Shown: one piece after another, positions 1-64,000 of the stretch
Numbering within the stretch: the first letter of the stretch is position 1
Layout of the letters: each line of letters begins with the position of its first letter
Assembly: GCF_003259615.1 (NCBI RefSeq)
Contig: NZ_QLLR01000009.1
Coordinates: 62,001 to 126,000 of the forward strand
Length of the DNA: 64,000 nt
Source: Pedobacter cryoconitis
Lineage (GTDB): Bacteria; Bacteroidota; Bacteroidia; Sphingobacteriales; Sphingobacteriaceae
Reading direction: 5' to 3'
Made by a program: the position numbers and the translations under genes
Notes under the pieces: generated by a model
What the model saw: only the letters and a program-made list of their open reading frames with translations
Databases searched by the model: none
What the model was told of the DNA's origin: nothing

Positions 1-698
1 GCGGCTGCAGTACTTGTGAAGGCGCATTAACAGTGAACGGAAGTAATGTGACCAGAAATGTATCTTATTATATTATCGCACACGCTTCTAAATTTGTAAG
101 ACCTGGTGCAGTCAGGATCGGTTCTAATATTGCAGGCAGCATTCAGAACGTGGCTTTTAAAAATACGGATGGCACTAAAGTTCTGATTGCTTCCAACAGC
201 GGATCTTCAAGCAATACCTTCAAAGTTAAATGGGGTGCACAATCTTTCACTTATACGCTTCCTGCAGGCGCAGTGGCCACCTTTAAATGGTCTGGCGCTT
301 CAACAGGGAATCCAAATACTGCTCCAATTGGTCAGGTGATCAGTCTAAAAGGCTTTAATAACCAGTACGTGAGTGGCGAGAACGGCGTGAAAGCCATGTG
401 GTGTAACAGAGCGGCCCCGGGTGACTGGGAAAAATTCACAATTGTAGATGCCGGTGGTGGTAAAATTGCCCTGATGTCTATGAACAAATATGTTTCTTCC
501 GAAAATGGTGCGGCTTCAGTGACCTGCAGCAGAGCGACCATCAGTGAATGGGAGAAATTCGACTGGGTGGTCAATGCAGATGGGAAAATCTCTTTCCGTG
601 GCAATAATGGCTTGTACCTGTCTTCAGAAAATGGAGCAAACGAAATGACCTGCACCAGGGCAACTATCTCCGGATGGGAGGCCTTTAGTTTGAATTAA
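1..698 (+). CDS. GH30-family glycosidase, C-terminal part, with fascin-like repeats (partial)
   Basis: The reading frame is open to the left edge (first full codon at base 3), so only the C-terminal ~230 residues are visible and the catalytic glutamates lie outside. The first ~90 residues, with [20 protein letters not shown] and a beta-sandwich ending in GAVATFKW, look like the C-terminal beta domain of GH30 glucosylceramidase/beta-1,6-glucanase enzymes. From about base 343 three repeats of ~42 residues follow, each of the form Y-[VL]-S-[GS]-ENG ... C-[NST]-RA ... W-E-x-F, which is the fascin-like beta-trefoil pattern often used for carbohydrate binding. A GH16 gene starts 36 bases downstream on the same strand, which suggests joint action on beta-glucan. 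The GH30 call is from family resemblance of the tail only. Confidence 0.72.
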
Positions 699-734
699 TC
701 AAATCCTTAATAACCAAATCTAATCCTATCACCT

Positions 735-1550
735 ATGAAAACAATTAATTTAATGCTGTGCCTGATTGCAGGTGCACAACTGTTAAGCTCTTGTAAAAAA
801 GATGTGAACGCATCCTCAGGAGATTCCGCTGCCAATACTGACGCTCGCGCAGTAAGCTATCAGCTGTTATGGTCTGATGATTTTGATGGAAATTCAGTAA
901 ACCAGGCCAACTGGAGCTTTGAAACTGGCGCTGGCGGCTGGGGAAACAATGAAAAACAATACTACCAACCAGACAATGCGACTGTAACGGGCGGAAACCT
1001 GATTATTACCGCGAAAAAACAAAGTGTTGGCGGTGCGCCTTATACTTCTGCGCGAATGATCACCAGAGGAAAAAAGGAATACACTTACGGCAGGTTTGAG
1101 GCTAGAATCAAGTTGCCCCAGGGACAAGGACAATGGCCTGCATTCTGGATGCTTGGCGCTAATATCGGTAGCGTAGGATGGCCAAAATGTGGAGAGATCG
1201 ACATTATGGAAAATGTAAATACCTCTTCAGAAGTATTAGGCACGATGCACTGGTTTGACCAGGCTTATGCTTTTTATGGCGGCCATACCAACACCAATCC
1301 TCAGGATTACCATGTTTACCGTGTAGACTGGACTCCTACTGCGATTACCTGGTATGTAGATAACGTACAGTTTCATGTCGGTAATATTACCAACAGTATC
1401 AATGGTACTGATGAGTTTCACCGTCCGTTTTTCTTGTTGTTAAACATGGCTGTTGGAGGTAATCTTCCGGGACAAACTATTGATGAGAGCAGATTACCTG
1501 CAAAAATGTATGTAGATTACGTGAAAGTGTACAAAATTGTAGGTTCATAA
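735..1550 (+). CDS. GH16 family beta-glucanase (laminarinase-like) lipoprotein
   Basis: 271 residues. The N-terminus is a lipoprotein signal with the lipobox cysteine at residue 20 (LLSSC), so the enzyme is probably anchored in the outer membrane or periplasm. The GH16 active-site signature GEIDIMENV is at residues 153-161, giving nucleophile E154, D156 and acid/base E159. Flanking GH16 landmarks are FEARIKLPQGQGQWPAFWML before it and DWTPTAITWYVD after it. The EIDIMEN form is the one typical of endo-beta-1,3-glucanases. It sits between the GH30-type gene and an outer-membrane barrel gene on the same strand, so a beta-glucan utilisation role is likely. Exact substrate cannot be settled by reading. 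Confidence 0.92.
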   Translation: MKTINLMLCLIAGAQLLSSCKKDVNASSGDSAANTDARAVSYQLLWSDDFDGNSVNQANWSFETGAGGWGNNEKQYYQPDNATVTGGNLIITAKKQSVGGAPYTSARMITRGKKEYTYGRFEARIKLPQGQGQWPAFWMLGANIGSVGWPKCGEIDIMENVNTSSEVLGTMHWFDQAYAFYGGHTNTNPQDYHVYRVDWTPTAITWYVDNVQFHVGNITNSINGTDEFHRPFFLLLNMAVGGNLPGQTIDESRLPAKMYVDYVKVYKIVGS

Positions 1551-1577
1551 TTTTTGCAGAGGACCTTTAACTTAGCT

Positions 1578-2510
1578 ATGAATACGATGAAATTCTGTTG
1601 GTTTCTTTTCCTGTTAACTATCGCGCTTTCCGCCAGGTCGCAATCCATAGCCGGCTATTCAGCAGGCAGTGATCAAAAAAACAATGTGGAGCTCAATGTT
1701 TATGGCGGTTATAGTACAGCCGATTTTAACTGGTCGATCGCAGGCAATAGTATGGGCCAAAATCCCAATGTGTTATCGGAGGTCAAATGGAAAAATATAA
1801 AGGGTCCGGGTATGGGACTGGATATTCGCGTGAATACCTGGTCCCCTATCTTTTTGAAGGTAAACTATCAGCGTAATTCGATTAAAAGCGGTAAGGTATC
1901 TGATACAGATTATGCGGCAGACAATAGAACCGAACCTGGCTATCAGGCTAATTTAAACAGCAACGAAGGTTTTACCTACACTTATGCTGTAGCAGGTGGT
2001 TATGAATTTAAAATTAACCGCGTTCTTAAACTCAGTCCTTTCGCGGGTTATCTGAAAAATGCACAGCATTTACACCTGAAGGATTTCGACGAAGAAACAG
2101 ATCCTGCCATTAAAGCTTTAAACAGCACTTACCAGGCCAGCTGGACAGGTCCGATGCTCGGTGTAGAAGCCGGTTTCAGACTGAATAACCAGTTCTCACT
2201 AACTGGCATGTTGAATTATAAACAACTTAAATATAAGGCAACAGCCGATTGGAACCTGATTGATGCCTTTGCACATCCGGTAAGTTTCCGGCATACTGCC
2301 AACGGTTATGGTACAGACGGCCTTTTACAACTGAACTTCCGCTTCAATCCCCTCTTATCTGTTTTTGCAAGAGGCAATTACAGTTACTCCAATACGGGTA
2401 AAGGAACTGATGATTTATTTTTAGCAGATGGCAAAACGCTCCAATCTCAATTTAACAGTGCGACCAGACACGAAGCTGGTTTGGCTGCCGGTATTGGTTT
2501 AAGTCTGTAA
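1578..2510 (+). CDS. Exported outer-membrane beta-barrel protein, omptin-fold-like
   Basis: The ATG at 1578 gives a signal peptide (MNTMKFCWFLFLLTIALSARSQS); an in-frame TTG at 1554 only adds eight residues before it and is less likely. The mature protein of ~290 residues is built of alternating amphipathic strands with aromatic ends, as in outer-membrane barrels. The segment LSEVKWKNI (around residue 65) followed by glycine-rich MGLDI resembles the LSELxW element of omptin-fold barrels, but the catalytic Asp/His set was not identified, so it may be a non-enzymatic relative. It starts 28 bases after the GH16 stop and probably belongs to the same unit. Function unknown. Confidence 0.65.
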   Translation: MNTMKFCWFLFLLTIALSARSQSIAGYSAGSDQKNNVELNVYGGYSTADFNWSIAGNSMGQNPNVLSEVKWKNIKGPGMGLDIRVNTWSPIFLKVNYQRNSIKSGKVSDTDYAADNRTEPGYQANLNSNEGFTYTYAVAGGYEFKINRVLKLSPFAGYLKNAQHLHLKDFDEETDPAIKALNSTYQASWTGPMLGVEAGFRLNNQFSLTGMLNYKQLKYKATADWNLIDAFAHPVSFRHTANGYGTDGLLQLNFRFNPLLSVFARGNYSYSNTGKGTDDLFLADGKTLQSQFNSATRHEAGLAAGIGLSL

Positions 2511-2562
2511 TCGGCGTATATTCTGTAAATTGACGTATATTTCGCTAATTTAACAGACAGCC

Positions 2563-3177
2563 ATGACCCCATCTTCCTTGAAGCACCTTTATGGAAACAT
2601 AGATATTTATCTTTTTGATCAGTTACTGAAAGGCAATTATGACAGTTGCAGGAAAATAATAGATGTAGGCTGTGGCGGCGGACGTAACCTGGTCTACTTC
2701 TTGAACAATGGCTTTGAAGTTTACGGAATAGACCCCAATCCTGCTGCTGTAAATACCGTTAAAGCTTTATCAGAAAGCCTTGCGCCAGCTAATCCATTAA
2801 TCAATTTCAGGGTTTCCAGTGCTGAGGATATGCCTTTTGACGAAGAATCTTTCGACCTTTTGATCTGTAGTGCCGTCCTTCATTTCGCTGAAAATGAAAT
2901 ACATTTTAAGCAGATGCTGCTGGCCATGTGGAAAGTCATTAAACCGGGTGGTTTCTTTTTTGCCAGGCTGGCTTCTGACATCGGGATAGAAGAGCTGGTC
3001 AGTCCTTTAGGGAATAGCAGGTATTTGTTACCCGATGGTTCAGCACGTTTTCTGGTGAGTGAGCAAACCTTATTAAATTACACCAAAGAGCTTAATGGCT
3101 ATTTATATGAGCCCATCAAAACTACCAATGTTCAAAGTCTGCGCTGCATGACCACCTGGTGTTTGCAAAAATTATAA
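2563..3177 (+). CDS. Class I SAM-dependent methyltransferase
   Basis: 204 residues. Motif I (KIIDVGCGGGRN) starts near residue 31 with the SAM-binding glycine loop, motif II acidic residue is in VYGIDPNP, and the later FDLLICSAVLHF and IKPGGFFFARL segments match motifs IV and VI of Rossmann-fold Methyltransf_11/25 proteins. No membrane segment or signal peptide, so cytoplasmic. The substrate cannot be told. A short AT-rich gap separates it from the barrel gene, so it may have its own promoter. A strong hairpin terminator follows directly. Confidence 0.85.
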   Translation: MTPSSLKHLYGNIDIYLFDQLLKGNYDSCRKIIDVGCGGGRNLVYFLNNGFEVYGIDPNPAAVNTVKALSESLAPANPLINFRVSSAEDMPFDEESFDLLICSAVLHFAENEIHFKQMLLAMWKVIKPGGFFFARLASDIGIEELVSPLGNSRYLLPDGSARFLVSEQTLLNYTKELNGYLYEPIKTTNVQSLRCMTTWCLQKL

Positions 3178-3182
3178 AACAA

Positions 3183-3212
3183 AAAGCCCCGTTGCTTTCG
3201 CAACAGGGCTTT
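3183..3212. terminator. Bidirectional hairpin terminator
   Basis: Stem AAAGCCC-C-GTTGC / GCAAC-A-GGGCTTT with a TTTC loop; only one internal mismatch. A-rich on the left and T-rich on the right, so it can serve both the methyltransferase gene and the converging barrel gene. Confidence 0.85.
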
Positions 3213-3229
3213 CTATCATAGGGTTTAAT

Positions 3230-3814
3230 CTATCTTACATCACCTTTAACTTTGTTTGCTGTGCGCTGACCTGGCAGATAAATCTGGAAGCCAAAAGACA
3301 AACCAAGGTTATTCTGGTAACCTGTATTTCCAAAACCTGCAGTTGCATTATACTTTAATAAAGTTTCTAAACCAATGTTAGGGGTAATAAAGTAAGCAAA
3401 ACCAGGACCGAAACTGAATGCTAAACCATTTGTATTCGCACCACCTTTACTTGTGTTTGTACCACCAAAACCAACTGTAGCTTCTCCGAAGAAACGACCA
3501 TGTTTAAGTACTTCAGTATCCGCACCAGTATAATAACGGCCTAAACCACCAAAACCGTAGTTAGTTGTAGTCGGACCATCCTTAACCGTCTTTAATCCTA
3601 AATTCACATAACCACCTAAGGCTACATTATCCTGAATAAACCAGGCAGCTTTTGGAGTAAGATCCAGGCTGAAGTTTTTAGAACCATTCAGATCTAAACC
3701 TAAATTGGCCAGATTACCACCCACCATTACGTTACCTTTTTGGATTTGTGCATTTGCTGACAAGCCAACTCCTAAGATCGCAGCAGTTAGCAGGCATAAA
3801 GTAAATTTTTTCAT
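3230..3814 (-). CDS. Small outer-membrane beta-barrel protein
   Basis: 194 residues with a clear Sec signal peptide (MKKFTLCLLTAAILGVGLSANA). The rest is glycine and aromatic-rich alternating strand sequence such as VALGGYVNLGLKTV and GRFFGEATVGFGG, ending in a terminal strand GLSFGFQIYLPG, as in 8-stranded OmpA/OmpW-like barrels of Bacteroidota. No enzymatic motif. Single gene, closed by the shared terminator on its 3' side. Specific function unknown. Confidence 0.75.
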   Translation of the reverse strand: MKKFTLCLLTAAILGVGLSANAQIQKGNVMVGGNLANLGLDLNGSKNFSLDLTPKAAWFIQDNVALGGYVNLGLKTVKDGPTTTNYGFGGLGRYYTGADTEVLKHGRFFGEATVGFGGTNTSKGGANTNGLAFSFGPGFAYFITPNIGLETLLKYNATAGFGNTGYQNNLGLSFGFQIYLPGQRTANKVKGDVR

Positions 3815-4108
3815 AAGACATTTGTTTTAAACTGTTAAAATTAATCAGGCTAATCTTGCCTGAATACCCTAAAAACCCAATGATTAGCGAAATGTTTTAT
3901 TTTTTTTATTTTTTTTAACATTTGTTTATAAAGCTGTTATATAGCCTGATGCAATGATCTCGCACAGATTTGAGGTTTTATATTTTATAGCATTTTGACA
4001 GTAAAAAAAGTGAACAAACTGTTAAATTGGTGGAGAAAATTATTTCTAATTAGTGTAATATATATTTATAAATTCTTACCTTAATACTGACTACTAACAA
4101 CTTACTCT
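3815..4108. other. Divergent intergenic region, AT-rich
   Basis: 294 bases between divergent genes. It holds a run of T residues (about 3896-3916) flanked by the inverted repeat AAATGTT (3890-3896) / AACATTT (3917-3923), and a 6-bp dyad TCAGGC/GCCTGA at 3845-3863. Promoters for both genes must lie here, but no convincing TTTG-N19-TAnnTTTG pair was found. No RNA gene seen. Confidence 0.5.
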
Positions 4109-4474
4109 ATGAAATTTTTCAAGCTTTCTCTAGCTGCCAAGGGCAAAACGGGAAAAATTGTTGCTGTAACTTACAGTCTGAAAAAGTCTTCCAACGTAAC
4201 TTTTCTTGAAAATGGTTTCAGTATTGGCTATACCAATATTGACCTGTCGCACGACCAGGACAGTAGCCCTGATAATTTTTCTACCAAAGGCTCCCAGCAC
4301 TATTTATGTCTGCTGGAAGAAGGCGGCCTGCAAGTTACTTTATACGCAGGCGGCCTCTCTGGTGATTTTTGGGCTTTAGATATTCAGGCAGATGGTGTAC
4401 CGCTGACCAGCAATACAATTAGGGTGTACACAGATACAAGAGGAAACCTGGATTATAACAAACTTACTAAATAA
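4109..4474 (+). CDS. Protein of unknown function, first gene of the subtilisin unit
   Basis: 121 residues, no signal peptide, no membrane segment. It is a mixed beta-type sequence with several strands (KIVAVTYSLKKS, VTFLENGFSIGYTNIDLS, LQVTLYAGGLSGDFWALDI). I do not recognise the family. Its stop is 4 bases before the next start, so it is co-transcribed with the outer-membrane-type protein, and the same-strand run continues through a small membrane protein to a subtilisin-like protease. The start ATG at 4109 follows a typical AT-rich Bacteroidota leader. Confidence 0.65.
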   Translation: MKFFKLSLAAKGKTGKIVAVTYSLKKSSNVTFLENGFSIGYTNIDLSHDQDSSPDNFSTKGSQHYLCLLEEGGLQVTLYAGGLSGDFWALDIQADGVPLTSNTIRVYTDTRGNLDYNKLTK

Positions 4475-4478
4475 CGCT

Positions 4479-5555
4479 ATGAAAACGCTATATCTGCTGC
4501 TGCTGTTCAGTATAGTCCTGTCTGTGAGGGCTGGTGCACAAATTATTGCTGAAGATTCAAGAGGAGAATCCTCTATCCTCACTAAGAACGCTAATGTTTC
4601 CTTTAACCTGAATGAAGCAGCCTTATCTGCGTCGTGGAATAATTTCAGGAAACTGGCTATAGAAAAACCTTCACAAATTGTATGGGGCTTATCTGCCAGC
4701 GGAAACAACAGAGAGGGAATAGCTGATCTTTTTAATGGCGGCAAACTAACCCCGCAGTCTAAAGTGGGTGTTTTTATTGGGTTAAGAAAAAGCTATCAGA
4801 CTACCGTGCTGGAATTATTAAAAAGGATTAAAGAGATTCAAGACGCAAATCCTGATAAAAATGAAAAGGCTCAAAATGCGGTGAGGTTATTAAATCAGCA
4901 AATTGAAGAGAACCGCAGTACCAGGCATACACAATCTTTAACAACTTATATTAATGCAGGTTTAAACGCAGATAATTTCAGGCTTTATAAACCAGAGGAT
5001 GCCCCTTCCCTGTCCCAGCGCTTTGAAAAAGTCAATTTCAGAGGCGGTTTTGCAGATATAGGCTTAAATTATGAATATGCACCAAGCTGGGTATTCGGTA
5101 TTGCATTAGGCTATGAACGCTATAATAACCTTGATTCCTTAGCGCTGACCAGTTATACCCTGAAAAACACTACTACAATGAATAATTCAGAATTAACTAC
5201 TGAAGCTAAGCTCAGCGCCTATCAAGGCAGTTATATGGCTTATAACCGGGTAAATATCAAAACTGATGCGCTGTATTATGGCCGGGTAAGTGACGATTAC
5301 CGCCTGGTCTGGAATACCTTGTACACCCGGATCATTCTTCCACTGCAGGAAAAAGAGATTAATAAGGTCTTTCAGGCTGGTACAGCAATTAATTTCTATA
5401 AAAGTGAAGGCAAATTTGCAGGCGGCCTTTACTTGCAGTCGAATGATGTTTTTAACAGTCTGCATAGTACTGACCAGTTTCACGAGCGGCTCTCTTTTGG
5501 TATTGTCGCTAAATATTCATTCAGTTCAATTATGTCCAGAGATTTCGCAAAATAG
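4479..5555 (+). CDS. Exported protein of unknown function with coiled-coil segment and barrel-like C-terminal half
   Basis: 358 residues. A Sec signal peptide (MKTLYLLLLFSIVLSVRAGA) precedes an N-terminal region with a helical, charged stretch around residues 110-155 (LLKRIKEIQDANPDKNEKAQ and following) that could form a coiled coil. From about residue 160 the sequence is alternating strand-like with aromatic girdles (FADIGLNYEYAPSWVFGIAL, FAGGLYLQSNDVF), ending FGIVAKYSFSSI, which suggests an outer-membrane barrel. Family not recognised. Position between an unknown cytosolic-looking protein and a small membrane protein implies a shared role. Confidence 0.65.
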   Translation: MKTLYLLLLFSIVLSVRAGAQIIAEDSRGESSILTKNANVSFNLNEAALSASWNNFRKLAIEKPSQIVWGLSASGNNREGIADLFNGGKLTPQSKVGVFIGLRKSYQTTVLELLKRIKEIQDANPDKNEKAQNAVRLLNQQIEENRSTRHTQSLTTYINAGLNADNFRLYKPEDAPSLSQRFEKVNFRGGFADIGLNYEYAPSWVFGIALGYERYNNLDSLALTSYTLKNTTTMNNSELTTEAKLSAYQGSYMAYNRVNIKTDALYYGRVSDDYRLVWNTLYTRIILPLQEKEINKVFQAGTAINFYKSEGKFAGGLYLQSNDVFNSLHSTDQFHERLSFGIVAKYSFSSIMSRDFAK

Positions 5556-5586
5556 AAACCTCCTGTTTTATTTAATCCTTACCGTT

Positions 5587-5958
5587 ATGCAAGAGCTACA
5601 TTCTACAGGTATTCCCGGAGACTTTTTTACCACAGCCAGTCTGAGCACTTTGGCAGGTGCTACTGGTGCAGTTTATATTATTTGCAGTACGGTTCAGAAA
5701 GTCTTCAACTTTAACCCGAAGTGGCTTGCTTTGCTGGTTTCTGTTCTGATCTCCTTTGCTGCTGCCCTGCTCACACAGTCTGCCGGAAATGAGATCTCCA
5801 GATATTTTATTGCTTTGCTAAATGGTTTTCTGATTTATGCTACTGCAACAGGTACAAACCAGGTATTGGGCTCAAAACCTAGTGCTGATACTGAGGCTAC
5901 CATAGGGTTCAGACAGACCATCAAAACGAAAAGACGCTTCAACACCACCTGGTGGTAA
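5587..5958 (+). CDS. Small membrane protein of unknown function
   Basis: 123 residues from the ATG at 5587. The frame is open further upstream but that part overlaps the previous gene and does not read like protein. Three hydrophobic stretches are visible: about residues 17-37 (LSTLAGATGAVYIICSTV), 44-62 (WLALLVSVLISFAAALLTQ) and 73-90 (FIALLNGFLIYATATG), followed by a short basic tail. Size and layout are holin-like, but no family assignment is possible. It lies 31 bases after the barrel-like gene and 36 bases before the protease gene. Confidence 0.65.
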   Translation: MQELHSTGIPGDFFTTASLSTLAGATGAVYIICSTVQKVFNFNPKWLALLVSVLISFAAALLTQSAGNEISRYFIALLNGFLIYATATGTNQVLGSKPSADTEATIGFRQTIKTKRRFNTTWW

Positions 5959-5994
5959 ATTTACTCCCTCACCTAATTTTAAATCCTCGTCCTT

Positions 5995-7506
5995 ATGAAA
6001 AAGAACAATTTTGCTTCGAAAAACTACATTTTGCTCCCCGTCTTCCGTACCAATATTACCCAGCAAGATAGCCCTAATGTAGCCAGGTTCCTGACCATGC
6101 TGAGTAATTCTGTTGAACATTCTTCTACAGTGAGTCTGGCCAGCAGGAATATGCACCAAAAATCAAGCGATGACATTCCTGTTGTCGTATTGGATTCTAT
6201 TGAAACCCAGGGCGCAAAACTCATCAGAATCAATGCAGATGAGCTGGCTAATTTCCGTTTCTCCTATCCCGGATTGAGGATTATTGAGGAGAAATTTTAT
6301 GATCCTGCGGTTTGTTCACCAAAAAAAATACTGATCCAGCTGGATCAGGTAGAAATAAAAACTGCAGTCACTGTAACGGTTAAAGACCCCAATGGCAAAG
6401 GGATTTCAAATACGACAGTGGTTCTTTTTACAGATTTTGCAGCCAGTAAAGGAGCTTCCGGTGTTACTAACGCACAGGGAACTATTGCGCTGAATCTCGA
6501 TAAGAGTATTGCCGAGCGCATTTATGTTTATGCAGACCACAGCTATTGGGGCTATTTTAAGAAAGACGTACAGCTGGGGGCCACCCTCGATATTCAGCTC
6601 ACCCCCATCAAGCTTGATTTTAAAGATAGCTTAAGATATTTTTATGATACTGCTAAATTGCCCAGGCTTACCCGGAAAGTCCGCGTTGGAATTATCGACA
6701 CTGGCGTTGGCCCTCACCGTGACCTGAAAGTTGCAGGGGGTAAAAACCTGGTGAGAGGTGAAAAAGAAACTGATTATCAAGATAATGGAGAAGGCCATGG
6801 TACGCATGTTGGCGGGATCATCGGGGCTTATGGTGATTTGAATGGTGTTGCTGCCGGTGTGGAAATTATGAGCTACCGCGTTTTCCCAAAAGGAAGTGGT
6901 GCTTCGAATTTTGACATTATGAAAGCGATCAATGAGGCCATCACAGACCAATGTGACCTGATCAATATGAGCCTTGGAGAATCTCAGGTCGATGAAGGAA
7001 TTGCAAGCTACATCAAGGAAGCCTATAATGCCGGAATTGTTTGTTTTGCTGCCAATGGCAATGACAACAGGAGTCCGGTGAGCTTCCCTGCAAATGATAG
7101 TCTTTCCATTGCTGTGTCGGCTATGGGCAGGCTGAATACTTTTCCGCCCGACAGTGTAGAAACCGGATCAATACAAGAACCCTACGGCACAGATACCGCT
7201 AACTTTATAGCTGATTTTTCTAATATTGGCCTGGAAACCGATTTGACTGCACCTGGGGTCGGGATTATCTCTACTTATCCCAATAACCTTTATGCAGTGA
7301 TGGATGGAACCAGTATGGCCTGTCCCGCAGCAACAGGTATGGCGGCGAGGATACTGGCCGGTAACCCTGATTTGCTTAATTTACCGAGAAATCAGACCAG
7401 GGCAGATGAAATGGTGAAATACCTTTCCATCAATATCAAAGCACTGGGATTCGGAAATTTGTACGAAGGCAAAGGAATGTTGCAGCAGCCAGATGCTGCA
7501 AAATAA
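5995..7506 (+). CDS. S8 family subtilisin-like serine protease with N-terminal beta domain
   Basis: 503 residues with a complete catalytic set: D235 in VGIIDTG, H268 in GEGHGTHVGG, oxyanion N354 in AANGND and S440 in DGTSMACPAATG. Residues 1-115 look like a propeptide-type region and residues ~118-200 like an Ig-like or carboxypeptidase-regulatory-type beta domain (VTVTVKDPNGKGISNTTVVL). There is no recognisable signal peptide, unusual for a family mostly secreted, so it may act inside the cell or leave by another route. It is the last gene of a four-gene same-strand unit with an unknown protein, a barrel-like protein and a small membrane protein, and is followed by a strong terminator. Target unknown. 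Confidence 0.9.
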   Translation: MKKNNFASKNYILLPVFRTNITQQDSPNVARFLTMLSNSVEHSSTVSLASRNMHQKSSDDIPVVVLDSIETQGAKLIRINADELANFRFSYPGLRIIEEKFYDPAVCSPKKILIQLDQVEIKTAVTVTVKDPNGKGISNTTVVLFTDFAASKGASGVTNAQGTIALNLDKSIAERIYVYADHSYWGYFKKDVQLGATLDIQLTPIKLDFKDSLRYFYDTAKLPRLTRKVRVGIIDTGVGPHRDLKVAGGKNLVRGEKETDYQDNGEGHGTHVGGIIGAYGDLNGVAAGVEIMSYRVFPKGSGASNFDIMKAINEAITDQCDLINMSLGESQVDEGIASYIKEAYNAGIVCFAANGNDNRSPVSFPANDSLSIAVSAMGRLNTFPPDSVETGSIQEPYGTDTANFIADFSNIGLETDLTAPGVGIISTYPNNLYAVMDGTSMACPAATGMAARILAGNPDLLNLPRNQTRADEMVKYLSINIKALGFGNLYEGKGMLQQPDAAK

Positions 7507-7508
7507 GT

Positions 7509-7546
7509 AAAGAGGGACCATTGTTTAAATATGATGGTTCCTCTTT
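7509..7546. terminator. Bidirectional hairpin terminator overlapping a stop codon
   Basis: 13-bp stem AAAGAGGGACCAT / ATGGTTCCTCTTT with one G-T pair and a 12-base loop. It follows the protease stop, and its right arm overlaps the stop codon of the small minus-strand gene at 7545, so it can serve both directions. Confidence 0.8.
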
Positions 7547-7781
7547 AAAAAGAAAACTCGTCCGTTCTTCTGATAAAATCTCCCAGCTCCGGGGCTAGTT
7601 CTTGGATCAGCAACGTTGTTCCGCTCCAGATTAAATTATCTTCCATTTTTTCTTTCAGTAAACACCCTACTAATCTACCGTTGGTAAACACCTGGTAGAG
7701 TGGTACAACTGCCGTTGCATTGTTAATCGTTAATGTCAACCTTTTTTCATTAACGTCTGCGATATAGGTGTATTTTTGCAT
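7545..7781 (-). CDS. Small protein of unknown function
   Basis: 78 residues, no signal peptide or membrane segment; strand-rich N-terminal half (YTYIADVNEKRLTLTINNA) and acidic C-terminus. Not recognised. It converges on the protease gene and shares its terminator. A perfect dyad TGATACT-AA-AGTATCA (7781-7796) touches its start codon, a plausible operator or leader hairpin. Reality of the gene rests on its size, normal composition and terminator. Confidence 0.55.
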   Translation of the reverse strand: MQKYTYIADVNEKRLTLTINNATAVVPLYQVFTNGRLVGCLLKEKMEDNLIWSGTTLLIQELAPELGDFIRRTDEFSF

Positions 7782-7796
7782 GATACTAAAGTATCA
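7781..7796. promoter_or_regulatory. Palindrome at the start codon of the 78-residue gene
   Basis: Perfect inverted repeat TGATACT / AGTATCA separated by AA, directly at the translation start. Could be an operator or a small hairpin; no regulator can be named. Confidence 0.35.
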
Positions 7797-7913
7797 GTTG
7801 CCAGTCATCCCATCAATAGGTGTAAATTACGGTTTTGCGGTACGTATAAATACTTATAGGGAGCGAAAAATACCTGAACGTCCAATGATCACATAAAAAT
7901 TTCAGTGTATTAT

Positions 7914-7933
7914 TTAATCAATATTTTGATTAA
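7914..7933. promoter_or_regulatory. 8-bp inverted repeat upstream of the 79-residue gene
   Basis: TTAATCAA-TATT-TTGATTAA, perfect dyad, 27 bases before the ATG at 7960. Its right arm contains a TTTTG that could be part of a -33 element. Operator role is a guess in an AT-rich region. Confidence 0.3.
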
Positions 7934-7959
7934 CTTTATGTAAATGTTATGTCTCAAAA

Positions 7960-8199
7960 ATGAACTTCATTATAAAATATCAGGGAATTAAAGAGCCAAA
8001 CCTGGAAAAGGTAAACTCTATTCTGGAAATTCACCATGTCCAGATCGTGGATAATAGCCTGTGGCCTGAAACTGCCCTGGTCAATATGGAAGAGTCTGCG
8101 CTGGGGAGTTTGCAGCAGGCGCTGAATGAGTGGGATATTTATCCCGAAGAGGAATATCATGTGCCTTCTCCCAGAAAAAAAATCAGAAAATCACATTAA
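7960..8199 (+). CDS. Small cytosolic protein of unknown function
   Basis: 79 residues with a helix-strand pattern (MNFIIKYQGIKEPNLEKVNS at the start) and a basic tail PRKKIRKSH. No known motif. It sits alone on the plus strand between two unrelated genes, with a dyad in its leader. The coding look (regular codon use, tidy start and stop) supports it as real, but there is no functional clue. Confidence 0.55.
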   Translation: MNFIIKYQGIKEPNLEKVNSILEIHHVQIVDNSLWPETALVNMEESALGSLQQALNEWDIYPEEEYHVPSPRKKIRKSH

Positions 8200-8266
8200 A
8201 ATTTCCCCCCATAATTAACAGTATAGTTATTTAATTATATATATTTAAGTATCTATCCTCTCCATT

Positions 8267-8569
8267 ATGAAAACCCTGAAAATTTTAAGGCTTTTGCTCA
8301 CTTCTTATCTCGGCTTAATGGCCGCTACTTTGATCCTCTCTTTGGTTGGTATTGTCGCTTACCGGCTTATGGGTGTCGAATTCCAGCCTGTGATTATCTG
8401 GTTCAAAGTGATTACACTTGGAGTAGTCGGCTATTACCTGGGCAATTATAAAAAGAAGGAATTTTACTACTACCGCAACCTTGGCTTATCCAAAACATTT
8501 ATCTGGGTATGCACTTTCACTTTTGATTTAAGCCTGTTTGTTGCCTTGCTGATCCTGATTAAGAGCTGA
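8267..8569 (+). CDS. Small integral membrane protein of unknown function
   Basis: 100 residues with three hydrophobic segments: about residues 9-33, 44-62 and 77-98. Between the second and third lies a conserved-looking KKEFYYYRNLGLSK loop, seen in small Bacteroidota membrane proteins that often accompany transporters. No enzymatic motif. Its last 42 bases overlap the 3' end of the convergent TerC-family gene, so the two mRNAs would be complementary there. Confidence 0.6.
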   Translation: MKTLKILRLLLTSYLGLMAATLILSLVGIVAYRLMGVEFQPVIIWFKVITLGVVGYYLGNYKKKEFYYYRNLGLSKTFIWVCTFTFDLSLFVALLILIKS

Positions 8570-9379
8570 TTTTCCTGCTTCTTTTTCTTCTGCTTCAATT
8601 TCATCATGGGTTTTATTCTTTTTAGGGAAGTTAAACAACAAAGATGAGGCAATTGGTAACACAAAGATAGCTACAGTAAAGATAGATACGAAAAGATCTG
8701 TTTTCTCACTATCTATCAGGTGTGAAACCGGCGATTCAGGAAAGAAATGTGTGACTAATGATGAGGTCAGCTTAAGACCCAGTACGCCAATTACAGTAAA
8801 CGCAGCAGTTTCCAGGAAAGTGAACTTCTCCATCAGCCTGACAAATGCCTGTGCTACAAAGCGCATGGCTAAAATCCCAATGAATACCCCGATATAGATC
8901 AGGTAAATATGATCTGTAAAAGCAACGGCCGCGAACACATTGTCAATAGAAAAAGCTAAATCCATCACTTCCACCAAGGCAACGGTTGCCCAGAATGTCC
9001 CCACTAAACCGACTGTGTTTTTATAAAACCAACTCTTTGATTTATCAATTTGTTCTTCCTGCTGCGGGCCGTTTTTCGCTCTTCTTTTTCTGAAGAAATC
9101 AAAAGCAAGATATAACAAATATATCCCTCCTAATGGTTTCAGCCACCATATTTTGACTAACCAGGCCGCAAGGAATAAACAAATTCCACGAAATACATAA
9201 GCACCGATAATCCCATATTTCAAGGCTCTTTTACGTTGATCTTTGGGCAAATCCATGACCATGGTGGCTAATACCGCAGCATTATCCACCGAGAGCAAGC
9301 TTTCTATGACAATCAGGTTTAAGATAATCAGTAATCCGGCTTTAATATCCGGGCCCAGAATCGTGTGTAAAAAATCCAT
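8528..9379 (-). CDS. TerC family integral membrane protein
   Basis: 283 residues with about seven to nine membrane segments. The two TerC/Alx hallmark acidic motifs are present: SLLSVDNAAVLA in the first segment region and LAFSIDNVFAAVA in the middle, each with an SxDN core in the membrane, thought to bind metal ions. The family covers tellurite resistance TerC and manganese exporter Alx; for this protein metal efflux or a helper role for secreted metalloenzymes is possible but unproven. No ter genes are nearby. Charged C-terminal tail of ~30 residues (KKNKTHDEIEAEEKEAGKSA). Confidence 0.88.
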   Translation of the reverse strand: MDFLHTILGPDIKAGLLIILNLIVIESLLSVDNAAVLATMVMDLPKDQRKRALKYGIIGAYVFRGICLFLAAWLVKIWWLKPLGGIYLLYLAFDFFRKRRAKNGPQQEEQIDKSKSWFYKNTVGLVGTFWATVALVEVMDLAFSIDNVFAAVAFTDHIYLIYIGVFIGILAMRFVAQAFVRLMEKFTFLETAAFTVIGVLGLKLTSSLVTHFFPESPVSHLIDSEKTDLFVSIFTVAIFVLPIASSLLFNFPKKNKTHDEIEAEEKEAGKSALNQDQQGNKQA

Positions 9380-9411
9380 AGGCCAAACTTACTTTAAAAC
9401 CGGAACATTTC

Positions 9412-10338
9412 CTACAGGAAGCTGTCTGCCTCTCTATAGGCCTGGATAACACGTAACTCCCCTTCTTTGCCCTTGATAGCGTTGCCATGTTCCATTCCCA
9501 TTACGCCTTTATATCCTTTTTCGTGAAGATGTTTGAACAGGTTTTTATAATTAATTTCACCAGTTCCCGGTTCATTTCTTCCCGGATTATCACCAATCTG
9601 CACGTAGGCAATTTCTTCCCAGCAGCGGTCTATATTGATCATCAGGTTACCTTCAGTTCGCTGCATATGGTAAATGTCATAAAGAATTTTACACGATGGA
9701 CTGTTCACTGCTTTGCAAACGTTATAAGTTTCATGTGTCTGTTGCAGAAACAGTTCAGGTGTGTCACTTAAAGTTTCCAGTACCATGATCAGCCCGTGTG
9801 GTTCAAAAATTTCCGCACCTGCGCGCATAGCATCTATTACATTTGCCATCTGAATTCCATAAGGAAGTTTACGCTCATAAAAGCCTGGAACTACGGTTAA
9901 CCAATTGGCATTGCAACGTTTTGCAGCCTCCACAGAACGGTGGCAAGTCGCTATAAATTTGTCTTTAAACTCTTTTTTACCAGTGGTCAATGATATTTTC
10001 CAGTTATCACCCCCATCTACAACGAATACGCCCATCCGCATGCCAAGCTTAGCGAGTAAATCACCGATTTTCGTTTGTTCCGCCAAGGGTCTGTCCAAAA
10101 AGCCATTGTCTTCAATTGACCTGAATCCTTGGTCATACATAAACTGGATCTGATCGGTAAAGCTTTTGCCGGCATGCTGGGCAAACATGCCCTGATGTGG
10201 CGCATAATCCAGGTTAAATGTTTTGCCAGCCAGTGCCTGTGTTTTTTCTGAAGAACTGGCCACCGCATTTACGGAAGAACCTGCAATCATTGCACCGGTT
10301 GCTATTGCACTATTTCTTAAAAATTCTATTCTGTTCAT
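9412..10338 (-). CDS. Hydroxypyruvate isomerase-like TIM-barrel sugar isomerase/epimerase, exported
   Basis: 308 residues. The N-terminus (MNRIEFLRNSAIATGAMIAG) is a signal peptide with Tat-like spacing but only one arginine of the usual pair. The body is an AP-endonuclease-2-type TIM barrel, with the Hyi signature VQIGDNPGRNEPGTGEINY near residue 245 and metal-ligand-type residues in LETLSDTPEL and ILYDIYHMQ. Family members interconvert keto sugars or hydroxypyruvate/tartronate semialdehyde. As the last gene of the SusC/D operon, next to a Gfo/Idh/MocA oxidoreductase, it probably acts on a sugar derivative in the periplasm, as such pairs do in 3-keto-glycoside metabolism. Substrate unknown. 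Confidence 0.82.
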   Translation of the reverse strand: MNRIEFLRNSAIATGAMIAGSSVNAVASSSEKTQALAGKTFNLDYAPHQGMFAQHAGKSFTDQIQFMYDQGFRSIEDNGFLDRPLAEQTKIGDLLAKLGMRMGVFVVDGGDNWKISLTTGKKEFKDKFIATCHRSVEAAKRCNANWLTVVPGFYERKLPYGIQMANVIDAMRAGAEIFEPHGLIMVLETLSDTPELFLQQTHETYNVCKAVNSPSCKILYDIYHMQRTEGNLMINIDRCWEEIAYVQIGDNPGRNEPGTGEINYKNLFKHLHEKGYKGVMGMEHGNAIKGKEGELRVIQAYREADSFL

Positions 10339-10362
10339 ATTAAACTTGATTAATATATCGTG

Positions 10363-11373
10363 TTAATTTACAATCATTTTCTTAAATCCGGCAGTCAGCG
10401 TATCTGTAACGCTCCCATCTTTGCGGTGATAGATCAGGTAAGCCTCCATGTTTTTCTTTGCGGACACAAACTCCAGCGCCTGTTCTACCGACATAGCCAT
10501 CACTGCATTGTCATACCCGTCGGCAGTCAAAGCATCTTTGGCAAAAATCGTGACACTGATCAATTGATTATCCAGCGGATAACCAGTTTTCGGATTAATC
10601 AAATGAGAGATCTTTTTCCCGCCTGCCTGTAAATACTTCCTGTAATTTCCTGAAGTGGTAACAGCACCTTCCTTAAAACTAATTACATGCCTGATTTGAG
10701 GCTCTGACAACTCATTTAAAGCTGGTCCTTCGATACCCACCCGCAGCGCAGTTCCATCTGGTTTTGGTCCTTTCATCCTGATCTCCCCGCCTATTTCCAC
10801 TACAAAACATGTAATCCCCTTATGCAGCAGATAATCCGCAACTACGTCTACACTATACCCTTGTGCAATCCCATTGAGATCTATCCGTACACCCGGTTGT
10901 TTTTTAAAAAGTTCATTCCCTTTAACCTCCAAAAGGTTCATGCCCACATTTTTCAGCAATTCCTTAATCCTGGCGCTATCCGGAAATACCGTGATAGGTT
11001 TAGGCCCAAAACCCCAGGCCTGGACCAGCGGCGCTACAGTAATATCAAACCTGCCATCAGTAGCCTTATAAACCTCAAATGATTTATTGATCACACATAA
11101 AAAATGAGCATCTATACTTAAAGCTTTAGTTGCGTTATTAAACTTACTGATCAAAGAATAAGGTTTATATAAAGACATGGAAGAGTCAATCTTTAACAAA
11201 ATACTATCCACCTCTGCTACGCTGACTAAAGGAGATTCAGCATAATATTTAATAGAATAATCGGTGCCCTGTGCGTAACCATGCAAAGTATATTGCTGTT
11301 GTTCCTTCCTTTTAACAAAGAAAGAAAGCAACAGCAATACAACGATTACCCAAGTTTTATAGACCAGGACCAC
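10363..11373 (-). CDS. apbE: FAD:protein FMN transferase (ApbE family)
   Basis: 336 residues; one N-terminal membrane/signal segment (WVIVVLLLLSFFV). ApbE landmarks: VAPLVQAWGFGP, VEIGGEIRMKG (flavin site), TTSGNYRKYL, HLINPKTGYPLDN and the magnesium/active-site segment ALTADGYDNAVMAM. It would covalently attach FMN to a threonine of an extracytoplasmic partner. No target flavoprotein is obvious in the window, so it may serve a periplasmic reductase elsewhere. Its start overlaps the stop of the upstream oxidoreductase gene by one base, so the two are translationally coupled. Confidence 0.92.
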   Translation of the reverse strand: MVLVYKTWVIVVLLLLSFFVKRKEQQQYTLHGYAQGTDYSIKYYAESPLVSVAEVDSILLKIDSSMSLYKPYSLISKFNNATKALSIDAHFLCVINKSFEVYKATDGRFDITVAPLVQAWGFGPKPITVFPDSARIKELLKNVGMNLLEVKGNELFKKQPGVRIDLNGIAQGYSVDVVADYLLHKGITCFVVEIGGEIRMKGPKPDGTALRVGIEGPALNELSEPQIRHVISFKEGAVTTSGNYRKYLQAGGKKISHLINPKTGYPLDNQLISVTIFAKDALTADGYDNAVMAMSVEQALEFVSAKKNMEAYLIYHRKDGSVTDTLTAGFKKMIVN

Positions 11374-12728
11374 TAAATTACCTTAGTTTTTCCAGGCGTT
11401 GGAATTGGGTATAAACCATTCGCATCAGGCATTAATCTTGGATTAGCCGTCCAGCTCAGTTCAGCCGGAAACAAACTGTTATCTGCTTTTAAAGCATCAT
11501 CCCATTTAATCGTCTGACCAGAATAAGTAGCATACCTGCCTATAATTGACGTAAAACAGCTTTTCGCTCCGCGTTCCGCATCACTGAATTTAAACTCTCC
11601 ATTAGCAATTGCAGCAAATAACTCGTCATGCTCTGTCTGATAAGGATTTTTATTGCCTTTGGTCGGGTGGCTGAATATTTCTTTTCCCTTATGGTCCCAC
11701 AATACCCCATGGTTTCCTGCCGATAAATACGTCCGGCCTTTAGTGCCCTGGAACGTTTCATCTACCCGGTTTTCCGTGCCCTCAAAATGGCGGCACTGGC
11801 TGTAAATCACCGCTCCGTCAGCATAAGTTAACTCTACTGCATGGTTGTCATAGATTTCACCATAATCTTTTCCCGTTCTCCAGGCGCGGCTGCCGGTTCC
11901 CTGTACAGAAACAGGATAAGCACCCTTCACCCAGTTCGCGATGTCAATATTATGGACATGCTGTTCTACAATATGATCCCCGCAAAGCCAGTTGAAGTAA
12001 TACCAGTTGCGCATCTGATATTCCATTTCTGTTTGCTGAGCTTCACGTTTTTTAACCCAAACCCCACCGCTATTCCAATACACCTGTCCGCTATAAATTT
12101 CACCTATAGCGCCATCCTGTATTCTTTTCATCGTTTCCCTGTAATTGGCCTGGTATCTGCGCTGTAAACCAACCACGACATTCAGTTTTTTCTGTTTAGC
12201 AATTTCTGCTGCTGCCAGTACCCTGCGGATTCCCGGCGCGTCCACTGCGACAGGTTTTTCCATAAAAACATGTTTCCCCTGTTTAACAGCTTCTTCAAAA
12301 TGACCAGGTCTGAATCCCGGAGGGGTCACCAATAGAACCACGTCTGCCAGCGCAATCGCCTGTTTATAAGCATCAAAACCTATAAAACGACGTTCCTTAG
12401 GGACATCGACTTTATCTTTAAATTTATCAAAAAGGACTTTATAACTATTGTCCATCCTATCCTGGAAAGCATCGGCCATCGCTACCAGCTTTATATTCTG
12501 AGTAGTGCTTAAAGCCTGGAAAGCAGCACCAGTTCCGCGATCTCCGCAACCGATCAAGGCGATCTTAATCGTATCGTCAACGGAAGTATGGCCGCCTGCA
12601 AAAGCGAATTGATTTAACAATACACCACCGGCAATCAATGCCGAAGACTTTAAAAATTCACGACGTTTTTCACGTAATTCTTCATTGTTCATAGTAAAAT
12701 CAGTTTTAGGTTCTATTTGGTTGTTCAT
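11373..12728 (-). CDS. Gfo/Idh/MocA family oxidoreductase, Tat-exported
   Basis: 451 residues. Twin-arginine signal at residues 21-30 (KRREFLKSSAL) followed by a hydrophobic stretch; a second in-frame ATG at codon 13 (base 12692) would give a more usual Tat length. NAD(P)-binding loop IALIGCGDRGTGAAF and the family motif HVFMEKPVAVDA are present, with the C-terminal Gfo/Idh domain of the GFO_IDH_MocA_C2 type (EQHVHNIDIANWV). Such Tat-exported members oxidise or isomerise sugars and glycosides in the periplasm with tightly bound cofactor. It lies in the SusC/D operon five bases after the formylglycine-type gene. Confidence 0.9.
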   Translation of the reverse strand: MNNQIEPKTDFTMNNEELREKRREFLKSSALIAGGVLLNQFAFAGGHTSVDDTIKIALIGCGDRGTGAAFQALSTTQNIKLVAMADAFQDRMDNSYKVLFDKFKDKVDVPKERRFIGFDAYKQAIALADVVLLVTPPGFRPGHFEEAVKQGKHVFMEKPVAVDAPGIRRVLAAAEIAKQKKLNVVVGLQRRYQANYRETMKRIQDGAIGEIYSGQVYWNSGGVWVKKREAQQTEMEYQMRNWYYFNWLCGDHIVEQHVHNIDIANWVKGAYPVSVQGTGSRAWRTGKDYGEIYDNHAVELTYADGAVIYSQCRHFEGTENRVDETFQGTKGRTYLSAGNHGVLWDHKGKEIFSHPTKGNKNPYQTEHDELFAAIANGEFKFSDAERGAKSCFTSIIGRYATYSGQTIKWDDALKADNSLFPAELSWTANPRLMPDANGLYPIPTPGKTKVI

Positions 12729-12733
12729 TGTGT

Positions 12734-13693
12734 TTAATAATCGGCAATAACAGGTTGATCATAATAAGCTGCTATTTCAGCTTTGGATGGTGTATTTACA
12801 GGTCTGACCAGGCGCATTCCAATAAATGGAGCCTCAGGAAACCACCAGTTGCTTTTCGGGATCTGGGGATCAAGCTGTTTCCAGACCGGATCAGAAGCAA
12901 GCCTCGCTGCTGAGCGTAAATCTAACGGGCCATCTTCATAAGACCCCCCGCGAATCACATGTGCATATAATTTTGAAGGAGCAGCTACAGGATTAACTGC
13001 AACCCCTTTTTGCTGCGCCGCATAAAAATCTGCAGCATACTGGTCGTACGTCCATTCCCCGACATTGCCATACATATCGAATAAGCCCCATTGGTTTGGC
13101 TTTTTCTGGCCTGCAGGATGAGTTTTGCCCCCGCTGTTTTCCTTAAACCAGCCATAATCACTCAATCCGGCAGCGGCTTCCCCAAAAGCATACGTACTGG
13201 TACTTCCCGCTCTGCAGGCATATTCCCATTCAGCCTCGGTAGGTAAGCGGTAAAAAACGCCCGTTCTGGCATATAACCATTTACAATACTGTATCGCATT
13301 GTAATGTGTCATGGCCAGTGCAGGATGGTTTTCTTTTCCCATGCCAAAAGTCATATCCAAATACGGCTTGGTAGGCCTGGTCACTGCATCTACATTTGCA
13401 GGTACAGGCCCCGTGCTATGCGAAGCCTCATAATCCTTATACAAAAAAGGCTCATATAAATCCCAGGTCAGCTCAAAAGCAGCCATCCAGAAAGCGTCCA
13501 GTTTTACCCGGTGTACAGGCAGTTCATCCGCTTTTCCTTTGGTACTTCCCATCAGGAATTCTCCGGCTGGAATAGCCTGCATCTTAAAACTCAGTTTAGT
13601 GCCTTCAATTTGCTGCGTATAAGATTTCTCTTGTCCGGCGCAAAGGAATACACTCAGCAGCAGCGGAACTGTAAATAATAATTTAACGCTCAT
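12734..13693 (-). CDS. Exported SUMF1/formylglycine-generating-enzyme-like protein
   Basis: 319 residues with a signal peptide (MSVKLLFTVPLLLSVFLCAG). The FGE-sulfatase fold is seen in MQAIPAGEFLMGS, the DELPVHRVKLDAFWMAAFELTW segment, YRLPTEAEWEYACRAG, QWGLFDMYGNVGEWTYD and VIRGGSYEDG. The paired active-site cysteines that bind copper in true formylglycine-generating enzymes are not evident near the C-terminus, and no sulfatase gene lies in the window, so it is more likely a non-canonical member (binding or scaffold role) than a sulfatase activator. Placed between susD and the oxidoreductase gene with 2- to 5-base gaps, clearly one operon. Confidence 0.85.
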   Translation of the reverse strand: MSVKLLFTVPLLLSVFLCAGQEKSYTQQIEGTKLSFKMQAIPAGEFLMGSTKGKADELPVHRVKLDAFWMAAFELTWDLYEPFLYKDYEASHSTGPVPANVDAVTRPTKPYLDMTFGMGKENHPALAMTHYNAIQYCKWLYARTGVFYRLPTEAEWEYACRAGSTSTYAFGEAAAGLSDYGWFKENSGGKTHPAGQKKPNQWGLFDMYGNVGEWTYDQYAADFYAAQQKGVAVNPVAAPSKLYAHVIRGGSYEDGPLDLRSAARLASDPVWKQLDPQIPKSNWWFPEAPFIGMRLVRPVNTPSKAEIAAYYDQPVIADY

Positions 13694-13695
13694 AA

Positions 13696-15579
13696 TTAAT
13701 ACCCGGGGTTCTGTTTCAACTCTTTATTCTTAAAAACTTCATCACGCTCAAACGGTCTGAAATATACTTTCTCTGCCCATTGACGGCTCTCCTGAGCAGT
13801 TTCAACGGTTGGCGTATAAGAGTAATCGTAAACTGAAGGATCGTAATGATAAGGCGCAGACATCGTTTGTCCGGATTTAAACTTGCCCGAAACTTTGATA
13901 TAAGTAGGTTGTCTGCCCAATGTTTCTTCGGCAATCATCCAGCGGCGTGCATCATGGTAACGCTGCTCCTCGTAAGCCATTTCAATCCTGCGTTCGTGGC
14001 GATAAATATCCCTTAATTCAGACGGTGAAGTTGAGCCTACAGCTGGCATACCAGCTCTGAACCTGATCCTGTTCAACCAAACGATTGCCTGGTCAGTTTG
14101 TCCTAACTCAATGCTCGCCTCGATATAATTCAGCACTGCTTCTGTATACCTGAAAAATGGCCATGGTACAAATTGCGGCATGGAAGCATCTACAATGGAA
14201 GGGTCCGGGTCAGTAAATTTCTGCATATAATAGCCTGTCCAGCTTCCATTCCAGTTTTCAATAGAACTTCCGCGGGTATCCAATCCTTTGAAATTGATGA
14301 CATTACTGCCTTCTTTCAAATCATACTCTCCAGTCTGGATCTGATTTGCAGGATCGACATTTCCCGAAACTTTATCCCTTGGCTTCCAGCCTGCACCATC
14401 ATATAATATCGTAGCGTAAAAACGAGGATCACGATTTTGGTAAGGTGCGCTCTTCTGCGCGGTATTTGCCCAGCTGAATTTAGTCCCGTCTGTCATTTCG
14501 TAATCATCTACCATTAAGCCAATTGGTGTATTACCTGCCCAGTTATGATACCCATTCGGGCCATTGGCACGCGCATACCGGTTATCACTCCGGTCAATAA
14601 AATACCTGGCAAATATCAGTTCTGAACTTGCCGAAGGATCTATGCCCGGTGCTTTACTTTCCCCGCCCATCGCAATACTTTTATAATTAATGATTCCAGC
14701 GTTAACCGATACTTTCTCGCTGAGAGACAGCTTATAACCAGTACCTGCATCCAGTACAGCTTTAGCTGCATCCTGTGCTGCTTTCCAACGCTGCATACGA
14801 TCTCCTGTGGTATAACCAAGAAATTCAGGATTGGCATAACCTGAAATCACCCCTTTAGATTTTGATCTGGCAGTCGGTGAATCATGTAAATCACTTGCCG
14901 CATATAAAAGTACCCTTGATTTTAATGCCATTGCTGCCAGAGAAGAAGTTCTTCCTTTTTGCGTAGACTTTCCTGTCAATTCTTTGATCGCATCATCACA
15001 ATCTTTGATCATAAAATTCACACACTCTTCATAAGTTGCCCTTTTAGCGGCGTAATCCTCATTCAGTGCGTAAACCTTTGTAATCAGTGGCACACTACCA
15101 TAAAAACGTGTCAGCTGATGATAAAAATAAGCTCTTAAAAAGTGTGCTTCACCCAGCAACTGATCTTTCACATTTTTATCCGTTATCCCATTATCCGCTC
15201 CGGTTAACTGTTCGATCGTAATATTACAAGACCTGATCCGGTTGTACATCTTATTATAAGCCCAGGTATCATCAACCCAGCCTAAATTTGTAGGGTTTAT
15301 AATTCCGGCATTCACCAGGTCAATCCCCCTGTTTGGATGGGTGAATAAAGATTCATCGGTCACAGAAGACAACATTTGTTCTGGAAACCCGCCATTCCCT
15401 AAACCATTATAGATGTCGGTTACAAAGGCCTGCGCCAGCGCCGGGTCTTTCCAAATCAGTTCTGACGGTATTGCAGTAGGTGGACTTACGCTCAGGAAAT
15501 CCTTCTTGCATCCGCTCACAAAGGAGGCCAGCAGTGCGGTGGTCAATAGTATATATGTATTTTTGAATATAGTTTTCAT
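13696..15579 (-). CDS. RagB/SusD family outer-membrane nutrient-binding lipoprotein
   Basis: About 627 residues from the ATG at 15579, which places a normal lipoprotein signal (LLTTALLASFVSGC) at the N-terminus; an ATG four codons earlier is also possible. SusD features: TPR-like helices such as LLGEAHFLRAYFYHQLTRFYG, and the C-terminal RHERRIEMAYEEQRYHDARRW motif. SusD proteins cap the SusC barrel and bind glycans at the cell surface. It follows the SusC gene directly. The ligand is unknown; no endo-acting glycosidase is encoded nearby. Confidence 0.95.
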   Translation of the reverse strand: MKTIFKNTYILLTTALLASFVSGCKKDFLSVSPPTAIPSELIWKDPALAQAFVTDIYNGLGNGGFPEQMLSSVTDESLFTHPNRGIDLVNAGIINPTNLGWVDDTWAYNKMYNRIRSCNITIEQLTGADNGITDKNVKDQLLGEAHFLRAYFYHQLTRFYGSVPLITKVYALNEDYAAKRATYEECVNFMIKDCDDAIKELTGKSTQKGRTSSLAAMALKSRVLLYAASDLHDSPTARSKSKGVISGYANPEFLGYTTGDRMQRWKAAQDAAKAVLDAGTGYKLSLSEKVSVNAGIINYKSIAMGGESKAPGIDPSASSELIFARYFIDRSDNRYARANGPNGYHNWAGNTPIGLMVDDYEMTDGTKFSWANTAQKSAPYQNRDPRFYATILYDGAGWKPRDKVSGNVDPANQIQTGEYDLKEGSNVINFKGLDTRGSSIENWNGSWTGYYMQKFTDPDPSIVDASMPQFVPWPFFRYTEAVLNYIEASIELGQTDQAIVWLNRIRFRAGMPAVGSTSPSELRDIYRHERRIEMAYEEQRYHDARRWMIAEETLGRQPTYIKVSGKFKSGQTMSAPYHYDPSVYDYSYTPTVETAQESRQWAEKVYFRPFERDEVFKNKELKQNPGY

Positions 15580-15604
15580 ATGCAATTGCAATTAGATAAT
15601 AAGT

Positions 15605-18600
15605 TTAAAAAGTAGCTTTGATCCCTGTGTTGATCACTCTTGCCTGCGGATAATACTGTGCACTGGAATTCGTTGATTCCGGGTCCCAGATTCCGATTTT
15701 ATCTACTGTAATCAGGTTTAAGCCGTTAACATATACTCTTACCGCACTAATACCTGCTTTTTTACACCAAACAGATGGCAACGTATACCCTATCTCTACA
15801 TTTTTCAGTCTGACATAATTGTTGCTGCGCAGCCAGTAAGTATTTCTGCCCGCATTGTTAAAATCTGTATAATACGTTTTACCACGGTTCGACAAACGAG
15901 GGAATTCACTGCTTGGATTATCAATTGTCCAGCGGTTTTGATAAGACCAGTCCAGGAAGTTTCCAATATCTCCCGATTCCGTTAAACCTACAATCTGAAC
16001 CCCACCGCTCGCGCCTTGTATCAAGGCCGAAAAGTCAAAGTTCTTGTATTGTAAAGTCAGGTTAAAACCACCTGTAAAAGTCGGCGTGCTGGTTTTATCA
16101 GACCTGATCCGGTCATCCCCATCAATTTTACCGTCTCCATTCACATCCCTGAACTTCATGTCACCCGGAAGAAGTTTATTTGTTAAAGCGCTGTAATTAA
16201 TCGTATTAGCTTTAATTTCCGCGTCATCCCTAAATACCCCAACATACTCATAAATCAAATCCGTACCCGTTGGCATGCCTGTAGACTGTTGCCATGAAGG
16301 TGCGCCAGGAGTTTCATCCCAGAAAATGATCTTATTTTTAGAATATCCGCCGTTCACACTTACGCCGTAGTTCAATTCACCAACATGGTCATTGTAACTC
16401 AATTTAAACTCAAAGCCTTTGTTATTAACCTTTCCTAAATTAACAGGAGGCAACTTTTCAGTGATCCCGGAACTGCCCGGAATAGAACTACCTCTGCTGA
16501 TCAGGATTTTAGTCCGTTTATTATAGAAATAATCAAACTCAAAACTCAGCTTGTTATTTAAAAACGAAGCATCTAAACCTAAATTCGCATTGTTGGCTAC
16601 TTCCCATCCAAAATCTAAATTGGGTACACGGTTTTCTACTAAAGTCTGGCTGTACTGATTGTTGATAATGTAATTACCAAAGCCCATGGTATTTAAATAC
16701 TGGTACTCCGCCAAAGCATCCCCGAAATAAGCTTCAGCACCCATCTGCCCATAAGAAGCCCTGATTTTCAGGTTATTGATAAACTTAATATGGTCTTTAA
16801 AGAAGGATTCTTCAGATACCCTCCAGCCTGCTGAAACCCCCGGAAAAAATCCGAACCTTTTATTTTCAGGGAAGATATAAGACCCGTCTACCCGCCATAA
16901 AAACTCTGCCAGATACTTTTCTTTATAATTATAACCAGCTCTGCCAAAATAACTTAAACGAGCCCTGTTAAATAAATTATTAGGTGCGTCAGTTGGATTG
17001 CCAACCGTTTGTTCTCTGTCACTTCCTGCTACCAATTCCTGTAAAGCGGTAGAAAGGAAGTACCTGCGTGTGGCGCTGAAACCATCATTGTTAACTTTTT
17101 CCCTGGTTACCCCTGCCATCAGGTTAAAAGTATGATCACCTATTTTCTTATCATAAGTAGCCATTCCCATTAAATTGATAGCAAGCTGTGAACCTGCAGT
17201 CTCTCCCAAACTTGCATCAGTACGCTCCGAACGTACAGATCCTTTCAGCAAAGGCGTAACGCCGTCGGCCTCAAAAGATTTTTTATCCCAGTAATATAAT
17301 GTCCATGGAGTCTGCCATCTTTTTTGTCTGCCCGCAAACTTGTCAATAGAAGCTGTACCTGTAATTTTCAGCCCTTCTACGCCCGGGACTTTAATATCAA
17401 TTTTACCCGTAGACTGAAAGTAATCCCGCTGATCTCTGTTATACCCTGTCTGATCTGTGGTGATCACGTAAGGATTATAACCAAATTCAATATCCGGCCC
17501 TGGTAACCCATTTGGCCAGACTTCCTGCTCCGTAGGTTTACCACGCATCAGCATTCTGAAAATATCACCAGCGCCAACAGTTGGATAATTACGCGCCTCT
17601 TCTCTGCCTGTAATGCCTAAAGTTAAAGTCACATATTTACTCACTGCCGCTTCCAGGTTAATCCTCAGATCATATTGCTTATAGCCAGTCGCTGACTTTT
17701 TATAATAGCCATCCTGATCCAGGTAACCTAAGGAAACCAGGTATTTGATATTCTCTGCGCCGCCGGTCAATTGCAAATTATGTCTTTGCTGAGGCGACCA
17801 GTTTTTCAAAGTCGTCTTAAACCAGTCTGTATTCGGGTAACGCAAAGGATCTGACCCATCACTTAATTTCTGCATTTCATCGGGACGGTAAACGGCCGAC
17901 AAGATATTTCCATTATCCGTTCTTTTATAAGTACCAGTTGCTTTAAATGCCTGTGAAGCAGCACCCCACTGGTCTACAGGTAAATCTGCACCAAAAATAT
18001 TCAGCTCATTCAAGATCTCGGCATATTGTGTTGAATTGGCCATTTTAGGCGTTCTGGTAGGCTGTTGCAAGCCATAGCTGAAATCGTAAGAAAGCTGAGG
18101 TTTACCAGATTTACCTTGTTTAGTAGTAATCAGGATTACCCCGTTCGCTGCGCGTGATCCGTAAATTGCAGCAGAAGCATCCTTCAGTACAGATACACTT
18201 TCCACGTCATTCGGATTGATCCTTTCTAAACCACCCGCACGGTTTGGCACCCCGTCAATAACAATTAGTGCATCATTATTTCCTAAGGAATTTACCCCGC
18301 GAATCCGGATGGTAGAACCATCAGCACCCGGTTCTCCGCTGGATTGTAAGGCAGTTACTCCGGGTAATCGTCCGGCTAAAGAGTTAGACAGATTTACGTT
18401 CGGTGTTTTCGCCAGCTCTGTACCTTTCACAGAAGTTACTGCGCCGGAAACTACTGCCTTTTTCTGCGTACCATAACCAACTACTACAATTTCTGTGAGC
18501 GCCTGGCTGTTTTCCTGCAGTTTGACATTGATTACAGGGCGGCTATTCACCGCGACTTCCTGCGTATTATAACCCAGGTAAGAAAAAATTAGCACCCCAT

Positions 18601-19117
18601 TGTCAGGAACTTTAATACTGTATTTACCAGACCCATCGGTCGTGGCCGCAGCAGTGGTTTCTTTTAGCTTAATGCTGACTCCGGGAATACCACCACCCTT
18701 TTCATCCGTTACTGTTCCTCTGACTACTATATCTGCAACAGCTCCGTTTTTGGGCCTGATCACAATCAGATCGTCCTCCATAGCCTGGAACTTCAAGCCT
18801 GTGCCTTTCAAAAGGAAACTCAGTGCATCAAAGACCATAATGTCTTTTTGCATCAGCGTAATATCTTTATCCAGCGGGAGATCCTCTTCGCTGTACAGCA
18901 AACGAAAATTCCCTTTACGCTCCAGAATAACCAAAGCATCCTTTAGTTTTATTTGCTGAAGGTTTAAATCAATCTTCTTGTTTTGAGAGTAACTGCTGGC
19001 AGATACCTGGAAACAAAAGAGAAAAGACAAAACAAAGATCCAGTTTAACATTAATATTAGTTTTTTTTGGGAAAAGTGGACGCATAGAACTTTATTGCAC
19101 AGTCCTTTTTTTTTCAT
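15605..19117 (-). CDS. SusC/RagA family TonB-dependent outer-membrane transporter with STN domain
   Basis: 1170 residues. After a signal segment comes an STN domain (about residues 48-125, KLKDALVILERKGNFRLLYS), then a CarboxypepD_reg-like domain (~130-210, GTVTDEKGGGIPGVSIKL), the TonB plug (GYGTQKKAVVSGAVTSVKG, residues ~213 on) with the SusC hallmark NVESVSVLKDASAAIYGSRA-type region, and a large barrel. The extra STN domain marks it as a transducer that signals to the FecR/ECF sigma pair encoded just upstream. Paired with the SusD gene it forms the uptake complex of this locus. Confidence 0.96.
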   Translation of the reverse strand: MKKKGLCNKVLCVHFSQKKLILMLNWIFVLSFLFCFQVSASSYSQNKKIDLNLQQIKLKDALVILERKGNFRLLYSEEDLPLDKDITLMQKDIMVFDALSFLLKGTGLKFQAMEDDLIVIRPKNGAVADIVVRGTVTDEKGGGIPGVSIKLKETTAAATTDGSGKYSIKVPDNGVLIFSYLGYNTQEVAVNSRPVINVKLQENSQALTEIVVVGYGTQKKAVVSGAVTSVKGTELAKTPNVNLSNSLAGRLPGVTALQSSGEPGADGSTIRIRGVNSLGNNDALIVIDGVPNRAGGLERINPNDVESVSVLKDASAAIYGSRAANGVILITTKQGKSGKPQLSYDFSYGLQQPTRTPKMANSTQYAEILNELNIFGADLPVDQWGAASQAFKATGTYKRTDNGNILSAVYRPDEMQKLSDGSDPLRYPNTDWFKTTLKNWSPQQRHNLQLTGGAENIKYLVSLGYLDQDGYYKKSATGYKQYDLRINLEAAVSKYVTLTLGITGREEARNYPTVGAGDIFRMLMRGKPTEQEVWPNGLPGPDIEFGYNPYVITTDQTGYNRDQRDYFQSTGKIDIKVPGVEGLKITGTASIDKFAGRQKRWQTPWTLYYWDKKSFEADGVTPLLKGSVRSERTDASLGETAGSQLAINLMGMATYDKKIGDHTFNLMAGVTREKVNNDGFSATRRYFLSTALQELVAGSDREQTVGNPTDAPNNLFNRARLSYFGRAGYNYKEKYLAEFLWRVDGSYIFPENKRFGFFPGVSAGWRVSEESFFKDHIKFINNLKIRASYGQMGAEAYFGDALAEYQYLNTMGFGNYIINNQYSQTLVENRVPNLDFGWEVANNANLGLDASFLNNKLSFEFDYFYNKRTKILISRGSSIPGSSGITEKLPPVNLGKVNNKGFEFKLSYNDHVGELNYGVSVNGGYSKNKIIFWDETPGAPSWQQSTGMPTGTDLIYEYVGVFRDDAEIKANTINYSALTNKLLPGDMKFRDVNGDGKIDGDDRIRSDKTSTPTFTGGFNLTLQYKNFDFSALIQGASGGVQIVGLTESGDIGNFLDWSYQNRWTIDNPSSEFPRLSNRGKTYYTDFNNAGRNTYWLRSNNYVRLKNVEIGYTLPSVWCKKAGISAVRVYVNGLNLITVDKIGIWDPESTNSSAQYYPQARVINTGIKATF

Positions 19118-19219
19118 AGATTTGTGAATTTCAAAGTTAAAAATCTGATAAACCGTTTGTTACATTACGGGTTGGAGGATTGGAAAGGGAGGGAATGTTG
19201 GCGCATTTACTCCCTTTTT

Positions 19220-20272
19220 TTAGTAGATGGTCACGTCATGTGCGGTAAGGTTAAAGGTGAAAGGTTTGATTAACTGCATAGCCGTTAAGGCTTCTTTAAT
19301 AGTCTCATTCTTAAAGACTCCTGTAAAGCGATAGGATTTTGCCCTGGAAGAACCCAGCTTAATTTTGATGTTAAACCAGCGTTCCAGTCTCGGCTTTAAA
19401 TCAACGAATGATTCATTGTGAAATACCAGTGTATTGTTTTTCCAGGAAACTTCTTCTATATATTCATTTCCCCCGATATGAACAGGTACGATATGTTCAA
19501 TCAGCAGGGTAATATCCTGATTGTCCATTTTCAATACACCCTGCTGGCCATCTTGCAGTACAAATTTTTCCGAAGGATTTAAGATGATCTTTTGCTGAGG
19601 CCTTTCATTGACAGATAATTCAATGGAACCACGTAATAAAGTGGCCACAGACTTCTGATCTACAGGATAGGCCCTTACGTTAAAAGCGGTGCCTAATACT
19701 TTAATGGCAATCTTATCGGTTTGCACTATAAATGGATGTGACTCATGGTGGGCTACATCAAAAAAAGCCTCTCCTGTTAAATGTACAATACGTACCTTTC
19801 TTTTATTAATGTCTGAATGGTAAGCTAATTTGCTGTCTGAATTGAGCCAGACTAAAGTGCCGTCTGGTAATTTCATCTTTTTACGCACCCCTTTTCCAGC
19901 AACCAGCTGCGTATTGAAAGTATCCTGCGTACGGTTATGGATATAAAATAAGCCGGCAAAGAAAATTAAACATAAAGCAAGGACTGTGATCGACAGGTTT
20001 TGATATTGACGAAAGAACGGAACTGGTTCTTCTGCCGCAGGCGTGGTCAGCTCGTCATAAAACTGGAGCCTATGACATTGATAAATACGGTCAACATCAG
20101 GAGTATCTGCATCAGGCTCCTCATTGTTGAGCCAGATTTGTTTGAGTACTTCTTCATAATAAACAGAGTCAGGATAGCTATCAATGAGCATATTCAGCTC
20201 CTCCAATTCATATGGGGTCGCTTCACCAGCCATTTTACGAGCTAATAATTCTATAATTCTGCTTCTTTTCAT
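19220..20272 (-). CDS. FecR family anti-sigma factor
   Basis: 350 residues. N-terminal cytoplasmic anti-sigma region (~1-85), a single membrane segment at about 88-110 (LSITVLALCLIFFAGLFYI), a periplasmic FecR domain (KMKLPDGTLVWLNSDSKLAY onward) and a C-terminal DUF4974/STN-like domain (FKPRL-type helix, FNIKIKLGSSRAKSYRFTGV). It would hold the neighbouring ECF sigma factor until the SusC-STN transducer signals substrate. Placed between the sigma gene and susC, the usual order for such cell-surface signalling systems. Confidence 0.94.
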   Translation of the reverse strand: MKRSRIIELLARKMAGEATPYELEELNMLIDSYPDSVYYEEVLKQIWLNNEEPDADTPDVDRIYQCHRLQFYDELTTPAAEEPVPFFRQYQNLSITVLALCLIFFAGLFYIHNRTQDTFNTQLVAGKGVRKKMKLPDGTLVWLNSDSKLAYHSDINKRKVRIVHLTGEAFFDVAHHESHPFIVQTDKIAIKVLGTAFNVRAYPVDQKSVATLLRGSIELSVNERPQQKIILNPSEKFVLQDGQQGVLKMDNQDITLLIEHIVPVHIGGNEYIEEVSWKNNTLVFHNESFVDLKPRLERWFNIKIKLGSSRAKSYRFTGVFKNETIKEALTAMQLIKPFTFNLTAHDVTIY

Positions 20273-20366
20273 AAAGACCGCGATACTGATTTTATATTGG
20301 TTAGTGTATATAGGACAATATATATCAGAAAACTCCCTAGTCCGAAATGAAAAAAATAAATAAGGG

Positions 20367-20933
20367 TTACATCAAGTTAAATTCGACTTTAAGAACAGCA
20401 GTAAGTTTTTTGACTGCATTGACCAGGTGGGCATCCACAGTTTTCGTCGAAATATTCAAAATAGCGGCTGTTTCTTTATAACTTAATCCATCTTCTTTGA
20501 TCAGTTTAAAAACCAGTTTGCATTTATTTGGCAGGGCTTCGGTAGCCTGTTCTAATTTCTTTTTCAACTCATCATTGATCAGGAGCTGTTCAGGATTGAG
20601 ACTATCCAGTACGATCTGTATATCAATGTCTTCTAAAAAAATCAGTTCTCTTTTGGAATGTTTATTTAAGAAATTTAAGCAAAGATTACGGGCGATGACG
20701 AAGGTATAAACTTTAATATTTTGTACCTCAGGTAGTTTTTTTCTGTTTTTCCACAGTGTAATCATCACATCATTTGCCACCTCTTCAGCCAGCTCTCTTG
20801 ATTTTAACAGATAATAACAGAAGCGATATAACGCGGGGAAAAGGTTTTTAAAAAGCTTTTCATACGCATTTTCACTATCATATAAAGCTATATCACAGAT
20901 CAAATGAGATAGGTCTGCAGCAGGTTTAGGCAT
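20367..20933 (-). CDS. ECF-type RNA polymerase sigma factor (Bacteroidota family)
   Basis: 188 residues. Sigma region 2 (LFPALYRFCYYLLKSRELAE ... DVMITLWKNR ... VYTFVIARNLCLNFL) and region 4 with helix-turn-helix LSYKETAAILNISTKTVDAH are both clear. It should direct transcription of the susC operon when released by FecR. Its own promoter is a near-ideal housekeeping element at 20954-20984. The start ATG lies ~14 bases after the predicted transcription start. Confidence 0.95.
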   Translation of the reverse strand: MPKPAADLSHLICDIALYDSENAYEKLFKNLFPALYRFCYYLLKSRELAEEVANDVMITLWKNRKKLPEVQNIKVYTFVIARNLCLNFLNKHSKRELIFLEDIDIQIVLDSLNPEQLLINDELKKKLEQATEALPNKCKLVFKLIKEDGLSYKETAAILNISTKTVDAHLVNAVKKLTAVLKVEFNLM

Positions 20934-20953
20934 CGGAATATATTTGGTTAACT

Positions 20954-20984
20954 CAAATTTAACAATTTAACCATACCATCCAAA
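20954..20984 (-). promoter_or_regulatory. Bacteroidota-type housekeeping promoter of the ECF sigma gene
   Basis: Read on the minus strand: TTTG (20981-20984), a 19-base spacer, then TAAATTTG (20954-20961), an exact match to the TTTG-N19-TAnnTTTG consensus for the primary sigma factor of Bacteroidota. Start site expected near 20947. Confidence 0.75.
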
Positions 20985-21032
20985 TCTCTTCTGCATCAGA
21001 AAAAAAATTGTCTGTTTTTTACCGCGCTGAAA

Positions 21033-21554
21033 TCAATTGTAACAAGGTTCGTTAAATGCGCTGTGTGTGGGGATTGAGTTTTTTCGGAGTTCGATGCTTT
21101 CAAAATAATAGAAAAACATGGCTTTAATCTCCTGACTTATAGGTTCAAGTCCGTCGATCCAGGAAGATAAACTTAACCTGTCTATACCAGTATCCCGATG
21201 AATATCTTTGAGTGTGATGCCCATGTTCAGCATTTGATCACCGATCCAGCCCGGTTCAACATCATCTACGATAGCGGGTGTATAAACTATAGGGTGAACC
21301 GTTACAGGTACGCCAGTAACAAATCTTTCAAAAAGATCCTGAGTAAGGGAGATTAATTTCGGGATTTCTGCAGGGTGGCCATTGGTGCATTTCCACTGCC
21401 GTGTTTTCACTTTTAATGCGGAAGATTTAGCTGTGACAATTTCAAAACTAATATTAAGCTGGGATAAATATTGCCTGGCACCTTCTTCCAACCTCAAAAG
21501 TTCTATATGCCTGACAATCCCTACTAACTTATAAATGTTTTTAATGATCTCCAT
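21033..21554 (-). CDS. Unknown protein with helix-turn-helix-like C-terminal part
   Basis: 173 residues, no signal peptide. The C-terminal third (GDQMLNMGITLKDIHRDTGI ... LSLSSWIDGLEPISQEIKAM) has the helix pattern of an XRE/Cro-type DNA-binding fold, where a group of short helices is followed by an SxW recognition-like helix. The N-terminal part is not recognised. A single-gene unit between the SusC/D locus and an MFS gene; AT-rich non-coding stretches border it on both sides. A regulatory role is an inference from the fold pattern only. Confidence 0.6.
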   Translation of the reverse strand: MEIIKNIYKLVGIVRHIELLRLEEGARQYLSQLNISFEIVTAKSSALKVKTRQWKCTNGHPAEIPKLISLTQDLFERFVTGVPVTVHPIVYTPAIVDDVEPGWIGDQMLNMGITLKDIHRDTGIDRLSLSSWIDGLEPISQEIKAMFFYYFESIELRKNSIPTHSAFNEPCYN

Positions 21555-21762
21555 TTTACTGATTCACAAAGGGATTCTCAATTCTTTATCCCACCGTTAA
21601 TTTTTGTTATTCAGGCAAAGCTGTTTCGGTCCGGTTAATAAAAATTCAACACGATCTTTAAGCTAAACTACCAAAATTTTATGATGCTAACAAACAAATA
21701 GCTTATTGGAAACATTAACAAACGAAAGCCTTTTTTGTTGTCAATTATTTTAAAACGTTTTA

Positions 21763-23184
21763 CTAATCCAGCTGATTATTCCTTAAGGTGGTGGTTTTTT
21801 CTGGTAAAAGAAAGAGGAAAAAGCTGACCAATACCAAGAGGATCACATTCAGGATGGTAGCCGTTTGATAGGCGGATAAATAAGCTTGCGGAGTTTCTGC
21901 TTTTCCTAATGTAGCAAAGAACACCCCTCCTACAATGCCAATGCCCAATGCAATTGCCGTTTGCTGAAAGGTCGAAAAAGTCCCTGAAGCTGCACCGGCA
22001 AATTTTGCAGGAATGCTTTTTAGCGCCATGGTCAGTAAAGATGGTAATACCGCGCCGCAACCTGTACCGTAAATAAATAATATCGGTAAAAAGATCATCC
22101 GGCTCACGGCTGCCGATTTAAAAAACAGGATATGGAGAATCAAAGCGGTCACCATAATCAGCACCCCGCCCTGCAAAACCTTTTTTCCATAAACCGGGAT
22201 CAACCGGATGGCAAGAATTGAAGCGGCCACATAGCCAACGCCCTGAAAAACAAAAAAGATACCCGTTTCTGAAGAGCTGATCCCAAATCCGGTCTGCAAC
22301 AGGATCGCATTGATCAGGAAATAAGAATCCTGTGCCATGAAATAAAACAAAACTGCACAAAGCCCTATGTTAAAGTCCTTATAACCGAACAGCCTGATAT
22401 TGATCAGCGGTTCTTTTCTTTGCAGCAGCTTTCTCTTTTGATCATATAAAAAGATAAACAGCAAAACAATTGATAGTCCTATCAAAACTATACTCCACCA
22501 GGGCCAGCCTAGTTCTGCACCCCGGATTAAAGGATAAATCAGGCTAACCAGCGCTACAGTTAGTAAAAATACACCCGAATAATCAAATTGACCAGTTTTT
22601 GTAATCGTGTTATCTTTCAATAGTTTTGCCGCCATCAGGGCTGAAATGATTCCCAGCGGAAGATTGATCAGGAAAATCAGCCGCCAGCCTGCAATAAAAA
22701 AATGGGTGTCCGGTAATATACCGCCTAAAAACTGGCCAATCACAGAGGCCGCCCCTGCTATACTTCCATAAATTCCCAATGCTTTAATCCGTTCCTGGTG
22801 AGAGGGGAAAATCAGCTGAATATAGGCAATGCCCTGCGGAACCATGAAAGCAGCACTGATCCCCTGGAAAAACCGGGCAGTATTCAACTGAAAAGCAGTT
22901 TGAGAGATCCCGCATAACAGTGAAGCGAAAGTAAATGATAACATCGCAATGATAAAAACTCTCTTTTTGCCATAGTAATCTCCTGCCCTGCCGCCGGTAA
23001 TTAAAAATGCTGCATAACCCAGCAGATATAAAGCAATAACAAGCTGTATGTCGCCATCTGTGCCATGAATTCCTCTTTTGATAGCAGGTATGGCCACATT
23101 GACTATAAAAATATCAATAACGGATAAAAAGATAGAAGAGGAAAGGATAATCAGTAATATCCATTTAGAAGGTTGCTTGCTCAT
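21763..23184 (-). CDS. MFS multidrug transporter, DHA2/EmrB-QacA type
   Basis: 473 residues with about 14 membrane segments. Motif A is GGRAGDYYGKKRVF, with the DHA2 antiporter motif C-type glycine/proline run near GSIAGAASVIGQFLGGILPD. Such carriers export drugs or metabolites by proton antiport. It is divergent from an HxlR regulator gene 111 bases away, which probably controls it. A promoter candidate on the minus strand is at 23241-23271. Confidence 0.9.
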   Translation of the reverse strand: MSKQPSKWILLIILSSSIFLSVIDIFIVNVAIPAIKRGIHGTDGDIQLVIALYLLGYAAFLITGGRAGDYYGKKRVFIIAMLSFTFASLLCGISQTAFQLNTARFFQGISAAFMVPQGIAYIQLIFPSHQERIKALGIYGSIAGAASVIGQFLGGILPDTHFFIAGWRLIFLINLPLGIISALMAAKLLKDNTITKTGQFDYSGVFLLTVALVSLIYPLIRGAELGWPWWSIVLIGLSIVLLFIFLYDQKRKLLQRKEPLINIRLFGYKDFNIGLCAVLFYFMAQDSYFLINAILLQTGFGISSSETGIFFVFQGVGYVAASILAIRLIPVYGKKVLQGGVLIMVTALILHILFFKSAAVSRMIFLPILFIYGTGCGAVLPSLLTMALKSIPAKFAGAASGTFSTFQQTAIALGIGIVGGVFFATLGKAETPQAYLSAYQTATILNVILLVLVSFFLFLLPEKTTTLRNNQLD

Positions 23185-23240
23185 CGCTATTCATGTGTTT
23201 TTTATGGGTGGGATCACCGATTATGATTAACTTTACCACC

Positions 23241-23271
23241 CAAAGATGGAAGCTACATTGAAGTTAAACAA
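23241..23271 (-). promoter_or_regulatory. Candidate promoter of the DHA2 carrier gene
   Basis: On the minus strand: TTG (23269-23271), 20-base spacer, CATCTTTG (23241-23248), one mismatch to TAnnTTTG. Placed 57 bases before the start codon. Confidence 0.4.
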
Positions 23272-23286
23272 GTAGTTTGCCGGACA

Positions 23287-23297
23287 ATACTAAGTAT
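23287..23297. promoter_or_regulatory. Palindrome over the HxlR start codon
   Basis: Perfect dyad ATACT-A-AGTAT overlapping the ATG at 23296. It could be an autoregulatory operator of the HxlR protein; short enough to occur by chance. Confidence 0.3.
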
Positions 23298-23679
23298 GGA
23301 AAACAGTACCAATGATGACCCTCAGCTGGTTATAAAACAAGAAAATAACGAGCAGCTGGAAGATAACTGTTCCATGACAAACGCGTGGAAAGTTATTGGC
23401 GGGAAATGGAAACTACTTTTATTAAATGCGATCCGTCAGGAATGCCCTGCAAGGTTCGGAGCGCTGAGAAAAAAAATGCAGGACATTACGCAAACCACAC
23501 TCACTACACAATTGCGTGAACTGGAACGCGATGGCATCATTTCCAGAAAAGCTTATGCAGAATCACCTCCTAAAGTAGAATATCAACTCACCGAACTGGG
23601 GCAATCCCTGATCCCGGTTATGCAGGTCTTGTCAGACTGGGGCGATAAATATTGCCAACTGACTAAAGTTAATCCTTAG
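23296..23679 (+). CDS. HxlR family winged-helix transcriptional regulator
   Basis: 127 residues. The HxlR pattern is complete: NCSMTNAWKVIGGKWKLLLL with the redox-type cysteine at its start, RFGALRKKMQDITQTTLTTQ, LRELERDGIISRKAY and VEYQLTELGQSLIPVM. These regulators usually sense electrophiles or redox state and control a divergent gene, here the DHA2 efflux carrier. It has a ~20-residue acidic N-terminal extension before the domain. Confidence 0.92.
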   Translation: MENSTNDDPQLVIKQENNEQLEDNCSMTNAWKVIGGKWKLLLLNAIRQECPARFGALRKKMQDITQTTLTTQLRELERDGIISRKAYAESPPKVEYQLTELGQSLIPVMQVLSDWGDKYCQLTKVNP

Positions 23680-23739
23680 CGGCTCTCTATGTTTCACTAT
23701 TTTCTAAGCTTCAACCCTTTATAACACGTTAATCTCCTT

Positions 23740-24999
23740 ATGGATCATATCAACAAATCGTCTGCTACAAAATATTACGTTATTGCCTGGGTTTTCGGCC
23801 TTCTTTTTTATTTTCTGGATTATGTAATCAGAGCTGCTCCGGCAGTCATGATCCCTCAATTATCAGCGGTATTTAATGTTTCTACCATTGGCTTGGTGTC
23901 TATTATAGGTACTTATTATTATACTTATTCAACCTGTAGTCTGATTGCAGGGATAGCGCTCGACAGGTTCGGTGCAAAATATTCTTTGTTTGCCGGCGCA
24001 GTGATTTTGGGAATCGGTGCTTTACTTTTTGTAATCTCCAGTGAATTTGCCGGAAATACAGGTCGTTTATTACAGGGAGCAGGTTGCGCATTTGCTTTTC
24101 CAGGCTGTGTTTACCTGGCTACAAAAGGGTTCTCCCCTAAATCTTTAGCTACTGCTATTGGTTTTACACAATGTATAGGGATGCTGGGCGGATCTGCCGG
24201 ACAATTCGTGGTAGGCCCTTTAATCGAAAAAGGAGTTGACCAGAAACTGTTCTGGATTGGTGCGGGAATTTTTACCATTATCGTTGCTTTCGGGTTATTA
24301 CTGGTTATCCCAATAGCTAAAGAAGAACAGAAATCGACTAAACAATTGCATTCAAAAGGCTTTTTAAGTCCTTATAAAGTAGTATTCTCTAATGCGCAGT
24401 CCTGGCTTTGCGGTATTATTTCAGGTCTTTTATTTGCGCCAACCACTATTTTTGCGATGACCTGGGGTGTAGCCTTTTTCCAGCAAGACAGAGCTTTCAG
24501 TTTCCATGACGCTACTATTGCCTGTGCAATGGTGCCGATGGGCTGGGTATTTGGCTGTCCGCTGCTGGGTTATCTGACCGATAAAATTGGTCAGCGTAAG
24601 CCGGTACTGATTGGCGGTGCGGTGCTGATGATCTTAAGCTTATTACAATTGTTATTTTTACCAGAGCTGCTTCCGGCTTATGTGAGTACGTTCATGCTGG
24701 GTGTGGCTTCTGGCGCTGCGATGATCCCCTATTCGGTTATCAAAGAATCTAATCCTGACCATGTGAAAGGAAGTGCTACCGGAGCGATCAACTTTATCAC
24801 TTTTAGTGTAACTACACTCGTGAGCCCGCTGTTTAGCCATTTCTTTGGTAAAACATTAACCGGAGCAACAGATAAAGCCAGTCATTTTCAGTCTGCCGGA
24901 TTATTCTGGATTGCCGGAATTGCGATCGCTATTGTGGTGAGTTTGCTGCTTAAAGAAACCGGAAGTAAGAAGGCGGAGAAAGCAATAACAGCTTTATAA
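23740..24999 (+). CDS. MFS transporter, 12 membrane segments
   Basis: 419 residues with 12 hydrophobic segments and an MFS motif A variant (ALDRFGAKYSLFAG) between segments 2 and 3. N-terminal segment FYFLDYVIRAAPAVMIPQLS resembles carriers of organic anions in the MFS_1 family rather than drug exporters. It starts 60 bases after the HxlR stop on the same strand, so it may be co-regulated. Substrate unknown. Confidence 0.87.
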   Translation: MDHINKSSATKYYVIAWVFGLLFYFLDYVIRAAPAVMIPQLSAVFNVSTIGLVSIIGTYYYTYSTCSLIAGIALDRFGAKYSLFAGAVILGIGALLFVISSEFAGNTGRLLQGAGCAFAFPGCVYLATKGFSPKSLATAIGFTQCIGMLGGSAGQFVVGPLIEKGVDQKLFWIGAGIFTIIVAFGLLLVIPIAKEEQKSTKQLHSKGFLSPYKVVFSNAQSWLCGIISGLLFAPTTIFAMTWGVAFFQQDRAFSFHDATIACAMVPMGWVFGCPLLGYLTDKIGQRKPVLIGGAVLMILSLLQLLFLPELLPAYVSTFMLGVASGAAMIPYSVIKESNPDHVKGSATGAINFITFSVTTLVSPLFSHFFGKTLTGATDKASHFQSAGLFWIAGIAIAIVVSLLLKETGSKKAEKAITAL

Positions 25000-25166
25000 A
25001 ACTCTAATAATACTTCTGCTCAGGCAATTGTTTTTAGTGATAACCATCGTTTCCTGATCAGTAATCTTTTATTTCCCTATCAATTGATATATTTTTAATT
25101 AGATAACACTCAAATAATATAACTTTAATATTACATGAGTCTATTTACCTAAATATTAATCAACCT

Positions 25167-26555
25167 ATGAAATTCAGAAATCTACTTTTCGCCAGCTGCT
25201 TGTCACTGGCATTTGCATCGTGCTCGAAAGACACTACGCAAGACCTCAGCCCATCTAATCCAAACCTTTCAGGCCAGCATGCCGCTGATCAGGCTACAGC
25301 TACTGTCATTACTGAAGATTTCGAATCCGGAAACAAAAGCTCTTACTCGACCGGAGACGTGACTTTAACTACTGGTTCATGGAATCTTAACGACGCATTG
25401 ATCGGTTCAACAAGTGCCGACATCAAAGCTGGGACAAAATCTGTACGTATCCGTAACAACGGTATTTTAGGCATGAATTTTAATATCAGCAGTCCAACTT
25501 CGGTATCCGTTAAACATGCGGTATATGGAACTGATAATGCTTCTACCTGGCAATTATGGGTATCAAATGATAATGGCAGTACTTATTCACAAGCAGGTAC
25601 TACGATCACCAGTTCTTCAAGCCAGCTGGCTACCGCTACTTTTAGCGTGACTAAAACAGGTAATCTGACTTTTGAAATCCGTAAAATATCAGGCGGCACA
25701 TCACGTATTAACATTGATGATATTAGCTTTAGTACAGGTGGTGGCACCCCTCCTACAGACCCAGGTACAGATCCGGGCACAGGTACACCGGGTAACACTG
25801 CCGATAACAACAACTTATTGCTGGGAAACCCAAGTAATGCGCAACCAAGTATCAATTCAACAGCGAACTACCTGATGGATCAGACTTATTATGCAGAGTC
25901 TTATAACAGAGATAAAGGTACACCTAACTGGGTATCATGGCATATCAGCAGTACCGATCTGGGCAGCGCTTCCCGTTCTGATAACTTCAGAGCAGACATC
26001 AACCTGCCTTCTGGCTGGTACGGGGTAAGCAATACCAGTTATTCTGGTTCTGGTTTTGACCGTGGGCACAACTGTCCTTCAGGTGACCGGACTTCCAGCA
26101 GCACTGCGAACTCAGCTACGTTTTTAATGACGAATATGATTCCGCAAGCACCTAAAAATAATCAGCAAACCTGGGCAACCCTTGAAAATTATGTGCGCTC
26201 TTTAGTCACTGCGGGTAACGAAGTTTATGTGGTGATGGGCTCTTATGGTTCTGGTGGTACAGGTTCAAATGGTTACCAGACTACTATTGATGGTGGAAAA
26301 GTAAATGTACCTTCCCGCGTTTGGAAAGTGATTGTAGTACTTCCTAATGGCAACAATGATCTTTCCCGCATTACGACTGCCACACGTGTGATTGCTGTAG
26401 ATACACCAAATGACCAAAGTACAGTGAATGCAGACTGGAAACAATACCTGACTACTGTAAAATCTATTGAGACAGCTGCAGGTGTGAATATCATGTCTAA
26501 TGTGAGCCAAAGCATACAAACGGTTCTGGAAAACCGTACCGATTCGGGCGTTTAA
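25167..26555 (+). CDS. Secreted DNA/RNA non-specific endonuclease lipoprotein
   Basis: 462 residues. Lipobox cysteine at residue 19 (SLAFASC). Residues ~45-190 form a beta-sandwich domain of the kind used for adhesion or substrate binding in exported Bacteroidota proteins (VITEDFESGNKSSYSTGD start). A proline/threonine/glycine linker (about 192-211) leads to the NUC1-type nuclease domain with the signature DRGH at 298-301 (histidine 301 as general base) and metal-binding asparagine in TNMIPQAPKNNQQTW. It would degrade extracellular nucleic acid, for nutrition or biofilm turnover. Single gene with its own terminator. Confidence 0.92.
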   Translation: MKFRNLLFASCLSLAFASCSKDTTQDLSPSNPNLSGQHAADQATATVITEDFESGNKSSYSTGDVTLTTGSWNLNDALIGSTSADIKAGTKSVRIRNNGILGMNFNISSPTSVSVKHAVYGTDNASTWQLWVSNDNGSTYSQAGTTITSSSSQLATATFSVTKTGNLTFEIRKISGGTSRINIDDISFSTGGGTPPTDPGTDPGTGTPGNTADNNNLLLGNPSNAQPSINSTANYLMDQTYYAESYNRDKGTPNWVSWHISSTDLGSASRSDNFRADINLPSGWYGVSNTSYSGSGFDRGHNCPSGDRTSSSTANSATFLMTNMIPQAPKNNQQTWATLENYVRSLVTAGNEVYVVMGSYGSGGTGSNGYQTTIDGGKVNVPSRVWKVIVVLPNGNNDLSRITTATRVIAVDTPNDQSTVNADWKQYLTTVKSIETAAGVNIMSNVSQSIQTVLENRTDSGV

Positions 26556-26572
26556 ACTGAATCAGTGATTTG

Positions 26573-26615
26573 AAAAAGGGAGAAGGAGACTACATAAGTT
26601 TCATTCTCCCTTTTT
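26573..26615 (+). terminator. Rho-independent terminator of the nuclease gene
   Basis: Perfect 12-bp stem AAAAAGGGAGAA / TTCTCCCTTTTT, loop 19 bases, followed by more T residues. Confidence 0.88.
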
Positions 26616-26658
26616 ATTTTATCACCAGATGTAATTACTAATATATTTAGTAAATTAC

Positions 26659-26690
26659 TTGTTATGACGACTATTTTTAGCATACATTTG
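26659..26690 (+). promoter_or_regulatory. Promoter of the dinB-dnaE operon
   Basis: TTG (26659-26661), 21-base spacer, TACATTTG (26683-26690), a full match to the TAnnTTTG element. Start expected ~26696, 14 bases before the ATG. No clear LexA-type palindrome was seen next to it. Confidence 0.6.
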
Positions 26691-26709
26691 TGTAAAAATA
26701 AATCGTTTT

Positions 26710-27864
26710 ATGGCAGAGAAACACATCATACATATGGATCAGGATTCTTTCTTCGTCTCTGTCGAAGTACATAAAGACTCCTCATTAGCTGGTAAACCTG
26801 TCATTATTGGCGGTACTTCTGACCGTGGTGTAGTTGCTTCCTGCAGTTACGAAGCGCGTAAATTTGGGGTCCATTCTGCCATGTCTTCCCGTATGGCCAA
26901 ACTGCTTTGTCCGCATGCTATTTTCATTAAAGGGAACATGGATGCGTATTCCCAGGCTTCACAGGAAATTACTGAAATATTAAGGTCCCGTGTTCCGCTG
27001 ATTGAAAAAGCAAGTATCGATGAGCATTATATAGATATGACTGGCATGGACCGGTTCCATGGAACACTTCAATATGCCCATGAACTGCGTCAAACGGTGA
27101 TCCGGGAAACTGGCCTGCCTATTTCCTTTGGTTTATCAGTCAATAAGACCGTTTCCAAAATGGCAACCAATGAATGTAAACCTAATGGTGAGCTTAATGT
27201 GAAACAAGCTGAAGTACAGCCGTTTCTCAATCCCCTTTCAATTAGAAAAATTCCCGGACTCGGTGAAAAGACCTTTATGAAGCTCAGTGATATGGGGATT
27301 AAAAAGATCTTCACTCTGTCACAGATCCACCCGGATCAGATGATCAGTTTACTCGGTAAAAATGGGCTGTCTTTATTAGAAAAGGCAAAGGGAATTGATC
27401 AGTCTGCGGTTATTCCTTACCAGGAACAAAAAAGTATAGGTACACAATGTACTTTTAAGGCCGATACTATTGATGTGGAAACTATCAATAACCTGATTAC
27501 TTCGATGGTGATGGATCTGGGCTTTGAACTGCGGCAAAAGCAGAAGATTGCCGCTTGTATTACCGTGACCATCCGTTATTCCAACTTTGAGGATGTTACT
27601 AAACAGGCCACAATTTCTTATACTTCAATGGACGCAGTGCTGATCCGCAAAGCGAAAGATTTATTCAAACAACTGTATCAGAAACGGATGCTGATCCGCC
27701 TGGTTGGTGTACGCCTGTCTAACCTGGTGAATGGTTTTGAGCAGATTGATCTGTATGAGAATTCGCAGGAACAATATAATTTATGCCAGGCAATGGATAA
27801 AATCCGTCAGCGCTTCGGCGGGAAAGCGATTACAATGGCTTCTGTACTGGACCTGAAAATTTAA
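26710..27864 (+). CDS. dinB: Y-family DNA polymerase IV
   Basis: 384 residues. Catalytic residues of the Y family are kept: D10 in HMDQDSFFVSVE and D104-E105 in KASIDEHYID, with the YEARKFGV steric-gate region at residues ~48-55 and the helix-hairpin-helix IRKIPGLGEKTFMKL. Because the acidic residues are intact it is an active DinB type rather than the inactive ImuB. The stop is 4 bases before a dnaE-type gene, so the two form an error-prone translesion pair. Confidence 0.93.
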   Translation: MAEKHIIHMDQDSFFVSVEVHKDSSLAGKPVIIGGTSDRGVVASCSYEARKFGVHSAMSSRMAKLLCPHAIFIKGNMDAYSQASQEITEILRSRVPLIEKASIDEHYIDMTGMDRFHGTLQYAHELRQTVIRETGLPISFGLSVNKTVSKMATNECKPNGELNVKQAEVQPFLNPLSIRKIPGLGEKTFMKLSDMGIKKIFTLSQIHPDQMISLLGKNGLSLLEKAKGIDQSAVIPYQEQKSIGTQCTFKADTIDVETINNLITSMVMDLGFELRQKQKIAACITVTIRYSNFEDVTKQATISYTSMDAVLIRKAKDLFKQLYQKRMLIRLVGVRLSNLVNGFEQIDLYENSQEQYNLCQAMDKIRQRFGGKAITMASVLDLKI

Positions 27865-27868
27865 GCTG

Positions 27869-30811
27869 ATGTACCTGAATGTCCACTCCCATTATAGCCT
27901 GCGTTATGGCACAATTGCAATTCCTCAGCTAATCAAAGCCGCCGCTGCCCAGGGAATTACGCAAATGGTATTGACCGATCTGAACAATTCTACCGGGGTT
28001 ATGGAGTTCTGGAGGGCCTGTAATGCGGTTGGAATTAAACCCATTGGCGGATTAGAATTCCGAAGAGATAAAAGATTGCTGTACATCGGCATTGCGAGAA
28101 ATAAAGAAGGTATGAAGGAGTTAAATGATTTCCTGACCTTTCATAACCTGAAGCAGCAGGAGTTGCCGGATCAGCCGCCCGTATTTAAACATTGTTTTAT
28201 TGTTTATCCTTATGTATACGGGAAAATACTCAGAGCAAATGAGTTCATGGGGATTCGTTTCGATGAGCTGCACCAGCTTTATGGAAAAGATATTACAGGT
28301 TTTGCGGCTAAACTTGTTGTTTTACAACCTGTTGTGTTTTTAGATAAAATAGGTTATCGTTTACATGAATATTTGCGAAGTGTTGATCTGAATACCCTTT
28401 TAACTAAAACAAGCATGGCCGATAAATGCAGTCCTTCAGATACTTTCCTTCCTGCGGGAGAACTGGAAACCCGGTTTAGTAAATATCCTTTTATCCTGGA
28501 AAATACGCAGCAGCTGCTGGATAGTTGTGTAATGGATTATGAGCAGGGGAAAATTAAACTGAACCGCAAAACCTTTACTGGCAGTATGGCCAGAGATAAA
28601 GAATTGCTGGAAGAACTGGCAATGAAAGGTTTGATAGCGCGCTATGGGGAAGGCCATGAAAAGGCTTTGGAGAAGGTGAAATATGAGCTTAAAATAATCC
28701 ACGACCTGAATTTCTGCGCTTATTTCCTGATCACCTGGGATATTATTCAGTACTCCATGCGGCAAGGTTATCACCACGTGGGGCGTGGCTCAGGGGCAAA
28801 CAGCACAGTAGCTTACTGCATGAGAATCACTGATGTTGACCCTTTGGAGTTAGACCTTTACTTTGAAAGGTTTCTCAATGCGCAGCGCAGCTCTCCTCCC
28901 GATTTTGATATTGATTATTCGTGGGATGAACGGGAAAATGTACAGCAGTATATTTTTGAAAAATACGGGGCAGCGCATACGGCTTTATTAGGGACGATGT
29001 CTACTTTCAAAGACCGCTCTGTGATCCGGGAAATTGGTAAGGTGATGGGTTTGCCCAAGGCAGAAATTGACAGCTTTACAGACCATACCCAGGATGCGGC
29101 TAACCGGAACAACCCTACTTTTAAGAAGATCCTGGCTGTTGCTGAACTGATGAGCAGCATGCCTAACCAGCGCAGTATCCATGCAGGCGGAGTTTTGATT
29201 TCTGAAGAGCCGATTACTTATTATACCGCGCTGGACCTGCCACCTAAAGGAATGGCTACGGTACAGTGGGATATGTATGAAGCAGAGCTGATTGGTTATG
29301 ATAAATATGATATTTTAAGTCAGCGGGGTATCGGGCATATTAAAGAAGCCGCAAAACTGGTGGAGCAGAACCTTGGCTTGAAGATAGATGTACACCAGGT
29401 TAAAAACTTCATGAAAGACCCGGCGCTGAATGTCAGGCTGCAATCCGGAAATACAATTGGTTGTTTTTATATTGAATCTCCGGCAATGCGCCAGTTACTG
29501 GCTAAGCTCAAATGCAATAATTACCTGACACTGGTTGCTGCGAGTTCTATTATCCGCCCAGGTGTGGCGCAATCGGGGATGATGAAGACCTATATTCAGA
29601 ATTATCATCAGCCTGAAACGGTAAAATACCTGCACCCGGTGATGAAAGAACAGATGCAGGAAACTTATGGGGTGATGGTGTATCAGGAAGATGTAATTAA
29701 AGTTTGTATCCATTATGCGGGTATGAATGGTAGTGACGCTGATATATTGCGCAGAGGAATGAGCGGAAAATACCGTTCCCGTATAGAGTTTGATAAATTA
29801 ATTGATAAGTTTTTTGCGGGTGCCATGGCACTGGGACGAGAAGAAATAACCACTAAGGAAGTATGGCGGCAGGTTTCTTCGTTTGCAGGTTATAGTTTTT
29901 CGAAGGCACATTCTGCAAGTTTTGCGGTAGAAAGTTATCAGAGTTTATTCCTGAAAACTTATTATCCGATAGAGTTCATGGTGGGTGTACTGAATAATTA
30001 CGGTGGTTTTTACCCGCGCTGGGTGTATGTACATGAATTGCGGAAGGCTGGCGCACGTGTACATTTGCCTTGCGTGAATAATAGTACTCCGGTGGTCACT
30101 TTACATGGCATTGATGCTTATCTGGGCTTTATCGGGGTGTTGGGATTGACTTTAAAACTGATGGAACAAATCCCTGAGGAGCGGCATCAAAATGGAGATT
30201 ATCTTGATTTAAGTGATTTTGTAAAACGTACAGCGATTAGCCTGGATCAGGCAATTATCCTGATTCGTACCGGCGCGTTACGTTTCACCGGACGCAGCAA
30301 AAAGGAATTACTCTGGGATGTCCACTCTTTACTCGGCAGCAAAGTTAAAGTGTTGAACCATGCGCAGTTATTTGAAGCGGAAAACAAACATTACCAATTG
30401 CCGGAGTTAGTCAATACCACTTTGGAAGATGCTTATCATGAGCTTGAATTATTGGGTTTTCCGCTTAGTCTTTCCTCTTTTGATTTGCTGCAAACTGCAT
30501 ACCGAGGACATCCCCAGACCAATGAGCTGATCGGTTATGTCGGGCAAATTGTTAAAATGGTTGGCCTTTATGTTTGTGAAAAGACGGTCCATACCAAGAA
30601 CAATAAAAAGATGTGGTTCGGCACTTTCCTGGATGCGGAAGGCAATTTCTTTGATACCACCCATTTTTCAAGCAGTACTCCATCCTACCCGTTCCGTGGC
30701 GCAGGTTGTTACCTGATTTTAGGTAAGGTAGTGGAAGACTTTGGGTATCCGAGTGTGGAAGTTATCAAATTTGCCAAGTTACCGATTGTGGGTAATCCTG
30801 TATTGGAATAA
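27869..30811 (+). CDS. dnaE: DNA polymerase III alpha subunit, short error-prone type
   Basis: 980 residues, shorter than replicative DnaE (~1160). Domains in order: PHP (MYLNVHSHYSLRYGT at the start), palm with GRGSGANSTVAYCMRITDVD and PPDFDIDY at 343-350 (catalytic D345 and D347), IHAGGVLI and SFAGYSFSKAHSASFA segments, a helix-hairpin-helix region, and an OB domain near residues 890-940. Length, operon with dinB and absence of replisome genes point to a DnaE2-type lesion bypass polymerase, not the main replicase. No imuA gene is present. The product probably extends past lesions together with DinB. Confidence 0.93.
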   Translation: MYLNVHSHYSLRYGTIAIPQLIKAAAAQGITQMVLTDLNNSTGVMEFWRACNAVGIKPIGGLEFRRDKRLLYIGIARNKEGMKELNDFLTFHNLKQQELPDQPPVFKHCFIVYPYVYGKILRANEFMGIRFDELHQLYGKDITGFAAKLVVLQPVVFLDKIGYRLHEYLRSVDLNTLLTKTSMADKCSPSDTFLPAGELETRFSKYPFILENTQQLLDSCVMDYEQGKIKLNRKTFTGSMARDKELLEELAMKGLIARYGEGHEKALEKVKYELKIIHDLNFCAYFLITWDIIQYSMRQGYHHVGRGSGANSTVAYCMRITDVDPLELDLYFERFLNAQRSSPPDFDIDYSWDERENVQQYIFEKYGAAHTALLGTMSTFKDRSVIREIGKVMGLPKAEIDSFTDHTQDAANRNNPTFKKILAVAELMSSMPNQRSIHAGGVLISEEPITYYTALDLPPKGMATVQWDMYEAELIGYDKYDILSQRGIGHIKEAAKLVEQNLGLKIDVHQVKNFMKDPALNVRLQSGNTIGCFYIESPAMRQLLAKLKCNNYLTLVAASSIIRPGVAQSGMMKTYIQNYHQPETVKYLHPVMKEQMQETYGVMVYQEDVIKVCIHYAGMNGSDADILRRGMSGKYRSRIEFDKLIDKFFAGAMALGREEITTKEVWRQVSSFAGYSFSKAHSASFAVESYQSLFLKTYYPIEFMVGVLNNYGGFYPRWVYVHELRKAGARVHLPCVNNSTPVVTLHGIDAYLGFIGVLGLTLKLMEQIPEERHQNGDYLDLSDFVKRTAISLDQAIILIRTGALRFTGRSKKELLWDVHSLLGSKVKVLNHAQLFEAENKHYQLPELVNTTLEDAYHELELLGFPLSLSSFDLLQTAYRGHPQTNELIGYVGQIVKMVGLYVCEKTVHTKNNKKMWFGTFLDAEGNFFDTTHFSSSTPSYPFRGAGCYLILGKVVEDFGYPSVEVIKFAKLPIVGNPVLE

Positions 30812-30843
30812 CTAACTGTGTTAAAATAAACTACTGCTTGCCA

Positions 30844-31740
30844 TTAATTGATAATCAACTGTGCGTGATTCACATCAATAGTGATCTTTTTTCCGATCCA
30901 GTTGAGGGAAACAATACCGTCATAAATCAGTCCTTCCACAAAGGAAGCTTTTTGGTTTTCCAGCTTTGCCGAAGGCAGGTCTTTAAGCGCGATAGATAAC
31001 AGGTTAGCTGTGTAAATTTTAGTGCGTACAGCAGGGTTAAACTCGCTTGGTTTACTGGTTACTTTCACTTTTTCATGGTCTGTACTGTCAATTCCCAGCA
31101 AGGGCATGTATTTAGAGTTGATACGGTACACGTTATTTCCAGAACCACTATCTATAGAAAATTGCAGGTTTAGTTTATCATTGATATTAAAATAGGCAAA
31201 CATATCCAATGATTTATCTCTGGATATTTCCAGTTGTAAAGCAACGGCTTTACCTTTGGCCTTCAGTTCAGCAAAGCTTTTTGGGGTTTCAAAAATCAGC
31301 TGTTTATGGGTGTAATCCAGTGTTACGACCTGTTTTTTAAAACTCATCAAGGAAATTAAGCCGTCTATCGGGCCAAAGTCCACATCAAAAATTGTGAGTA
31401 CCGGGTGTGTTTCAGTAAAACTTCCTATGGTCAGAGAAGCGGCATCATACAAATCGGCATCCAGTTTTTCCCCGGTCGCCCTGAAAGCTGTATATCCACC
31501 ATCCTGTTTGTTTAATCCTTTGATTTTGTCTGCGAACTTCCTGGTTACCAGCGTTAAACCTGCGCCAGTATCGAATACAAAATTGCCTTCAACACCGTTG
31601 ATTTTTGCTTTGACCATCACATGTCCCTGGTTAGTTATCGTGATCGGAACAGTAGTTTGTGCCTGTAATCTCTCGCTGGTTAATACGATGAAAATCAGGA
31701 ATAATAAAGGTTTTAAGTAGTGTGGCGTTGATTTTGGCAT
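30844..31740 (-). CDS. Exported retropepsin-like aspartyl protease
   Basis: 298 residues. Signal peptide (LKPLLFLIFIVLTSERLQA). Two aspartyl-protease-like lobes: VEGNFVFDTGAGLTLVTRKF with the DTGAG catalytic motif at about residue 58, and LQFSIDSGSGNNVYRI with DSGSG at about residue 185. This gene_pre-aspartyl (PF13650-type) family in Bacteroidota is mostly uncharacterised. Convergent with dnaE and divergent from the lipoprotein gene at 31830. Confidence 0.85.
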   Translation of the reverse strand: MPKSTPHYLKPLLFLIFIVLTSERLQAQTTVPITITNQGHVMVKAKINGVEGNFVFDTGAGLTLVTRKFADKIKGLNKQDGGYTAFRATGEKLDADLYDAASLTIGSFTETHPVLTIFDVDFGPIDGLISLMSFKKQVVTLDYTHKQLIFETPKSFAELKAKGKAVALQLEISRDKSLDMFAYFNINDKLNLQFSIDSGSGNNVYRINSKYMPLLGIDSTDHEKVKVTSKPSEFNPAVRTKIYTANLLSIALKDLPSAKLENQKASFVEGLIYDGIVSLNWIGKKITIDVNHAQLIIN

Positions 31741-31829
31741 GGAAAATGAAAAGTGGAAGTTACAAAAAGTAAGATTAAAAAAAACTCTACCTTTAAAAAA
31801 TATTTTATAACGACTATTTTACCTTTTAA

Positions 31830-32507
31830 ATGCAAAACAAAGCGCTCAGATACCTGGTATTACTCTTAACTGTATGTTGTTTTTCTTCTTGTTTTCAAAT
31901 CATTGAAGAGATTAATATGGCCAATAATGGCTCTGGAACGGTAAACTTAACGGTAAATTTAAGTGCGAGCAGAACTAAAGTAGCCTCTATTATGCTTTTA
32001 GATAGTATCAATGGGTATAAAGTACCAACCAAACAGACTATTCAGAAAGAAATGGACGAAATAGTTGCTTATCTGAAAAAGGCTAAAGGGATTAGTAACG
32101 TCAAAAAGAAAGTAGATTTCGATAACTATATGGTGAGTTTAAGTTTCGCTTTTGAACAGGTTTCCAATCTTAACAACATCAACCAAAGTGTCCTTAAGAA
32201 GTTAAAGATCAATGCAGTAAATAACTCTTCCTATTCTTATACTGCTGCCACTAATACTTTCCAGCGCAATTATACGCATACTAAAGAAGCAGTTATCCAG
32301 TATAACAAGCTGAAACCGGAAGTAAAAAATGTCTTTAAAGAAGCAACCTATACCAGCATCTACAGATTTGAAAAACCGGTTGTGAGTTCTGCTAATCCGC
32401 TGGCTAAAGTCTCCAAATCTAAAAAGGCTATTTTGCTGAATACCGGTATACTGGGCCTGATTAATGGCCGTACCAATATTTCTAATCAAATTATCCTGTC
32501 TAAATAA
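31830..32507 (+). CDS. Lipoprotein of unknown function
   Basis: 225 residues with a lipobox ending in cysteine about residue 21 (VCCFSSC). The body has strand-helix pattern, GSGTVNLTVNLSASRTKVAS near the start. Family not recognised. It is 36 bases before the next same-strand gene, and a third exported protein follows, so the three likely form one unit with a common role at the envelope. Confidence 0.62.
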   Translation: MQNKALRYLVLLLTVCCFSSCFQIIEEINMANNGSGTVNLTVNLSASRTKVASIMLLDSINGYKVPTKQTIQKEMDEIVAYLKKAKGISNVKKKVDFDNYMVSLSFAFEQVSNLNNINQSVLKKLKINAVNNSSYSYTAATNTFQRNYTHTKEAVIQYNKLKPEVKNVFKEATYTSIYRFEKPVVSSANPLAKVSKSKKAILLNTGILGLINGRTNISNQIILSK

Positions 32508-32543
32508 TATTAATTTTGTCTAAATAATACGTTATAATATACT

Positions 32544-34613
32544 ATGCTCATGAATCATCTTTCCAAATGTGCCGTTACTGCTATCTTTTCTATCGTTGCG
32601 CTGGGTGCAAATGCACAGAACCTCGCTCATAAAATCCCTGCAGATGCTAAGGCTGTGGTTACACTTAAAGGGAACAACCTGATCGAACTGATGTCTGTAA
32701 AAGAGTTTAACAATACTTTCCTGGGCAAAAAGATGGTAGAGAAAATGCCTGAATCTGTGAAAGGACAAACTAAAACGATTGCAGATTTTGGTATCAATCT
32801 ATCTTCTGTTTTTTATTATTATAACCAGAGTAATGATAGCGTAAGTTATAATTGTGTCCTTGCTCCTGTCAACAATTCAGGACAAGTAGACGATTTGTTC
32901 AGGCAGTCTGATAAGAAATTCACCACAAATGCTCAATTAAGAACTTTTTTTAACCACGATTCTACTGAGGTAGTTTTATGGAATGATGAAATGCTGCTTT
33001 TTGTAAAGAGCAGCGGCAAAGAAGCTTATTTTGCCAGACCAGAAGTGAGCAAAAGATTAGGTTTACCTGTAGCAGATCATGGTTTAACAGGAGATCCTGC
33101 AACAACTACTGTCAGATCTGCTTACCCGGGGATTGATTATACAACTACAGCAGATTCTGCAATAACTACTGTGGCGGAACCTTACGCGGAAGAACCAGTT
33201 GTGGTTAAGAAAAAGAAAGCTGTTGTCCGTAAACGCAAACCGGGCGCTCACCATTTTCCAAAACATAAAACATCAAAGAAATATCAGAAAAGAAAAAAGG
33301 TAAAGAATACGGTTTACCTCGGTGAAAGGTGGTCTAAGGAAGAGAGTTATGCTGCAGTAGATACTGCTGATATTACGCAAACTGAGGTGGACACGGTTGC
33401 TATTTATGGGCAGGATATTGAAATTGACACAGCTACCGTGAAGGAGAATAAACGGATTGCAGCGATCAAGAATAAAGAGGTGGTGAACTGGACTAAAAAA
33501 ATGATCTCCGGTTTCTTTGTGAAGGACAGCCGCAACTCAATTTTAAGCAATAAAGATTTTGTTAAAAGTATAGATGAAAAAGCAGAGGTTACTGCTTGGA
33601 TTGCAAGCACTGAAAAAGCGATGCAGGACTTTATGCCAACAGCAATTTTCAAAGGGATCAATTTCCTGAATGGATATGGAAGCGCAAATGTGAAGCTTTA
33701 CCTGGAAAAAGATGCGATCAGAATTGGTTCATCGATCACTTTGAGTAAGGAAATGGCAGAAGCTTTCACCAAAATCAATAAGAGAAAGGTGAACAAGAAG
33801 TTTTTGAACTATGTGAATGAGGATAAACTTACAGGTTATATGGCTTATGCGCTGGATAGCAAGGCTTATTTACAGGAATATCCTAAGCTGATGAACAGAA
33901 TGTACGGTTCAATCTATAAGGATGAAGCTGACATGGCAACCGATTTGTTTTCGCTGCTGTTGGATGAGGAAGCGGTAAGTAAAGTGATTAAAGGGGATGC
34001 ACTTTTCATTTTTAACGGCTTAAAGCAAAATGAAGTCACTTATAAGACTTATGAGTACAACGAGGATAATTTCGAAAAAGACACGGTAACCAGAACGAAA
34101 AAAGAAACTTCTCCTGATTTCTTGTTAATGGTTTCTACGGAAGATACCAGGTTATTGAATAAACTGATTGCTTATGGGGTTAAGAAAAAGGTAGTTACGG
34201 ATCTGCAGAGTTATTATGAGATTTCTACGCCAAAAACGCCAGTGCCTGTTTATTTCGCAATCCATAACGGGATTATCTTTGTCGGAACAAATGTCGATGA
34301 GATTAAACAGATTGTGAGTAATCAATACCAGGCAAAAGTTTCTGCCAAACATAAGAATGCGATCCTGAAAAGTAATTTTTCTGCCTATTTCAGCGCTAAG
34401 CGATTTGCTGGAAAGATCCCTGCAAATGAATTTACGAACCCTCAGCAATTAGCCAGAACGAATAAACTGCTGAATTCCTTAGGAGATATTTATATGAAAT
34501 CTAACCAGATTAAAGACAATGTATTTTCTGGTGAAATCAGCATGGACATCCCTGCGAAGCAACAAAATGCTTTAAAATATTTATTCTCTATTGCTGAAGA
34601 TGTAGAAAAATAA
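32544..34613 (+). CDS. Large exported protein, DUF4836-like, with a basic insertion
   Basis: 689 residues; signal peptide MLMNHLSKCAVTAIFSIVAL...ANA (ATG at 32550 also possible). The start of the mature part (IPADAKAVVTLKGNNLIELM) and the repeated patterns of GINLSSVFYYY resemble DUF4836-type Bacteroidota proteins. Residues ~222-255 are very rich in lysine, arginine and histidine, unlike the rest. No catalytic motif. Followed 18 bases later by a related-looking membrane-anchored protein. Function unknown. Confidence 0.65.
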   Translation: MLMNHLSKCAVTAIFSIVALGANAQNLAHKIPADAKAVVTLKGNNLIELMSVKEFNNTFLGKKMVEKMPESVKGQTKTIADFGINLSSVFYYYNQSNDSVSYNCVLAPVNNSGQVDDLFRQSDKKFTTNAQLRTFFNHDSTEVVLWNDEMLLFVKSSGKEAYFARPEVSKRLGLPVADHGLTGDPATTTVRSAYPGIDYTTTADSAITTVAEPYAEEPVVVKKKKAVVRKRKPGAHHFPKHKTSKKYQKRKKVKNTVYLGERWSKEESYAAVDTADITQTEVDTVAIYGQDIEIDTATVKENKRIAAIKNKEVVNWTKKMISGFFVKDSRNSILSNKDFVKSIDEKAEVTAWIASTEKAMQDFMPTAIFKGINFLNGYGSANVKLYLEKDAIRIGSSITLSKEMAEAFTKINKRKVNKKFLNYVNEDKLTGYMAYALDSKAYLQEYPKLMNRMYGSIYKDEADMATDLFSLLLDEEAVSKVIKGDALFIFNGLKQNEVTYKTYEYNEDNFEKDTVTRTKKETSPDFLLMVSTEDTRLLNKLIAYGVKKKVVTDLQSYYEISTPKTPVPVYFAIHNGIIFVGTNVDEIKQIVSNQYQAKVSAKHKNAILKSNFSAYFSAKRFAGKIPANEFTNPQQLARTNKLLNSLGDIYMKSNQIKDNVFSGEISMDIPAKQQNALKYLFSIAEDVEK

Positions 34614-34631
34614 GGCTGAAATTATATTCCA

Positions 34632-35897
34632 ATGAAGAAGATATTCATCGCAGCAGCAGCTATAGTTTTATTGTTGCTGCTCACTGTTTACGGCTTACTC
34701 CAATACAGGCAGTACAGTTCTTATCAGAACAGAATTCATCAGCGGGCTTCATTGATTTTTAAAATCAATGTCGATCAGATTGTGAAAAAGAGAGGTTTAA
34801 GCAATTTAAAAAGCGGTGCGCGCGGATTTGGTGTACCAGCTAATATCTTTGTTTATACGGTTAGCAATAAGTCTGCCCTGACGTTTTTCTGTTCTCTTCC
34901 GGTAACTGATACTACAGTATTAAAGGCTTATCTCGAAAGAGTATTCAAGATTAATCATTTTATATCAAATGCGCAGGGACCGGTCTGGGGAAATAGCCAG
35001 GATCAAAGTATAAAGGTTGTTTATAATACGCAGAATGTAGTGATCTGTTATTCTTTAATAAAGGAAAGCGTAAATGACATTATGGGAGAACTGCTGGCCG
35101 GAAAAAGTTTGTTAGCGGATACGGATGATAGAGTTGCCAGGCTGAAAAAGCAGGACGCTCCTATTGTTTATGATTTCAAAAGCTATTCCGGACAGGCAAG
35201 CCTTACTGATCATGGTCTTTTGTTAAGCGGGACATTTCCTCTAAAGGGGCTTGGTGTACCGGATTCTTGTAATCGTCCGGAAATTTTAGCGCAAGGATTA
35301 AGTGTGAGTGGATGGTTAAATGCAGATTTAAAAGGGGTATTGACTCAGGATGTCAGGTTCAATGGGCATGTATTGGAACAGGATTCACTGCTTGGATATT
35401 ATAAGGGTTTACTGGAATTTGAAGTTGGAAATCCGGTCAGTCAGTCTCAATCGGTAATTAGTTATACTTATAATGATGAATTTGAGAAGGTTGAACAGGA
35501 GGTGAAAAAAGAAGTAAAGGTTCCTGAAATCACGTTGTCTTTAAAGGGGAATACATCATCATTGGTTTCTTATTTGTGCAAACAAGGGGTTATCGGAACG
35601 GATAATCAATTGAATAGAGAGTTATTTCCTTTGTATCAGGTCTATGGGCAATATGATAACCAGGTATTTCAGCTGAGTACTAATCAAAAGAGACCAATGA
35701 GTTCGGCATATGTCTATACCCCCTATTTCTTTTTTGCAGCAATAGATTTTGATCAGCTCAGGAAACAGAACCAGTTTACGTTATTAAATAGTTATATCAA
35801 AGATTTGAGTTTGCTGAAAGTAAAAGCGAGCAGGCAAAATCATCAATCCGGAAAAGTTGAAGCTGAACTGACGTTTAACCCGGACATCGATTTTTAG
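34632..35897 (+). CDS. Membrane-anchored protein of unknown function
   Basis: 421 residues, one N-terminal membrane segment (IFIAAAAIVLLLLLTVYGLL) and a long periplasmic part. It shares a layout with the preceding protein (a domain starting LIFKINVDQIVKK, later FFCSLPVTDTTVLKAYLERV), which suggests the two are distant paralogues. It closes the three-gene unit beginning at 31830. No known family recognised. Confidence 0.62.
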   Translation: MKKIFIAAAAIVLLLLLTVYGLLQYRQYSSYQNRIHQRASLIFKINVDQIVKKRGLSNLKSGARGFGVPANIFVYTVSNKSALTFFCSLPVTDTTVLKAYLERVFKINHFISNAQGPVWGNSQDQSIKVVYNTQNVVICYSLIKESVNDIMGELLAGKSLLADTDDRVARLKKQDAPIVYDFKSYSGQASLTDHGLLLSGTFPLKGLGVPDSCNRPEILAQGLSVSGWLNADLKGVLTQDVRFNGHVLEQDSLLGYYKGLLEFEVGNPVSQSQSVISYTYNDEFEKVEQEVKKEVKVPEITLSLKGNTSSLVSYLCKQGVIGTDNQLNRELFPLYQVYGQYDNQVFQLSTNQKRPMSSAYVYTPYFFFAAIDFDQLRKQNQFTLLNSYIKDLSLLKVKASRQNHQSGKVEAELTFNPDIDF

Positions 35898-35912
35898 CTT
35901 AAAGCCTTTTCC

Positions 35913-35946
35913 TTAAATCTTCGCTGCGTTGCTAAATCTTCGCTGC
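35913..35946. repeat. 19-bp tandem duplication at the YeiH gene end
   Basis: TAAATCTTCGCTGC occurs at 35914-35927 and again at 35933-35946. The second copy encodes the C-terminal residues and stop of the YeiH gene. It suggests a recent tandem duplication near the 3' end. Confidence 0.7.
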
Positions 35947-37200
35947 ATCACTAAAAAGGAACCAGGCAATAATTAAGGTGATAAAAATGTTAAACAGTTG
36001 TGCCAGTAAAAATGCGTAAAGTGGTTTCTTGTTTTCATTCTTAAAAAGATCTTTAAAGTTGGTTTCCAGACCAATACTCGTAAAAGCGAGTGTAAACCAG
36101 GCATTCTGAAGATTTTTAAGACTATCCTTCACCGGGGCAGCTGTAGCTGGCGATAAAAAGAAAGAGAAAACTACCGACGCACCTATAAAAGCGAGTACAA
36201 ACTTGGGAAATCTCTCCCAAATAATTTTTAAAGTCGGTTTTTCTACGGTTTCAGCACCTTTGGCAGCTTTATTATAAGACCAGTAAATACTAATGGCAAA
36301 AGCTGCAATCCCGAGCAGTACATTCTGTGAAAATTTAACAATAGTACTTATTTTCAGCGCTTCTTCTCCTACCAAAGTTCCCGAAGCCACGACAGCTCCT
36401 GTGGTATCAATACTTCCACCCAGCCATGCGCCGGTTACTTGTTGCGGAAAAGAAAAATAAGCTGCAATATAGGGCATAAAGATCATCATGGGAATGGCAG
36501 TGATCAGCACCATGGAAATCACGTAAGACAGTTTCTTAGGATCTCCTTTAATAGCTCCCGAAGTAGCGATTGCTGCAGAAACACCACAAATAGATACGGC
36601 ACTGGAGATCATCATGGTCAATTCATCGTCTACTTTTAACTTTCTACAAAGCCAGAATGCGAAATACCATACGGAGAGTACGACAATTAATGCTTGCATC
36701 AGCCCTAATGAGCCTGCTTTTAAAATGTCTGAGAAAATAACTGTGGTTCCGAGCAAGACAAGCCCGATTTTAACAAAAAGCTCGGTAGACAGGGTATCTT
36801 TGAACCATTGCGGAAGTTTAAACAGATTACCGATAAGCAGACCGATGGCCAGACTGAAAATTACAGCTTCCAGGTTGATTGATTTGATAAACGAATTTCC
36901 GGCAAGTATCAGTGCAAAAATAGTCAGCAGATACACTGCGGGAAAACTGATTAAGAAGTTTTTGACTGGCTTACCGGTTACCAGCGCGCCAATTGCACCT
37001 ACTATCAGCACAAAAATAAACTGGATGAGGATTGTCGTTAGGTTGCCTGTATTAAAAATAGCAGTTCCAAGTTCAGCCGGGCTGCTCCATTTGTATATGG
37101 GTACAGGAACGATGTAAAAAACAAGGGAAAAGAGAATAACAAGGGAGCCAAGGATAACTACTGTCCAGTCTTCATGCAGTGGTTTAATTCTATCAGTCAT
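35932..37200 (-). CDS. YeiH family putative sulfate exporter
   Basis: 422 residues with about ten to eleven membrane segments. Characteristic family stretches are FSLAIGLLIGNLFKLPQWF, ISSAVSICGVSAAIATSGAI and GAWLGGSIDTTGAVVASGTL. The family (Cons_hypoth698) is annotated as sulfate/sulfite exporters, largely by context. The upstream region carries two stacked palindromes at 37260-37309, indicating specific regulation. No sulfur genes are adjacent. Confidence 0.86.
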   Translation of the reverse strand: MTDRIKPLHEDWTVVILGSLVILFSLVFYIVPVPIYKWSSPAELGTAIFNTGNLTTILIQFIFVLIVGAIGALVTGKPVKNFLISFPAVYLLTIFALILAGNSFIKSINLEAVIFSLAIGLLIGNLFKLPQWFKDTLSTELFVKIGLVLLGTTVIFSDILKAGSLGLMQALIVVLSVWYFAFWLCRKLKVDDELTMMISSAVSICGVSAAIATSGAIKGDPKKLSYVISMVLITAIPMMIFMPYIAAYFSFPQQVTGAWLGGSIDTTGAVVASGTLVGEEALKISTIVKFSQNVLLGIAAFAISIYWSYNKAAKGAETVEKPTLKIIWERFPKFVLAFIGASVVFSFFLSPATAAPVKDSLKNLQNAWFTLAFTSIGLETNFKDLFKNENKKPLYAFLLAQLFNIFITLIIAWFLFSDAAKI

Positions 37201-37259
37201 TAGTAAGTATTAAGGTCAAGCTTCCAGTCGGTTAAGCGCCCTAATATATTAAAATTTAA

Positions 37260-37276
37260 CTTATACGAAGTATAAG
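37260..37276. promoter_or_regulatory. Palindrome CTTATAC-GAA-GTATAAG upstream of the YeiH gene
   Basis: Perfect 7-bp arms around GAA, 60 bases before the start codon on the minus strand. It directly abuts a longer inverted repeat, so the two may form one operator region or alternative hairpins. Confidence 0.5.
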
Positions 37277-37309
37277 ACTACTAATTTAGTATGCTAAATT
37301 AGTAGTCTT
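37274..37309. promoter_or_regulatory. 16-bp perfect inverted repeat upstream of the YeiH gene
   Basis: Arms AAGACTACTAATTTAG (37274-37289) and its complement (37294-37309) around a TATG loop. Each arm plus loop also contains a near-palindromic 13-mer (TACTAATTTAGTA and TGCTAAATTAGTA) in tandem, a layout typical for dimer operators. It lacks a T tract, so it is not a plain terminator of the aminotransferase gene. Confidence 0.55.
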
Positions 37310-37333
37310 CACATTTTATACTGTTTCTTCGCT

Positions 37334-38446
37334 TTATTTCCTGATATACTTTCCGAAGATTTCCAGAATCTCCGGCAGGTTTTCCCTTCCAAATCCAATT
37401 CTTGCATGTTTATCACCGTATTCAAATGTTTCAGCGGGTAATAACATAATTCCTGTTTCTTTAACCAGCCGCTCTGAAAACTCCATTGATGTTTCTTTAA
37501 CTTTCAGCTTAATAAAGGCAGTTGAGCCGCCAACTGGTTTAGGGAAATCAAAAAAGTCTGCATTGTCCTGATGAAACTGAGTAAATAGTTTAAGGTTTTT
37601 CTTGATTTTTAACAGATTGGGTGTTACAAATTTATCCATGTTGTTAAGTGCAATAGTGGCTAGAATTTCACTGGTCGCACTGTTACAAATACTCAGGTAA
37701 TCTTTGAAATTCTCTACTTTCTGCAGGATGTTTTTGTTTTTTGAAGTCAGCCAGCCTAATCTTAAACCTGCAAGTCCAAAGGTTTTTGCTGTGCCCCATA
37801 AACTGACTGCATTTTCATATAAATCGCAGGCAGAAGGCAGGTCTTCTTCTTCTGTATGGTTTAAAAAGCGATACATTTCATCAGAGAAAAGAACAATGTT
37901 ATGTTTTTTAGCGATAGCTATTATCTTTTTATAATCTTCAAGAGCCGGGATAAAACCGGTAGGATTATGAGGAAAATTGATAATGATCATTTTTGTATCA
38001 GGTTTGATCAGTTTTTCAAGTTCTTCGGGGTCATAGTACCAGTTTTCTTGTTCCTGACTGGCTGTCCACGAAGAAACATCACAGCCTAAAGATTTAGCGA
38101 TCTCATATAAGGACTGATACATCGGTGACATACAGATCACGTGATCTCCTTGGGAAAGTAAAACATTCATCAGGATGAAGTTAGCTTCGCCGGGTGAAGA
38201 AACTACGATTTCATCGGGTTCGATAGTTTTAAAGTGTTGTTGAATTGCAGTACGGAGTTCCAGGCTTCCACGGGTTTCTGTATAACCGAGTTTGAGGTTA
38301 TTCCAGCTTTCTTTTTCTTCTGCTGAAGCCAGATTGAGAACGTATTGCATCGGGTAACCATCACAATCGGAACTTGACAGCAGGTATTTGGCTGTGAATT
38401 CATACCTGGCAAAATATCTTTCTACGGCAAAGTCTTTTATTTTCAT
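37334..38446 (-). CDS. PLP-dependent class I/II aminotransferase
   Basis: 370 residues, cytoplasmic. Fold-type I features: MYQSLYEIAKSLGCDV, INFPHNPTGFIP (substrate/PLP loop), SDEMYRFL and the Schiff-base lysine K221 in LWGTAKTFGLAGLRLGWL, then the arginine in ARIGFGRENLPE. Closest to aspartate/kynurenine/valine-pyruvate-type aminotransferases; substrate not readable. Monocistronic; the strong inverted repeat after its stop may also shape its 3' end. Confidence 0.9.
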   Translation of the reverse strand: MKIKDFAVERYFARYEFTAKYLLSSSDCDGYPMQYVLNLASAEEKESWNNLKLGYTETRGSLELRTAIQQHFKTIEPDEIVVSSPGEANFILMNVLLSQGDHVICMSPMYQSLYEIAKSLGCDVSSWTASQEQENWYYDPEELEKLIKPDTKMIIINFPHNPTGFIPALEDYKKIIAIAKKHNIVLFSDEMYRFLNHTEEEDLPSACDLYENAVSLWGTAKTFGLAGLRLGWLTSKNKNILQKVENFKDYLSICNSATSEILATIALNNMDKFVTPNLLKIKKNLKLFTQFHQDNADFFDFPKPVGGSTAFIKLKVKETSMEFSERLVKETGIMLLPAETFEYGDKHARIGFGRENLPEILEIFGKYIRK

Positions 38447-38602
38447 GTATAGGTTTCTTTTTTAGGGGTAGCGATGAAAAGTATAGGGGTCGTAAATATA
38501 TATATTAAAACATTTTTTCTATCAAATTAACACCCTTTTCCCCTCTCCCTTCATTCCCGGATTTCCATTGCAGGTTTATCTTTCATTGCGTATTATTGCT
38601 TT

Positions 38603-39154
38603 ATGAAACCGTCATCCTTAAAAAATATCATTGCCATTTCAGGCAGCACAAGGAAAAACTCTGCCAATCATCATTTGATCAAAGCTATTGGCGAACTATC
38701 AAAAGATACTTTTGAAATCACCCTATTTGAAGATTTATTGGGGTTACCAGCTTTTAACCCCGATGAAAGCATTGAAAACACCCCGGAAAAAGTACTTCAA
38801 TTCAGAGCTTTGCTTAACGCTGCTGACGGTATACTGATTTGTACGCCAGAGTATGCACATGGCGTTCCCGGAACATTGAAAAATGCAATTGACTGGACGG
38901 TTTCCAGTGCTGAATTTTCAAATAAACCTGCCGTGCTGATTACAGCTTCCACTGATGGAAAATATGGACATGCAGGATTATTGGAAACATTAAAGGTTAT
39001 TGAAGCTAAAAATATAGAGAATTTGGAATTGCTCATTTCTTTCGCCAAAACAAAAATCAATGCTGAAGGTGAAATTACAGAAGAAAAAACACTGGAGCAG
39101 ATCAAAGCTTTGCTTAACAGGTTTAATGAGACTATAAATGACGTTCAAGATTGA
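38603..39154 (+). CDS. NADPH-dependent FMN reductase family protein
   Basis: 183 residues, flavodoxin-like fold. FMN phosphate loop GSTRKNSANHHL at residues ~14-25 and flavin-contact segment TPEYAHGVPGTLKNAIDW near residue 80-97 are typical of FMN_red. It likely reduces quinones, azo compounds, chromate or free flavin. 156 bases of divergent intergenic DNA separate it from the aminotransferase gene. Confidence 0.9.
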   Translation: MKPSSLKNIIAISGSTRKNSANHHLIKAIGELSKDTFEITLFEDLLGLPAFNPDESIENTPEKVLQFRALLNAADGILICTPEYAHGVPGTLKNAIDWTVSSAEFSNKPAVLITASTDGKYGHAGLLETLKVIEAKNIENLELLISFAKTKINAEGEITEEKTLEQIKALLNRFNETINDVQD

Positions 39155-39178
39155 ACAGCAGACGTTCGGAATTGAACA
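39140..39178. repeat. Imperfect 18-base direct repeat before the FtsX permease
   Basis: GACGTTC-AA-GATTGAACA (39140-39157) and GACGTTC-GG-AATTGAACA (39161-39178), 21 bases apart, about two helical turns, so on the same DNA face. The second copy is also the left part of the 30-bp palindrome at 39161-39190. Probably a second, weaker binding site. Confidence 0.55.
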
Positions 39179-39190
39179 ATTGCGAACGTC
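39161..39190. promoter_or_regulatory. 30-bp palindromic activator site upstream of a sigma-54 promoter
   Basis: Outer arms GACGTTCG / CGAACGTC and inner arms AATTG / CAATT are perfect; only the single bases next to the outer arms and the central AA differ from perfect symmetry. Centre ~60 bases before the -24 element, within the usual reach of NtrC-type enhancer-binding activators. Confidence 0.65.
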
Positions 39191-39230
39191 GGAATGGCTT
39201 TAATCCATAGATAAGCCACGATTTCATGAA

Positions 39231-39246
39231 TGGCACATCATTGGCA
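39231..39246 (+). promoter_or_regulatory. Sigma-54 (-24/-12) promoter of the FtsX permease gene
   Basis: TGGCAC at 39231-39236 and TTGGCA at 39241-39246, with GG and GC exactly 10 bases apart as needed for sigma-54 (consensus TGGCACG-N4-TTGCA; one mismatch in the -12 element). Expected start ~39257. This fixes the gene start at 39274, since the upstream ATG at 39226 lies before the promoter. Confidence 0.7.
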
Positions 39247-39273
39247 GGGCTGTATATATTCATTCTCATATTT

Positions 39274-41637
39274 ATGTTCAAACTTAACTTCATTATTGCA
39301 TTCAGAAATATCTGGAAAAACAAATCCTCCTCACTGATTAATATCGGAGGCCTTGCCATTGGATTATCTTCTTGCTTACTCTTGATGTTATATGCTCATT
39401 ACGAATGGAATTATGACAAGCAATTTAAGAATTCGGCCGGGATTTATCAGGCCATGGTGAATAGTTATGACGGAAATGGAAATACAGTAAGTACTATTGA
39501 CCTTACGGCAAATGTACTTGCCGCAACGTTAAAGGAAGATTTTCCGGAGGTCAAACATATCGCCAGAACGACAAATGCTTATAAAAGATTACTAACTACT
39601 GCCGATAATAGCTTTAAAATCAGCAGCAGATATGCGGACCCCGATTTTCTTAAGGTATTCGATTTTCAGTTTCTCAGCGGAAATCCTGCAAAAGCACTGA
39701 ACGACCCTAATTCCATTATACTTACAGCAACCACAGCCAAACGTTTGTTTGGAACGACAGATGTCTTAAATAAAACTGTAAAATTTGAGAATCAGGCAAG
39801 TTTAAAAGTTACTGCCGTTATCAAAGATCTTCCCGCCAATATAACTTATACTTTTGAAGCGCTTACTCCATGGACCTTGTTTGAAAATTTAAATCAATGG
39901 CCAGCAAAAACAAATTGGGGAAATCATTCCTTCTACACCTTAATGACGCTTACCGGAAATACTGATATTAACCAGTTCAATCAAAAACTGAAAGGATTGG
40001 TCAAAAATCACATTGTTACTGCTAAAGAAGATGTTTTTCTTTTTCCATTGACCAAACTACACCTGTATGGGGATTTTGTAAATGGTAAAAGTACAGGAGG
40101 AAAAATCAGTCAGGTTCAACTATTTGTAGCTTTAGCGCTTGGTATCTTACTGATTGCCTGTATCAATTTCATGAATTTATCTACTGCCCATGCGCAGAAA
40201 AGAGCAAAAGAAGTGGCGATTAAAAAAACTATGGGAGCCACAAAAAGTTCCCTGGTCTTCCAGTTTTTAGCAGAATCTCTGATGCTGACAGCCATTAGTA
40301 TATTAATCAGCATTGCTATTGTAGAGCTGGCCCTACCCTGGTTTAATCATTTACTGGATATTACGATAACTATTAGTTACCTGAACCCTGTTAACTGGAT
40401 TATGCTATTCGGTCTGTTAACTTTAACGGGTTTTCTTGCCGGGAGTTATCCTGCTTTTTATCTTTCCGCATTTAATCCGGTACAAACTTTAAAAAAGAAA
40501 GCAGGCTTCCAGATTTTAGGTTTAAGACAAATCCTGGTTATCATTCAGTTCTCATTTGCTATTATCTTAATTGCTTCGACAGTTACAATCTATCAACAAA
40601 TCCAGTTTATCAAAAACAGGCCGTTAGGTTATCAGCCAAATGGTTTGGTAGAGGTTCCGCATGAAGGTTTGCTGTATGAGAAATATGATCTTTTAAAATC
40701 AAGGTTATTAGAAAGCCAGGCCGTGGTTGGTGTTACGCAATCTTCAAGCGGTATCACCAATAAAGAGAGTACGATCCGCGAGTTAGGATGGGAAGGCATG
40801 GCAGAATCAGGCAAACTTATAGATTTTGATCAGCTTTATACAACAGCAGATTTTGTTAAAACAACTGGAATCAGGCTAACTCAGGGCCGGGATTTTAATA
40901 AAGACAGAACATCCGATCATTCAGGGATTCTGCTTAGTGAAAAAGCAGTACGTATCATGGGACTTAAGCATCCGCTCGGCGCAAAAATAATTCACCAGGG
41001 AGAACCAAGGATAGTTACCGGCGTGTTTGCAGATATTGTGTGGGGTAATCCGAACAAGTTTACTGCACCTATGCTCATTGCTTACGCCGATGGAATTAGT
41101 GAAACGATTACCATGCGCCTTAATCCTCAGAAAAGTGCTGCCGAAAGCATCGCTGCAATTGGTACGATCCTGAAGGAACTAAATCCGGATTTTCCGGTTG
41201 ATATTAAATTCATTGATAACTTAAACCAGGGAAAACTAAAAAATGAAGCCACAATAGGTATTCTCGCCAATATATTTGGTGGTCTGGCAATTTTTATATC
41301 GTGCATGGGCTTATTCGGATTAACCGCCTATAGTGCCGCGCAGCGTACTAAAGAAATTGGTATCCGTAAGATATTGGGAGCAACAGTCAAAGAGTTAATG
41401 GAAATGCTGGCTTTAAATTTTGTAAAGCTGGTATTAATAGCCATTGTGATCTCCTCACCTGTTGCCTGGTATTTAATGAACAGGTGGTTAATGAATTTTG
41501 ATATTCAAACACCGGTCAGCCTTTGGATATTTATTTTAACTGCACTATTTACAATTCTTATTTCCTTATTAACTGTAAGCTGGCAAACCTACAAAGCAGC
41601 TATTGCTAATCCGATAAAGGCACTGAAATATGAATAG
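39274..41637 (+). CDS. MacB/FtsX-type ABC transporter permease
   Basis: About 787 residues from the ATG at 39274 (MFKLNFIIAFRNIWKNKSSS is the usual start of this family; an ATG at 39226 precedes the promoter and is rejected). Two MacB_PCD periplasmic domains and two FtsX cores, each with three membrane segments: VALALGILLIACINFMNLST with the RAKEVAIKKTMGATKSSLV motif, and later FGGLAIFISCMGLFGLTAYS with RTKEIGIRKILGATVKELM. Such proteins are fused-duplicate permeases that need a separate ATPase, here not adjacent. Expression by sigma-54 under an NtrC-type activator is indicated. Confidence 0.92.
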   Translation: MFKLNFIIAFRNIWKNKSSSLINIGGLAIGLSSCLLLMLYAHYEWNYDKQFKNSAGIYQAMVNSYDGNGNTVSTIDLTANVLAATLKEDFPEVKHIARTTNAYKRLLTTADNSFKISSRYADPDFLKVFDFQFLSGNPAKALNDPNSIILTATTAKRLFGTTDVLNKTVKFENQASLKVTAVIKDLPANITYTFEALTPWTLFENLNQWPAKTNWGNHSFYTLMTLTGNTDINQFNQKLKGLVKNHIVTAKEDVFLFPLTKLHLYGDFVNGKSTGGKISQVQLFVALALGILLIACINFMNLSTAHAQKRAKEVAIKKTMGATKSSLVFQFLAESLMLTAISILISIAIVELALPWFNHLLDITITISYLNPVNWIMLFGLLTLTGFLAGSYPAFYLSAFNPVQTLKKKAGFQILGLRQILVIIQFSFAIILIASTVTIYQQIQFIKNRPLGYQPNGLVEVPHEGLLYEKYDLLKSRLLESQAVVGVTQSSSGITNKESTIRELGWEGMAESGKLIDFDQLYTTADFVKTTGIRLTQGRDFNKDRTSDHSGILLSEKAVRIMGLKHPLGAKIIHQGEPRIVTGVFADIVWGNPNKFTAPMLIAYADGISETITMRLNPQKSAAESIAAIGTILKELNPDFPVDIKFIDNLNQGKLKNEATIGILANIFGGLAIFISCMGLFGLTAYSAAQRTKEIGIRKILGATVKELMEMLALNFVKLVLIAIVISSPVAWYLMNRWLMNFDIQTPVSLWIFILTALFTILISLLTVSWQTYKAAIANPIKALKYE

Positions 41638-41689
41638 AAGCGCTCCAACGCAGGAAATTAGGGCAAAATTCCTGTTAAGTACAGAAAGG

Positions 41690-42490
41690 TTAATCCTGAC
41701 TTTTTATCAAGAAGTCTAAAACCAGCTGGTTTATTTCCTGGTGCTGCCAGTCTTTACCGTTAGCGTCCATTTCATTATGTATAGTGCTTTTTAACTTCAC
41801 AAGCTCTATTCCGAAATGCTGCTGCTGGTCGGATGATGGTAAAACGCCTTCATCAGCGGGCTGATCTGAGGAGCGCAAGCTATATATCCTGGGTTTGCTA
41901 ACTCTTGGAAATGGCATCCTCCGGTTATCAAGGGAAATTACGCAAGCTACTAATTCGGGATGTTGTGTTGCAAATAGCATGACCATATCTCCACCGTTGG
42001 AGTGACCGATTAAACTGAGGTGTTTATAATCAAGATCGGGCCTGGTTTTTTTGAGTTGTTTGATGACAAATAAAATATTCTGAACTCCCCGCTCCCAGTT
42101 GGGCCAGCGTGTTTCAATTGGTTTACCTGCAGTGGGCAGCAAATCATCTGTAGCAAGTTCGTGCTGGATACTCACTACAGTATAGCCCTTTGAGGCCAGA
42201 AAGTTGGCAAGATAACTGTAAGCTTTAAATGATCCCCATTGGTTTTGACCATAGCCATGGTTTAAAATAATAACCTGATTCAGTTTTCCGGTTTTAGAAA
42301 GCGCTGGTTTTTCAGGTCCGTAAATGGCTACAGGAACAAGACGTTTTCTAGATTGATCAACCCAGTTGAGTGTATCCAGTTTAACTACCGCAGTCAATGA
42401 TTTAGCCGCGGGTTCAATGGGTTGATTTTGCTGAGCAGACAAGGTGCGTGCTCCCACTGAAAGCAAAAGAATTAATAGTAGTCTTTTCAT
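41690..42490 (-). CDS. Exported alpha/beta hydrolase
   Basis: 266 residues, signal peptide (LLLILLLSVGARTLSA). Alpha/beta hydrolase signs: IILNHGYGQNQWG oxyanion region, nucleophile elbow GHSNGGD at about residue 163-168, and a late histidine. Resembles dienelactone hydrolase or acetyl-hydrolase types. It starts 2 bases after the pseudouridine synthase stop, so it is co-transcribed with it. Substrate unknown. Confidence 0.82.
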   Translation of the reverse strand: MKRLLLILLLSVGARTLSAQQNQPIEPAAKSLTAVVKLDTLNWVDQSRKRLVPVAIYGPEKPALSKTGKLNQVIILNHGYGQNQWGSFKAYSYLANFLASKGYTVVSIQHELATDDLLPTAGKPIETRWPNWERGVQNILFVIKQLKKTRPDLDYKHLSLIGHSNGGDMVMLFATQHPELVACVISLDNRRMPFPRVSKPRIYSLRSSDQPADEGVLPSSDQQQHFGIELVKLKSTIHNEMDANGKDWQHQEINQLVLDFLIKSQD

Positions 42491-42492
42491 GG

Positions 42493-43170
42493 TTACCAGC
42501 TCATGATGTCCATCACTCTTTTAAATTCTTGGTGTATATTGGCTTTAAGGTGAATATCTTCTTTGGTAAAAGGGTGTTTGAAAATCAGTTCTGAAGCGTG
42601 TAATAACATCGTTGTCATTTCCCACTGCTCTTTAAAGAACCTGTTTTGTTTGTTACAGCCGTGCTTGCGGTCACCTATAATTGGATAAAAGATATGCGCA
42701 AAGTGTTTACGTAGCTGGTGCATACGTCCTGTTGTAGGGGTTGCTTCTACTAAAGAGTATCTTGAAGTGGGGTGTTGACCCAAAGCAATATCGAGTTCTG
42801 CTCTTTTTAGGGTAACAAAGGAAGTAAAAGCTTCTTGAATTGCTCCATTTTCTTTAACTAGCGGATAGTCTATATCCTGACTGTCAGGAGCATAACCTCT
42901 AACAATTGCAAGGTATTTCTTTTGTATTTCCCCGTTTTGAAATTGCTGGTGCAGTGCAATTTCAACATCTTTCTCAAAGGCAAATAATAATAAACCACCT
43001 GTTTTTCTGTCTAAACGGTGTACTGGACTTACCCGTCTGTTAACCTGATCTCTTAAGAGTTGTAAGGCAAATTCTTTCGCATCGGTTGCGATTGAGGAAC
43101 GGTGTACTAATAGTCCATGTGGTTTATTGATCGCAATGATATGATCATCCTGGTATACAATTTCAAGCAT
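42493..43170 (-). CDS. RluA/TruC family pseudouridine synthase
   Basis: About 225 residues from the ATG at 43170 (MLEIVYQDDHIIAINKPHGL); a start 28 codons earlier adds a basic stretch that is not part of the family. Catalytic aspartate in VHRLDRKTGGLLLFA; IVRGYAP and GRMHQLRKHFAHIFYPIIGD complete the family signature. It modifies uridine in tRNA (TruC-like, U65) or rRNA. Co-transcribed with the hydrolase. Confidence 0.9.
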   Translation of the reverse strand: MLEIVYQDDHIIAINKPHGLLVHRSSIATDAKEFALQLLRDQVNRRVSPVHRLDRKTGGLLLFAFEKDVEIALHQQFQNGEIQKKYLAIVRGYAPDSQDIDYPLVKENGAIQEAFTSFVTLKRAELDIALGQHPTSRYSLVEATPTTGRMHQLRKHFAHIFYPIIGDRKHGCNKQNRFFKEQWEMTTMLLHASELIFKHPFTKEDIHLKANIHQEFKRVMDIMSW

Positions 43171-43260
43171 TAATTTTTTTCGCGAATATAGCTTTTTATA
43201 AATTCTCCGGGAAAGGAAAATTCTGATTTGCGGTAATAATATCGAAGACTTCATTGGTTA

Positions 43261-43503
43261 TTATTGAATGAAGTTCTTAATCACAACATCTCTTACTCGT
43301 ACTGGCATATCAAATTCATTCTTTACAACCTCTATTTTAACAAGATACTTGTCACCATTTGGCATTTCTTTACGCTAATATTCTCCATCCTCTTCAAACT
43401 GAGCATAAAACGAATTTCCCAATTCAAAGGCACACTGCTTCCCTAATTCATACATATTACTCATGTTTTTTAACAGACGGTCAACTATTGAAACTGTTTT
43501 CAT
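43261..43503 (-). pseudogene. Small gene interrupted by an amber codon
   Basis: On the minus strand an 81-codon frame starts at ATG 43503 (MKTVSIVDRLLKNMSNMYEL) and ends at TAA 43261, with a single in-frame TAG at 43375-43377 (codon 43). Both halves read like protein: the first ends FYAQFEEDGEY, the second continues RKEMPNGDKYLVKIEVVKNE and DMPVRVRDVVIKNF. One base change from TAG restores an 80-residue protein. It could be a recent pseudogene or a sequencing error; recoding is unlikely. Family unknown. Confidence 0.6.
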
Positions 43504-43612
43504 TGGAAATACAGCTAAAGTGTACTCAATATACTAAAAAGGTAAAATATCCGCCAAACTGATTCTTAATATCACTATCTCTCTTAATAACCAGGCATTA
43601 ATAAATAATACC

Positions 43613-43984
43613 ATGATGCCTCCTTATGAATTGGAATCTTCTATTGGTTTTTATTATGATAATGTTTCAGTAACAATCGTGACAAAAAGTGGAACTTATG
43701 TTGCTACTATAAAAAACTCAATTGAATATAATAAATCCTTTAGAGAATATAGTAAAAATCGTGAAGCTTATCGAGACCAATATCGAGCACTCGCTGGAAC
43801 TTACAGAGAGGAATTCAATATTAATGCTACTGAGGGAGAGGCAACTATGTTTGCCTTATTAGCGCAATTAGGCAAATCTATAAATTTGTACAAAGCACAG
43901 CCTGGTTCAACTGAATTTAAACCTGTTGAAGCTGGTACGCTAAATGGTACCCCTATTGTCCGTGATATTAATTGTCCTCAATAA
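43613..43984 (+). CDS. Orphan protein of unknown function, possibly a gene remnant
   Basis: 123 residues from the ATG at 43613, no signal peptide, no recognised motif. The frame is open upstream to about 43538, and that part (ITISLNNQALINNTM) also reads like protein but has no ATG start, so this may be the tail of a longer lost gene. AT-rich codon use compared with neighbours. It is followed 39 bases later by another orphan gene. Acquisition by transfer is plausible. Confidence 0.5.
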   Translation: MMPPYELESSIGFYYDNVSVTIVTKSGTYVATIKNSIEYNKSFREYSKNREAYRDQYRALAGTYREEFNINATEGEATMFALLAQLGKSINLYKAQPGSTEFKPVEAGTLNGTPIVRDINCPQ

Positions 43985-44023
43985 TCCCTGATTAAAATAT
44001 ATAAATTACTAAATTTATTACTT

Positions 44024-44545
44024 ATGAAAATTGCAACAGTCTTATTAACGATTATATTATCCTTTAGTATTAACAAACAAAATAGAATTTTTCTTAGTCC
44101 AGAAATCAGTATTATACTACCTAAAGGAGCTAATGTGTTTGATGACCAGGAATTTAAAGAAAGCATGAGTGCTTTCGGTACTGGAGATGCTTTTAAAAGA
44201 ATTACAAAAGATATTTACAAGATTGATAACATCATTCTTCGTTTTTCAGTTGTAAACGGAGAAAGATCTTATGAGTATTTGCAATCAGAACAGCAATCTT
44301 ATAAAAGATATTTGAAACCTACAGATGATAATGAGTATAACTCGGAAATTAAAAGTATTAAAGGTAATTTTTATTTAAATATTAGTTTTCACATTAAAAC
44401 TTCAGGCCACAATAGAGCCAAAGTTTACAATCCTAAAACCAGGAAAATTTTCAATATTGAAATTGAATACAAATTAATAGCCGGTGAGAAAGAGAAAGCT
44501 GAGCAGATTCTTCAAGAAATACTGGAAAGCGCAGAGTTCAAATAA
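44024..44545 (+). CDS. Small exported orphan protein
   Basis: 173 residues with a hydrophobic N-terminal segment (MKIATVLLTIILSFSI) without a clear cleavage site. The rest is charged and strand-rich (FYLNISFHIKT). AT-rich, no family recognised. With the preceding gene it may form a two-gene unit; its stop is 2 bases before the open frame leading into the Nudix-type regulator. Confidence 0.55.
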   Translation: MKIATVLLTIILSFSINKQNRIFLSPEISIILPKGANVFDDQEFKESMSAFGTGDAFKRITKDIYKIDNIILRFSVVNGERSYEYLQSEQQSYKRYLKPTDDNEYNSEIKSIKGNFYLNISFHIKTSGHNRAKVYNPKTRKIFNIEIEYKLIAGEKEKAEQILQEILESAEFK

Positions 44546-44601
44546 TTATGATTAGCCAATTTTCACCAGATCTTTTAAACAGATTCTTATATTGCCCCAT
44601 A

Positions 44602-45339
44602 ATGAAACTAGACCAGGGGATAATAAAGAAAAGTAAATGGATGTGGGAAAATTGCTTACCCCATATCTCTGTAGACAGCGTAGTATTCGGATTTCATGAA
44701 AACCAGCTCAAAGTCTTATTACTCAAAACGAACGCTGCTCAAAAGTGGTTATTACCAGGCGGTTACATCCTTAAAAATGAAAACTTACAAGATGCCGCGC
44801 AACGTGTCCTTTTTGAACGCACTGGTGCAGAACGTGTATACTTACAAGAATTCGGGGTATTTGGTGCATTAAACCGTTCTGAAGGGTTCTTTGAAGGTTA
44901 TGAAGATGACCTGTGGTATAAACAACGTTTTATATCTGCAGGGTTTTACGCACTTGTAGACTATACAGAAGTAAACGTGACCGCTGATGAATATAGTGAA
45001 ACATGTGAATGGCGGAGTATTGATGACTTGCCGGAACTGGCGATGGACCATCAACTGATCTATACAAATGCCTTAACTATATTAAGGCAACAATTAAGTT
45101 ATAAACCAATTGGACTGAATTTACTTCCGGAGAAGTTTACACTGTCGGAATTACAAAAGCTCTATGAAACTACATTGGGAAAACCACTCAACCGGGGTAA
45201 TTTTTACCGCCGTATTATGCGTTTCGATATTCTGATCAAACAAGAAGACCTGCGTAAAGGCGGGGCGCATAAAGCACCCTACCTTTACAGCTTTGATCCT
45301 CTGAAATATCATGAGTCCCTGCAAGGACTCGATTGGTAA
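44602..45339 (+). CDS. Nudix-type transcriptional regulator (NrtR/AraR-like)
   Basis: About 245 residues from ATG 44602 (ATG 44548 is the alternative). N-terminal Nudix domain with the box GGYILKNENLQDAAQRVLFE at residues ~53-75; the catalytic REUxEE core is changed to RVLFERTG, so the hydrolase centre is broken and the domain probably works as a ligand sensor. C-terminal winged helix (LSELQKLYETTLGKPLNRGN, FYRRIMRFDILIK) matches the NrtR/AraR DNA-binding part. Target genes not in view; it converges on the RND operon with a 3-base gap. Confidence 0.85.
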   Translation: MKLDQGIIKKSKWMWENCLPHISVDSVVFGFHENQLKVLLLKTNAAQKWLLPGGYILKNENLQDAAQRVLFERTGAERVYLQEFGVFGALNRSEGFFEGYEDDLWYKQRFISAGFYALVDYTEVNVTADEYSETCEWRSIDDLPELAMDHQLIYTNALTILRQQLSYKPIGLNLLPEKFTLSELQKLYETTLGKPLNRGNFYRRIMRFDILIKQEDLRKGGAHKAPYLYSFDPLKYHESLQGLDW

Positions 45340-45342
45340 TCG

Positions 45343-46749
45343 CTATTTCCAGCCACCACCTAATGCACGGTAAAGGTTAACCACAGCTTGCATTTTCTGC
45401 AAATGATCACTTACACCGCTTAATTGCGCTGCTAACAAACTTTGTTCTGACGTTAATACATCAGTATAGTTTGTAGCAGAGCTAAAGCGTAATAAGTCTT
45501 GTGTGTAGTCAACTGCTTTTACTAGTGCCGCAACTTGTTTAGCTCTTGAATCTTGTTTTTCAACCGCAGTCTGATAAGCATAAAGCGCATTTGAAACTTC
45601 TTGCCCTGCAACAAATAAACTTTGCTGGAAGTTATTTAATGCTTGTATTTGCAAGGATTGAGCAGTCTTTAAACGTGCTTTATTTAATCCCTGATTGAAA
45701 ATCGGCTGGGTCAGCCCTCCTACTAAATTGTAGAAGACAGAGTGGTCAAAGAAGTCTTTCAATGTCAGGTTTGAAAAACCTGTTGAAGCTGTCAAAGTCA
45801 AACTTGGATAGAAATAAGTTTTAGCTAGGTTCGTGTTTTCAAAAGCGCCTCTGAAAGCAAGTTCAGCCTGTTGAACATCCGGACGGTTTTGCAATAACTG
45901 CGCAGGAACACCCGTCGCTAAATCTGAAGGAATAGCTTGCACTTCCATCGTACTTCTGTCAATAGATCCAGGATTCTCAGCCAATAATATATGTATGGCA
46001 TTCTCTGTTTCACGAATACTCCTTTTCAAGTCTGGTATAGAAACTTCAGTTGCATAACGACTGGCCTCACTTTGTACGACAGCTGCACCGTTAACTACTG
46101 CACCTTCTTTCAAAGCTTTCATAGTTTCTACATTTGCAATTCTGCTTTCCAGTGTCTTCTGAGTGATAGAGAGCTGCTGATCTAAAGCCAGCAATCCATA
46201 ATAATTATTCGCAATATCAGCAATCAATTGGGTCTGAACAGCTTTCTTAGCCGCATCCGTTTCCAGGTATTTAGCTAAAGCCGCCCGTTTAGTACTACTT
46301 AGTTTACCCCAGATGTCCGCTTCCCACGAAGTACTCATGGTTAACTTGTAGGTATTGGTCACCGTATTGATATTAATTCCCGGAGGAAAGTTTAAACCCG
46401 CATTAGATTGTTTACTTCTTGTTGCATTGGCATCTGCACTCAAAGTAGGAAGAAAAGCCAGTTTAGCCTGTTGCAAGGTAGCCTGAGCCTGCAGAATATT
46501 CTGAATAGCATTCTTCAGGTTTACATTCTGATCAAGACCTTTTTGGATCAGGACTTTGAGCTTCTCATCTGTGAACAGCTGCTGCCATGGCTGATTAGCC
46601 ATGGTCAAAGAGTCTGTTGCATTTTGTCCGCGATACAGTCCGTCAGTTTGCACCTTGGGTCTTTCGTAGGTTTTTGTCACTGAACATGCGCTGAAAAAGG
46701 TTGCGGCGACCAGTAAAGCAAAAACCTGTTTGTTATATTTATGAGTCAT
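45343..46749 (-). CDS. RND efflux outer-membrane factor lipoprotein (TolC/NodT family)
   Basis: 468 residues, lipobox LVAATFFSAC (cysteine ~22). Two OEP repeats with long helices, LLALDQQLSITQKTLESRIA and the proline-type RPDVQQAELAFRGA motif typical of the family. Third structural gene of a tripartite pump, 28 bases downstream of the pump gene. Confidence 0.94.
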   Translation of the reverse strand: MTHKYNKQVFALLVAATFFSACSVTKTYERPKVQTDGLYRGQNATDSLTMANQPWQQLFTDEKLKVLIQKGLDQNVNLKNAIQNILQAQATLQQAKLAFLPTLSADANATRSKQSNAGLNFPPGININTVTNTYKLTMSTSWEADIWGKLSSTKRAALAKYLETDAAKKAVQTQLIADIANNYYGLLALDQQLSITQKTLESRIANVETMKALKEGAVVNGAAVVQSEASRYATEVSIPDLKRSIRETENAIHILLAENPGSIDRSTMEVQAIPSDLATGVPAQLLQNRPDVQQAELAFRGAFENTNLAKTYFYPSLTLTASTGFSNLTLKDFFDHSVFYNLVGGLTQPIFNQGLNKARLKTAQSLQIQALNNFQQSLFVAGQEVSNALYAYQTAVEKQDSRAKQVAALVKAVDYTQDLLRFSSATNYTDVLTSEQSLLAAQLSGVSDHLQKMQAVVNLYRALGGGWK

Positions 46750-46777
46750 CTTATTCTGTTCTAAAATTTAAAATCAA

Positions 46778-49700
46778 CTAAGCGGTTGGCGGTTCAAGAA
46801 GTTTGTGCTCTTCTGCACCTTCTATCCTTTTAGTTTCATGTACTTCTTCTTCTTCCTCATCATCGTCGTAGCTTTTTCTCGCTGGTCCGCTGATTTTCTC
46901 TTGTAAAGTCTGGAATATGATAAACAATACAGGGATCACAAATACCCCCAGGATTGTTCCGATCAGCATTCCCCCTACCGCACCAGTACCAATTGATTTA
47001 TTACCAACCGCACCTGCACCTGTAGAAAACATCAGTGGCACCAGTCCGAAGATAAAGGCAAAGGAAGTCATCAGAATTGGTCTTAAACGTGCAACTGCAC
47101 CTTCAATCGCGGCCTGTACAATCGGCATCCCATTTCTTCTTCTATCCAAAGCAAACTCTACAATCAGAATTCCATTTTTAGCCAGTAACCCGATCAGCAT
47201 GATCAGGGAAATCTGCAGATAAATATTACTGTTCAGCTTAAAGATAATGGAGAAAAGATAAGCTCCTGCCAGTCCAAACGGAATTGATAACAATACAGCG
47301 AATGGAAGAATATAACTTTCGTATTGTGCACTTAATAAAAAGTATACAAAGATAAGACACAGCGCAAAGATAAATATCGTTTCACTACCTGAAGCCAGCT
47401 CTTCTCTTGTCAAACCTGAGAAGTCAAAGCCATATCCGGCAGGTAACGTTGAAGCTGCTACTTCCTGAATCGCTTTAATTGCATCACCAGAACTGAAACC
47501 TGGGTTTGGCGCTCCTGTGATAGATATAGAACTGAATAAATTGAACCTTGAAATAGATTCCGGGCCATATACCCTGGTCATTTTCACAAATTCTGTAATC
47601 GGTGCCATATTACCAGCGTTATTTCTTACAAATATTTTGCTCAATCCTTCAGGATTCGTCCGGTATTCGGCTGCTGCCTGAACCATTACTCTATATTGCT
47701 TACCAAACTTGTTAAAGTTAGAGGCGTATAATCCACCATAATAACCTTGCATAGTCTGTAAAACAGTATTGACACTCACACCAGCATCTTTACATTTCTC
47801 TAAATTTACATCCATCAGATATTGCGGGAAACCCGGATTAAAAGGTGTTGTCGCATATTGAATCTCAGGACGCTTCGCCAGTGCCGCAAGGAAAGTATTA
47901 TTTACCTTGAAGAATTCATCCGTAGTGTGTCCGCCTTTATCCTGTAACTGGAACTCAAATCCACCACTCTGACCAAATCCCTGGATAGTTGGAGGAGAGA
48001 TAAAGAAGATACTCGCTTCTCTGATTCCTGCTGTTTTAGCAAAAAGTTGTCCGATTACCTGGTCTACACTCAATTTACGGTCATCCCAGGTTTTTAATTT
48101 CAGAATAACCATACTGTAAGCACTACCAGCACCAGCAGTAAAATTCTGACCTACAATACGCAACGTATTTTGAACGCCGGGTATGGTATGCGCAATACTG
48201 TCTACCTGTTTAGCAACCGCTGCTGAACGTTCCATAGAAGCCGAAGGAGGCAAACTGATATTCGTAAATATCGTTCCCTGATCTTCTGCGGGTACAAACG
48301 CCGAAGGAGTAGTTTTCATCATATAAACCAGTGCCGCACCTGCAATAGCAATACTTGCTAAAACTATCCATTTCTTAACCGAAAGAAACTGTACTGAACG
48401 TTTATACTTATTAGTTACATTATCAAAAGCAACGTTAAAGGCAGTATAAAATCTTTGAATGAAAGTCTGATTTTCGTGGTCGTCAGCATGTGGTTTCAAG
48501 AGCAAAGCACAAAGCGCAGGACTTAAAGTCAAAGCGTTTATTGCCGATAAAATAATCGCTACGGCCAGTGTAATACCAAATTGCTTATAAAATACCCCGG
48601 TAGAACCTGTAATAAAAGTTACCGGAATAAATACAGCCGCCATAACTAATGTAATCGAGATAATCGCTCCCGATATTTCACTCATGGCATCAATGGTCGC
48701 TTTCTTAGCCGATTTATAACCGTGGTCTAGCTTCGCATGGACCGCCTCGACGACTACAATCGCATCATCGACCACAATACCGATGGCGAGTACCATCGCA
48801 AAAAGTGTCAATAAGTTAATTGTAAAACCGAATAAGTTCAGGAAAAAGAAGGTACCAATAATAGCTACCGGAACCGCAATTGCCGGCACCAAAGTAGATC
48901 TTAAATCTTGAAGGAAGATAAATACAACGATAAATACTAAGATAAAAGCTTCAATCAGTGTATGAATTACTTTATCAATTGAAGCATCAAGATTCTCATT
49001 TACATCGACCAGCGTTGTATATTTTACGCCTTTAGGGAAGGTTTTGGCAGCCTCTTCAATGATCTTTTTTGAATTGTTGATTACGTCCCTTGCATTCGAA
49101 CCAGGTGTCTGACTAATAGCCACACCTACTGATTCTTTACCATTGGTTTCAATGGTAGCGGTATAACTTAATGCCCCCAATTCAACTTTGGCTACATCTT
49201 TTAAGCGTAATAATTGACCGTTACCAGCAGATTTAATAATGATATTCTCAAATTCTGTAGCTGTGGTTAAACGGCCTTTATATTTAATTACATATTGAAA
49301 TGCCTGGTTACCGTTTTCACCGAATTTACCCGGTGCAGCTTCAATATTCTGTTCTGCCAGTGCAGCAGAAATATCACTAGGTATCAAACTATACTGTTGC
49401 ATCATATCAGGCTTTAACCAGATACGCATCGAATAATCTTTAGAGCCGAAAACTGTCGCGTCCCCTACTCCGGTAACACGTTGTATTTGTGGCACCAAAT
49501 TGATCTTTGCATAGTTTTGCAGGAAAGTCTGATCATAAGTTTTATCATCACTGTATAAAGCAAAAATTAACAGGTTACTACTTTGACTTTTCGTTACCGT
49601 TACCCCGGCCTGAGTTACCTCTGCTGGTAATAAACTTGTTGCTCTGGATACCCTGTTCTGCACATTTACCGCTGCTAAATCGGGATCTGTTCCTACTTTA

Positions 49701-49981
49701 AAGTAAATTTTAATACTTGCTGCACCGTCATTGGTTGCCGTAGAAGTCATGTAAGTCATGTTTTCTACCCCATTGATCTGCTCTTCGAGCGGAATAACGA
49801 TACTTTTTAAAACCACATCCGCATTCGCACCAGTATAACTGGCAGAAACGTTGACCGTAGGTGGGGCAATATCTGGATACTGCGCAATTGGCAGTGACGT
49901 GAGTCCGAGTATCCCCAGAATAACAATAATCACAGAGATTACCGTGGAGAGTACTGGTCTTTGTATGAATATTTTAAACAT
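46778..49981 (-). CDS. RND multidrug efflux pump, AcrB/HAE1 type
   Basis: 1067 residues. Hallmarks: N-terminal MFKIFIQRPVLSTVISVIIV, proton-relay aspartate pair in membrane segment 4 (VLAIGIVVDDAIVVVEAV), conserved GGSTGVFYKQF-type region, and second-half segments LLAKNGILIVEFALDRR and GGMLIGTILGVFVIPVLFI. Highly acidic tail (DDDEEEEEV). It exports hydrophobic compounds from the periplasm together with the adaptor and outer-membrane factor encoded beside it. Confidence 0.96.
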   Translation of the reverse strand: MFKIFIQRPVLSTVISVIIVILGILGLTSLPIAQYPDIAPPTVNVSASYTGANADVVLKSIVIPLEEQINGVENMTYMTSTATNDGAASIKIYFKVGTDPDLAAVNVQNRVSRATSLLPAEVTQAGVTVTKSQSSNLLIFALYSDDKTYDQTFLQNYAKINLVPQIQRVTGVGDATVFGSKDYSMRIWLKPDMMQQYSLIPSDISAALAEQNIEAAPGKFGENGNQAFQYVIKYKGRLTTATEFENIIIKSAGNGQLLRLKDVAKVELGALSYTATIETNGKESVGVAISQTPGSNARDVINNSKKIIEEAAKTFPKGVKYTTLVDVNENLDASIDKVIHTLIEAFILVFIVVFIFLQDLRSTLVPAIAVPVAIIGTFFFLNLFGFTINLLTLFAMVLAIGIVVDDAIVVVEAVHAKLDHGYKSAKKATIDAMSEISGAIISITLVMAAVFIPVTFITGSTGVFYKQFGITLAVAIILSAINALTLSPALCALLLKPHADDHENQTFIQRFYTAFNVAFDNVTNKYKRSVQFLSVKKWIVLASIAIAGAALVYMMKTTPSAFVPAEDQGTIFTNISLPPSASMERSAAVAKQVDSIAHTIPGVQNTLRIVGQNFTAGAGSAYSMVILKLKTWDDRKLSVDQVIGQLFAKTAGIREASIFFISPPTIQGFGQSGGFEFQLQDKGGHTTDEFFKVNNTFLAALAKRPEIQYATTPFNPGFPQYLMDVNLEKCKDAGVSVNTVLQTMQGYYGGLYASNFNKFGKQYRVMVQAAAEYRTNPEGLSKIFVRNNAGNMAPITEFVKMTRVYGPESISRFNLFSSISITGAPNPGFSSGDAIKAIQEVAASTLPAGYGFDFSGLTREELASGSETIFIFALCLIFVYFLLSAQYESYILPFAVLLSIPFGLAGAYLFSIIFKLNSNIYLQISLIMLIGLLAKNGILIVEFALDRRRNGMPIVQAAIEGAVARLRPILMTSFAFIFGLVPLMFSTGAGAVGNKSIGTGAVGGMLIGTILGVFVIPVLFIIFQTLQEKISGPARKSYDDDEEEEEVHETKRIEGAEEHKLLEPPTA

Positions 49982-49987
49982 TTGCTT

Positions 49988-51151
49988 TTATTTTAAGTCT
50001 GCGTAGACAGTTTCCGGGTTTTCAGCATTCGCTTTAATCTGCGTGCCGTCTTTTAGAGTTGCTACTCCTTCTAATACTATTTGATCTCCTGCTTTTAAGC
50101 CGTTTTCTACTACGAAGAAATTACCAGCTGTATTTTCCATTACTGTTACTGCAACATTTTTAGTCTTGCCGTCTTGTCCCACAACCACAACAAAGCGTTT
50201 ATCCTGTAATTCGAAAGTTGCACTTTGAGGAACCAGAATTGCATCTTTCACTGCATTAGGAATTCTTACGGTAGCACTGCTTCCACTGCGGATCACACCT
50301 TTAGGATTAGGAAAACGGGCCCTGATATTTGCTGACCCTGTAGCGGTATTGATTAATCCGTTTACGGTTTCTATACGGCCTTCTTCGGTATAAGGTGATC
50401 CGTCAGAAAGTAACAAAGAAACTTTAGGTAGTTTAGCAAGTTTCTGTGCAAAAGAACCGCTGCCGTCTTTAGTGAAATCGAGCAATAGTTTTTCATTCAG
50501 TGCAAAATAAGCATATACGTTACCAATACTGGAAACCGTAGTTAAAGGATCTGCAGTTGTACTGCTCACCAAACTTCCTAAACGAAAAGGAATAGAGCCT
50601 ACTACTCCATTTACGGGACTTGTCACGGTAGTAAATCCTAAATTCGTTTTAGCATTAACTAAACTGGCCTTTGCAGTCGCTACAGCTGCTTGTGCAGACT
50701 CATAAGTATACTGTGCTGATTCGAGCTCGTATTTACTCACAATATCTTTATCTACCAGTGGTTTTACTTTATTGATAGCCAGTTTCGCTGCATTCAATTG
50801 TGCCATTGCGTTTGCGATGCTTGCATTAGCTGTTCTGACTTCCTGTTCGTATTGCGGAGCACTGATTTTGAATAACGGCTGGCCGATCTTCACAACAGCA
50901 CCTTCATCCACAAATATTTTGTCGATGTAGCCATCCACTCTTGGCCTGATCTCAATATTCTGCTGGCCTTGTATGCTTGCAGGATAGTCTGTATTTAAGG
51001 TAGCAGATCTGGGTTCCAGTTTCAGGACTTTGTATTCCTTAACCTGCCCAGCTGCGGCTGCGGCCTGTGCGGCCTTATTTTTGTCGTTGCCACATGAGGC
51101 GAGGGTTAATCCTGTAATGAACAGGAGCCCAATCTGTATTGATGTTTTCAT
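49988..51151 (-). CDS. RND efflux periplasmic adaptor lipoprotein (AcrA/MexA type)
   Basis: 387 residues, lipobox LTLASC at about cysteine 20. Membrane-fusion layout: barrel-sandwich/lipoyl half (EIRPRVDGYIDKIFVDEGAV), alpha-hairpin around residues 95-170 with alanine-rich KAALANAK-like repeats, second lipoyl half (TVTSPVNGVVGS), beta-barrel and C-terminal domain. Six bases upstream of the pump gene. Confidence 0.95.
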   Translation of the reverse strand: MKTSIQIGLLFITGLTLASCGNDKNKAAQAAAAAGQVKEYKVLKLEPRSATLNTDYPASIQGQQNIEIRPRVDGYIDKIFVDEGAVVKIGQPLFKISAPQYEQEVRTANASIANAMAQLNAAKLAINKVKPLVDKDIVSKYELESAQYTYESAQAAVATAKASLVNAKTNLGFTTVTSPVNGVVGSIPFRLGSLVSSTTADPLTTVSSIGNVYAYFALNEKLLLDFTKDGSGSFAQKLAKLPKVSLLLSDGSPYTEEGRIETVNGLINTATGSANIRARFPNPKGVIRSGSSATVRIPNAVKDAILVPQSATFELQDKRFVVVVGQDGKTKNVAVTVMENTAGNFFVVENGLKAGDQIVLEGVATLKDGTQIKANAENPETVYADLK

Positions 51152-51204
51152 ATTTACTTTTTCTTGCTGATTGGTTTCTATTGTGAATTAATATTGAATA
51201 CGAT

Positions 51205-51798
51205 TTATTTTGCGGGATAGATCATGTCAAAAATGAGCTGTTTTCTTTGTTTCATTAGCTTATGGTACTCGTGATCACTTATTTTCATAAAGCTTTTACT
51301 CAGATTAGCTGATAGTAAAGGATAAGCCATTAAGGCAAACAAGTTCATCATGTAGTGGCGGGGGTCCATAACCTGGATATTCCCTTTGTCCATTTCTTCT
51401 TTTATTTCGGCCAGAAATGGTTTAGTGTGGGTGTCATGAACCTGGTCTGCATGCTCCTGGTTATAGCGGTTAGTTTCGGTAATCAGAAACAATTCCCGGT
51501 AAGGATAGGCTATCGTCTGATCCATGAAAACATTGATCAGTTTTTTTAATTTTTCTTTAAATGGCTGCTTTCCCGTAAAAGCGTCCGACATCATCTGACG
51601 CAGTTCATTCATAGCTTCTTCAGTTACCTGCTCAAATAATAGTTTCCTGGACCTGAAATAATAATGTACAAGAGTTCTGTTTACTCCGGCGGCATCTGCA
51701 ATATCCTGAGTTGTGGCATGCAGCTTCCCGTCCGCAAAAAATATCTTCTTGGCTGTATCTTTAATTAATTGCTCTGTTCCTTTGTCTTTTATTGGCAT
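51205..51798 (-). CDS. TetR/AcrR family repressor of the RND operon
   Basis: 197 residues. N-terminal helix-turn-helix TTQDIADAAGVNRTLVHYYF at ~26-45; variable C-terminal ligand domain. First gene of the efflux operon, so it is probably autoregulated through the palindrome at 51821-51842 just upstream. Confidence 0.92.
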   Translation of the reverse strand: MPIKDKGTEQLIKDTAKKIFFADGKLHATTQDIADAAGVNRTLVHYYFRSRKLLFEQVTEEAMNELRQMMSDAFTGKQPFKEKLKKLINVFMDQTIAYPYRELFLITETNRYNQEHADQVHDTHTKPFLAEIKEEMDKGNIQVMDPRHYMMNLFALMAYPLLSANLSKSFMKISDHEYHKLMKQRKQLIFDMIYPAK

Positions 51799-51820
51799 CG
51801 CAGCTTGTTTTTAATATTAA

Positions 51821-51842
51821 TGTTTGACAACTTTGTTAAACA
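51821..51842. promoter_or_regulatory. 22-bp palindromic operator of the TetR/RND operon
   Basis: Arms TGTTTGACAAC / TTTGTTAAACA, 9 of 11 positions symmetric, 23 bases before the TetR start codon. Position and length are typical of TetR-family operators. Confidence 0.6.
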
Positions 51843-52153
51843 AAGATATTAGCAAATAGCCGGCTTTTTATCACAATATTGCAATCAAAGCCAAGCTTAA
51901 ACACGTTTATTATTTTAGTAATAATCGATTATAAGGCCAAATTATATAAACAGAGCTAGTTAAAAAAGAGAAATTGACGAGCAGGTCAAACAAACCGACG
52001 AACAGCAGTTTTAACAGGATTTAGCGAATTGTATATAAATCAGCTAAAGAATAATTTTTGCTACATTTAGTAATGAAAAGAATAATTTTTGGTTAATCCG
52101 CACAGATACCATTGAGCTGGATAAATTAAGGTGGCCAGAAAGCCAGGACAATA

Positions 52154-52193
52154 ATAATTAAGGTGCTGTAAACAATTACAGCACCTTAATTAT
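52154..52193 (-). terminator. Hairpin terminator of the SGNH hydrolase gene
   Basis: 18-bp perfect stem with core AATTAAGGTGCTGTAA (52156-52171), loop ACAA, and its complement (52176-52191). It lies just after the stop on the minus strand. Confidence 0.8.
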
Positions 52194-52196
52194 AGC

Positions 52197-52868
52197 TTAA
52201 TCTTTTAATAAGTAAGGTTTCAATAATTTATTCCAGATTTCATACCCGGACGCATTCATATGCAGCATATCTTCTTTAAATAATTTAGGTTGCATTTCTC
52301 CTTTTTTATCAAACATAGGCTTGTATATATCAAGAAATACGGTGTTCTTTTCCCCTTTTAGAAATTCTTGTACCAATTGATTAGCTTTTACCCCTTTTGA
52401 TAAGTACTGAACTCTGGAAGGACTTGCTTTAATCGCAATATAAATGATAGGAACAATGGGTAGTTTCGCTCTTATATCAGTATAAAGCTTTTTAAAGCTC
52501 TGGAATACTTCATCACCGGATGCTGCTTTTATCAAATCATTTTCACCTACATAAATAATCAACTGTTTAGGGTGATAAGGAAAAACAATATCCTCCAGGT
52601 AACGGTCTACGTCACTGGTTACTGCGCCGCCTATCCCCCTGTTTAATACGGTATAATCTTTAAATGTTTTAGTAAAATCGACCCATAACCTGATCGAAGA
52701 ACTCCCAATAAATAATATGGGATCTTTTGGAGGGGTGTAAACTCTGTCATATTGTTTGATAGCTTGTATATCTTCCCAAAATGCAGGCTTATCCTGTGCA
52801 AAAGAATTGAAATTAAATAGTAAAACGAATGTGGAGCTAAACGCGATTGCCTTAAAAATTTTCAACAT
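52197..52868 (-). CDS. Exported SGNH/GDSL-type esterase
   Basis: About 223 residues from ATG 52868 (a TTG two codons earlier is also in frame). Signal peptide (IAFSSTFVLLFNFNSFA). SGNH blocks: I in ILFIGSSSIRLW (nucleophile serine), II glycine in GIGGAVTSD, III asparagine in YVGENDLI, V DMLHMNASGY with aspartate and histidine. Likely a carbohydrate or lipid esterase. Ends before the LysR gene by 26 bases, same strand. Confidence 0.88.
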   Translation of the reverse strand: MLKIFKAIAFSSTFVLLFNFNSFAQDKPAFWEDIQAIKQYDRVYTPPKDPILFIGSSSIRLWVDFTKTFKDYTVLNRGIGGAVTSDVDRYLEDIVFPYHPKQLIIYVGENDLIKAASGDEVFQSFKKLYTDIRAKLPIVPIIYIAIKASPSRVQYLSKGVKANQLVQEFLKGEKNTVFLDIYKPMFDKKGEMQPKLFKEDMLHMNASGYEIWNKLLKPYLLKD

Positions 52869-52894
52869 CCCCAAAACTATCTATAATAATAGCA

Positions 52895-53785
52895 TCAGAC
52901 AAGCATTTCCAATAAATAAGGTAACGCAGGATTATCATTGGTCTTTTTCCATACCGCATACAATTCTGTTTGTTGTGGTATGTTTTTCAATTCAATAAAT
53001 TTCACCCCCGGATTCCCGGAAGTAGCCAGCGAGGTCGGAATGATAGATAGTCCCATCCCGTTCTCCACGAGTTTGAATATGGTTGGCGCATGAATAGAGC
53101 GATGTGATAACTTGGGTGTAAAACCCTGATCAGCACATAAATTAATGATCTGCTGATAATAAAGCTGGCTCTGGTCATTGGGGAAAAGAATAAAATATTC
53201 ATCTTTTAATTCGCCTATATGCTTGAAAACTGAGGCAGACATCGGATGATCTGCCGGCAATACCAGCGTAAAAGTTTCTTTATAAACACTTTTGATCATC
53301 ATATCTTGTCCCACCTGATTAGAACGCATAAACCCAAGGTCAATATCCCCCTTTTCCAGTGCCAGCAGCTGTTCTTTATTGGTGAGCTCTTCTAAATGGA
53401 ATTCAATATTCGGACAATCGCTGTTGAACTGTTTCAGCAAAACGGGCAATATAGACTGCATTGCCGAGGCTACAAAACTAATTCCAAGCTGCCCGGTATT
53501 CCCTTTTTGAAGAAGTTGTACATTATTAACGGCTATTTGCATTTTCTGGATGACCTGAACGGCATCTTTATAAAAGAGTTTTCCGGCTTCGTTTAAAACT
53601 ACACGTTTATTGTTGCGGTCAAACAAAGAATGCCCAAGGTATTGTTCCAGCTGTTTAATCTGCTGGCTCAAAGCCGACTGAGATATAAATAGCTTCTCAG
53701 CTGCCTTCCGGTAATGCAGTTCTTCGGCCAGTAATTTAAAATAATTTAAATGTCTTAGCTCTATTTGATTAGTGATACTTATCAT
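52895..53785 (-). CDS. LysR family regulator of the lysine operon
   Basis: 296 residues. N-terminal winged HTH (FKLLAEELHYRKAAEKLFIS QSALSQQIKQLEQ split over the helix) and a LysR_substrate periplasmic-binding fold (GQLGISFVASAMQSILPVLL). Divergent from the saccharopine dehydrogenase gene with 75 bases between, the classical arrangement for a LysR controlling its neighbour. Probably senses a lysine pathway intermediate. Confidence 0.92.
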   Translation of the reverse strand: MISITNQIELRHLNYFKLLAEELHYRKAAEKLFISQSALSQQIKQLEQYLGHSLFDRNNKRVVLNEAGKLFYKDAVQVIQKMQIAVNNVQLLQKGNTGQLGISFVASAMQSILPVLLKQFNSDCPNIEFHLEELTNKEQLLALEKGDIDLGFMRSNQVGQDMMIKSVYKETFTLVLPADHPMSASVFKHIGELKDEYFILFPNDQSQLYYQQIINLCADQGFTPKLSHRSIHAPTIFKLVENGMGLSIIPTSLATSGNPGVKFIELKNIPQQTELYAVWKKTNDNPALPYLLEMLV

Positions 53786-53791
53786 AGTTTA

Positions 53792-53810
53792 AGTAATCAG
53801 AATTATTACT
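53792..53810. promoter_or_regulatory. LysR-type operator in the divergent intergenic region
   Basis: Dyad AGTAAT-CAGAATT-ATTACT (arms 53792-53797 and 53805-53810) centred between the lysR start and the operon start. Size and AT-rich arms fit the LysR box family. Confidence 0.5.
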
Positions 53811-53860
53811 AATGGTAAAACTAATGATATTTGAGATTGTAAACCAAAATAAACTTTATA

Positions 53861-54922
53861 ATGATCAATAAAATTTTAAGCCTGGGCCTTGGCAAGGTAG
53901 GTACGCTGGTAGCCACATTACTAAGCGACCAGTTCGAAGTTACCGGAATGGACAAACAAGCTCCGCACTATGATTACGAGCTTCCATTTAGTATTGCTAC
54001 CGGCGATGTAGCCGATTTGGTTTTAATGGAAAAGATGATTGGTGAGTTTGATGCGGTAGTTTCTGCCCTGCCATTTTTCTTAAATAGCCCGCTTGCAAGA
54101 ATCGCACACAAACTGGGAAAACATTATTTTGATTTAACTGAGGATGTTCCTACCACCAATGAAATCAGAAAACTAAGTGAAACTGCTACTGCCGTAATGG
54201 CTCCTCAATGTGGCCTTGCTCCTGGTTTAATCGGTATTATAGGCGCTCACCTGGGAAATGATTTTGATAAATTAAGATCAATTGATATGCGGGTTGGTGC
54301 TTTACCAAAATATCCGAATGGTGCAATGGGTTATGCCTTTAACTGGTCTGCGGCAGGCGTAGTCAACGAATATATCAATGACGCTGAGGCTATTCATCAT
54401 GGCCAGCGGAAAATGGTCCCTTCTTTACAGGGCAAAGAAACTATCCAGATTAATGGTGGTTTATATGAAGCTTTTTATACCTCCGGCGGTTTGGGCACGA
54501 TGTGTGAAACTTATGATGGTAAACTGGACAGACTGGATTATAAAACCATTCGTTATCCGGGACATTGCGACCTGATGAATTTCCTGATCAATGAGTTACA
54601 TATGAAGGAAGATAAACAACAGTTAGAAGATATTCTTAAAAATGCCAAACCTCCGGTCGACGAAGATGTTGTTATTATCTACGCAGATGCTGAAGGATGG
54701 AAAAATAACGAATTGAAACGCAATGAATTCTGTAAATCTTATGGTCCGATTGAGTTGAACGGTAATTCCTGGAGAGCAATATCCTGGACTACAGCGGCAA
54801 GTATTGTAGCAGTTGTGGAAATGGTTGCCAATGGTTCGCTACCATCAAAAGGCTTTATCAAGCAGGAAGAAATCTCGTTTGAAGCGCTTTTAAACACAAA
54901 ATGTGGAAGTCTCTTTAAATAA
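53861..54922 (+). CDS. Saccharopine dehydrogenase / lysine 6-dehydrogenase family
   Basis: 353 residues. Rossmann start KILSLGLGKVGTLVATLLSD with a GxGxxG loop, then the Sacchrp_dh C-terminal domain (APQCGLAPGLIGIIGAHLGN). The family holds glutamate-forming saccharopine dehydrogenase and lysine 6-dehydrogenase, both yielding 2-aminoadipate 6-semialdehyde. Length and position before an ALDH7 gene fit either. First gene of the operon, spacing 5 bases to the DUF1338 gene. Confidence 0.87.
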   Translation: MINKILSLGLGKVGTLVATLLSDQFEVTGMDKQAPHYDYELPFSIATGDVADLVLMEKMIGEFDAVVSALPFFLNSPLARIAHKLGKHYFDLTEDVPTTNEIRKLSETATAVMAPQCGLAPGLIGIIGAHLGNDFDKLRSIDMRVGALPKYPNGAMGYAFNWSAAGVVNEYINDAEAIHHGQRKMVPSLQGKETIQINGGLYEAFYTSGGLGTMCETYDGKLDRLDYKTIRYPGHCDLMNFLINELHMKEDKQQLEDILKNAKPPVDEDVVIIYADAEGWKNNELKRNEFCKSYGPIELNGNSWRAISWTTAASIVAVVEMVANGSLPSKGFIKQEEISFEALLNTKCGSLFK

Positions 54923-54927
54923 TAATT

Positions 54928-55833
54928 ATGAATTTTAATACGAACAGTCCATTGGATATTTTCCTGACTGAACTTTTTGACCGGTATCGTGAAGCTGTAC
55001 CAGAAGTCAATCAAATTACAGCCGCTTTACTTAAAAATGGCGTAGTAGGTTCTCAGGATGAAATTGTAAATGATCATATTGCTTTCAGAACATTGGGTGT
55101 TCCGAACCTGGGTATCAAATCATTTGAGAAGATCTTTCTGTTTCACGGTTATCAAAAGAGAGATCATTATTATTTTGAAGAGAAAAAGCTGGATGCGTAT
55201 TGGTACGCCCCTCCTGCTCCGGAATATCCGCGTATTTTTTTAAGTGAGCTCAAAGTAGATCAGCTGAGTCAAAACACGCAGGAAATTATCAAAAAATATA
55301 CGGGAGATATTAAATCAGATCCTGTTGATGCGCTGAATCTGAACGATGGGGAGGCTATTGCTGAATTTTTACATCATCCGCTGTGGAAATTACCAGACCT
55401 GAAAGATTATACCGCACTACTGGAAGAAAGTGAATATGCTGCCTGGGTAATTTACAATCGGTATTATCTGAATCATTATACGATCAGTGTTCATGCGCTG
55501 CCTGCTGGTTATCAGTCTCTTCCTGATTTTAATAAATTTGTGGAAAGCCTGGGTATTAAATTAAATGATGCAGGCGGAAAAATTAAAACAAGCGCGGACG
55601 GCTTATTGAGCCAAAGCAGTACGGTTGCCTGCCTGCATGAAGTGGGATTTGCTGATGGCGCTCAAACAAAAATTGCAGGCAGTTATGTAGAGTTTGCAGA
55701 GCGTTCAGTTTTACCGGCTTATAGTCACCTTAAACCTGAAGAGATTCAGCCAGTACACCGAAGAGAAGGTTTTGAAACCAGCAATGCTGACAAGATTTTC
55801 GAAAGCACTTACACCGGACAAGTAAAGTCCTGA
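54928..55833 (+). CDS. 2-oxoadipate dioxygenase/decarboxylase (DUF1338, HglS-like)
   Basis: 301 residues. DUF1338 landmarks: [10 protein letters not shown] (H50 and R54, same 4-residue spacing as the metal histidine and substrate arginine of HglS), [10 protein letters not shown] (H183, second ligand) and GSYVEFAER (E255 as likely third ligand). HglS turns 2-oxoadipate into D-2-hydroxyglutarate with CO2 release, an iron-dependent reaction. Followed by the ALDH gene, and two genes on by a D-2-hydroxyglutarate dehydrogenase, which supports the role. Confidence 0.85.
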
Positions 55834-55861
55834 AATTATTAAAAGATATATTATTAAAGAT

Positions 55862-57391
55862 ATGGACATCAAAAAAGTATTAAGCCAATTAGGAATTACT
55901 GAAAATAATAGTGGAACTTCTACCGGGCATCAATGGATGGAATCGGGCGCAAAAGTTATCACTTCTTCATCGCCTGTAGATGGCAAAGAAATAGCAAAAG
56001 TAAGCACAACAAGTCCTGAAGATTATGAAAAAGTAATTAGTACGAGTGCTGAAGCATTTTTATTCTGGCGTAATGTGCCTGCACCAAAAAGAGGTGAAAT
56101 AGTGAGACAACTGGGTGAAGCACTTCGTTTGAATAAAGAAAATCTGGGTATCCTGGTTTCTTATGAAATGGGAAAAAGCTTACAGGAAGGTCTTGGGGAA
56201 GTTCAGGAAATGATAGATATATGCGATTTTGCTGTTGGACTTTCCAGACAACTGTATGGTTTGACGATGCACTCTGAAAGACCAGATCACAGAATGTACG
56301 AGCAGTGGCATGCACTGGGTATTGTTGGGGTAATTTCTGCATTCAACTTCCCTGTAGCTGTCTGGAGCTGGAACACTGCATTAGCCTTGGTTTGCGGAAA
56401 CGTTTGTGTTTGGAAACCTTCTTCTAAAACCCCGCTTTGCGCGGTAGCCTGTCAGCATATCATTGCTTCAGTTTTAAAAGCGAATGATATGCCTGAAGGA
56501 ATCAGCTCACTAATCACCGGAAATCCTGTTGGAGACCTGATCAATAATGATCCAAGAATTCCATTAGTTTCTTTTACAGGGTCAACAAGAGTAGGCCGTT
56601 TGGTTTCAGCTGCAGTAGCAGGCCGTTTCGGAAGAACGATTCTTGAACTGGGCGGGAACAACGCGATCATTGTTTCTAAAGATGCAGATCTGGATATAGC
56701 GATTATCGGCGCTGCATTCGGTGCGGTAGGAACTGCAGGACAAAGATGTACTTCAACCAGGCGTTTAATTATTCATGAAGAGATTTATGAAGAGTTTAAA
56801 AACAAATTGGTCAAAGCTTACGGACAACTTCGCATTGGTGATCCATTAGATCAGAACAATCACGTGGGGCCGCTGATTGATAAAGCTGCTGTGGAAGTTT
56901 ATTTAGAGGCTATAGAAAAAGGTAAAGCTCAGGGGGCTAACTTTATTGCAGAAGGTGGTGTGCTTGCAGGCGGGCCATACGGTTCGGGCTGTTATGTAAA
57001 ACCATGTATTGCTGAAGTGAAAAATCATTATCAAATTGTACAGGAAGAAACTTTTGCACCTATCCTGTATATTATGAGTTATAAAACCTTAACAGAAGCT
57101 ATCGCGCTTCAAAACGGTGTTCCGCAAGGGCTTTCTTCTGCAATTATGACTTTAAACCTCAGAGAAGCAGAACTGTTCCTTTCTACCAATGGATCTGATT
57201 GTGGTATCGCAAATGTGAATATCGGTACTTCTGGTGCTGAAATTGGCGGTGCTTTCGGTGGGGAAAAAGAAACAGGCGGTGGAAGAGAAAGTGGATCTGA
57301 TGCTTGGAAAGGATATATGCGCAGACAAACAAACACGATCAATTATGCGAATAAATTGCCACTGGCACAGGGTATTAAATTCGATCTTTAA
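55862..57391 (+). CDS. ALDH7-type L-aminoadipate-semialdehyde dehydrogenase
   Basis: 509 residues. Catalytic cysteine C296 in [13 protein letters not shown] and general base E262 in [10 protein letters not shown]; both neighbours (TSTRRL after the cysteine, NNAI after the glutamate) are the marks of the ALDH7A1/antiquitin group, which oxidises 2-aminoadipate 6-semialdehyde to 2-aminoadipate. NAD-site FTGSTRVGR is present. Lies 28 bases after the DUF1338 gene and 6 before the FAD dehydrogenase gene. Confidence 0.92.
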
Positions 57392-57397
57392 TTAGCT

Positions 57398-60385
57398 ATG
57401 AATAGCAGCAATGATAAACTGAAATCCCTGTCCGATTCTTTGGACGGGGATTTTTTTACAGATAATCAGACCCGTATTCTCTACGCTACAGATGCTTCAG
57501 CTTATCGGGAAATGCCGTTGGCTGTTGCCATCCCCCGCTCTGTTGCAGACCTTGAAAAGCTGATCCTGTTTGCAGCAAAAGAAGGAATATCGCTGATTCC
57601 CCGGACTGCTGGTACTTCTCTTGCCGGACAGGTTGTAGGCCATGGTATTGTTGTTGATGTCTCTAAATATTTTAACAAGATCCTGGAACTTAATGTAGAG
57701 GAAAGATGGATTAAAGTGCAGCCCGGCGTAGTGCGTGATGAGCTTAACCTTTATCTTAAACCTTTTGGCCTGTATTTCGGCCCCGAAACCTCGACTGCTA
57801 ACAGAGCGATGATCGGCGGAATGGTGGGCAATAATTCCTGTGGCTCAAACAGCCTGATCTATGGGAGTACCCGGGAGCATACGCTTGAAATCAAAGCCTT
57901 ATTGTCTGACGGTTCTGCTGCTGATTTTAAAGCGCTTGAATTTGATGAGTTCATTAAAAAATGTGAGGGGAATTCCTTAGAAAATGAGCTTTACAGAAAT
58001 ATCAGGGCTTTACTCAGTAATTATGAAAATCAGCTCAGTATACGCCAGGAATTTCCGGCTAAGAGCATCCATAGACGAAATACCGGGTATGCGGTTGATA
58101 TTTTGCTCGACACCTCTCCTTTTACGGCAGAAACAGCGGACTTCAATTTCTGTAAACTCATTGCCGGCTCTGAAGGTACACTCGCATTCATTACAGAGAT
58201 AAAACTTAACCTGGAACCCATCTTAAAAGAGGAAACGGCCTTATTGTGCATACATTTTAATAGCATTGATGATGCCTTGATGGCCAATCTGATTGCCTTA
58301 AAATATGAGCCAAGAGTAAGTGAATTGATAGATCATTTGATTCTTGAATGTACCAAAGAAAATATAGAGCAGTCAAAAAACCGCTTCTTTGTTTCGGGTG
58401 ATCCTGCTGCTATTCTTGTGGTAGAGTATTCAGGTAAGGACAAAGAGGAAATTACAGCCAAGGCAACAAGCGTTGAGGCAGAAATGAGAGCGAATGGATT
58501 GGGTTATCATTTTCCTTTAGTATTTGGCCCGGATATGTCCAGGATCTGGTCTTTAAGAAAAGCTGGTTTAGGTTTATTAAGTAATCTTCCCGGGGATGAA
58601 AAGGCGGTAGCGGTAATTGAAGATACTGCTGTTGATGTCAAAGATTTGCCTGCATATATTCGTGATTTTAATGAAATCCTTAAAAAGCATGGGCTGTTTT
58701 CTGTCCACTATGCACATGCTGGTTCAGGAGAAATACATTTGCGGCCTATATTGAATCTGAAAACAGTGGAAGGCAACCGTTTATTCAGAGTAATTGCGGA
58801 GGAAATAGCTAAGCTTGTTAAACAATATAATGGCTCGTTAAGTGGTGAACATGGAGACGGGAGGTTACGTGGTGAGTTTATTGAGCAAATGATTGGACCG
58901 CGTAATTATAAAATGATCAGAGAGATTAAATCTGTATGGGACCCGAAAAACATTTTTAATCCCGGAAAAATTACCGATACTCCTGCGATGGATACCATGT
59001 TACGGTATGAACCAGGCCAGCGGGCCCCTGAAATCAAGACGGTATTCCGTTATCAGGGCCAGAATATTTTGCAGCACGCTGAACAATGCAATGGTTCTGG
59101 TGATTGCCGGAAGTCGCATTTGGCTGGCGGAACTATGTGTCCGTCTTTTATGGCGACCAGGAATGAGAAAGATACGACAAGAGCCAGGGCTAATATGCTG
59201 CGCGAAATGCTCACGCATTCTACTAAAATCAATCGCTTCGATCATCAGGAGCTGAAGGACGTAATGGATTTGTGTTTGAGTTGCAAAGGTTGTAAGTCAG
59301 AATGTCCTTCCAATGTAGATATGGCCAAACTAAAAGCTGAATTTCTGCAAGGATATTATGATGCTAATGGAGTTCCCTTGAAAACCTGGATTGTTGCCGG
59401 CTTTAATCAGATTAACCAGATGGCTTCTTTATCGCCACGTTTATACAATTGGAGTATTGGCAATAAAACCACGAATGCCCTGATCAAAAAAACTTGTGGT
59501 TTTGCCCGGGAGCGCTCTCTCCCGCTTTTGTATAAAACAACTTTAAAAAAGTGGTTTATTGAACACAGGCTGCTTGCTGAAACAGTGCCCGGTAAAGGTA
59601 TAAGTGCAGGCGAAGTTACCGGCGCGGACATGGGCAAGGCCGTGGATGCAAAACAGAAGATTGTTTATTTTTTCTGTGATGAGTTCACCAATTATTTAGA
59701 TACTGAAATTGGTATTAAGGCCGTTCTTTTATTAGAGAAATTAGGCTACCAGGTAATTATCCCTCAACATCTGGAGAGCGGAAGAACCTGGATTTCAAAG
59801 GGCCTGCTCCGTAAAGCCAAAAAGATTGCGCAGCATAATGTATTCCGGCTTAGTAAAATTATTACAGAAGAAACACCATTAATTGGTATAGAACCTTCTG
59901 CGATATTGACATTCAGGGATGAATACATTGACCTGGTAGATTTGCCACAACTGGAAATAGCACAGCAATTAGCTAAAAACAGCCTGTTAATAGATGAGTT
60001 CATTGCCAGAGAAATGGAGAACGGAAATATATCCCAGTCCAGCTTCAGTAAGGAAAGCAGGTTGATCCAATTACATGGACATTGTCAGCAGAAAGCCTGG
60101 GCTGCAATGGGTGCCTCCAAACAAATACTCGCTTTCCCGGAAAACTATAAGGTAGAAATTATTCCTTCTGGTTGCTGTGGCATGGCCGGATCATTTGGTT
60201 ATGAGAAAAATCATTATGAATTATCTATGCAGATTGGGGAATTAGTACTTTTTCCAGAAGTTAGGAAACAAGCCGCGGACGTGATTATTGCTGCAACCGG
60301 AACAAGTTGCCGTCATCAGATCAAAGATGGTACAACCAAAAAGGCTTTACACCCTGTAGAAGTATTATATGAGGCTTTAGTTTAA
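57398..60385 (+). CDS. D-2-hydroxyglutarate dehydrogenase, YdiJ-type FAD/Fe-S protein
   Basis: 995 residues. FAD_binding_4 (PCMH) domain in the first ~210 residues (IPRTAGTSLAGQVVGHGIVV, NNSCGSNSLIYGSTREH), FAD-oxidase C-terminal domain (YAHAGSGEIHLRPIL), then the CNGSGDCRKSHLAGGTMCP segment, a 4Fe-4S site C626-x2-C629-x2-C632-x3-C636 followed by proline, and CCG repeats (HGHCQQKAW, PSGCCGMAGSFGYEK). This layout is that of E. coli YdiJ, which oxidises D-2-hydroxyglutarate to 2-oxoglutarate. It completes the pathway begun by the DUF1338 enzyme. Confidence 0.9.
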   Translation: MNSSNDKLKSLSDSLDGDFFTDNQTRILYATDASAYREMPLAVAIPRSVADLEKLILFAAKEGISLIPRTAGTSLAGQVVGHGIVVDVSKYFNKILELNVEERWIKVQPGVVRDELNLYLKPFGLYFGPETSTANRAMIGGMVGNNSCGSNSLIYGSTREHTLEIKALLSDGSAADFKALEFDEFIKKCEGNSLENELYRNIRALLSNYENQLSIRQEFPAKSIHRRNTGYAVDILLDTSPFTAETADFNFCKLIAGSEGTLAFITEIKLNLEPILKEETALLCIHFNSIDDALMANLIALKYEPRVSELIDHLILECTKENIEQSKNRFFVSGDPAAILVVEYSGKDKEEITAKATSVEAEMRANGLGYHFPLVFGPDMSRIWSLRKAGLGLLSNLPGDEKAVAVIEDTAVDVKDLPAYIRDFNEILKKHGLFSVHYAHAGSGEIHLRPILNLKTVEGNRLFRVIAEEIAKLVKQYNGSLSGEHGDGRLRGEFIEQMIGPRNYKMIREIKSVWDPKNIFNPGKITDTPAMDTMLRYEPGQRAPEIKTVFRYQGQNILQHAEQCNGSGDCRKSHLAGGTMCPSFMATRNEKDTTRARANMLREMLTHSTKINRFDHQELKDVMDLCLSCKGCKSECPSNVDMAKLKAEFLQGYYDANGVPLKTWIVAGFNQINQMASLSPRLYNWSIGNKTTNALIKKTCGFARERSLPLLYKTTLKKWFIEHRLLAETVPGKGISAGEVTGADMGKAVDAKQKIVYFFCDEFTNYLDTEIGIKAVLLLEKLGYQVIIPQHLESGRTWISKGLLRKAKKIAQHNVFRLSKIITEETPLIGIEPSAILTFRDEYIDLVDLPQLEIAQQLAKNSLLIDEFIAREMENGNISQSSFSKESRLIQLHGHCQQKAWAAMGASKQILAFPENYKVEIIPSGCCGMAGSFGYEKNHYELSMQIGELVLFPEVRKQAADVIIAATGTSCRHQIKDGTTKKALHPVEVLYEALV

Positions 60386-60458
60386 AATTATATTTAAGCC
60401 TGTATTCATTGATAGTCAATTTATAATAATATTACACAAGCGCTAATCTTTCCTGAAA

Positions 60459-60490
60459 AAACAGGCTTATTTAATTAAAAAAGCCTGTTT
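60459..60490 (+). terminator. Hairpin terminator of the lysine operon
   Basis: 10-bp perfect stem AAACAGGCTT / AAGCCTGTTT around an AT loop of 12 bases. The run of T after it is short, so it is a moderate terminator. Confidence 0.6.
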
Positions 60491-60672
60491 CTAAGAAACT
60501 CCTGTTTAAACAAGCGCATCATTGTTTTGTCATTTTAATGTAACCCAACTTGTGAATAATAGCTGATGTATTACATTTGACCAAAATGCAGCTATAGTCA
60601 GCATAAAATCAAAACAATTTTGCGGTTTTATCGCTTACCTATAAATAGAAAAAATAAAACCCTGATTTAAAT

Positions 60673-60680
60673 TATATTTG
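60673..60680 (+). promoter_or_regulatory. -7 element of the Mla operon
   Basis: TATATTTG matches TAnnTTTG exactly, 18 bases before the ATG at 60699. No good TTTG at the right distance upstream. Confidence 0.4.
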
Positions 60681-60698
60681 GCTGCACAAACCTAAAGA

Positions 60699-61505
60699 AT
60701 GGATCCTAACACAGAAAATCCGAATATCACGCCTCGCAAATATGTCATTTCTAAAAAACTTGACAGCATGTTCTTCGGTATATATCACGCTTATCAGTTT
60801 GTACTTCGCTTTTTTAGAGAAGTCTTTGTACCGCCCTACGAATTTAAAGAAATCATACATCAGTGTTATGAAGTAGGTTACAAGTCCCTGCCCCTGATTT
60901 CACTTACTGGTTTTATTACCGGGATTGTATTTACGAATCAATCCAGGCCTTCACTGGCCAACTTCGGCGCAACCTCCTGGTTACCTTCACTAATCTCTAT
61001 TGCGATCATCCGTGCATTAGCCCCTTTAGTTACCGCATTAATTGCTGCAGGTAAGGTTGGTTCTAACATGGGTGCCGAGCTTGGGTCGATGAAAGTTACC
61101 GAGCAGATTGATGCGATGGAAGTGTCAGCAACAAACCCCTTTAAGTACCTGGTAGTTAGTAGAATATTGGCTACTACCTTTATGATCCCTATACTGGTTA
61201 TGTATACTGCTTGTGTGGCTTTAATGGGTGCTTTTCTAAGTGTCCACAGCAATGAGCAAACCAGTTTCTCGATGTTCTTCTCACAAGTATTTGATACCAT
61301 CAGCTTTTTAGATATATTTTCAACTACCTTTAAATCAACAGTATTTGGTTTTACAATTGGTGTAGTTGGTTGTTATCACGGCTATAATTCATCAAAAGGT
61401 ACTGAAGGAGTTGGAAGAGCAGCGAATTCGGCAGTAGTTGCCGCCATGTTCCTGATCTTTGTAGAAGAGATTATTATTGTTCAAATTGTAAATGCTTTCC
61501 GTTAA
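60699..61505 (+). CDS. mlaE: MlaE family lipid transport ABC permease
   Basis: 268 residues, five to six membrane segments. Permease landmarks ISLTGFITGIVFTNQSRP, KVGSNMGAELGSMKVTEQID, DAMEVSATNPFKYLVVSRIL. Works with the ATPase and MCE protein that follow to move phospholipid between the membranes. Stop is one base before the next start. Confidence 0.93.
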   Translation: MDPNTENPNITPRKYVISKKLDSMFFGIYHAYQFVLRFFREVFVPPYEFKEIIHQCYEVGYKSLPLISLTGFITGIVFTNQSRPSLANFGATSWLPSLISIAIIRALAPLVTALIAAGKVGSNMGAELGSMKVTEQIDAMEVSATNPFKYLVVSRILATTFMIPILVMYTACVALMGAFLSVHSNEQTSFSMFFSQVFDTISFLDIFSTTFKSTVFGFTIGVVGCYHGYNSSKGTEGVGRAANSAVVAAMFLIFVEEIIIVQIVNAFR

Positions 61506-61506
61506 T

Positions 61507-62280
61507 ATGGTCAGAGAACAGAAGGCAATCGACAGAAGTAATGCGGTTATTTCTATCAAAGGTTTAAAAAAAGCTTTTGGTGATCTTGAAGTACTCAGAG
61601 GTGTTGACCTGGAGGTATACCAGGGAGAAAACCTGGTTGTTCTGGGCCGTTCAGGTACTGGAAAATCAGTATTGATCAAAGTTATTTCAGGTTTACTTCT
61701 TCCTGATGCAGGAGAAGTAGAGGTGCTTGGAGAAAGTGTAGAGCACTTAAGTACCAGAGAACTGATGGCATTACGACTTAAAGTAGGCTTCTCTTTTCAG
61801 AATAGTGCTTTATACGATAGTATGACTGTACGTCAGAATCTTGAATTCCCTTTAGTCAGAAATTCAAGAAACCTGAGACGTAAAGAGATCAATCGTGAAG
61901 TGGAAGATGTGCTGGAAGCAGTTGGTTTATCACAGACAATAGAACAAATGCCTTCAGAACTTTCCGGAGGACAGCGTAAAAGAATTGGTATTGCCCGTAC
62001 ATTGATCCTGAGGCCGGAAATCATGCTTTATGATGAGCCAACAGCCGGCCTTGACCCTATCACTTGTATAGAAATTAATAACCTGATTAATGAAGTTCAG
62101 GAAAAATATAAAACAACATCTATTATTATTACACACGATTTAACCTGTGCCAAAGAAACTGGCGACAGAATTGCTATGCTATTGGATGGTCAGTTTGCTA
62201 TACAGGGAACATTTGATGAAGTCTTTGCCAGTAAAGACGAACGTGTTCAATCTTTTTACAATTATAATTTTACACAATAA
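61507..62280 (+). CDS. mlaF: MlaF family ABC transporter ATPase
   Basis: About 257 residues from ATG 61507; an ATG at 61492 would overlap mlaE by 14 bases. Walker A GRSGTGKS, signature LSGGQRKR, Walker B IMLYDEPTAGLDP, and the H-loop histidine in IIITHDLT are intact. Stop abuts the mlaD start. Confidence 0.94.
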   Translation: MVREQKAIDRSNAVISIKGLKKAFGDLEVLRGVDLEVYQGENLVVLGRSGTGKSVLIKVISGLLLPDAGEVEVLGESVEHLSTRELMALRLKVGFSFQNSALYDSMTVRQNLEFPLVRNSRNLRRKEINREVEDVLEAVGLSQTIEQMPSELSGGQRKRIGIARTLILRPEIMLYDEPTAGLDPITCIEINNLINEVQEKYKTTSIIITHDLTCAKETGDRIAMLLDGQFAIQGTFDEVFASKDERVQSFYNYNFTQ

Positions 62281-63282
62281 ATGAGCGCTACAGAAAACAA
62301 AAGATCAATAGTTGTAGGAATTTTCATCTTTATCGGGCTTGCTATTTTCATTGCCGCTGTACTTACTTTAGGCGGGAAGCAAAAACGATTTGTAAGCAGT
62401 ATTACCTTAAAAGCAGTTTTCAATAACGTAAATGGTATACAGGCTGGTAATAACATCTTCTTTTCGGGGGTGAAAATCGGAACAGTAAGCAAAATCAACT
62501 TTTACGGGAATGCGCAAGTAGAAGTTACGATGCACATCGAAGAAGCTGCACAAAAATATATACACAAGAATTCTGTAGCTAAACAAGGCTCTGAAGGTTT
62601 TATAGGTAACAAGATGATTGAAATATTGCCTGGTCAGGGTGATGCCCCGCAAGTGGAAGACGGCGACCGGATCAATGTGGCAACTGCTTTAGGCCCTGAA
62701 GATATTATGAAAACCTTACAGGCCAACAATAAGAATATCCTGGTTATTACCGAAGACTTTAAAAAGGTAACAACAGACATGCTGCAGGGAAAAGGGACAT
62801 TAGGAACGCTGCTTGCCGATACGGCTATGGCCGGTCGTTTACGCCAAATGACAATCAACCTGGAAAGTGCTTCTGCAAGTACTGCAAGAGTAACATCGGC
62901 AGTTGCCCAGTATACTTCTAAATTAAATACTAAAGGTACTTTGACTAATGAATTGCTAACTGATACTACGGTGTTTGCCAGCTTAAAAACGGCGGTTAAA
63001 AGTTTGCAGAATACAGCGGCATCAGCTTCTGAAATGACGAATAACCTGAAAGTAACGAGTAATAAGCTGAATTCAGATAAAAATGCGGTAGGTGTTTTAT
63101 TAAATGATGAGCAAACTGCTGCTAAATTAAGAAACACGGTTTCCAACCTGGAATCCAGCACTAAAAAACTGGATGAAAATATGGAAGCTTTACAACATAA
63201 CTTCCTGTTGAGAGGATTCTTTAAAAAGAAAGCGAAAACTGAAGCTGCTGCGAAAGAAAAATCAACGCAAGACCCTAAATAA
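62281..63282 (+). CDS. mlaD: MlaD family MCE-domain protein
   Basis: 333 residues. N-terminal membrane anchor (IVVGIFIFIGLAIFIAAVLT), one MCE domain (AVFNNVNGIQAGNNIFFSGV ... GSEGFIGNKMIEILPG) and a long alpha-helical tail with many serine, threonine and asparagine, ending in a lysine/alanine-rich stretch. It would form the periplasmic lipid channel of the MlaEFD complex. No mlaB or mlaC gene is nearby, as in other Bacteroidota. Confidence 0.93.
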   Translation: MSATENKRSIVVGIFIFIGLAIFIAAVLTLGGKQKRFVSSITLKAVFNNVNGIQAGNNIFFSGVKIGTVSKINFYGNAQVEVTMHIEEAAQKYIHKNSVAKQGSEGFIGNKMIEILPGQGDAPQVEDGDRINVATALGPEDIMKTLQANNKNILVITEDFKKVTTDMLQGKGTLGTLLADTAMAGRLRQMTINLESASASTARVTSAVAQYTSKLNTKGTLTNELLTDTTVFASLKTAVKSLQNTAASASEMTNNLKVTSNKLNSDKNAVGVLLNDEQTAAKLRNTVSNLESSTKKLDENMEALQHNFLLRGFFKKKAKTEAAAKEKSTQDPK

Positions 63283-63301
63283 TCTGGGTTATAAACTAAT
63301 C

Positions 63302-63336
63302 AAACCGGCCTGTTTAATTACAGGGCCGGTTTTTTT
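63302..63336 (+). terminator. Rho-independent terminator of the Mla operon
   Basis: Stem AAACCGGCCTGT / ACAGGGCCGGTTT with a single bulged G and a TTAATT loop, followed by TTTTTT. Confidence 0.88.
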
Positions 63337-63344
63337 ATTGTCTT

Positions 63345-64000
63345 TTATTTATTGACTTCAACTCCCTCCTTCATGAAATTTAAATAAGCAGTAATCAATT
63401 TAGAGTCAAATACAGGAGGAGAGAATCCAGTATCCTTTAAAAAAGCTTCGGTATTTAACCTGGTATAATAATAAGTATTTTCATAGGCTTCTACTAAAGA
63501 TTTACCCGAATAAATATCATCAGTAAATAGGGCCAATAATGGATACAAAGGGTTATTTACATCGTGTTTCCATAAATTAAGCCACTGATCAAATGGTATT
63601 CCCTGAAGTGAGTGACCACAAAATTCATTAATTCTTGAACAAAAATCAGTTAGGGAAACATCATTTTCAGGCAATGATGAAAGATGAAAGTTTTTACCGA
63701 TAGAATCTTTGTTCTTCGCAATATGGACAATCGCACTACTCATATAATCAACAGTAGTAAGCTCATCTTTTAATCCCATCACCAGTGGAAAAGCATTAAG
63801 TTCAATACAGCTTCTGGTCAGCATCCCCCACCATTGGTTCATAACTGTTGCACCAGTTTTACCATTACAGACTGCAAAACCAAGCCTGAAATTAACAACA
63901 GGTAATCCTTTTTTTATGGCTTGCTCAATAATTTTTTCCATTACCCATTTAGACTTTATATAACCTAAATCGCGGCTTATCGCCCCTAAATTTTGATCTA
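63345..64000 (-). CDS. Thioester-reductase-type NAD(P)-binding protein, C-terminal part (partial)
   Basis: The minus-strand frame runs off the right edge (first full codon at 63998), so the N-terminus is outside the window. The visible ~218 residues begin with SRDLGYIKSKWVMEKIIEQA, which carries the YxxxK catalytic pair of extended short-chain reductases, then VNFRLGFAVCNGKTGA and the C-terminal substrate part of NAD_binding_4/thioester reductase domains, as used for release by non-ribosomal peptide synthetases and carboxylate reductases. It may be the end of such a large protein. Converges on the Mla terminator. Confidence 0.75.
   Translation of the reverse strand, partial: DQNLGAISRDLGYIKSKWVMEKIIEQAIKKGLPVVNFRLGFAVCNGKTGATVMNQWWGMLTRSCIELNAFPLVMGLKDELTTVDYMSSAIVHIAKNKDSIGKNFHLSSLPENDVSLTDFCSRINEFCGHSLQGIPFDQWLNLWKHDVNNPLYPLLALFTDDIYSGKSLVEAYENTYYYTRLNTEAFLKDTGFSPPVFDSKLITAYLNFMKEGVEVNK

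What the first reader, a model, noticed from the sequence alone, without database searches (positions are those of the whole stretch)
53861..60385. Lysine-to-2-oxoglutarate operon built on an HglS-type enzyme
Four contiguous genes read as saccharopine/lysine dehydrogenase family, DUF1338 (HglS-like), ALDH7 and a YdiJ-type D-2-hydroxyglutarate dehydrogenase. Known chemistry of these families (named, not tested here) links lysine, 2-aminoadipate semialdehyde, 2-aminoadipate, 2-oxoadipate, D-2-hydroxyglutarate and 2-oxoglutarate. The HglS branch is mainly known from Pseudomonas lysine catabolism and plants. Only the 2-aminoadipate aminotransferase is missing from the operon. Joining a saccharopine- or lysine-6-dehydrogenase entry with the HglS exit under one LysR is a less-described arrangement.
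Basis: partly seen in the sequence, partly recalled or inferred. Interest (0 to 1): 0.72.

Follow-up and report, generated by a model that had tools for sequence, protein, structure and literature searches.

The report
Lysine-burning operon with plant-type enzyme
Four neighbouring genes in this bacterium look like most of an enzyme line for turning the amino acid lysine into central metabolism, including a relative of an unusual iron enzyme of plants; the enzymes are of known kinds, but this bacterial operon and its modular spread seem little described.

Summary
Window 53861-60385 carries four tightly spaced co-directional genes behind a divergent LysR gene: a saccharopine/lysine dehydrogenase-fold protein, DUF1338/HglS, ALDH7 and an FAD/Fe-S protein of YdiJ architecture. 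Refinements: (1) the first is most likely an L-lysine 6-dehydrogenase: nearest solved structure by sequence and fold is P. horikoshii LysDH, it has LysDH size, and no lysine-ketoglutarate reductase was found in the genome. (2) HglS is of the rice FLO7 type (124 of 250 aligned residues identical, four active-site residues kept); the solved P. putida HglS was not matched. (3) ALDH7 passes the piperideine-6-carboxylate dehydrogenase cut-off. (4) The YdiJ-like protein is 30% identical to E. coli YdiJ but below that family's cut-off. The arrangement is not unique: the five-gene cassette recurs in 15 of 24 fetched congeneric HglS loci, and gene 1 lies near HglS in 36 of 80 related loci. HglS looks like an exit module fed by exchangeable entries; in six congeners it follows genes suggesting glycosyl-hydroxylysine breakdown, which three paper searches did not show in print. 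No activity was tested; the aminotransferase is unassigned. New variant of a known kind.

The parts
52895..53785 (-). LysR-type regulator, 296 aa, divergent; likely controls the operon (inferred from synteny)
   Evidence: PF03466 and PF00126 over cut-off; of the 25 NCBIfam rows shown (57 matched) none reaches its cut-off; present at 67-98% identity in the 15 congeneric cassettes and at 70-75% in 3 family loci, one of which (L039) lacks gene 1
53786..53860 (.). divergent LysR/operon intergenic region
   Evidence: majority consensus CTAATGgtAAA..TA..GATATTTGag upstream of gene 1 in an alignment of 19 loci, window included, 12 of them outside the window's own syntenic group; some rows depart from it; binding not tested
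53861..54922 (+). saccharopine/lysine dehydrogenase-fold protein, 353 aa; read as L-lysine 6-dehydrogenase (lysine to 2-aminoadipate 6-semialdehyde/piperideine-6-carboxylate)
   Evidence: Pfam; best PDB sequence 3abi LysDH 83.5 bits against 27.5 for saccharopine reductase; model pLDDT 91.6, best fold 3abi Z 39.3
54928..55833 (+). HglS / 2-oxoadipate dioxygenase-decarboxylase, FLO7 type, 301 aa; H50, R54, H183, E255 match the HHE triad and the substrate arginine
   Evidence: PF07063; rice FLO7 6w1k 211 bits, 124 of 250 aligned residues identical and the four residues kept
55862..57391 (+). ALDH7 / L-piperideine-6-carboxylate (2-aminoadipate semialdehyde) dehydrogenase, 509 aa
   Evidence: NF050084 817 bits over cut-off 730; antiquitin and alpha-aminoadipic semialdehyde dehydrogenase entries among the best 16 PDB sequences
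57398..60385 (+). FAD-linked oxidase + 4Fe-4S + CCG-motif protein, 995 aa, YdiJ architecture; read as D-2-hydroxyglutarate dehydrogenase
   Evidence: 30% identity over 1040 columns with E. coli YdiJ; below NF049975 cut-off; a homologue lies within four ORFs of HglS in 24 of 32 family loci and 16 of 24 genus loci

Best explanation
The operon encodes an aerobic route from L-lysine to 2-oxoglutarate. Gene 1 oxidatively deaminates the epsilon-amino group of lysine (NAD-linked lysine 6-dehydrogenase), giving 2-aminoadipate semialdehyde, which cyclises to piperideine-6-carboxylate. Gene 3 (ALDH7) oxidises it to 2-aminoadipate. An aminotransferase encoded elsewhere makes 2-oxoadipate. Gene 2 (FLO7-type HglS, Fe(II) and O2) converts 2-oxoadipate to D-2-hydroxyglutarate and CO2. 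Gene 4 (YdiJ-like flavo-iron-sulfur enzyme) oxidises D-2-hydroxyglutarate to 2-oxoglutarate. The divergent LysR protein regulates it. Shown here: gene order, family membership of genes 1-3, active-site residues of HglS, predicted fold of gene 1, and recurrence of the cassette. Inferred: every reaction, the cofactor, the regulation, the missing aminotransferase.
For: Domains and equivalogs. Gene 1: LysDH 3abi is the best solved relative by sequence (83.5 against 27.5 bits for saccharopine reductase; profile 112.4 against 45.7 human and 38.3 fungal) and by fold (Foldseek 1.9e-26, next entry 2.5e-21; Z 39.3, next 34.0); 353 aa is near 3abi (349) and below the listed saccharopine enzymes (435-449); the only AlaDh_PNT_N protein found in the genome looks like alanine dehydrogenase, so no LKR partner. 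HglS: H50, R54, H183, E255 align with FLO7; HglS, FLO7, AT1G07040 and YdcJ were shown to act on 2-oxoadipate and the authors predict it for family members with this triad and arginine (PMC7286885). Gene pairing: in the family sample the 8 genomes with gene 1 (E below 1e-40) all have HglS, against 25 of the other 143 (Fisher p 2.5e-6, phylogeny not corrected). Cassette recurrence. Three of those 8 (G020, G037, G055) lack L-lysine 6-transaminase over its cut-off, so gene 1 could be their lysine entry.
Against: No activity, expression or growth data. The YdiJ-like protein misses the curated cut-off. No same-strand aminotransferase lies within 8 kb in 112 related loci, by BLAST with this genome's aminotransferases. 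The second-best sequence match of gene 1 is 3ic5, an N-terminal domain that its depositors named putative saccharopine dehydrogenase (61.5 bits). Gene-1 relatives also occur without HglS nearby: 44 of 80 named loci, several on cut contigs. The genome already holds a family-wide L-lysine 6-transaminase and a second ALDH7, so the operon is partly redundant. An acyl-CoA dehydrogenase nearest to plant ACX4 and then glutaryl-CoA dehydrogenases leaves a glutaryl-CoA exit open. In the family sample HglS is not associated with LAT (27 of 33 against 101 of 118, p 0.59) nor clearly with ALDH7 (29 of 33 against 87 of 118, p 0.11), and G002 (HglS in two pieces, one with a stop), G027 and G111 have HglS with neither LAT nor gene 1.
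Confidence: 0.75

Rival explanations
1. Saccharopine route: gene 1 is saccharopine dehydrogenase (glutamate-forming) working with a lysine-ketoglutarate reductase elsewhere; the rest as in the best explanation.
For: Pfam names the C-terminal domain Sacchrp_dh_C; after 3abi the next sequence matches are 3ic5, named putative saccharopine dehydrogenase by its depositors, and human and fungal saccharopine enzymes; the T-x-R-Y segment is shared with saccharopine reductase.
Against: Weaker sequence and fold scores than LysDH; some 80-95 residues shorter than the listed saccharopine enzymes; the single AlaDh_PNT_N protein found in the genome is alanine dehydrogenase-like.
Confidence: 0.11
2. The operon serves mainly 2-aminoadipate or 2-oxoadipate that arises by other routes (lysine via the separate LAT and ALDH7, hydroxylysine, pipecolate), and gene 1 is an amine dehydrogenase for a related substrate.
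For: LAT and another ALDH7 exist in the genome; many relatives keep HglS-YdiJ without gene 1 (16 of 32 family loci); six congeners put HglS behind a kinase/class-III aminotransferase fusion gene.
Against: Gene 1 is paired with HglS and is closest to lysine dehydrogenase; residues Y227, T229, R231 keep the spacing of Y238, T240, R242, assigned to substrate binding in a model of Geobacillus LysDH (the Geobacillus sequence itself was not aligned).
Confidence: 0.1
3. Gene 1 makes a carboxyspermidine-like product (polyamine metabolism), with the operon misread.
For: Carboxyspermidine dehydrogenases and the related entries 4ina and 4rl6 share the fold (Z 31-34).
Against: Lower than LysDH in sequence (4ina 27.9 against 112.4 bits) and fold; no polyamine genes among the operon's families; partners are 2-aminoadipate and 2-oxoadipate enzymes.
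Confidence: 0.02

Closest known systems
Pseudomonas putida D-lysine catabolism with HglS (PMC7286885)
   Same: 2-oxoadipate to D-2-hydroxyglutarate by a DUF1338 Fe(II) enzyme, and on to 2-oxoglutarate
   Different: HglS here matches FLO7 and not the solved P. putida enzyme in the PDB searches and at 301 aa is too short for its Val402/Ser403 loop; entry by lysine 6-dehydrogenase; one operon with LysR
Plant lysine catabolism (LKR/SDH, ALDH7, FLO7/AT1G07040, D-2-hydroxyglutarate dehydrogenase)
   Same: FLO7-type HglS at 50% identity and ALDH7; same order of intermediates (plant pathway partly from PMC7286885, partly recalled)
   Different: lysine dehydrogenase instead of the bifunctional LKR/SDH; an operon; YdiJ architecture instead of the plant/human D2HGDH architecture (recalled)
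L-lysine 6-dehydrogenase of Pyrococcus horikoshii (3abi)
   Same: fold, size and sequence family of gene 1
   Different: 24% identity; no activity shown here
Bacterial LAT-Pcd pathway (L-lysine 6-transaminase plus piperideine-6-carboxylate dehydrogenase; recalled)
   Same: same product, 2-aminoadipate; LAT is over its cut-off in this genome and in 128 of 151 family genomes
   Different: transaminase entry; not linked to HglS here
E. coli YdiJ
   Same: same domain order, 30% identity over the whole length
   Different: below the NF049975 cut-off

Membership tests
HglS / DUF1338 (PF07063) | family profile over its curated cut-off | tested here: met
   215.7 bits, cut-off 25
HglS / DUF1338 (PF07063) | His-His-Glu metal triad and the 2-oxoadipate-binding arginine | tested here: met
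   H50, R54, H183, E255 align with the same residues of FLO7; roles from PMC7286885
HglS / DUF1338 (PF07063) | 2-oxoadipate to D-2-hydroxyglutarate with Fe(II) and O2 | not testable with these tools
   needs purified enzyme
L-lysine 6-dehydrogenase | closest to LysDH in sequence and fold, LysDH size | tested here: met
L-lysine 6-dehydrogenase | NAD-dependent deamination of lysine | not testable with these tools
   Asp31 at the end of the second strand is invariant in 25 aligned sequences, which by a recalled rule favours NAD; activity untested
Saccharopine dehydrogenase (glutamate-forming) | partner lysine-ketoglutarate reductase (AlaDh_PNT domain) in the genome | tested here: not met
   one AlaDh_PNT_N protein, alanine dehydrogenase best at 322.8 bits against its cut-off 391.85
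Saccharopine dehydrogenase (glutamate-forming) | best fold match to saccharopine enzymes | tested here: inconclusive
   same superfamily, Z 28-32, but LysDH stands at 39.3
L-piperideine-6-carboxylate dehydrogenase (ALDH7, NF050084) | equivalog cut-off | tested here: met
   817.2 over 730
D-2-hydroxyglutarate dehydrogenase YdiJ (NF049975) | equivalog cut-off | tested here: not met
   647.5 below 1350; 'works like YdiJ' rests on architecture and context only
D-2-hydroxyglutarate dehydrogenase YdiJ (NF049975) | FAD domain, 4Fe-4S dicluster and CCG segment in the order of E. coli YdiJ | tested here: met
Pseudomonas D-lysine pathway | D-lysine entry genes (racemase, D-lysine aminotransferase, pipecolate branch; recalled) | not tested
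   none among the operon's families; the genome was not searched for them

The most novel reading that the evidence does not exclude
In Bacteroidota, FLO7-type HglS, in this family usually with the YdiJ-like dehydrogenase nearby, is a transferable exit module for 2-oxoadipate onto which different entries are clipped: lysine dehydrogenase (this window), lysine transaminase (unlinked), and, in six congeners, an undescribed pathway that takes up glucosyl-galactosyl-hydroxylysine (collagen's sugar-bearing lysine), strips glucose with a GH63/YgjK-type enzyme and galactose with a GH2 enzyme, and turns hydroxylysine into 2-aminoadipate semialdehyde with a fused kinase-phospholyase. Plant lysine catabolism would then be the organelle version of a module that is common in these bacteria.
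Probability: 0.37. Interest if true: 0.72.

Novelty: new variant of a known kind. Interest (0 to 1): 0.5.

Why it matters
The bacterial enzymes tested in PMC7286885 are P. putida HglS, about 15% identical to rice FLO7, and E. coli YdcJ. A bacterial operon with a FLO7-type HglS at 50% identity puts the plant-type enzyme into bacteria, where its role, partners and regulation can be tested by gene removal. It also suggests an annotation rule to test: a 'saccharopine dehydrogenase' next to a DUF1338 gene in Bacteroidota is probably a lysine dehydrogenase.

Tried and rejected
Rejected: that the operon is unique to this genome. A family sample had no HglS in the 19 other congeners drawn, but the fuller genus search found it in 25 of 145, own genome included. 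Rejected: foreign base composition; operon GC (0.40-0.42) is that of the window's ORFs (mean 0.404). Rejected: a linked aminotransferase; BLAST (E 1e-20) of this genome's aminotransferases, taken from 32 loci, against ORFs of 112 related loci gave 8 hits, one on the same strand as the cluster and that 8.1 kb away (the 24 genus loci were not in this test). Among 20 of the genome's 42 aminotransferase-family matches scanned by NCBIfam none lists the 2-aminoadipate transaminase model NF049976, so that step stays unassigned. Led nowhere: a first alignment of the LysR intergenic region spoiled by one locus, redone; E. coli YdcJ gave no significant pairwise match to the window HglS (E 0.6; 21% in a forced multiple alignment). 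ALDH7 tree: the 33 operon-labelled rows do not form one group (3 changes); 19 of them group with this genome's own second copy, 2 with the 10 family-wide solitary copies, and 12 lie elsewhere, among them the full-cassette locus L287, so operon ALDH7 genes do not share one history. Only one (L220) of six acyl-CoA dehydrogenase matches was compared with the PDB. Not done: whether the six hydroxylysine-type genomes hold ALDH7 and YdiJ elsewhere; a phylogeny of FLO7-type HglS with plants; identification of the host by name. One structure model, two fold comparisons.
Full report
Observation. Pfam and NCBIfam confirm a saccharopine-dehydrogenase-fold protein, DUF1338/HGLS, an ALDH7 over the piperideine-6-carboxylate dehydrogenase cut-off, and an FAD plus 4Fe-4S protein. 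The one soft name is YdiJ: the NF049975 match is 647.5 bits against a cut-off of 1350, although the protein aligns end to end with E. coli YdiJ at 30% identity.

Gene 1. Saccharopine-type Pfam domains do not settle the substrate. By single-sequence search the best solved relative is 3abi, 83.5 bits; then 3ic5, an N-terminal domain named putative saccharopine dehydrogenase by its depositors, 61.5; then saccharopine reductase, 27.5. With a five-sequence profile the values are 112.4 (3abi), 75.5 (3ic5), 45.7 (human saccharopine domain) and 38.3 (fungal). 3abi is listed as PH1688 in the sequence file, but its fold-library title calls it L-lysine dehydrogenase, as does PMC10413350 (passages). An AlphaFold2 model on 25 aligned sequences (pLDDT 91.6) matches 3abi first: Foldseek 1.9e-26, TM 0.83; VIA Z 39.3 over 337 residues at 2.2 A, next carboxyspermidine dehydrogenase 34.0 and saccharopine reductase 32.0. 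The protein has LysDH length. The segment Y227-K-T-x-R-Y-P-G-H235 is invariant in the five sequences of A2 except position 230; T229 and P233 are nearly invariant among 25. Its Y, T and R keep the spacing of Y238, T240 and R242, which a model of Geobacillus LysDH assigns to binding the amino-acid end of lysine (PMC6697735, passages; no alignment to that sequence was made). T, R and Y also occur in saccharopine reductase, while P-G-H is shared with 3abi and not with saccharopine reductase (alignments). The genome has one AlaDh_PNT_N protein, nearest to alanine dehydrogenase, hence no candidate LKR. I read gene 1 as lysine 6-dehydrogenase, about 0.85.

Gene 2. The best solved relative is rice FLO7 (6w1k, 211 bits), then 3lho (125 bits); with a profile 283 and 251 bits, then 3iuz at 43.5. 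PMC7286885 gives 6W1K as FLO7 and 6W1G and 6W1H as P. putida HglS; the latter two were not matched at E 0.001. Over 250 aligned residues 124 are identical to FLO7, and H50, R54, H183 and E255 pair with H, R, H, E of FLO7. PMC7286885 (first part of the text, sections 7 and 8 in full, and passages) shows that HglS, FLO7, AT1G07040 and YdcJ make 2-hydroxyglutarate from 2-oxoadipate, that the triad binds the metal, and that the arginine sets specificity (its FLO7 Arg64 is residue 63 in my chain count). E. coli YdcJ gives no significant pairwise match to the window protein (E 0.6). So the window has the plant-type enzyme.

Distribution. HglS: 33 of 151 genomes of a family sample, 25 of 145 of the genus, 23 of 395 of a phylum sample with the profile A1, own genome in each. 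LAT over cut-off: 128 of 151. ALDH7 over cut-off: 116 of 151. Gene 1: 9 of 151 at E 1e-3, of which I dropped one (G073, E 1e-4, residues 8-111 only); of the 8 left, 4 including the own genome are at 59-100% identity and 4 at 36%. These 8 all have HglS.

Layouts around HglS, own genome not counted, genes within four ORFs. Family sample, 32 loci: HglS-YdiJ 16, HglS alone 5, HglS-ALDH7-YdiJ 3, LysR-SDH-HglS-ALDH7-YdiJ 2, HglS-SDH-ALDH7 2, YdiJ-HglS-SDH-ALDH7 2, SDH-HglS-ALDH7 1, LysR-HglS-ALDH7-YdiJ 1. Genus, 24 loci: full cassette 15, HglS alone 6, HglS-ALDH7 1, LysR-HglS-ALDH7-YdiJ 1, SDH-HglS-ALDH7 1 (contigs that end early are counted as they stand). YdiJ is the immediate neighbour of HglS in 18 of 32 family loci and in none of 24 genus loci, where ALDH7 stands between them. 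One further genus hit (G262, a fragment) was not fetched. Loci with HglS carry titles such as Flavobacteriaceae, Saprospiraceae, Cryomorphaceae and Chitinophagaceae; the loci titled Nitrospina, Proteobacteria, Acidobacteria and the like have none. YdiJ (35% or more) and LysR (40% or more) were each seen in only 3 of these 80, so they are features of this family's version.

Cassette behaviour. In 6 of the 15 congeneric full cassettes the flanks (GDSL and MlaE genes) are those of the window, at 84-100% identity; in the other 9 neither flank gene was found beside the cassette. This fits a cassette moved or rearranged as a unit; composition is not foreign. The upstream region keeps a majority consensus in 19 aligned loci. 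In an ALDH7 tree 19 operon copies and this genome's second copy form one starred group, 10 family-wide solitary copies group with two other operon copies, and 12 operon copies lie elsewhere.

Redundancy and the missing step. The genome also holds LAT (TIGR03251, 620.4 bits over 520.8) and a second ALDH7, on two other contigs. Three of the 8 gene-1 genomes lack LAT over cut-off (G020, G037, G055), which fits gene 1 as an alternative entry, but the numbers are small. In genus g16 of the family sample all 13 HglS genomes have LAT and ALDH7 over cut-off, against 2 of 5 without HglS (p 0.012; phylogeny not corrected; this genus was picked after looking). Over the whole family the association with LAT vanishes (p 0.59) and that with ALDH7 is not significant (p 0.11). 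The aminotransferase for 2-aminoadipate is not linked and not identified. An acyl-CoA dehydrogenase (L220) is nearest to plant ACX4 (392 bits), with a Thermus-type entry named putative glutaryl-CoA dehydrogenase (2eba, 299) and human glutaryl-CoA dehydrogenase (1siq, 260) next (the human and Thermus origin is recalled), so a second exit cannot be excluded.

An unexpected neighbour. In six congeneric genomes a second HglS type (60-61% to the window's) directly follows, in the same order, a GH2 beta-galactosidase, a GH63-like glucosidase and an APH kinase fused to a class-III aminotransferase. Pfam was run on the set of L274 and the other loci were matched by BLAST to L276, at 62-97% for these three genes. 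In L276 the aminotransferase half is nearest to human ethanolamine-phosphate phospho-lyase (6tor, 474 bits), recalled to be the paralogue of hydroxylysine phospho-lyase; the glucosidase is nearest to entries of E. coli YgjK (about 290 bits), recalled to have been crystallised with a glucosyl-1,2-galactose. Upstream in the one stretch annotated (L300, genome G157) are two SusC/SusD-type pairs, an ECF sigma/FecR pair, a TPR protein and a fucosidase-family gene; the fucosidase is not explained by my reading. Glc-alpha-1,2-Gal on hydroxylysine is the collagen decoration (PMC8626586, passages). The reading I favour is breakdown of glucosyl-galactosyl-hydroxylysine to 2-aminoadipate semialdehyde with HglS as the exit; ALDH7 and YdiJ are not next to these genes, and whether these genomes hold them elsewhere was not searched, save that one of the six (G270) also has the full lysine cassette (L288). 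A phosphoethanolamine substrate is the obvious rival. Paper searches on hydroxylysine kinase and phospholyase in bacteria, glucosylgalactosyl hydroxylysine and YgjK with collagen or hydroxylysine listed no such pathway among the rows shown, in the open-licence library only.

Literature. Searches on HglS, DUF1338, lysine 6-dehydrogenase and Bacteroidota showed PMC7286885 as the one paper on the HglS reaction among the rows listed; no row describes a Bacteroidota LysDH-HglS operon, again in that library and by titles and abstracts' starts. A term search finds no 'Bacteroidetes' and no 'operon' in the main text of PMC7286885.

Verdict. The additions are the choice of LysDH, the plant-type HglS, the wide recurrence, and the modular view of HglS. 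The chemistry is known; the combination is a new variant.

Noticed in passing
L276:7446-15764 (-), and L271, L274, L277, L281, L283: In six congeners HglS follows GH2, GH63/YgjK-like and APH-aminotransferase III genes; upstream of this set in L300 lie SusC/SusD-type pairs. Possible glucosyl-galactosyl-hydroxylysine (collagen) catabolic locus.
   Followed up: partly
L062:5032-12216 and L060, L061, L063: A second, distant set: HglS (34-36%), dehydrogenase (32-35%), ALDH7 and, by Pfam in L062, an AsnC/Lrp-type regulator in place of LysR, with a divergent YdiJ gene in L062 and L063.
   Followed up: partly
window 54928-55833: This bacterial HglS is 50% identical to rice FLO7 over 250 residues, far above the about 15% quoted between rice and P. 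putida enzymes; bears on the origin of the plant gene.
   Followed up: no
L213:7948-9486 (-), own genome contig C40: The genome's second ALDH7 groups with 19 operon copies, not with the family-wide solitary copies.
   Followed up: no
L212:6805-8136 (+) and L220:703-2064 (-), own genome contig C36: LAT and an ACX4/glutaryl-CoA dehydrogenase-like gene lie about 11 kb apart on one contig; possible second lysine exit.
   Followed up: partly
L036:10756-13886 (-); L280:4713-6176 (-): Other dehydrogenase-HglS-ALDH7 clusters stand behind peptidase genes (M14, M19) or an amino acid permease gene, fitting a peptide or amino acid source.
   Followed up: no
window 26710-30811 (+): A 980-aa protein that looks like a DnaE-type polymerase (by eye, recalled motif) with a 384-aa gene upstream, perhaps an error-prone polymerase cassette.
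   Followed up: no
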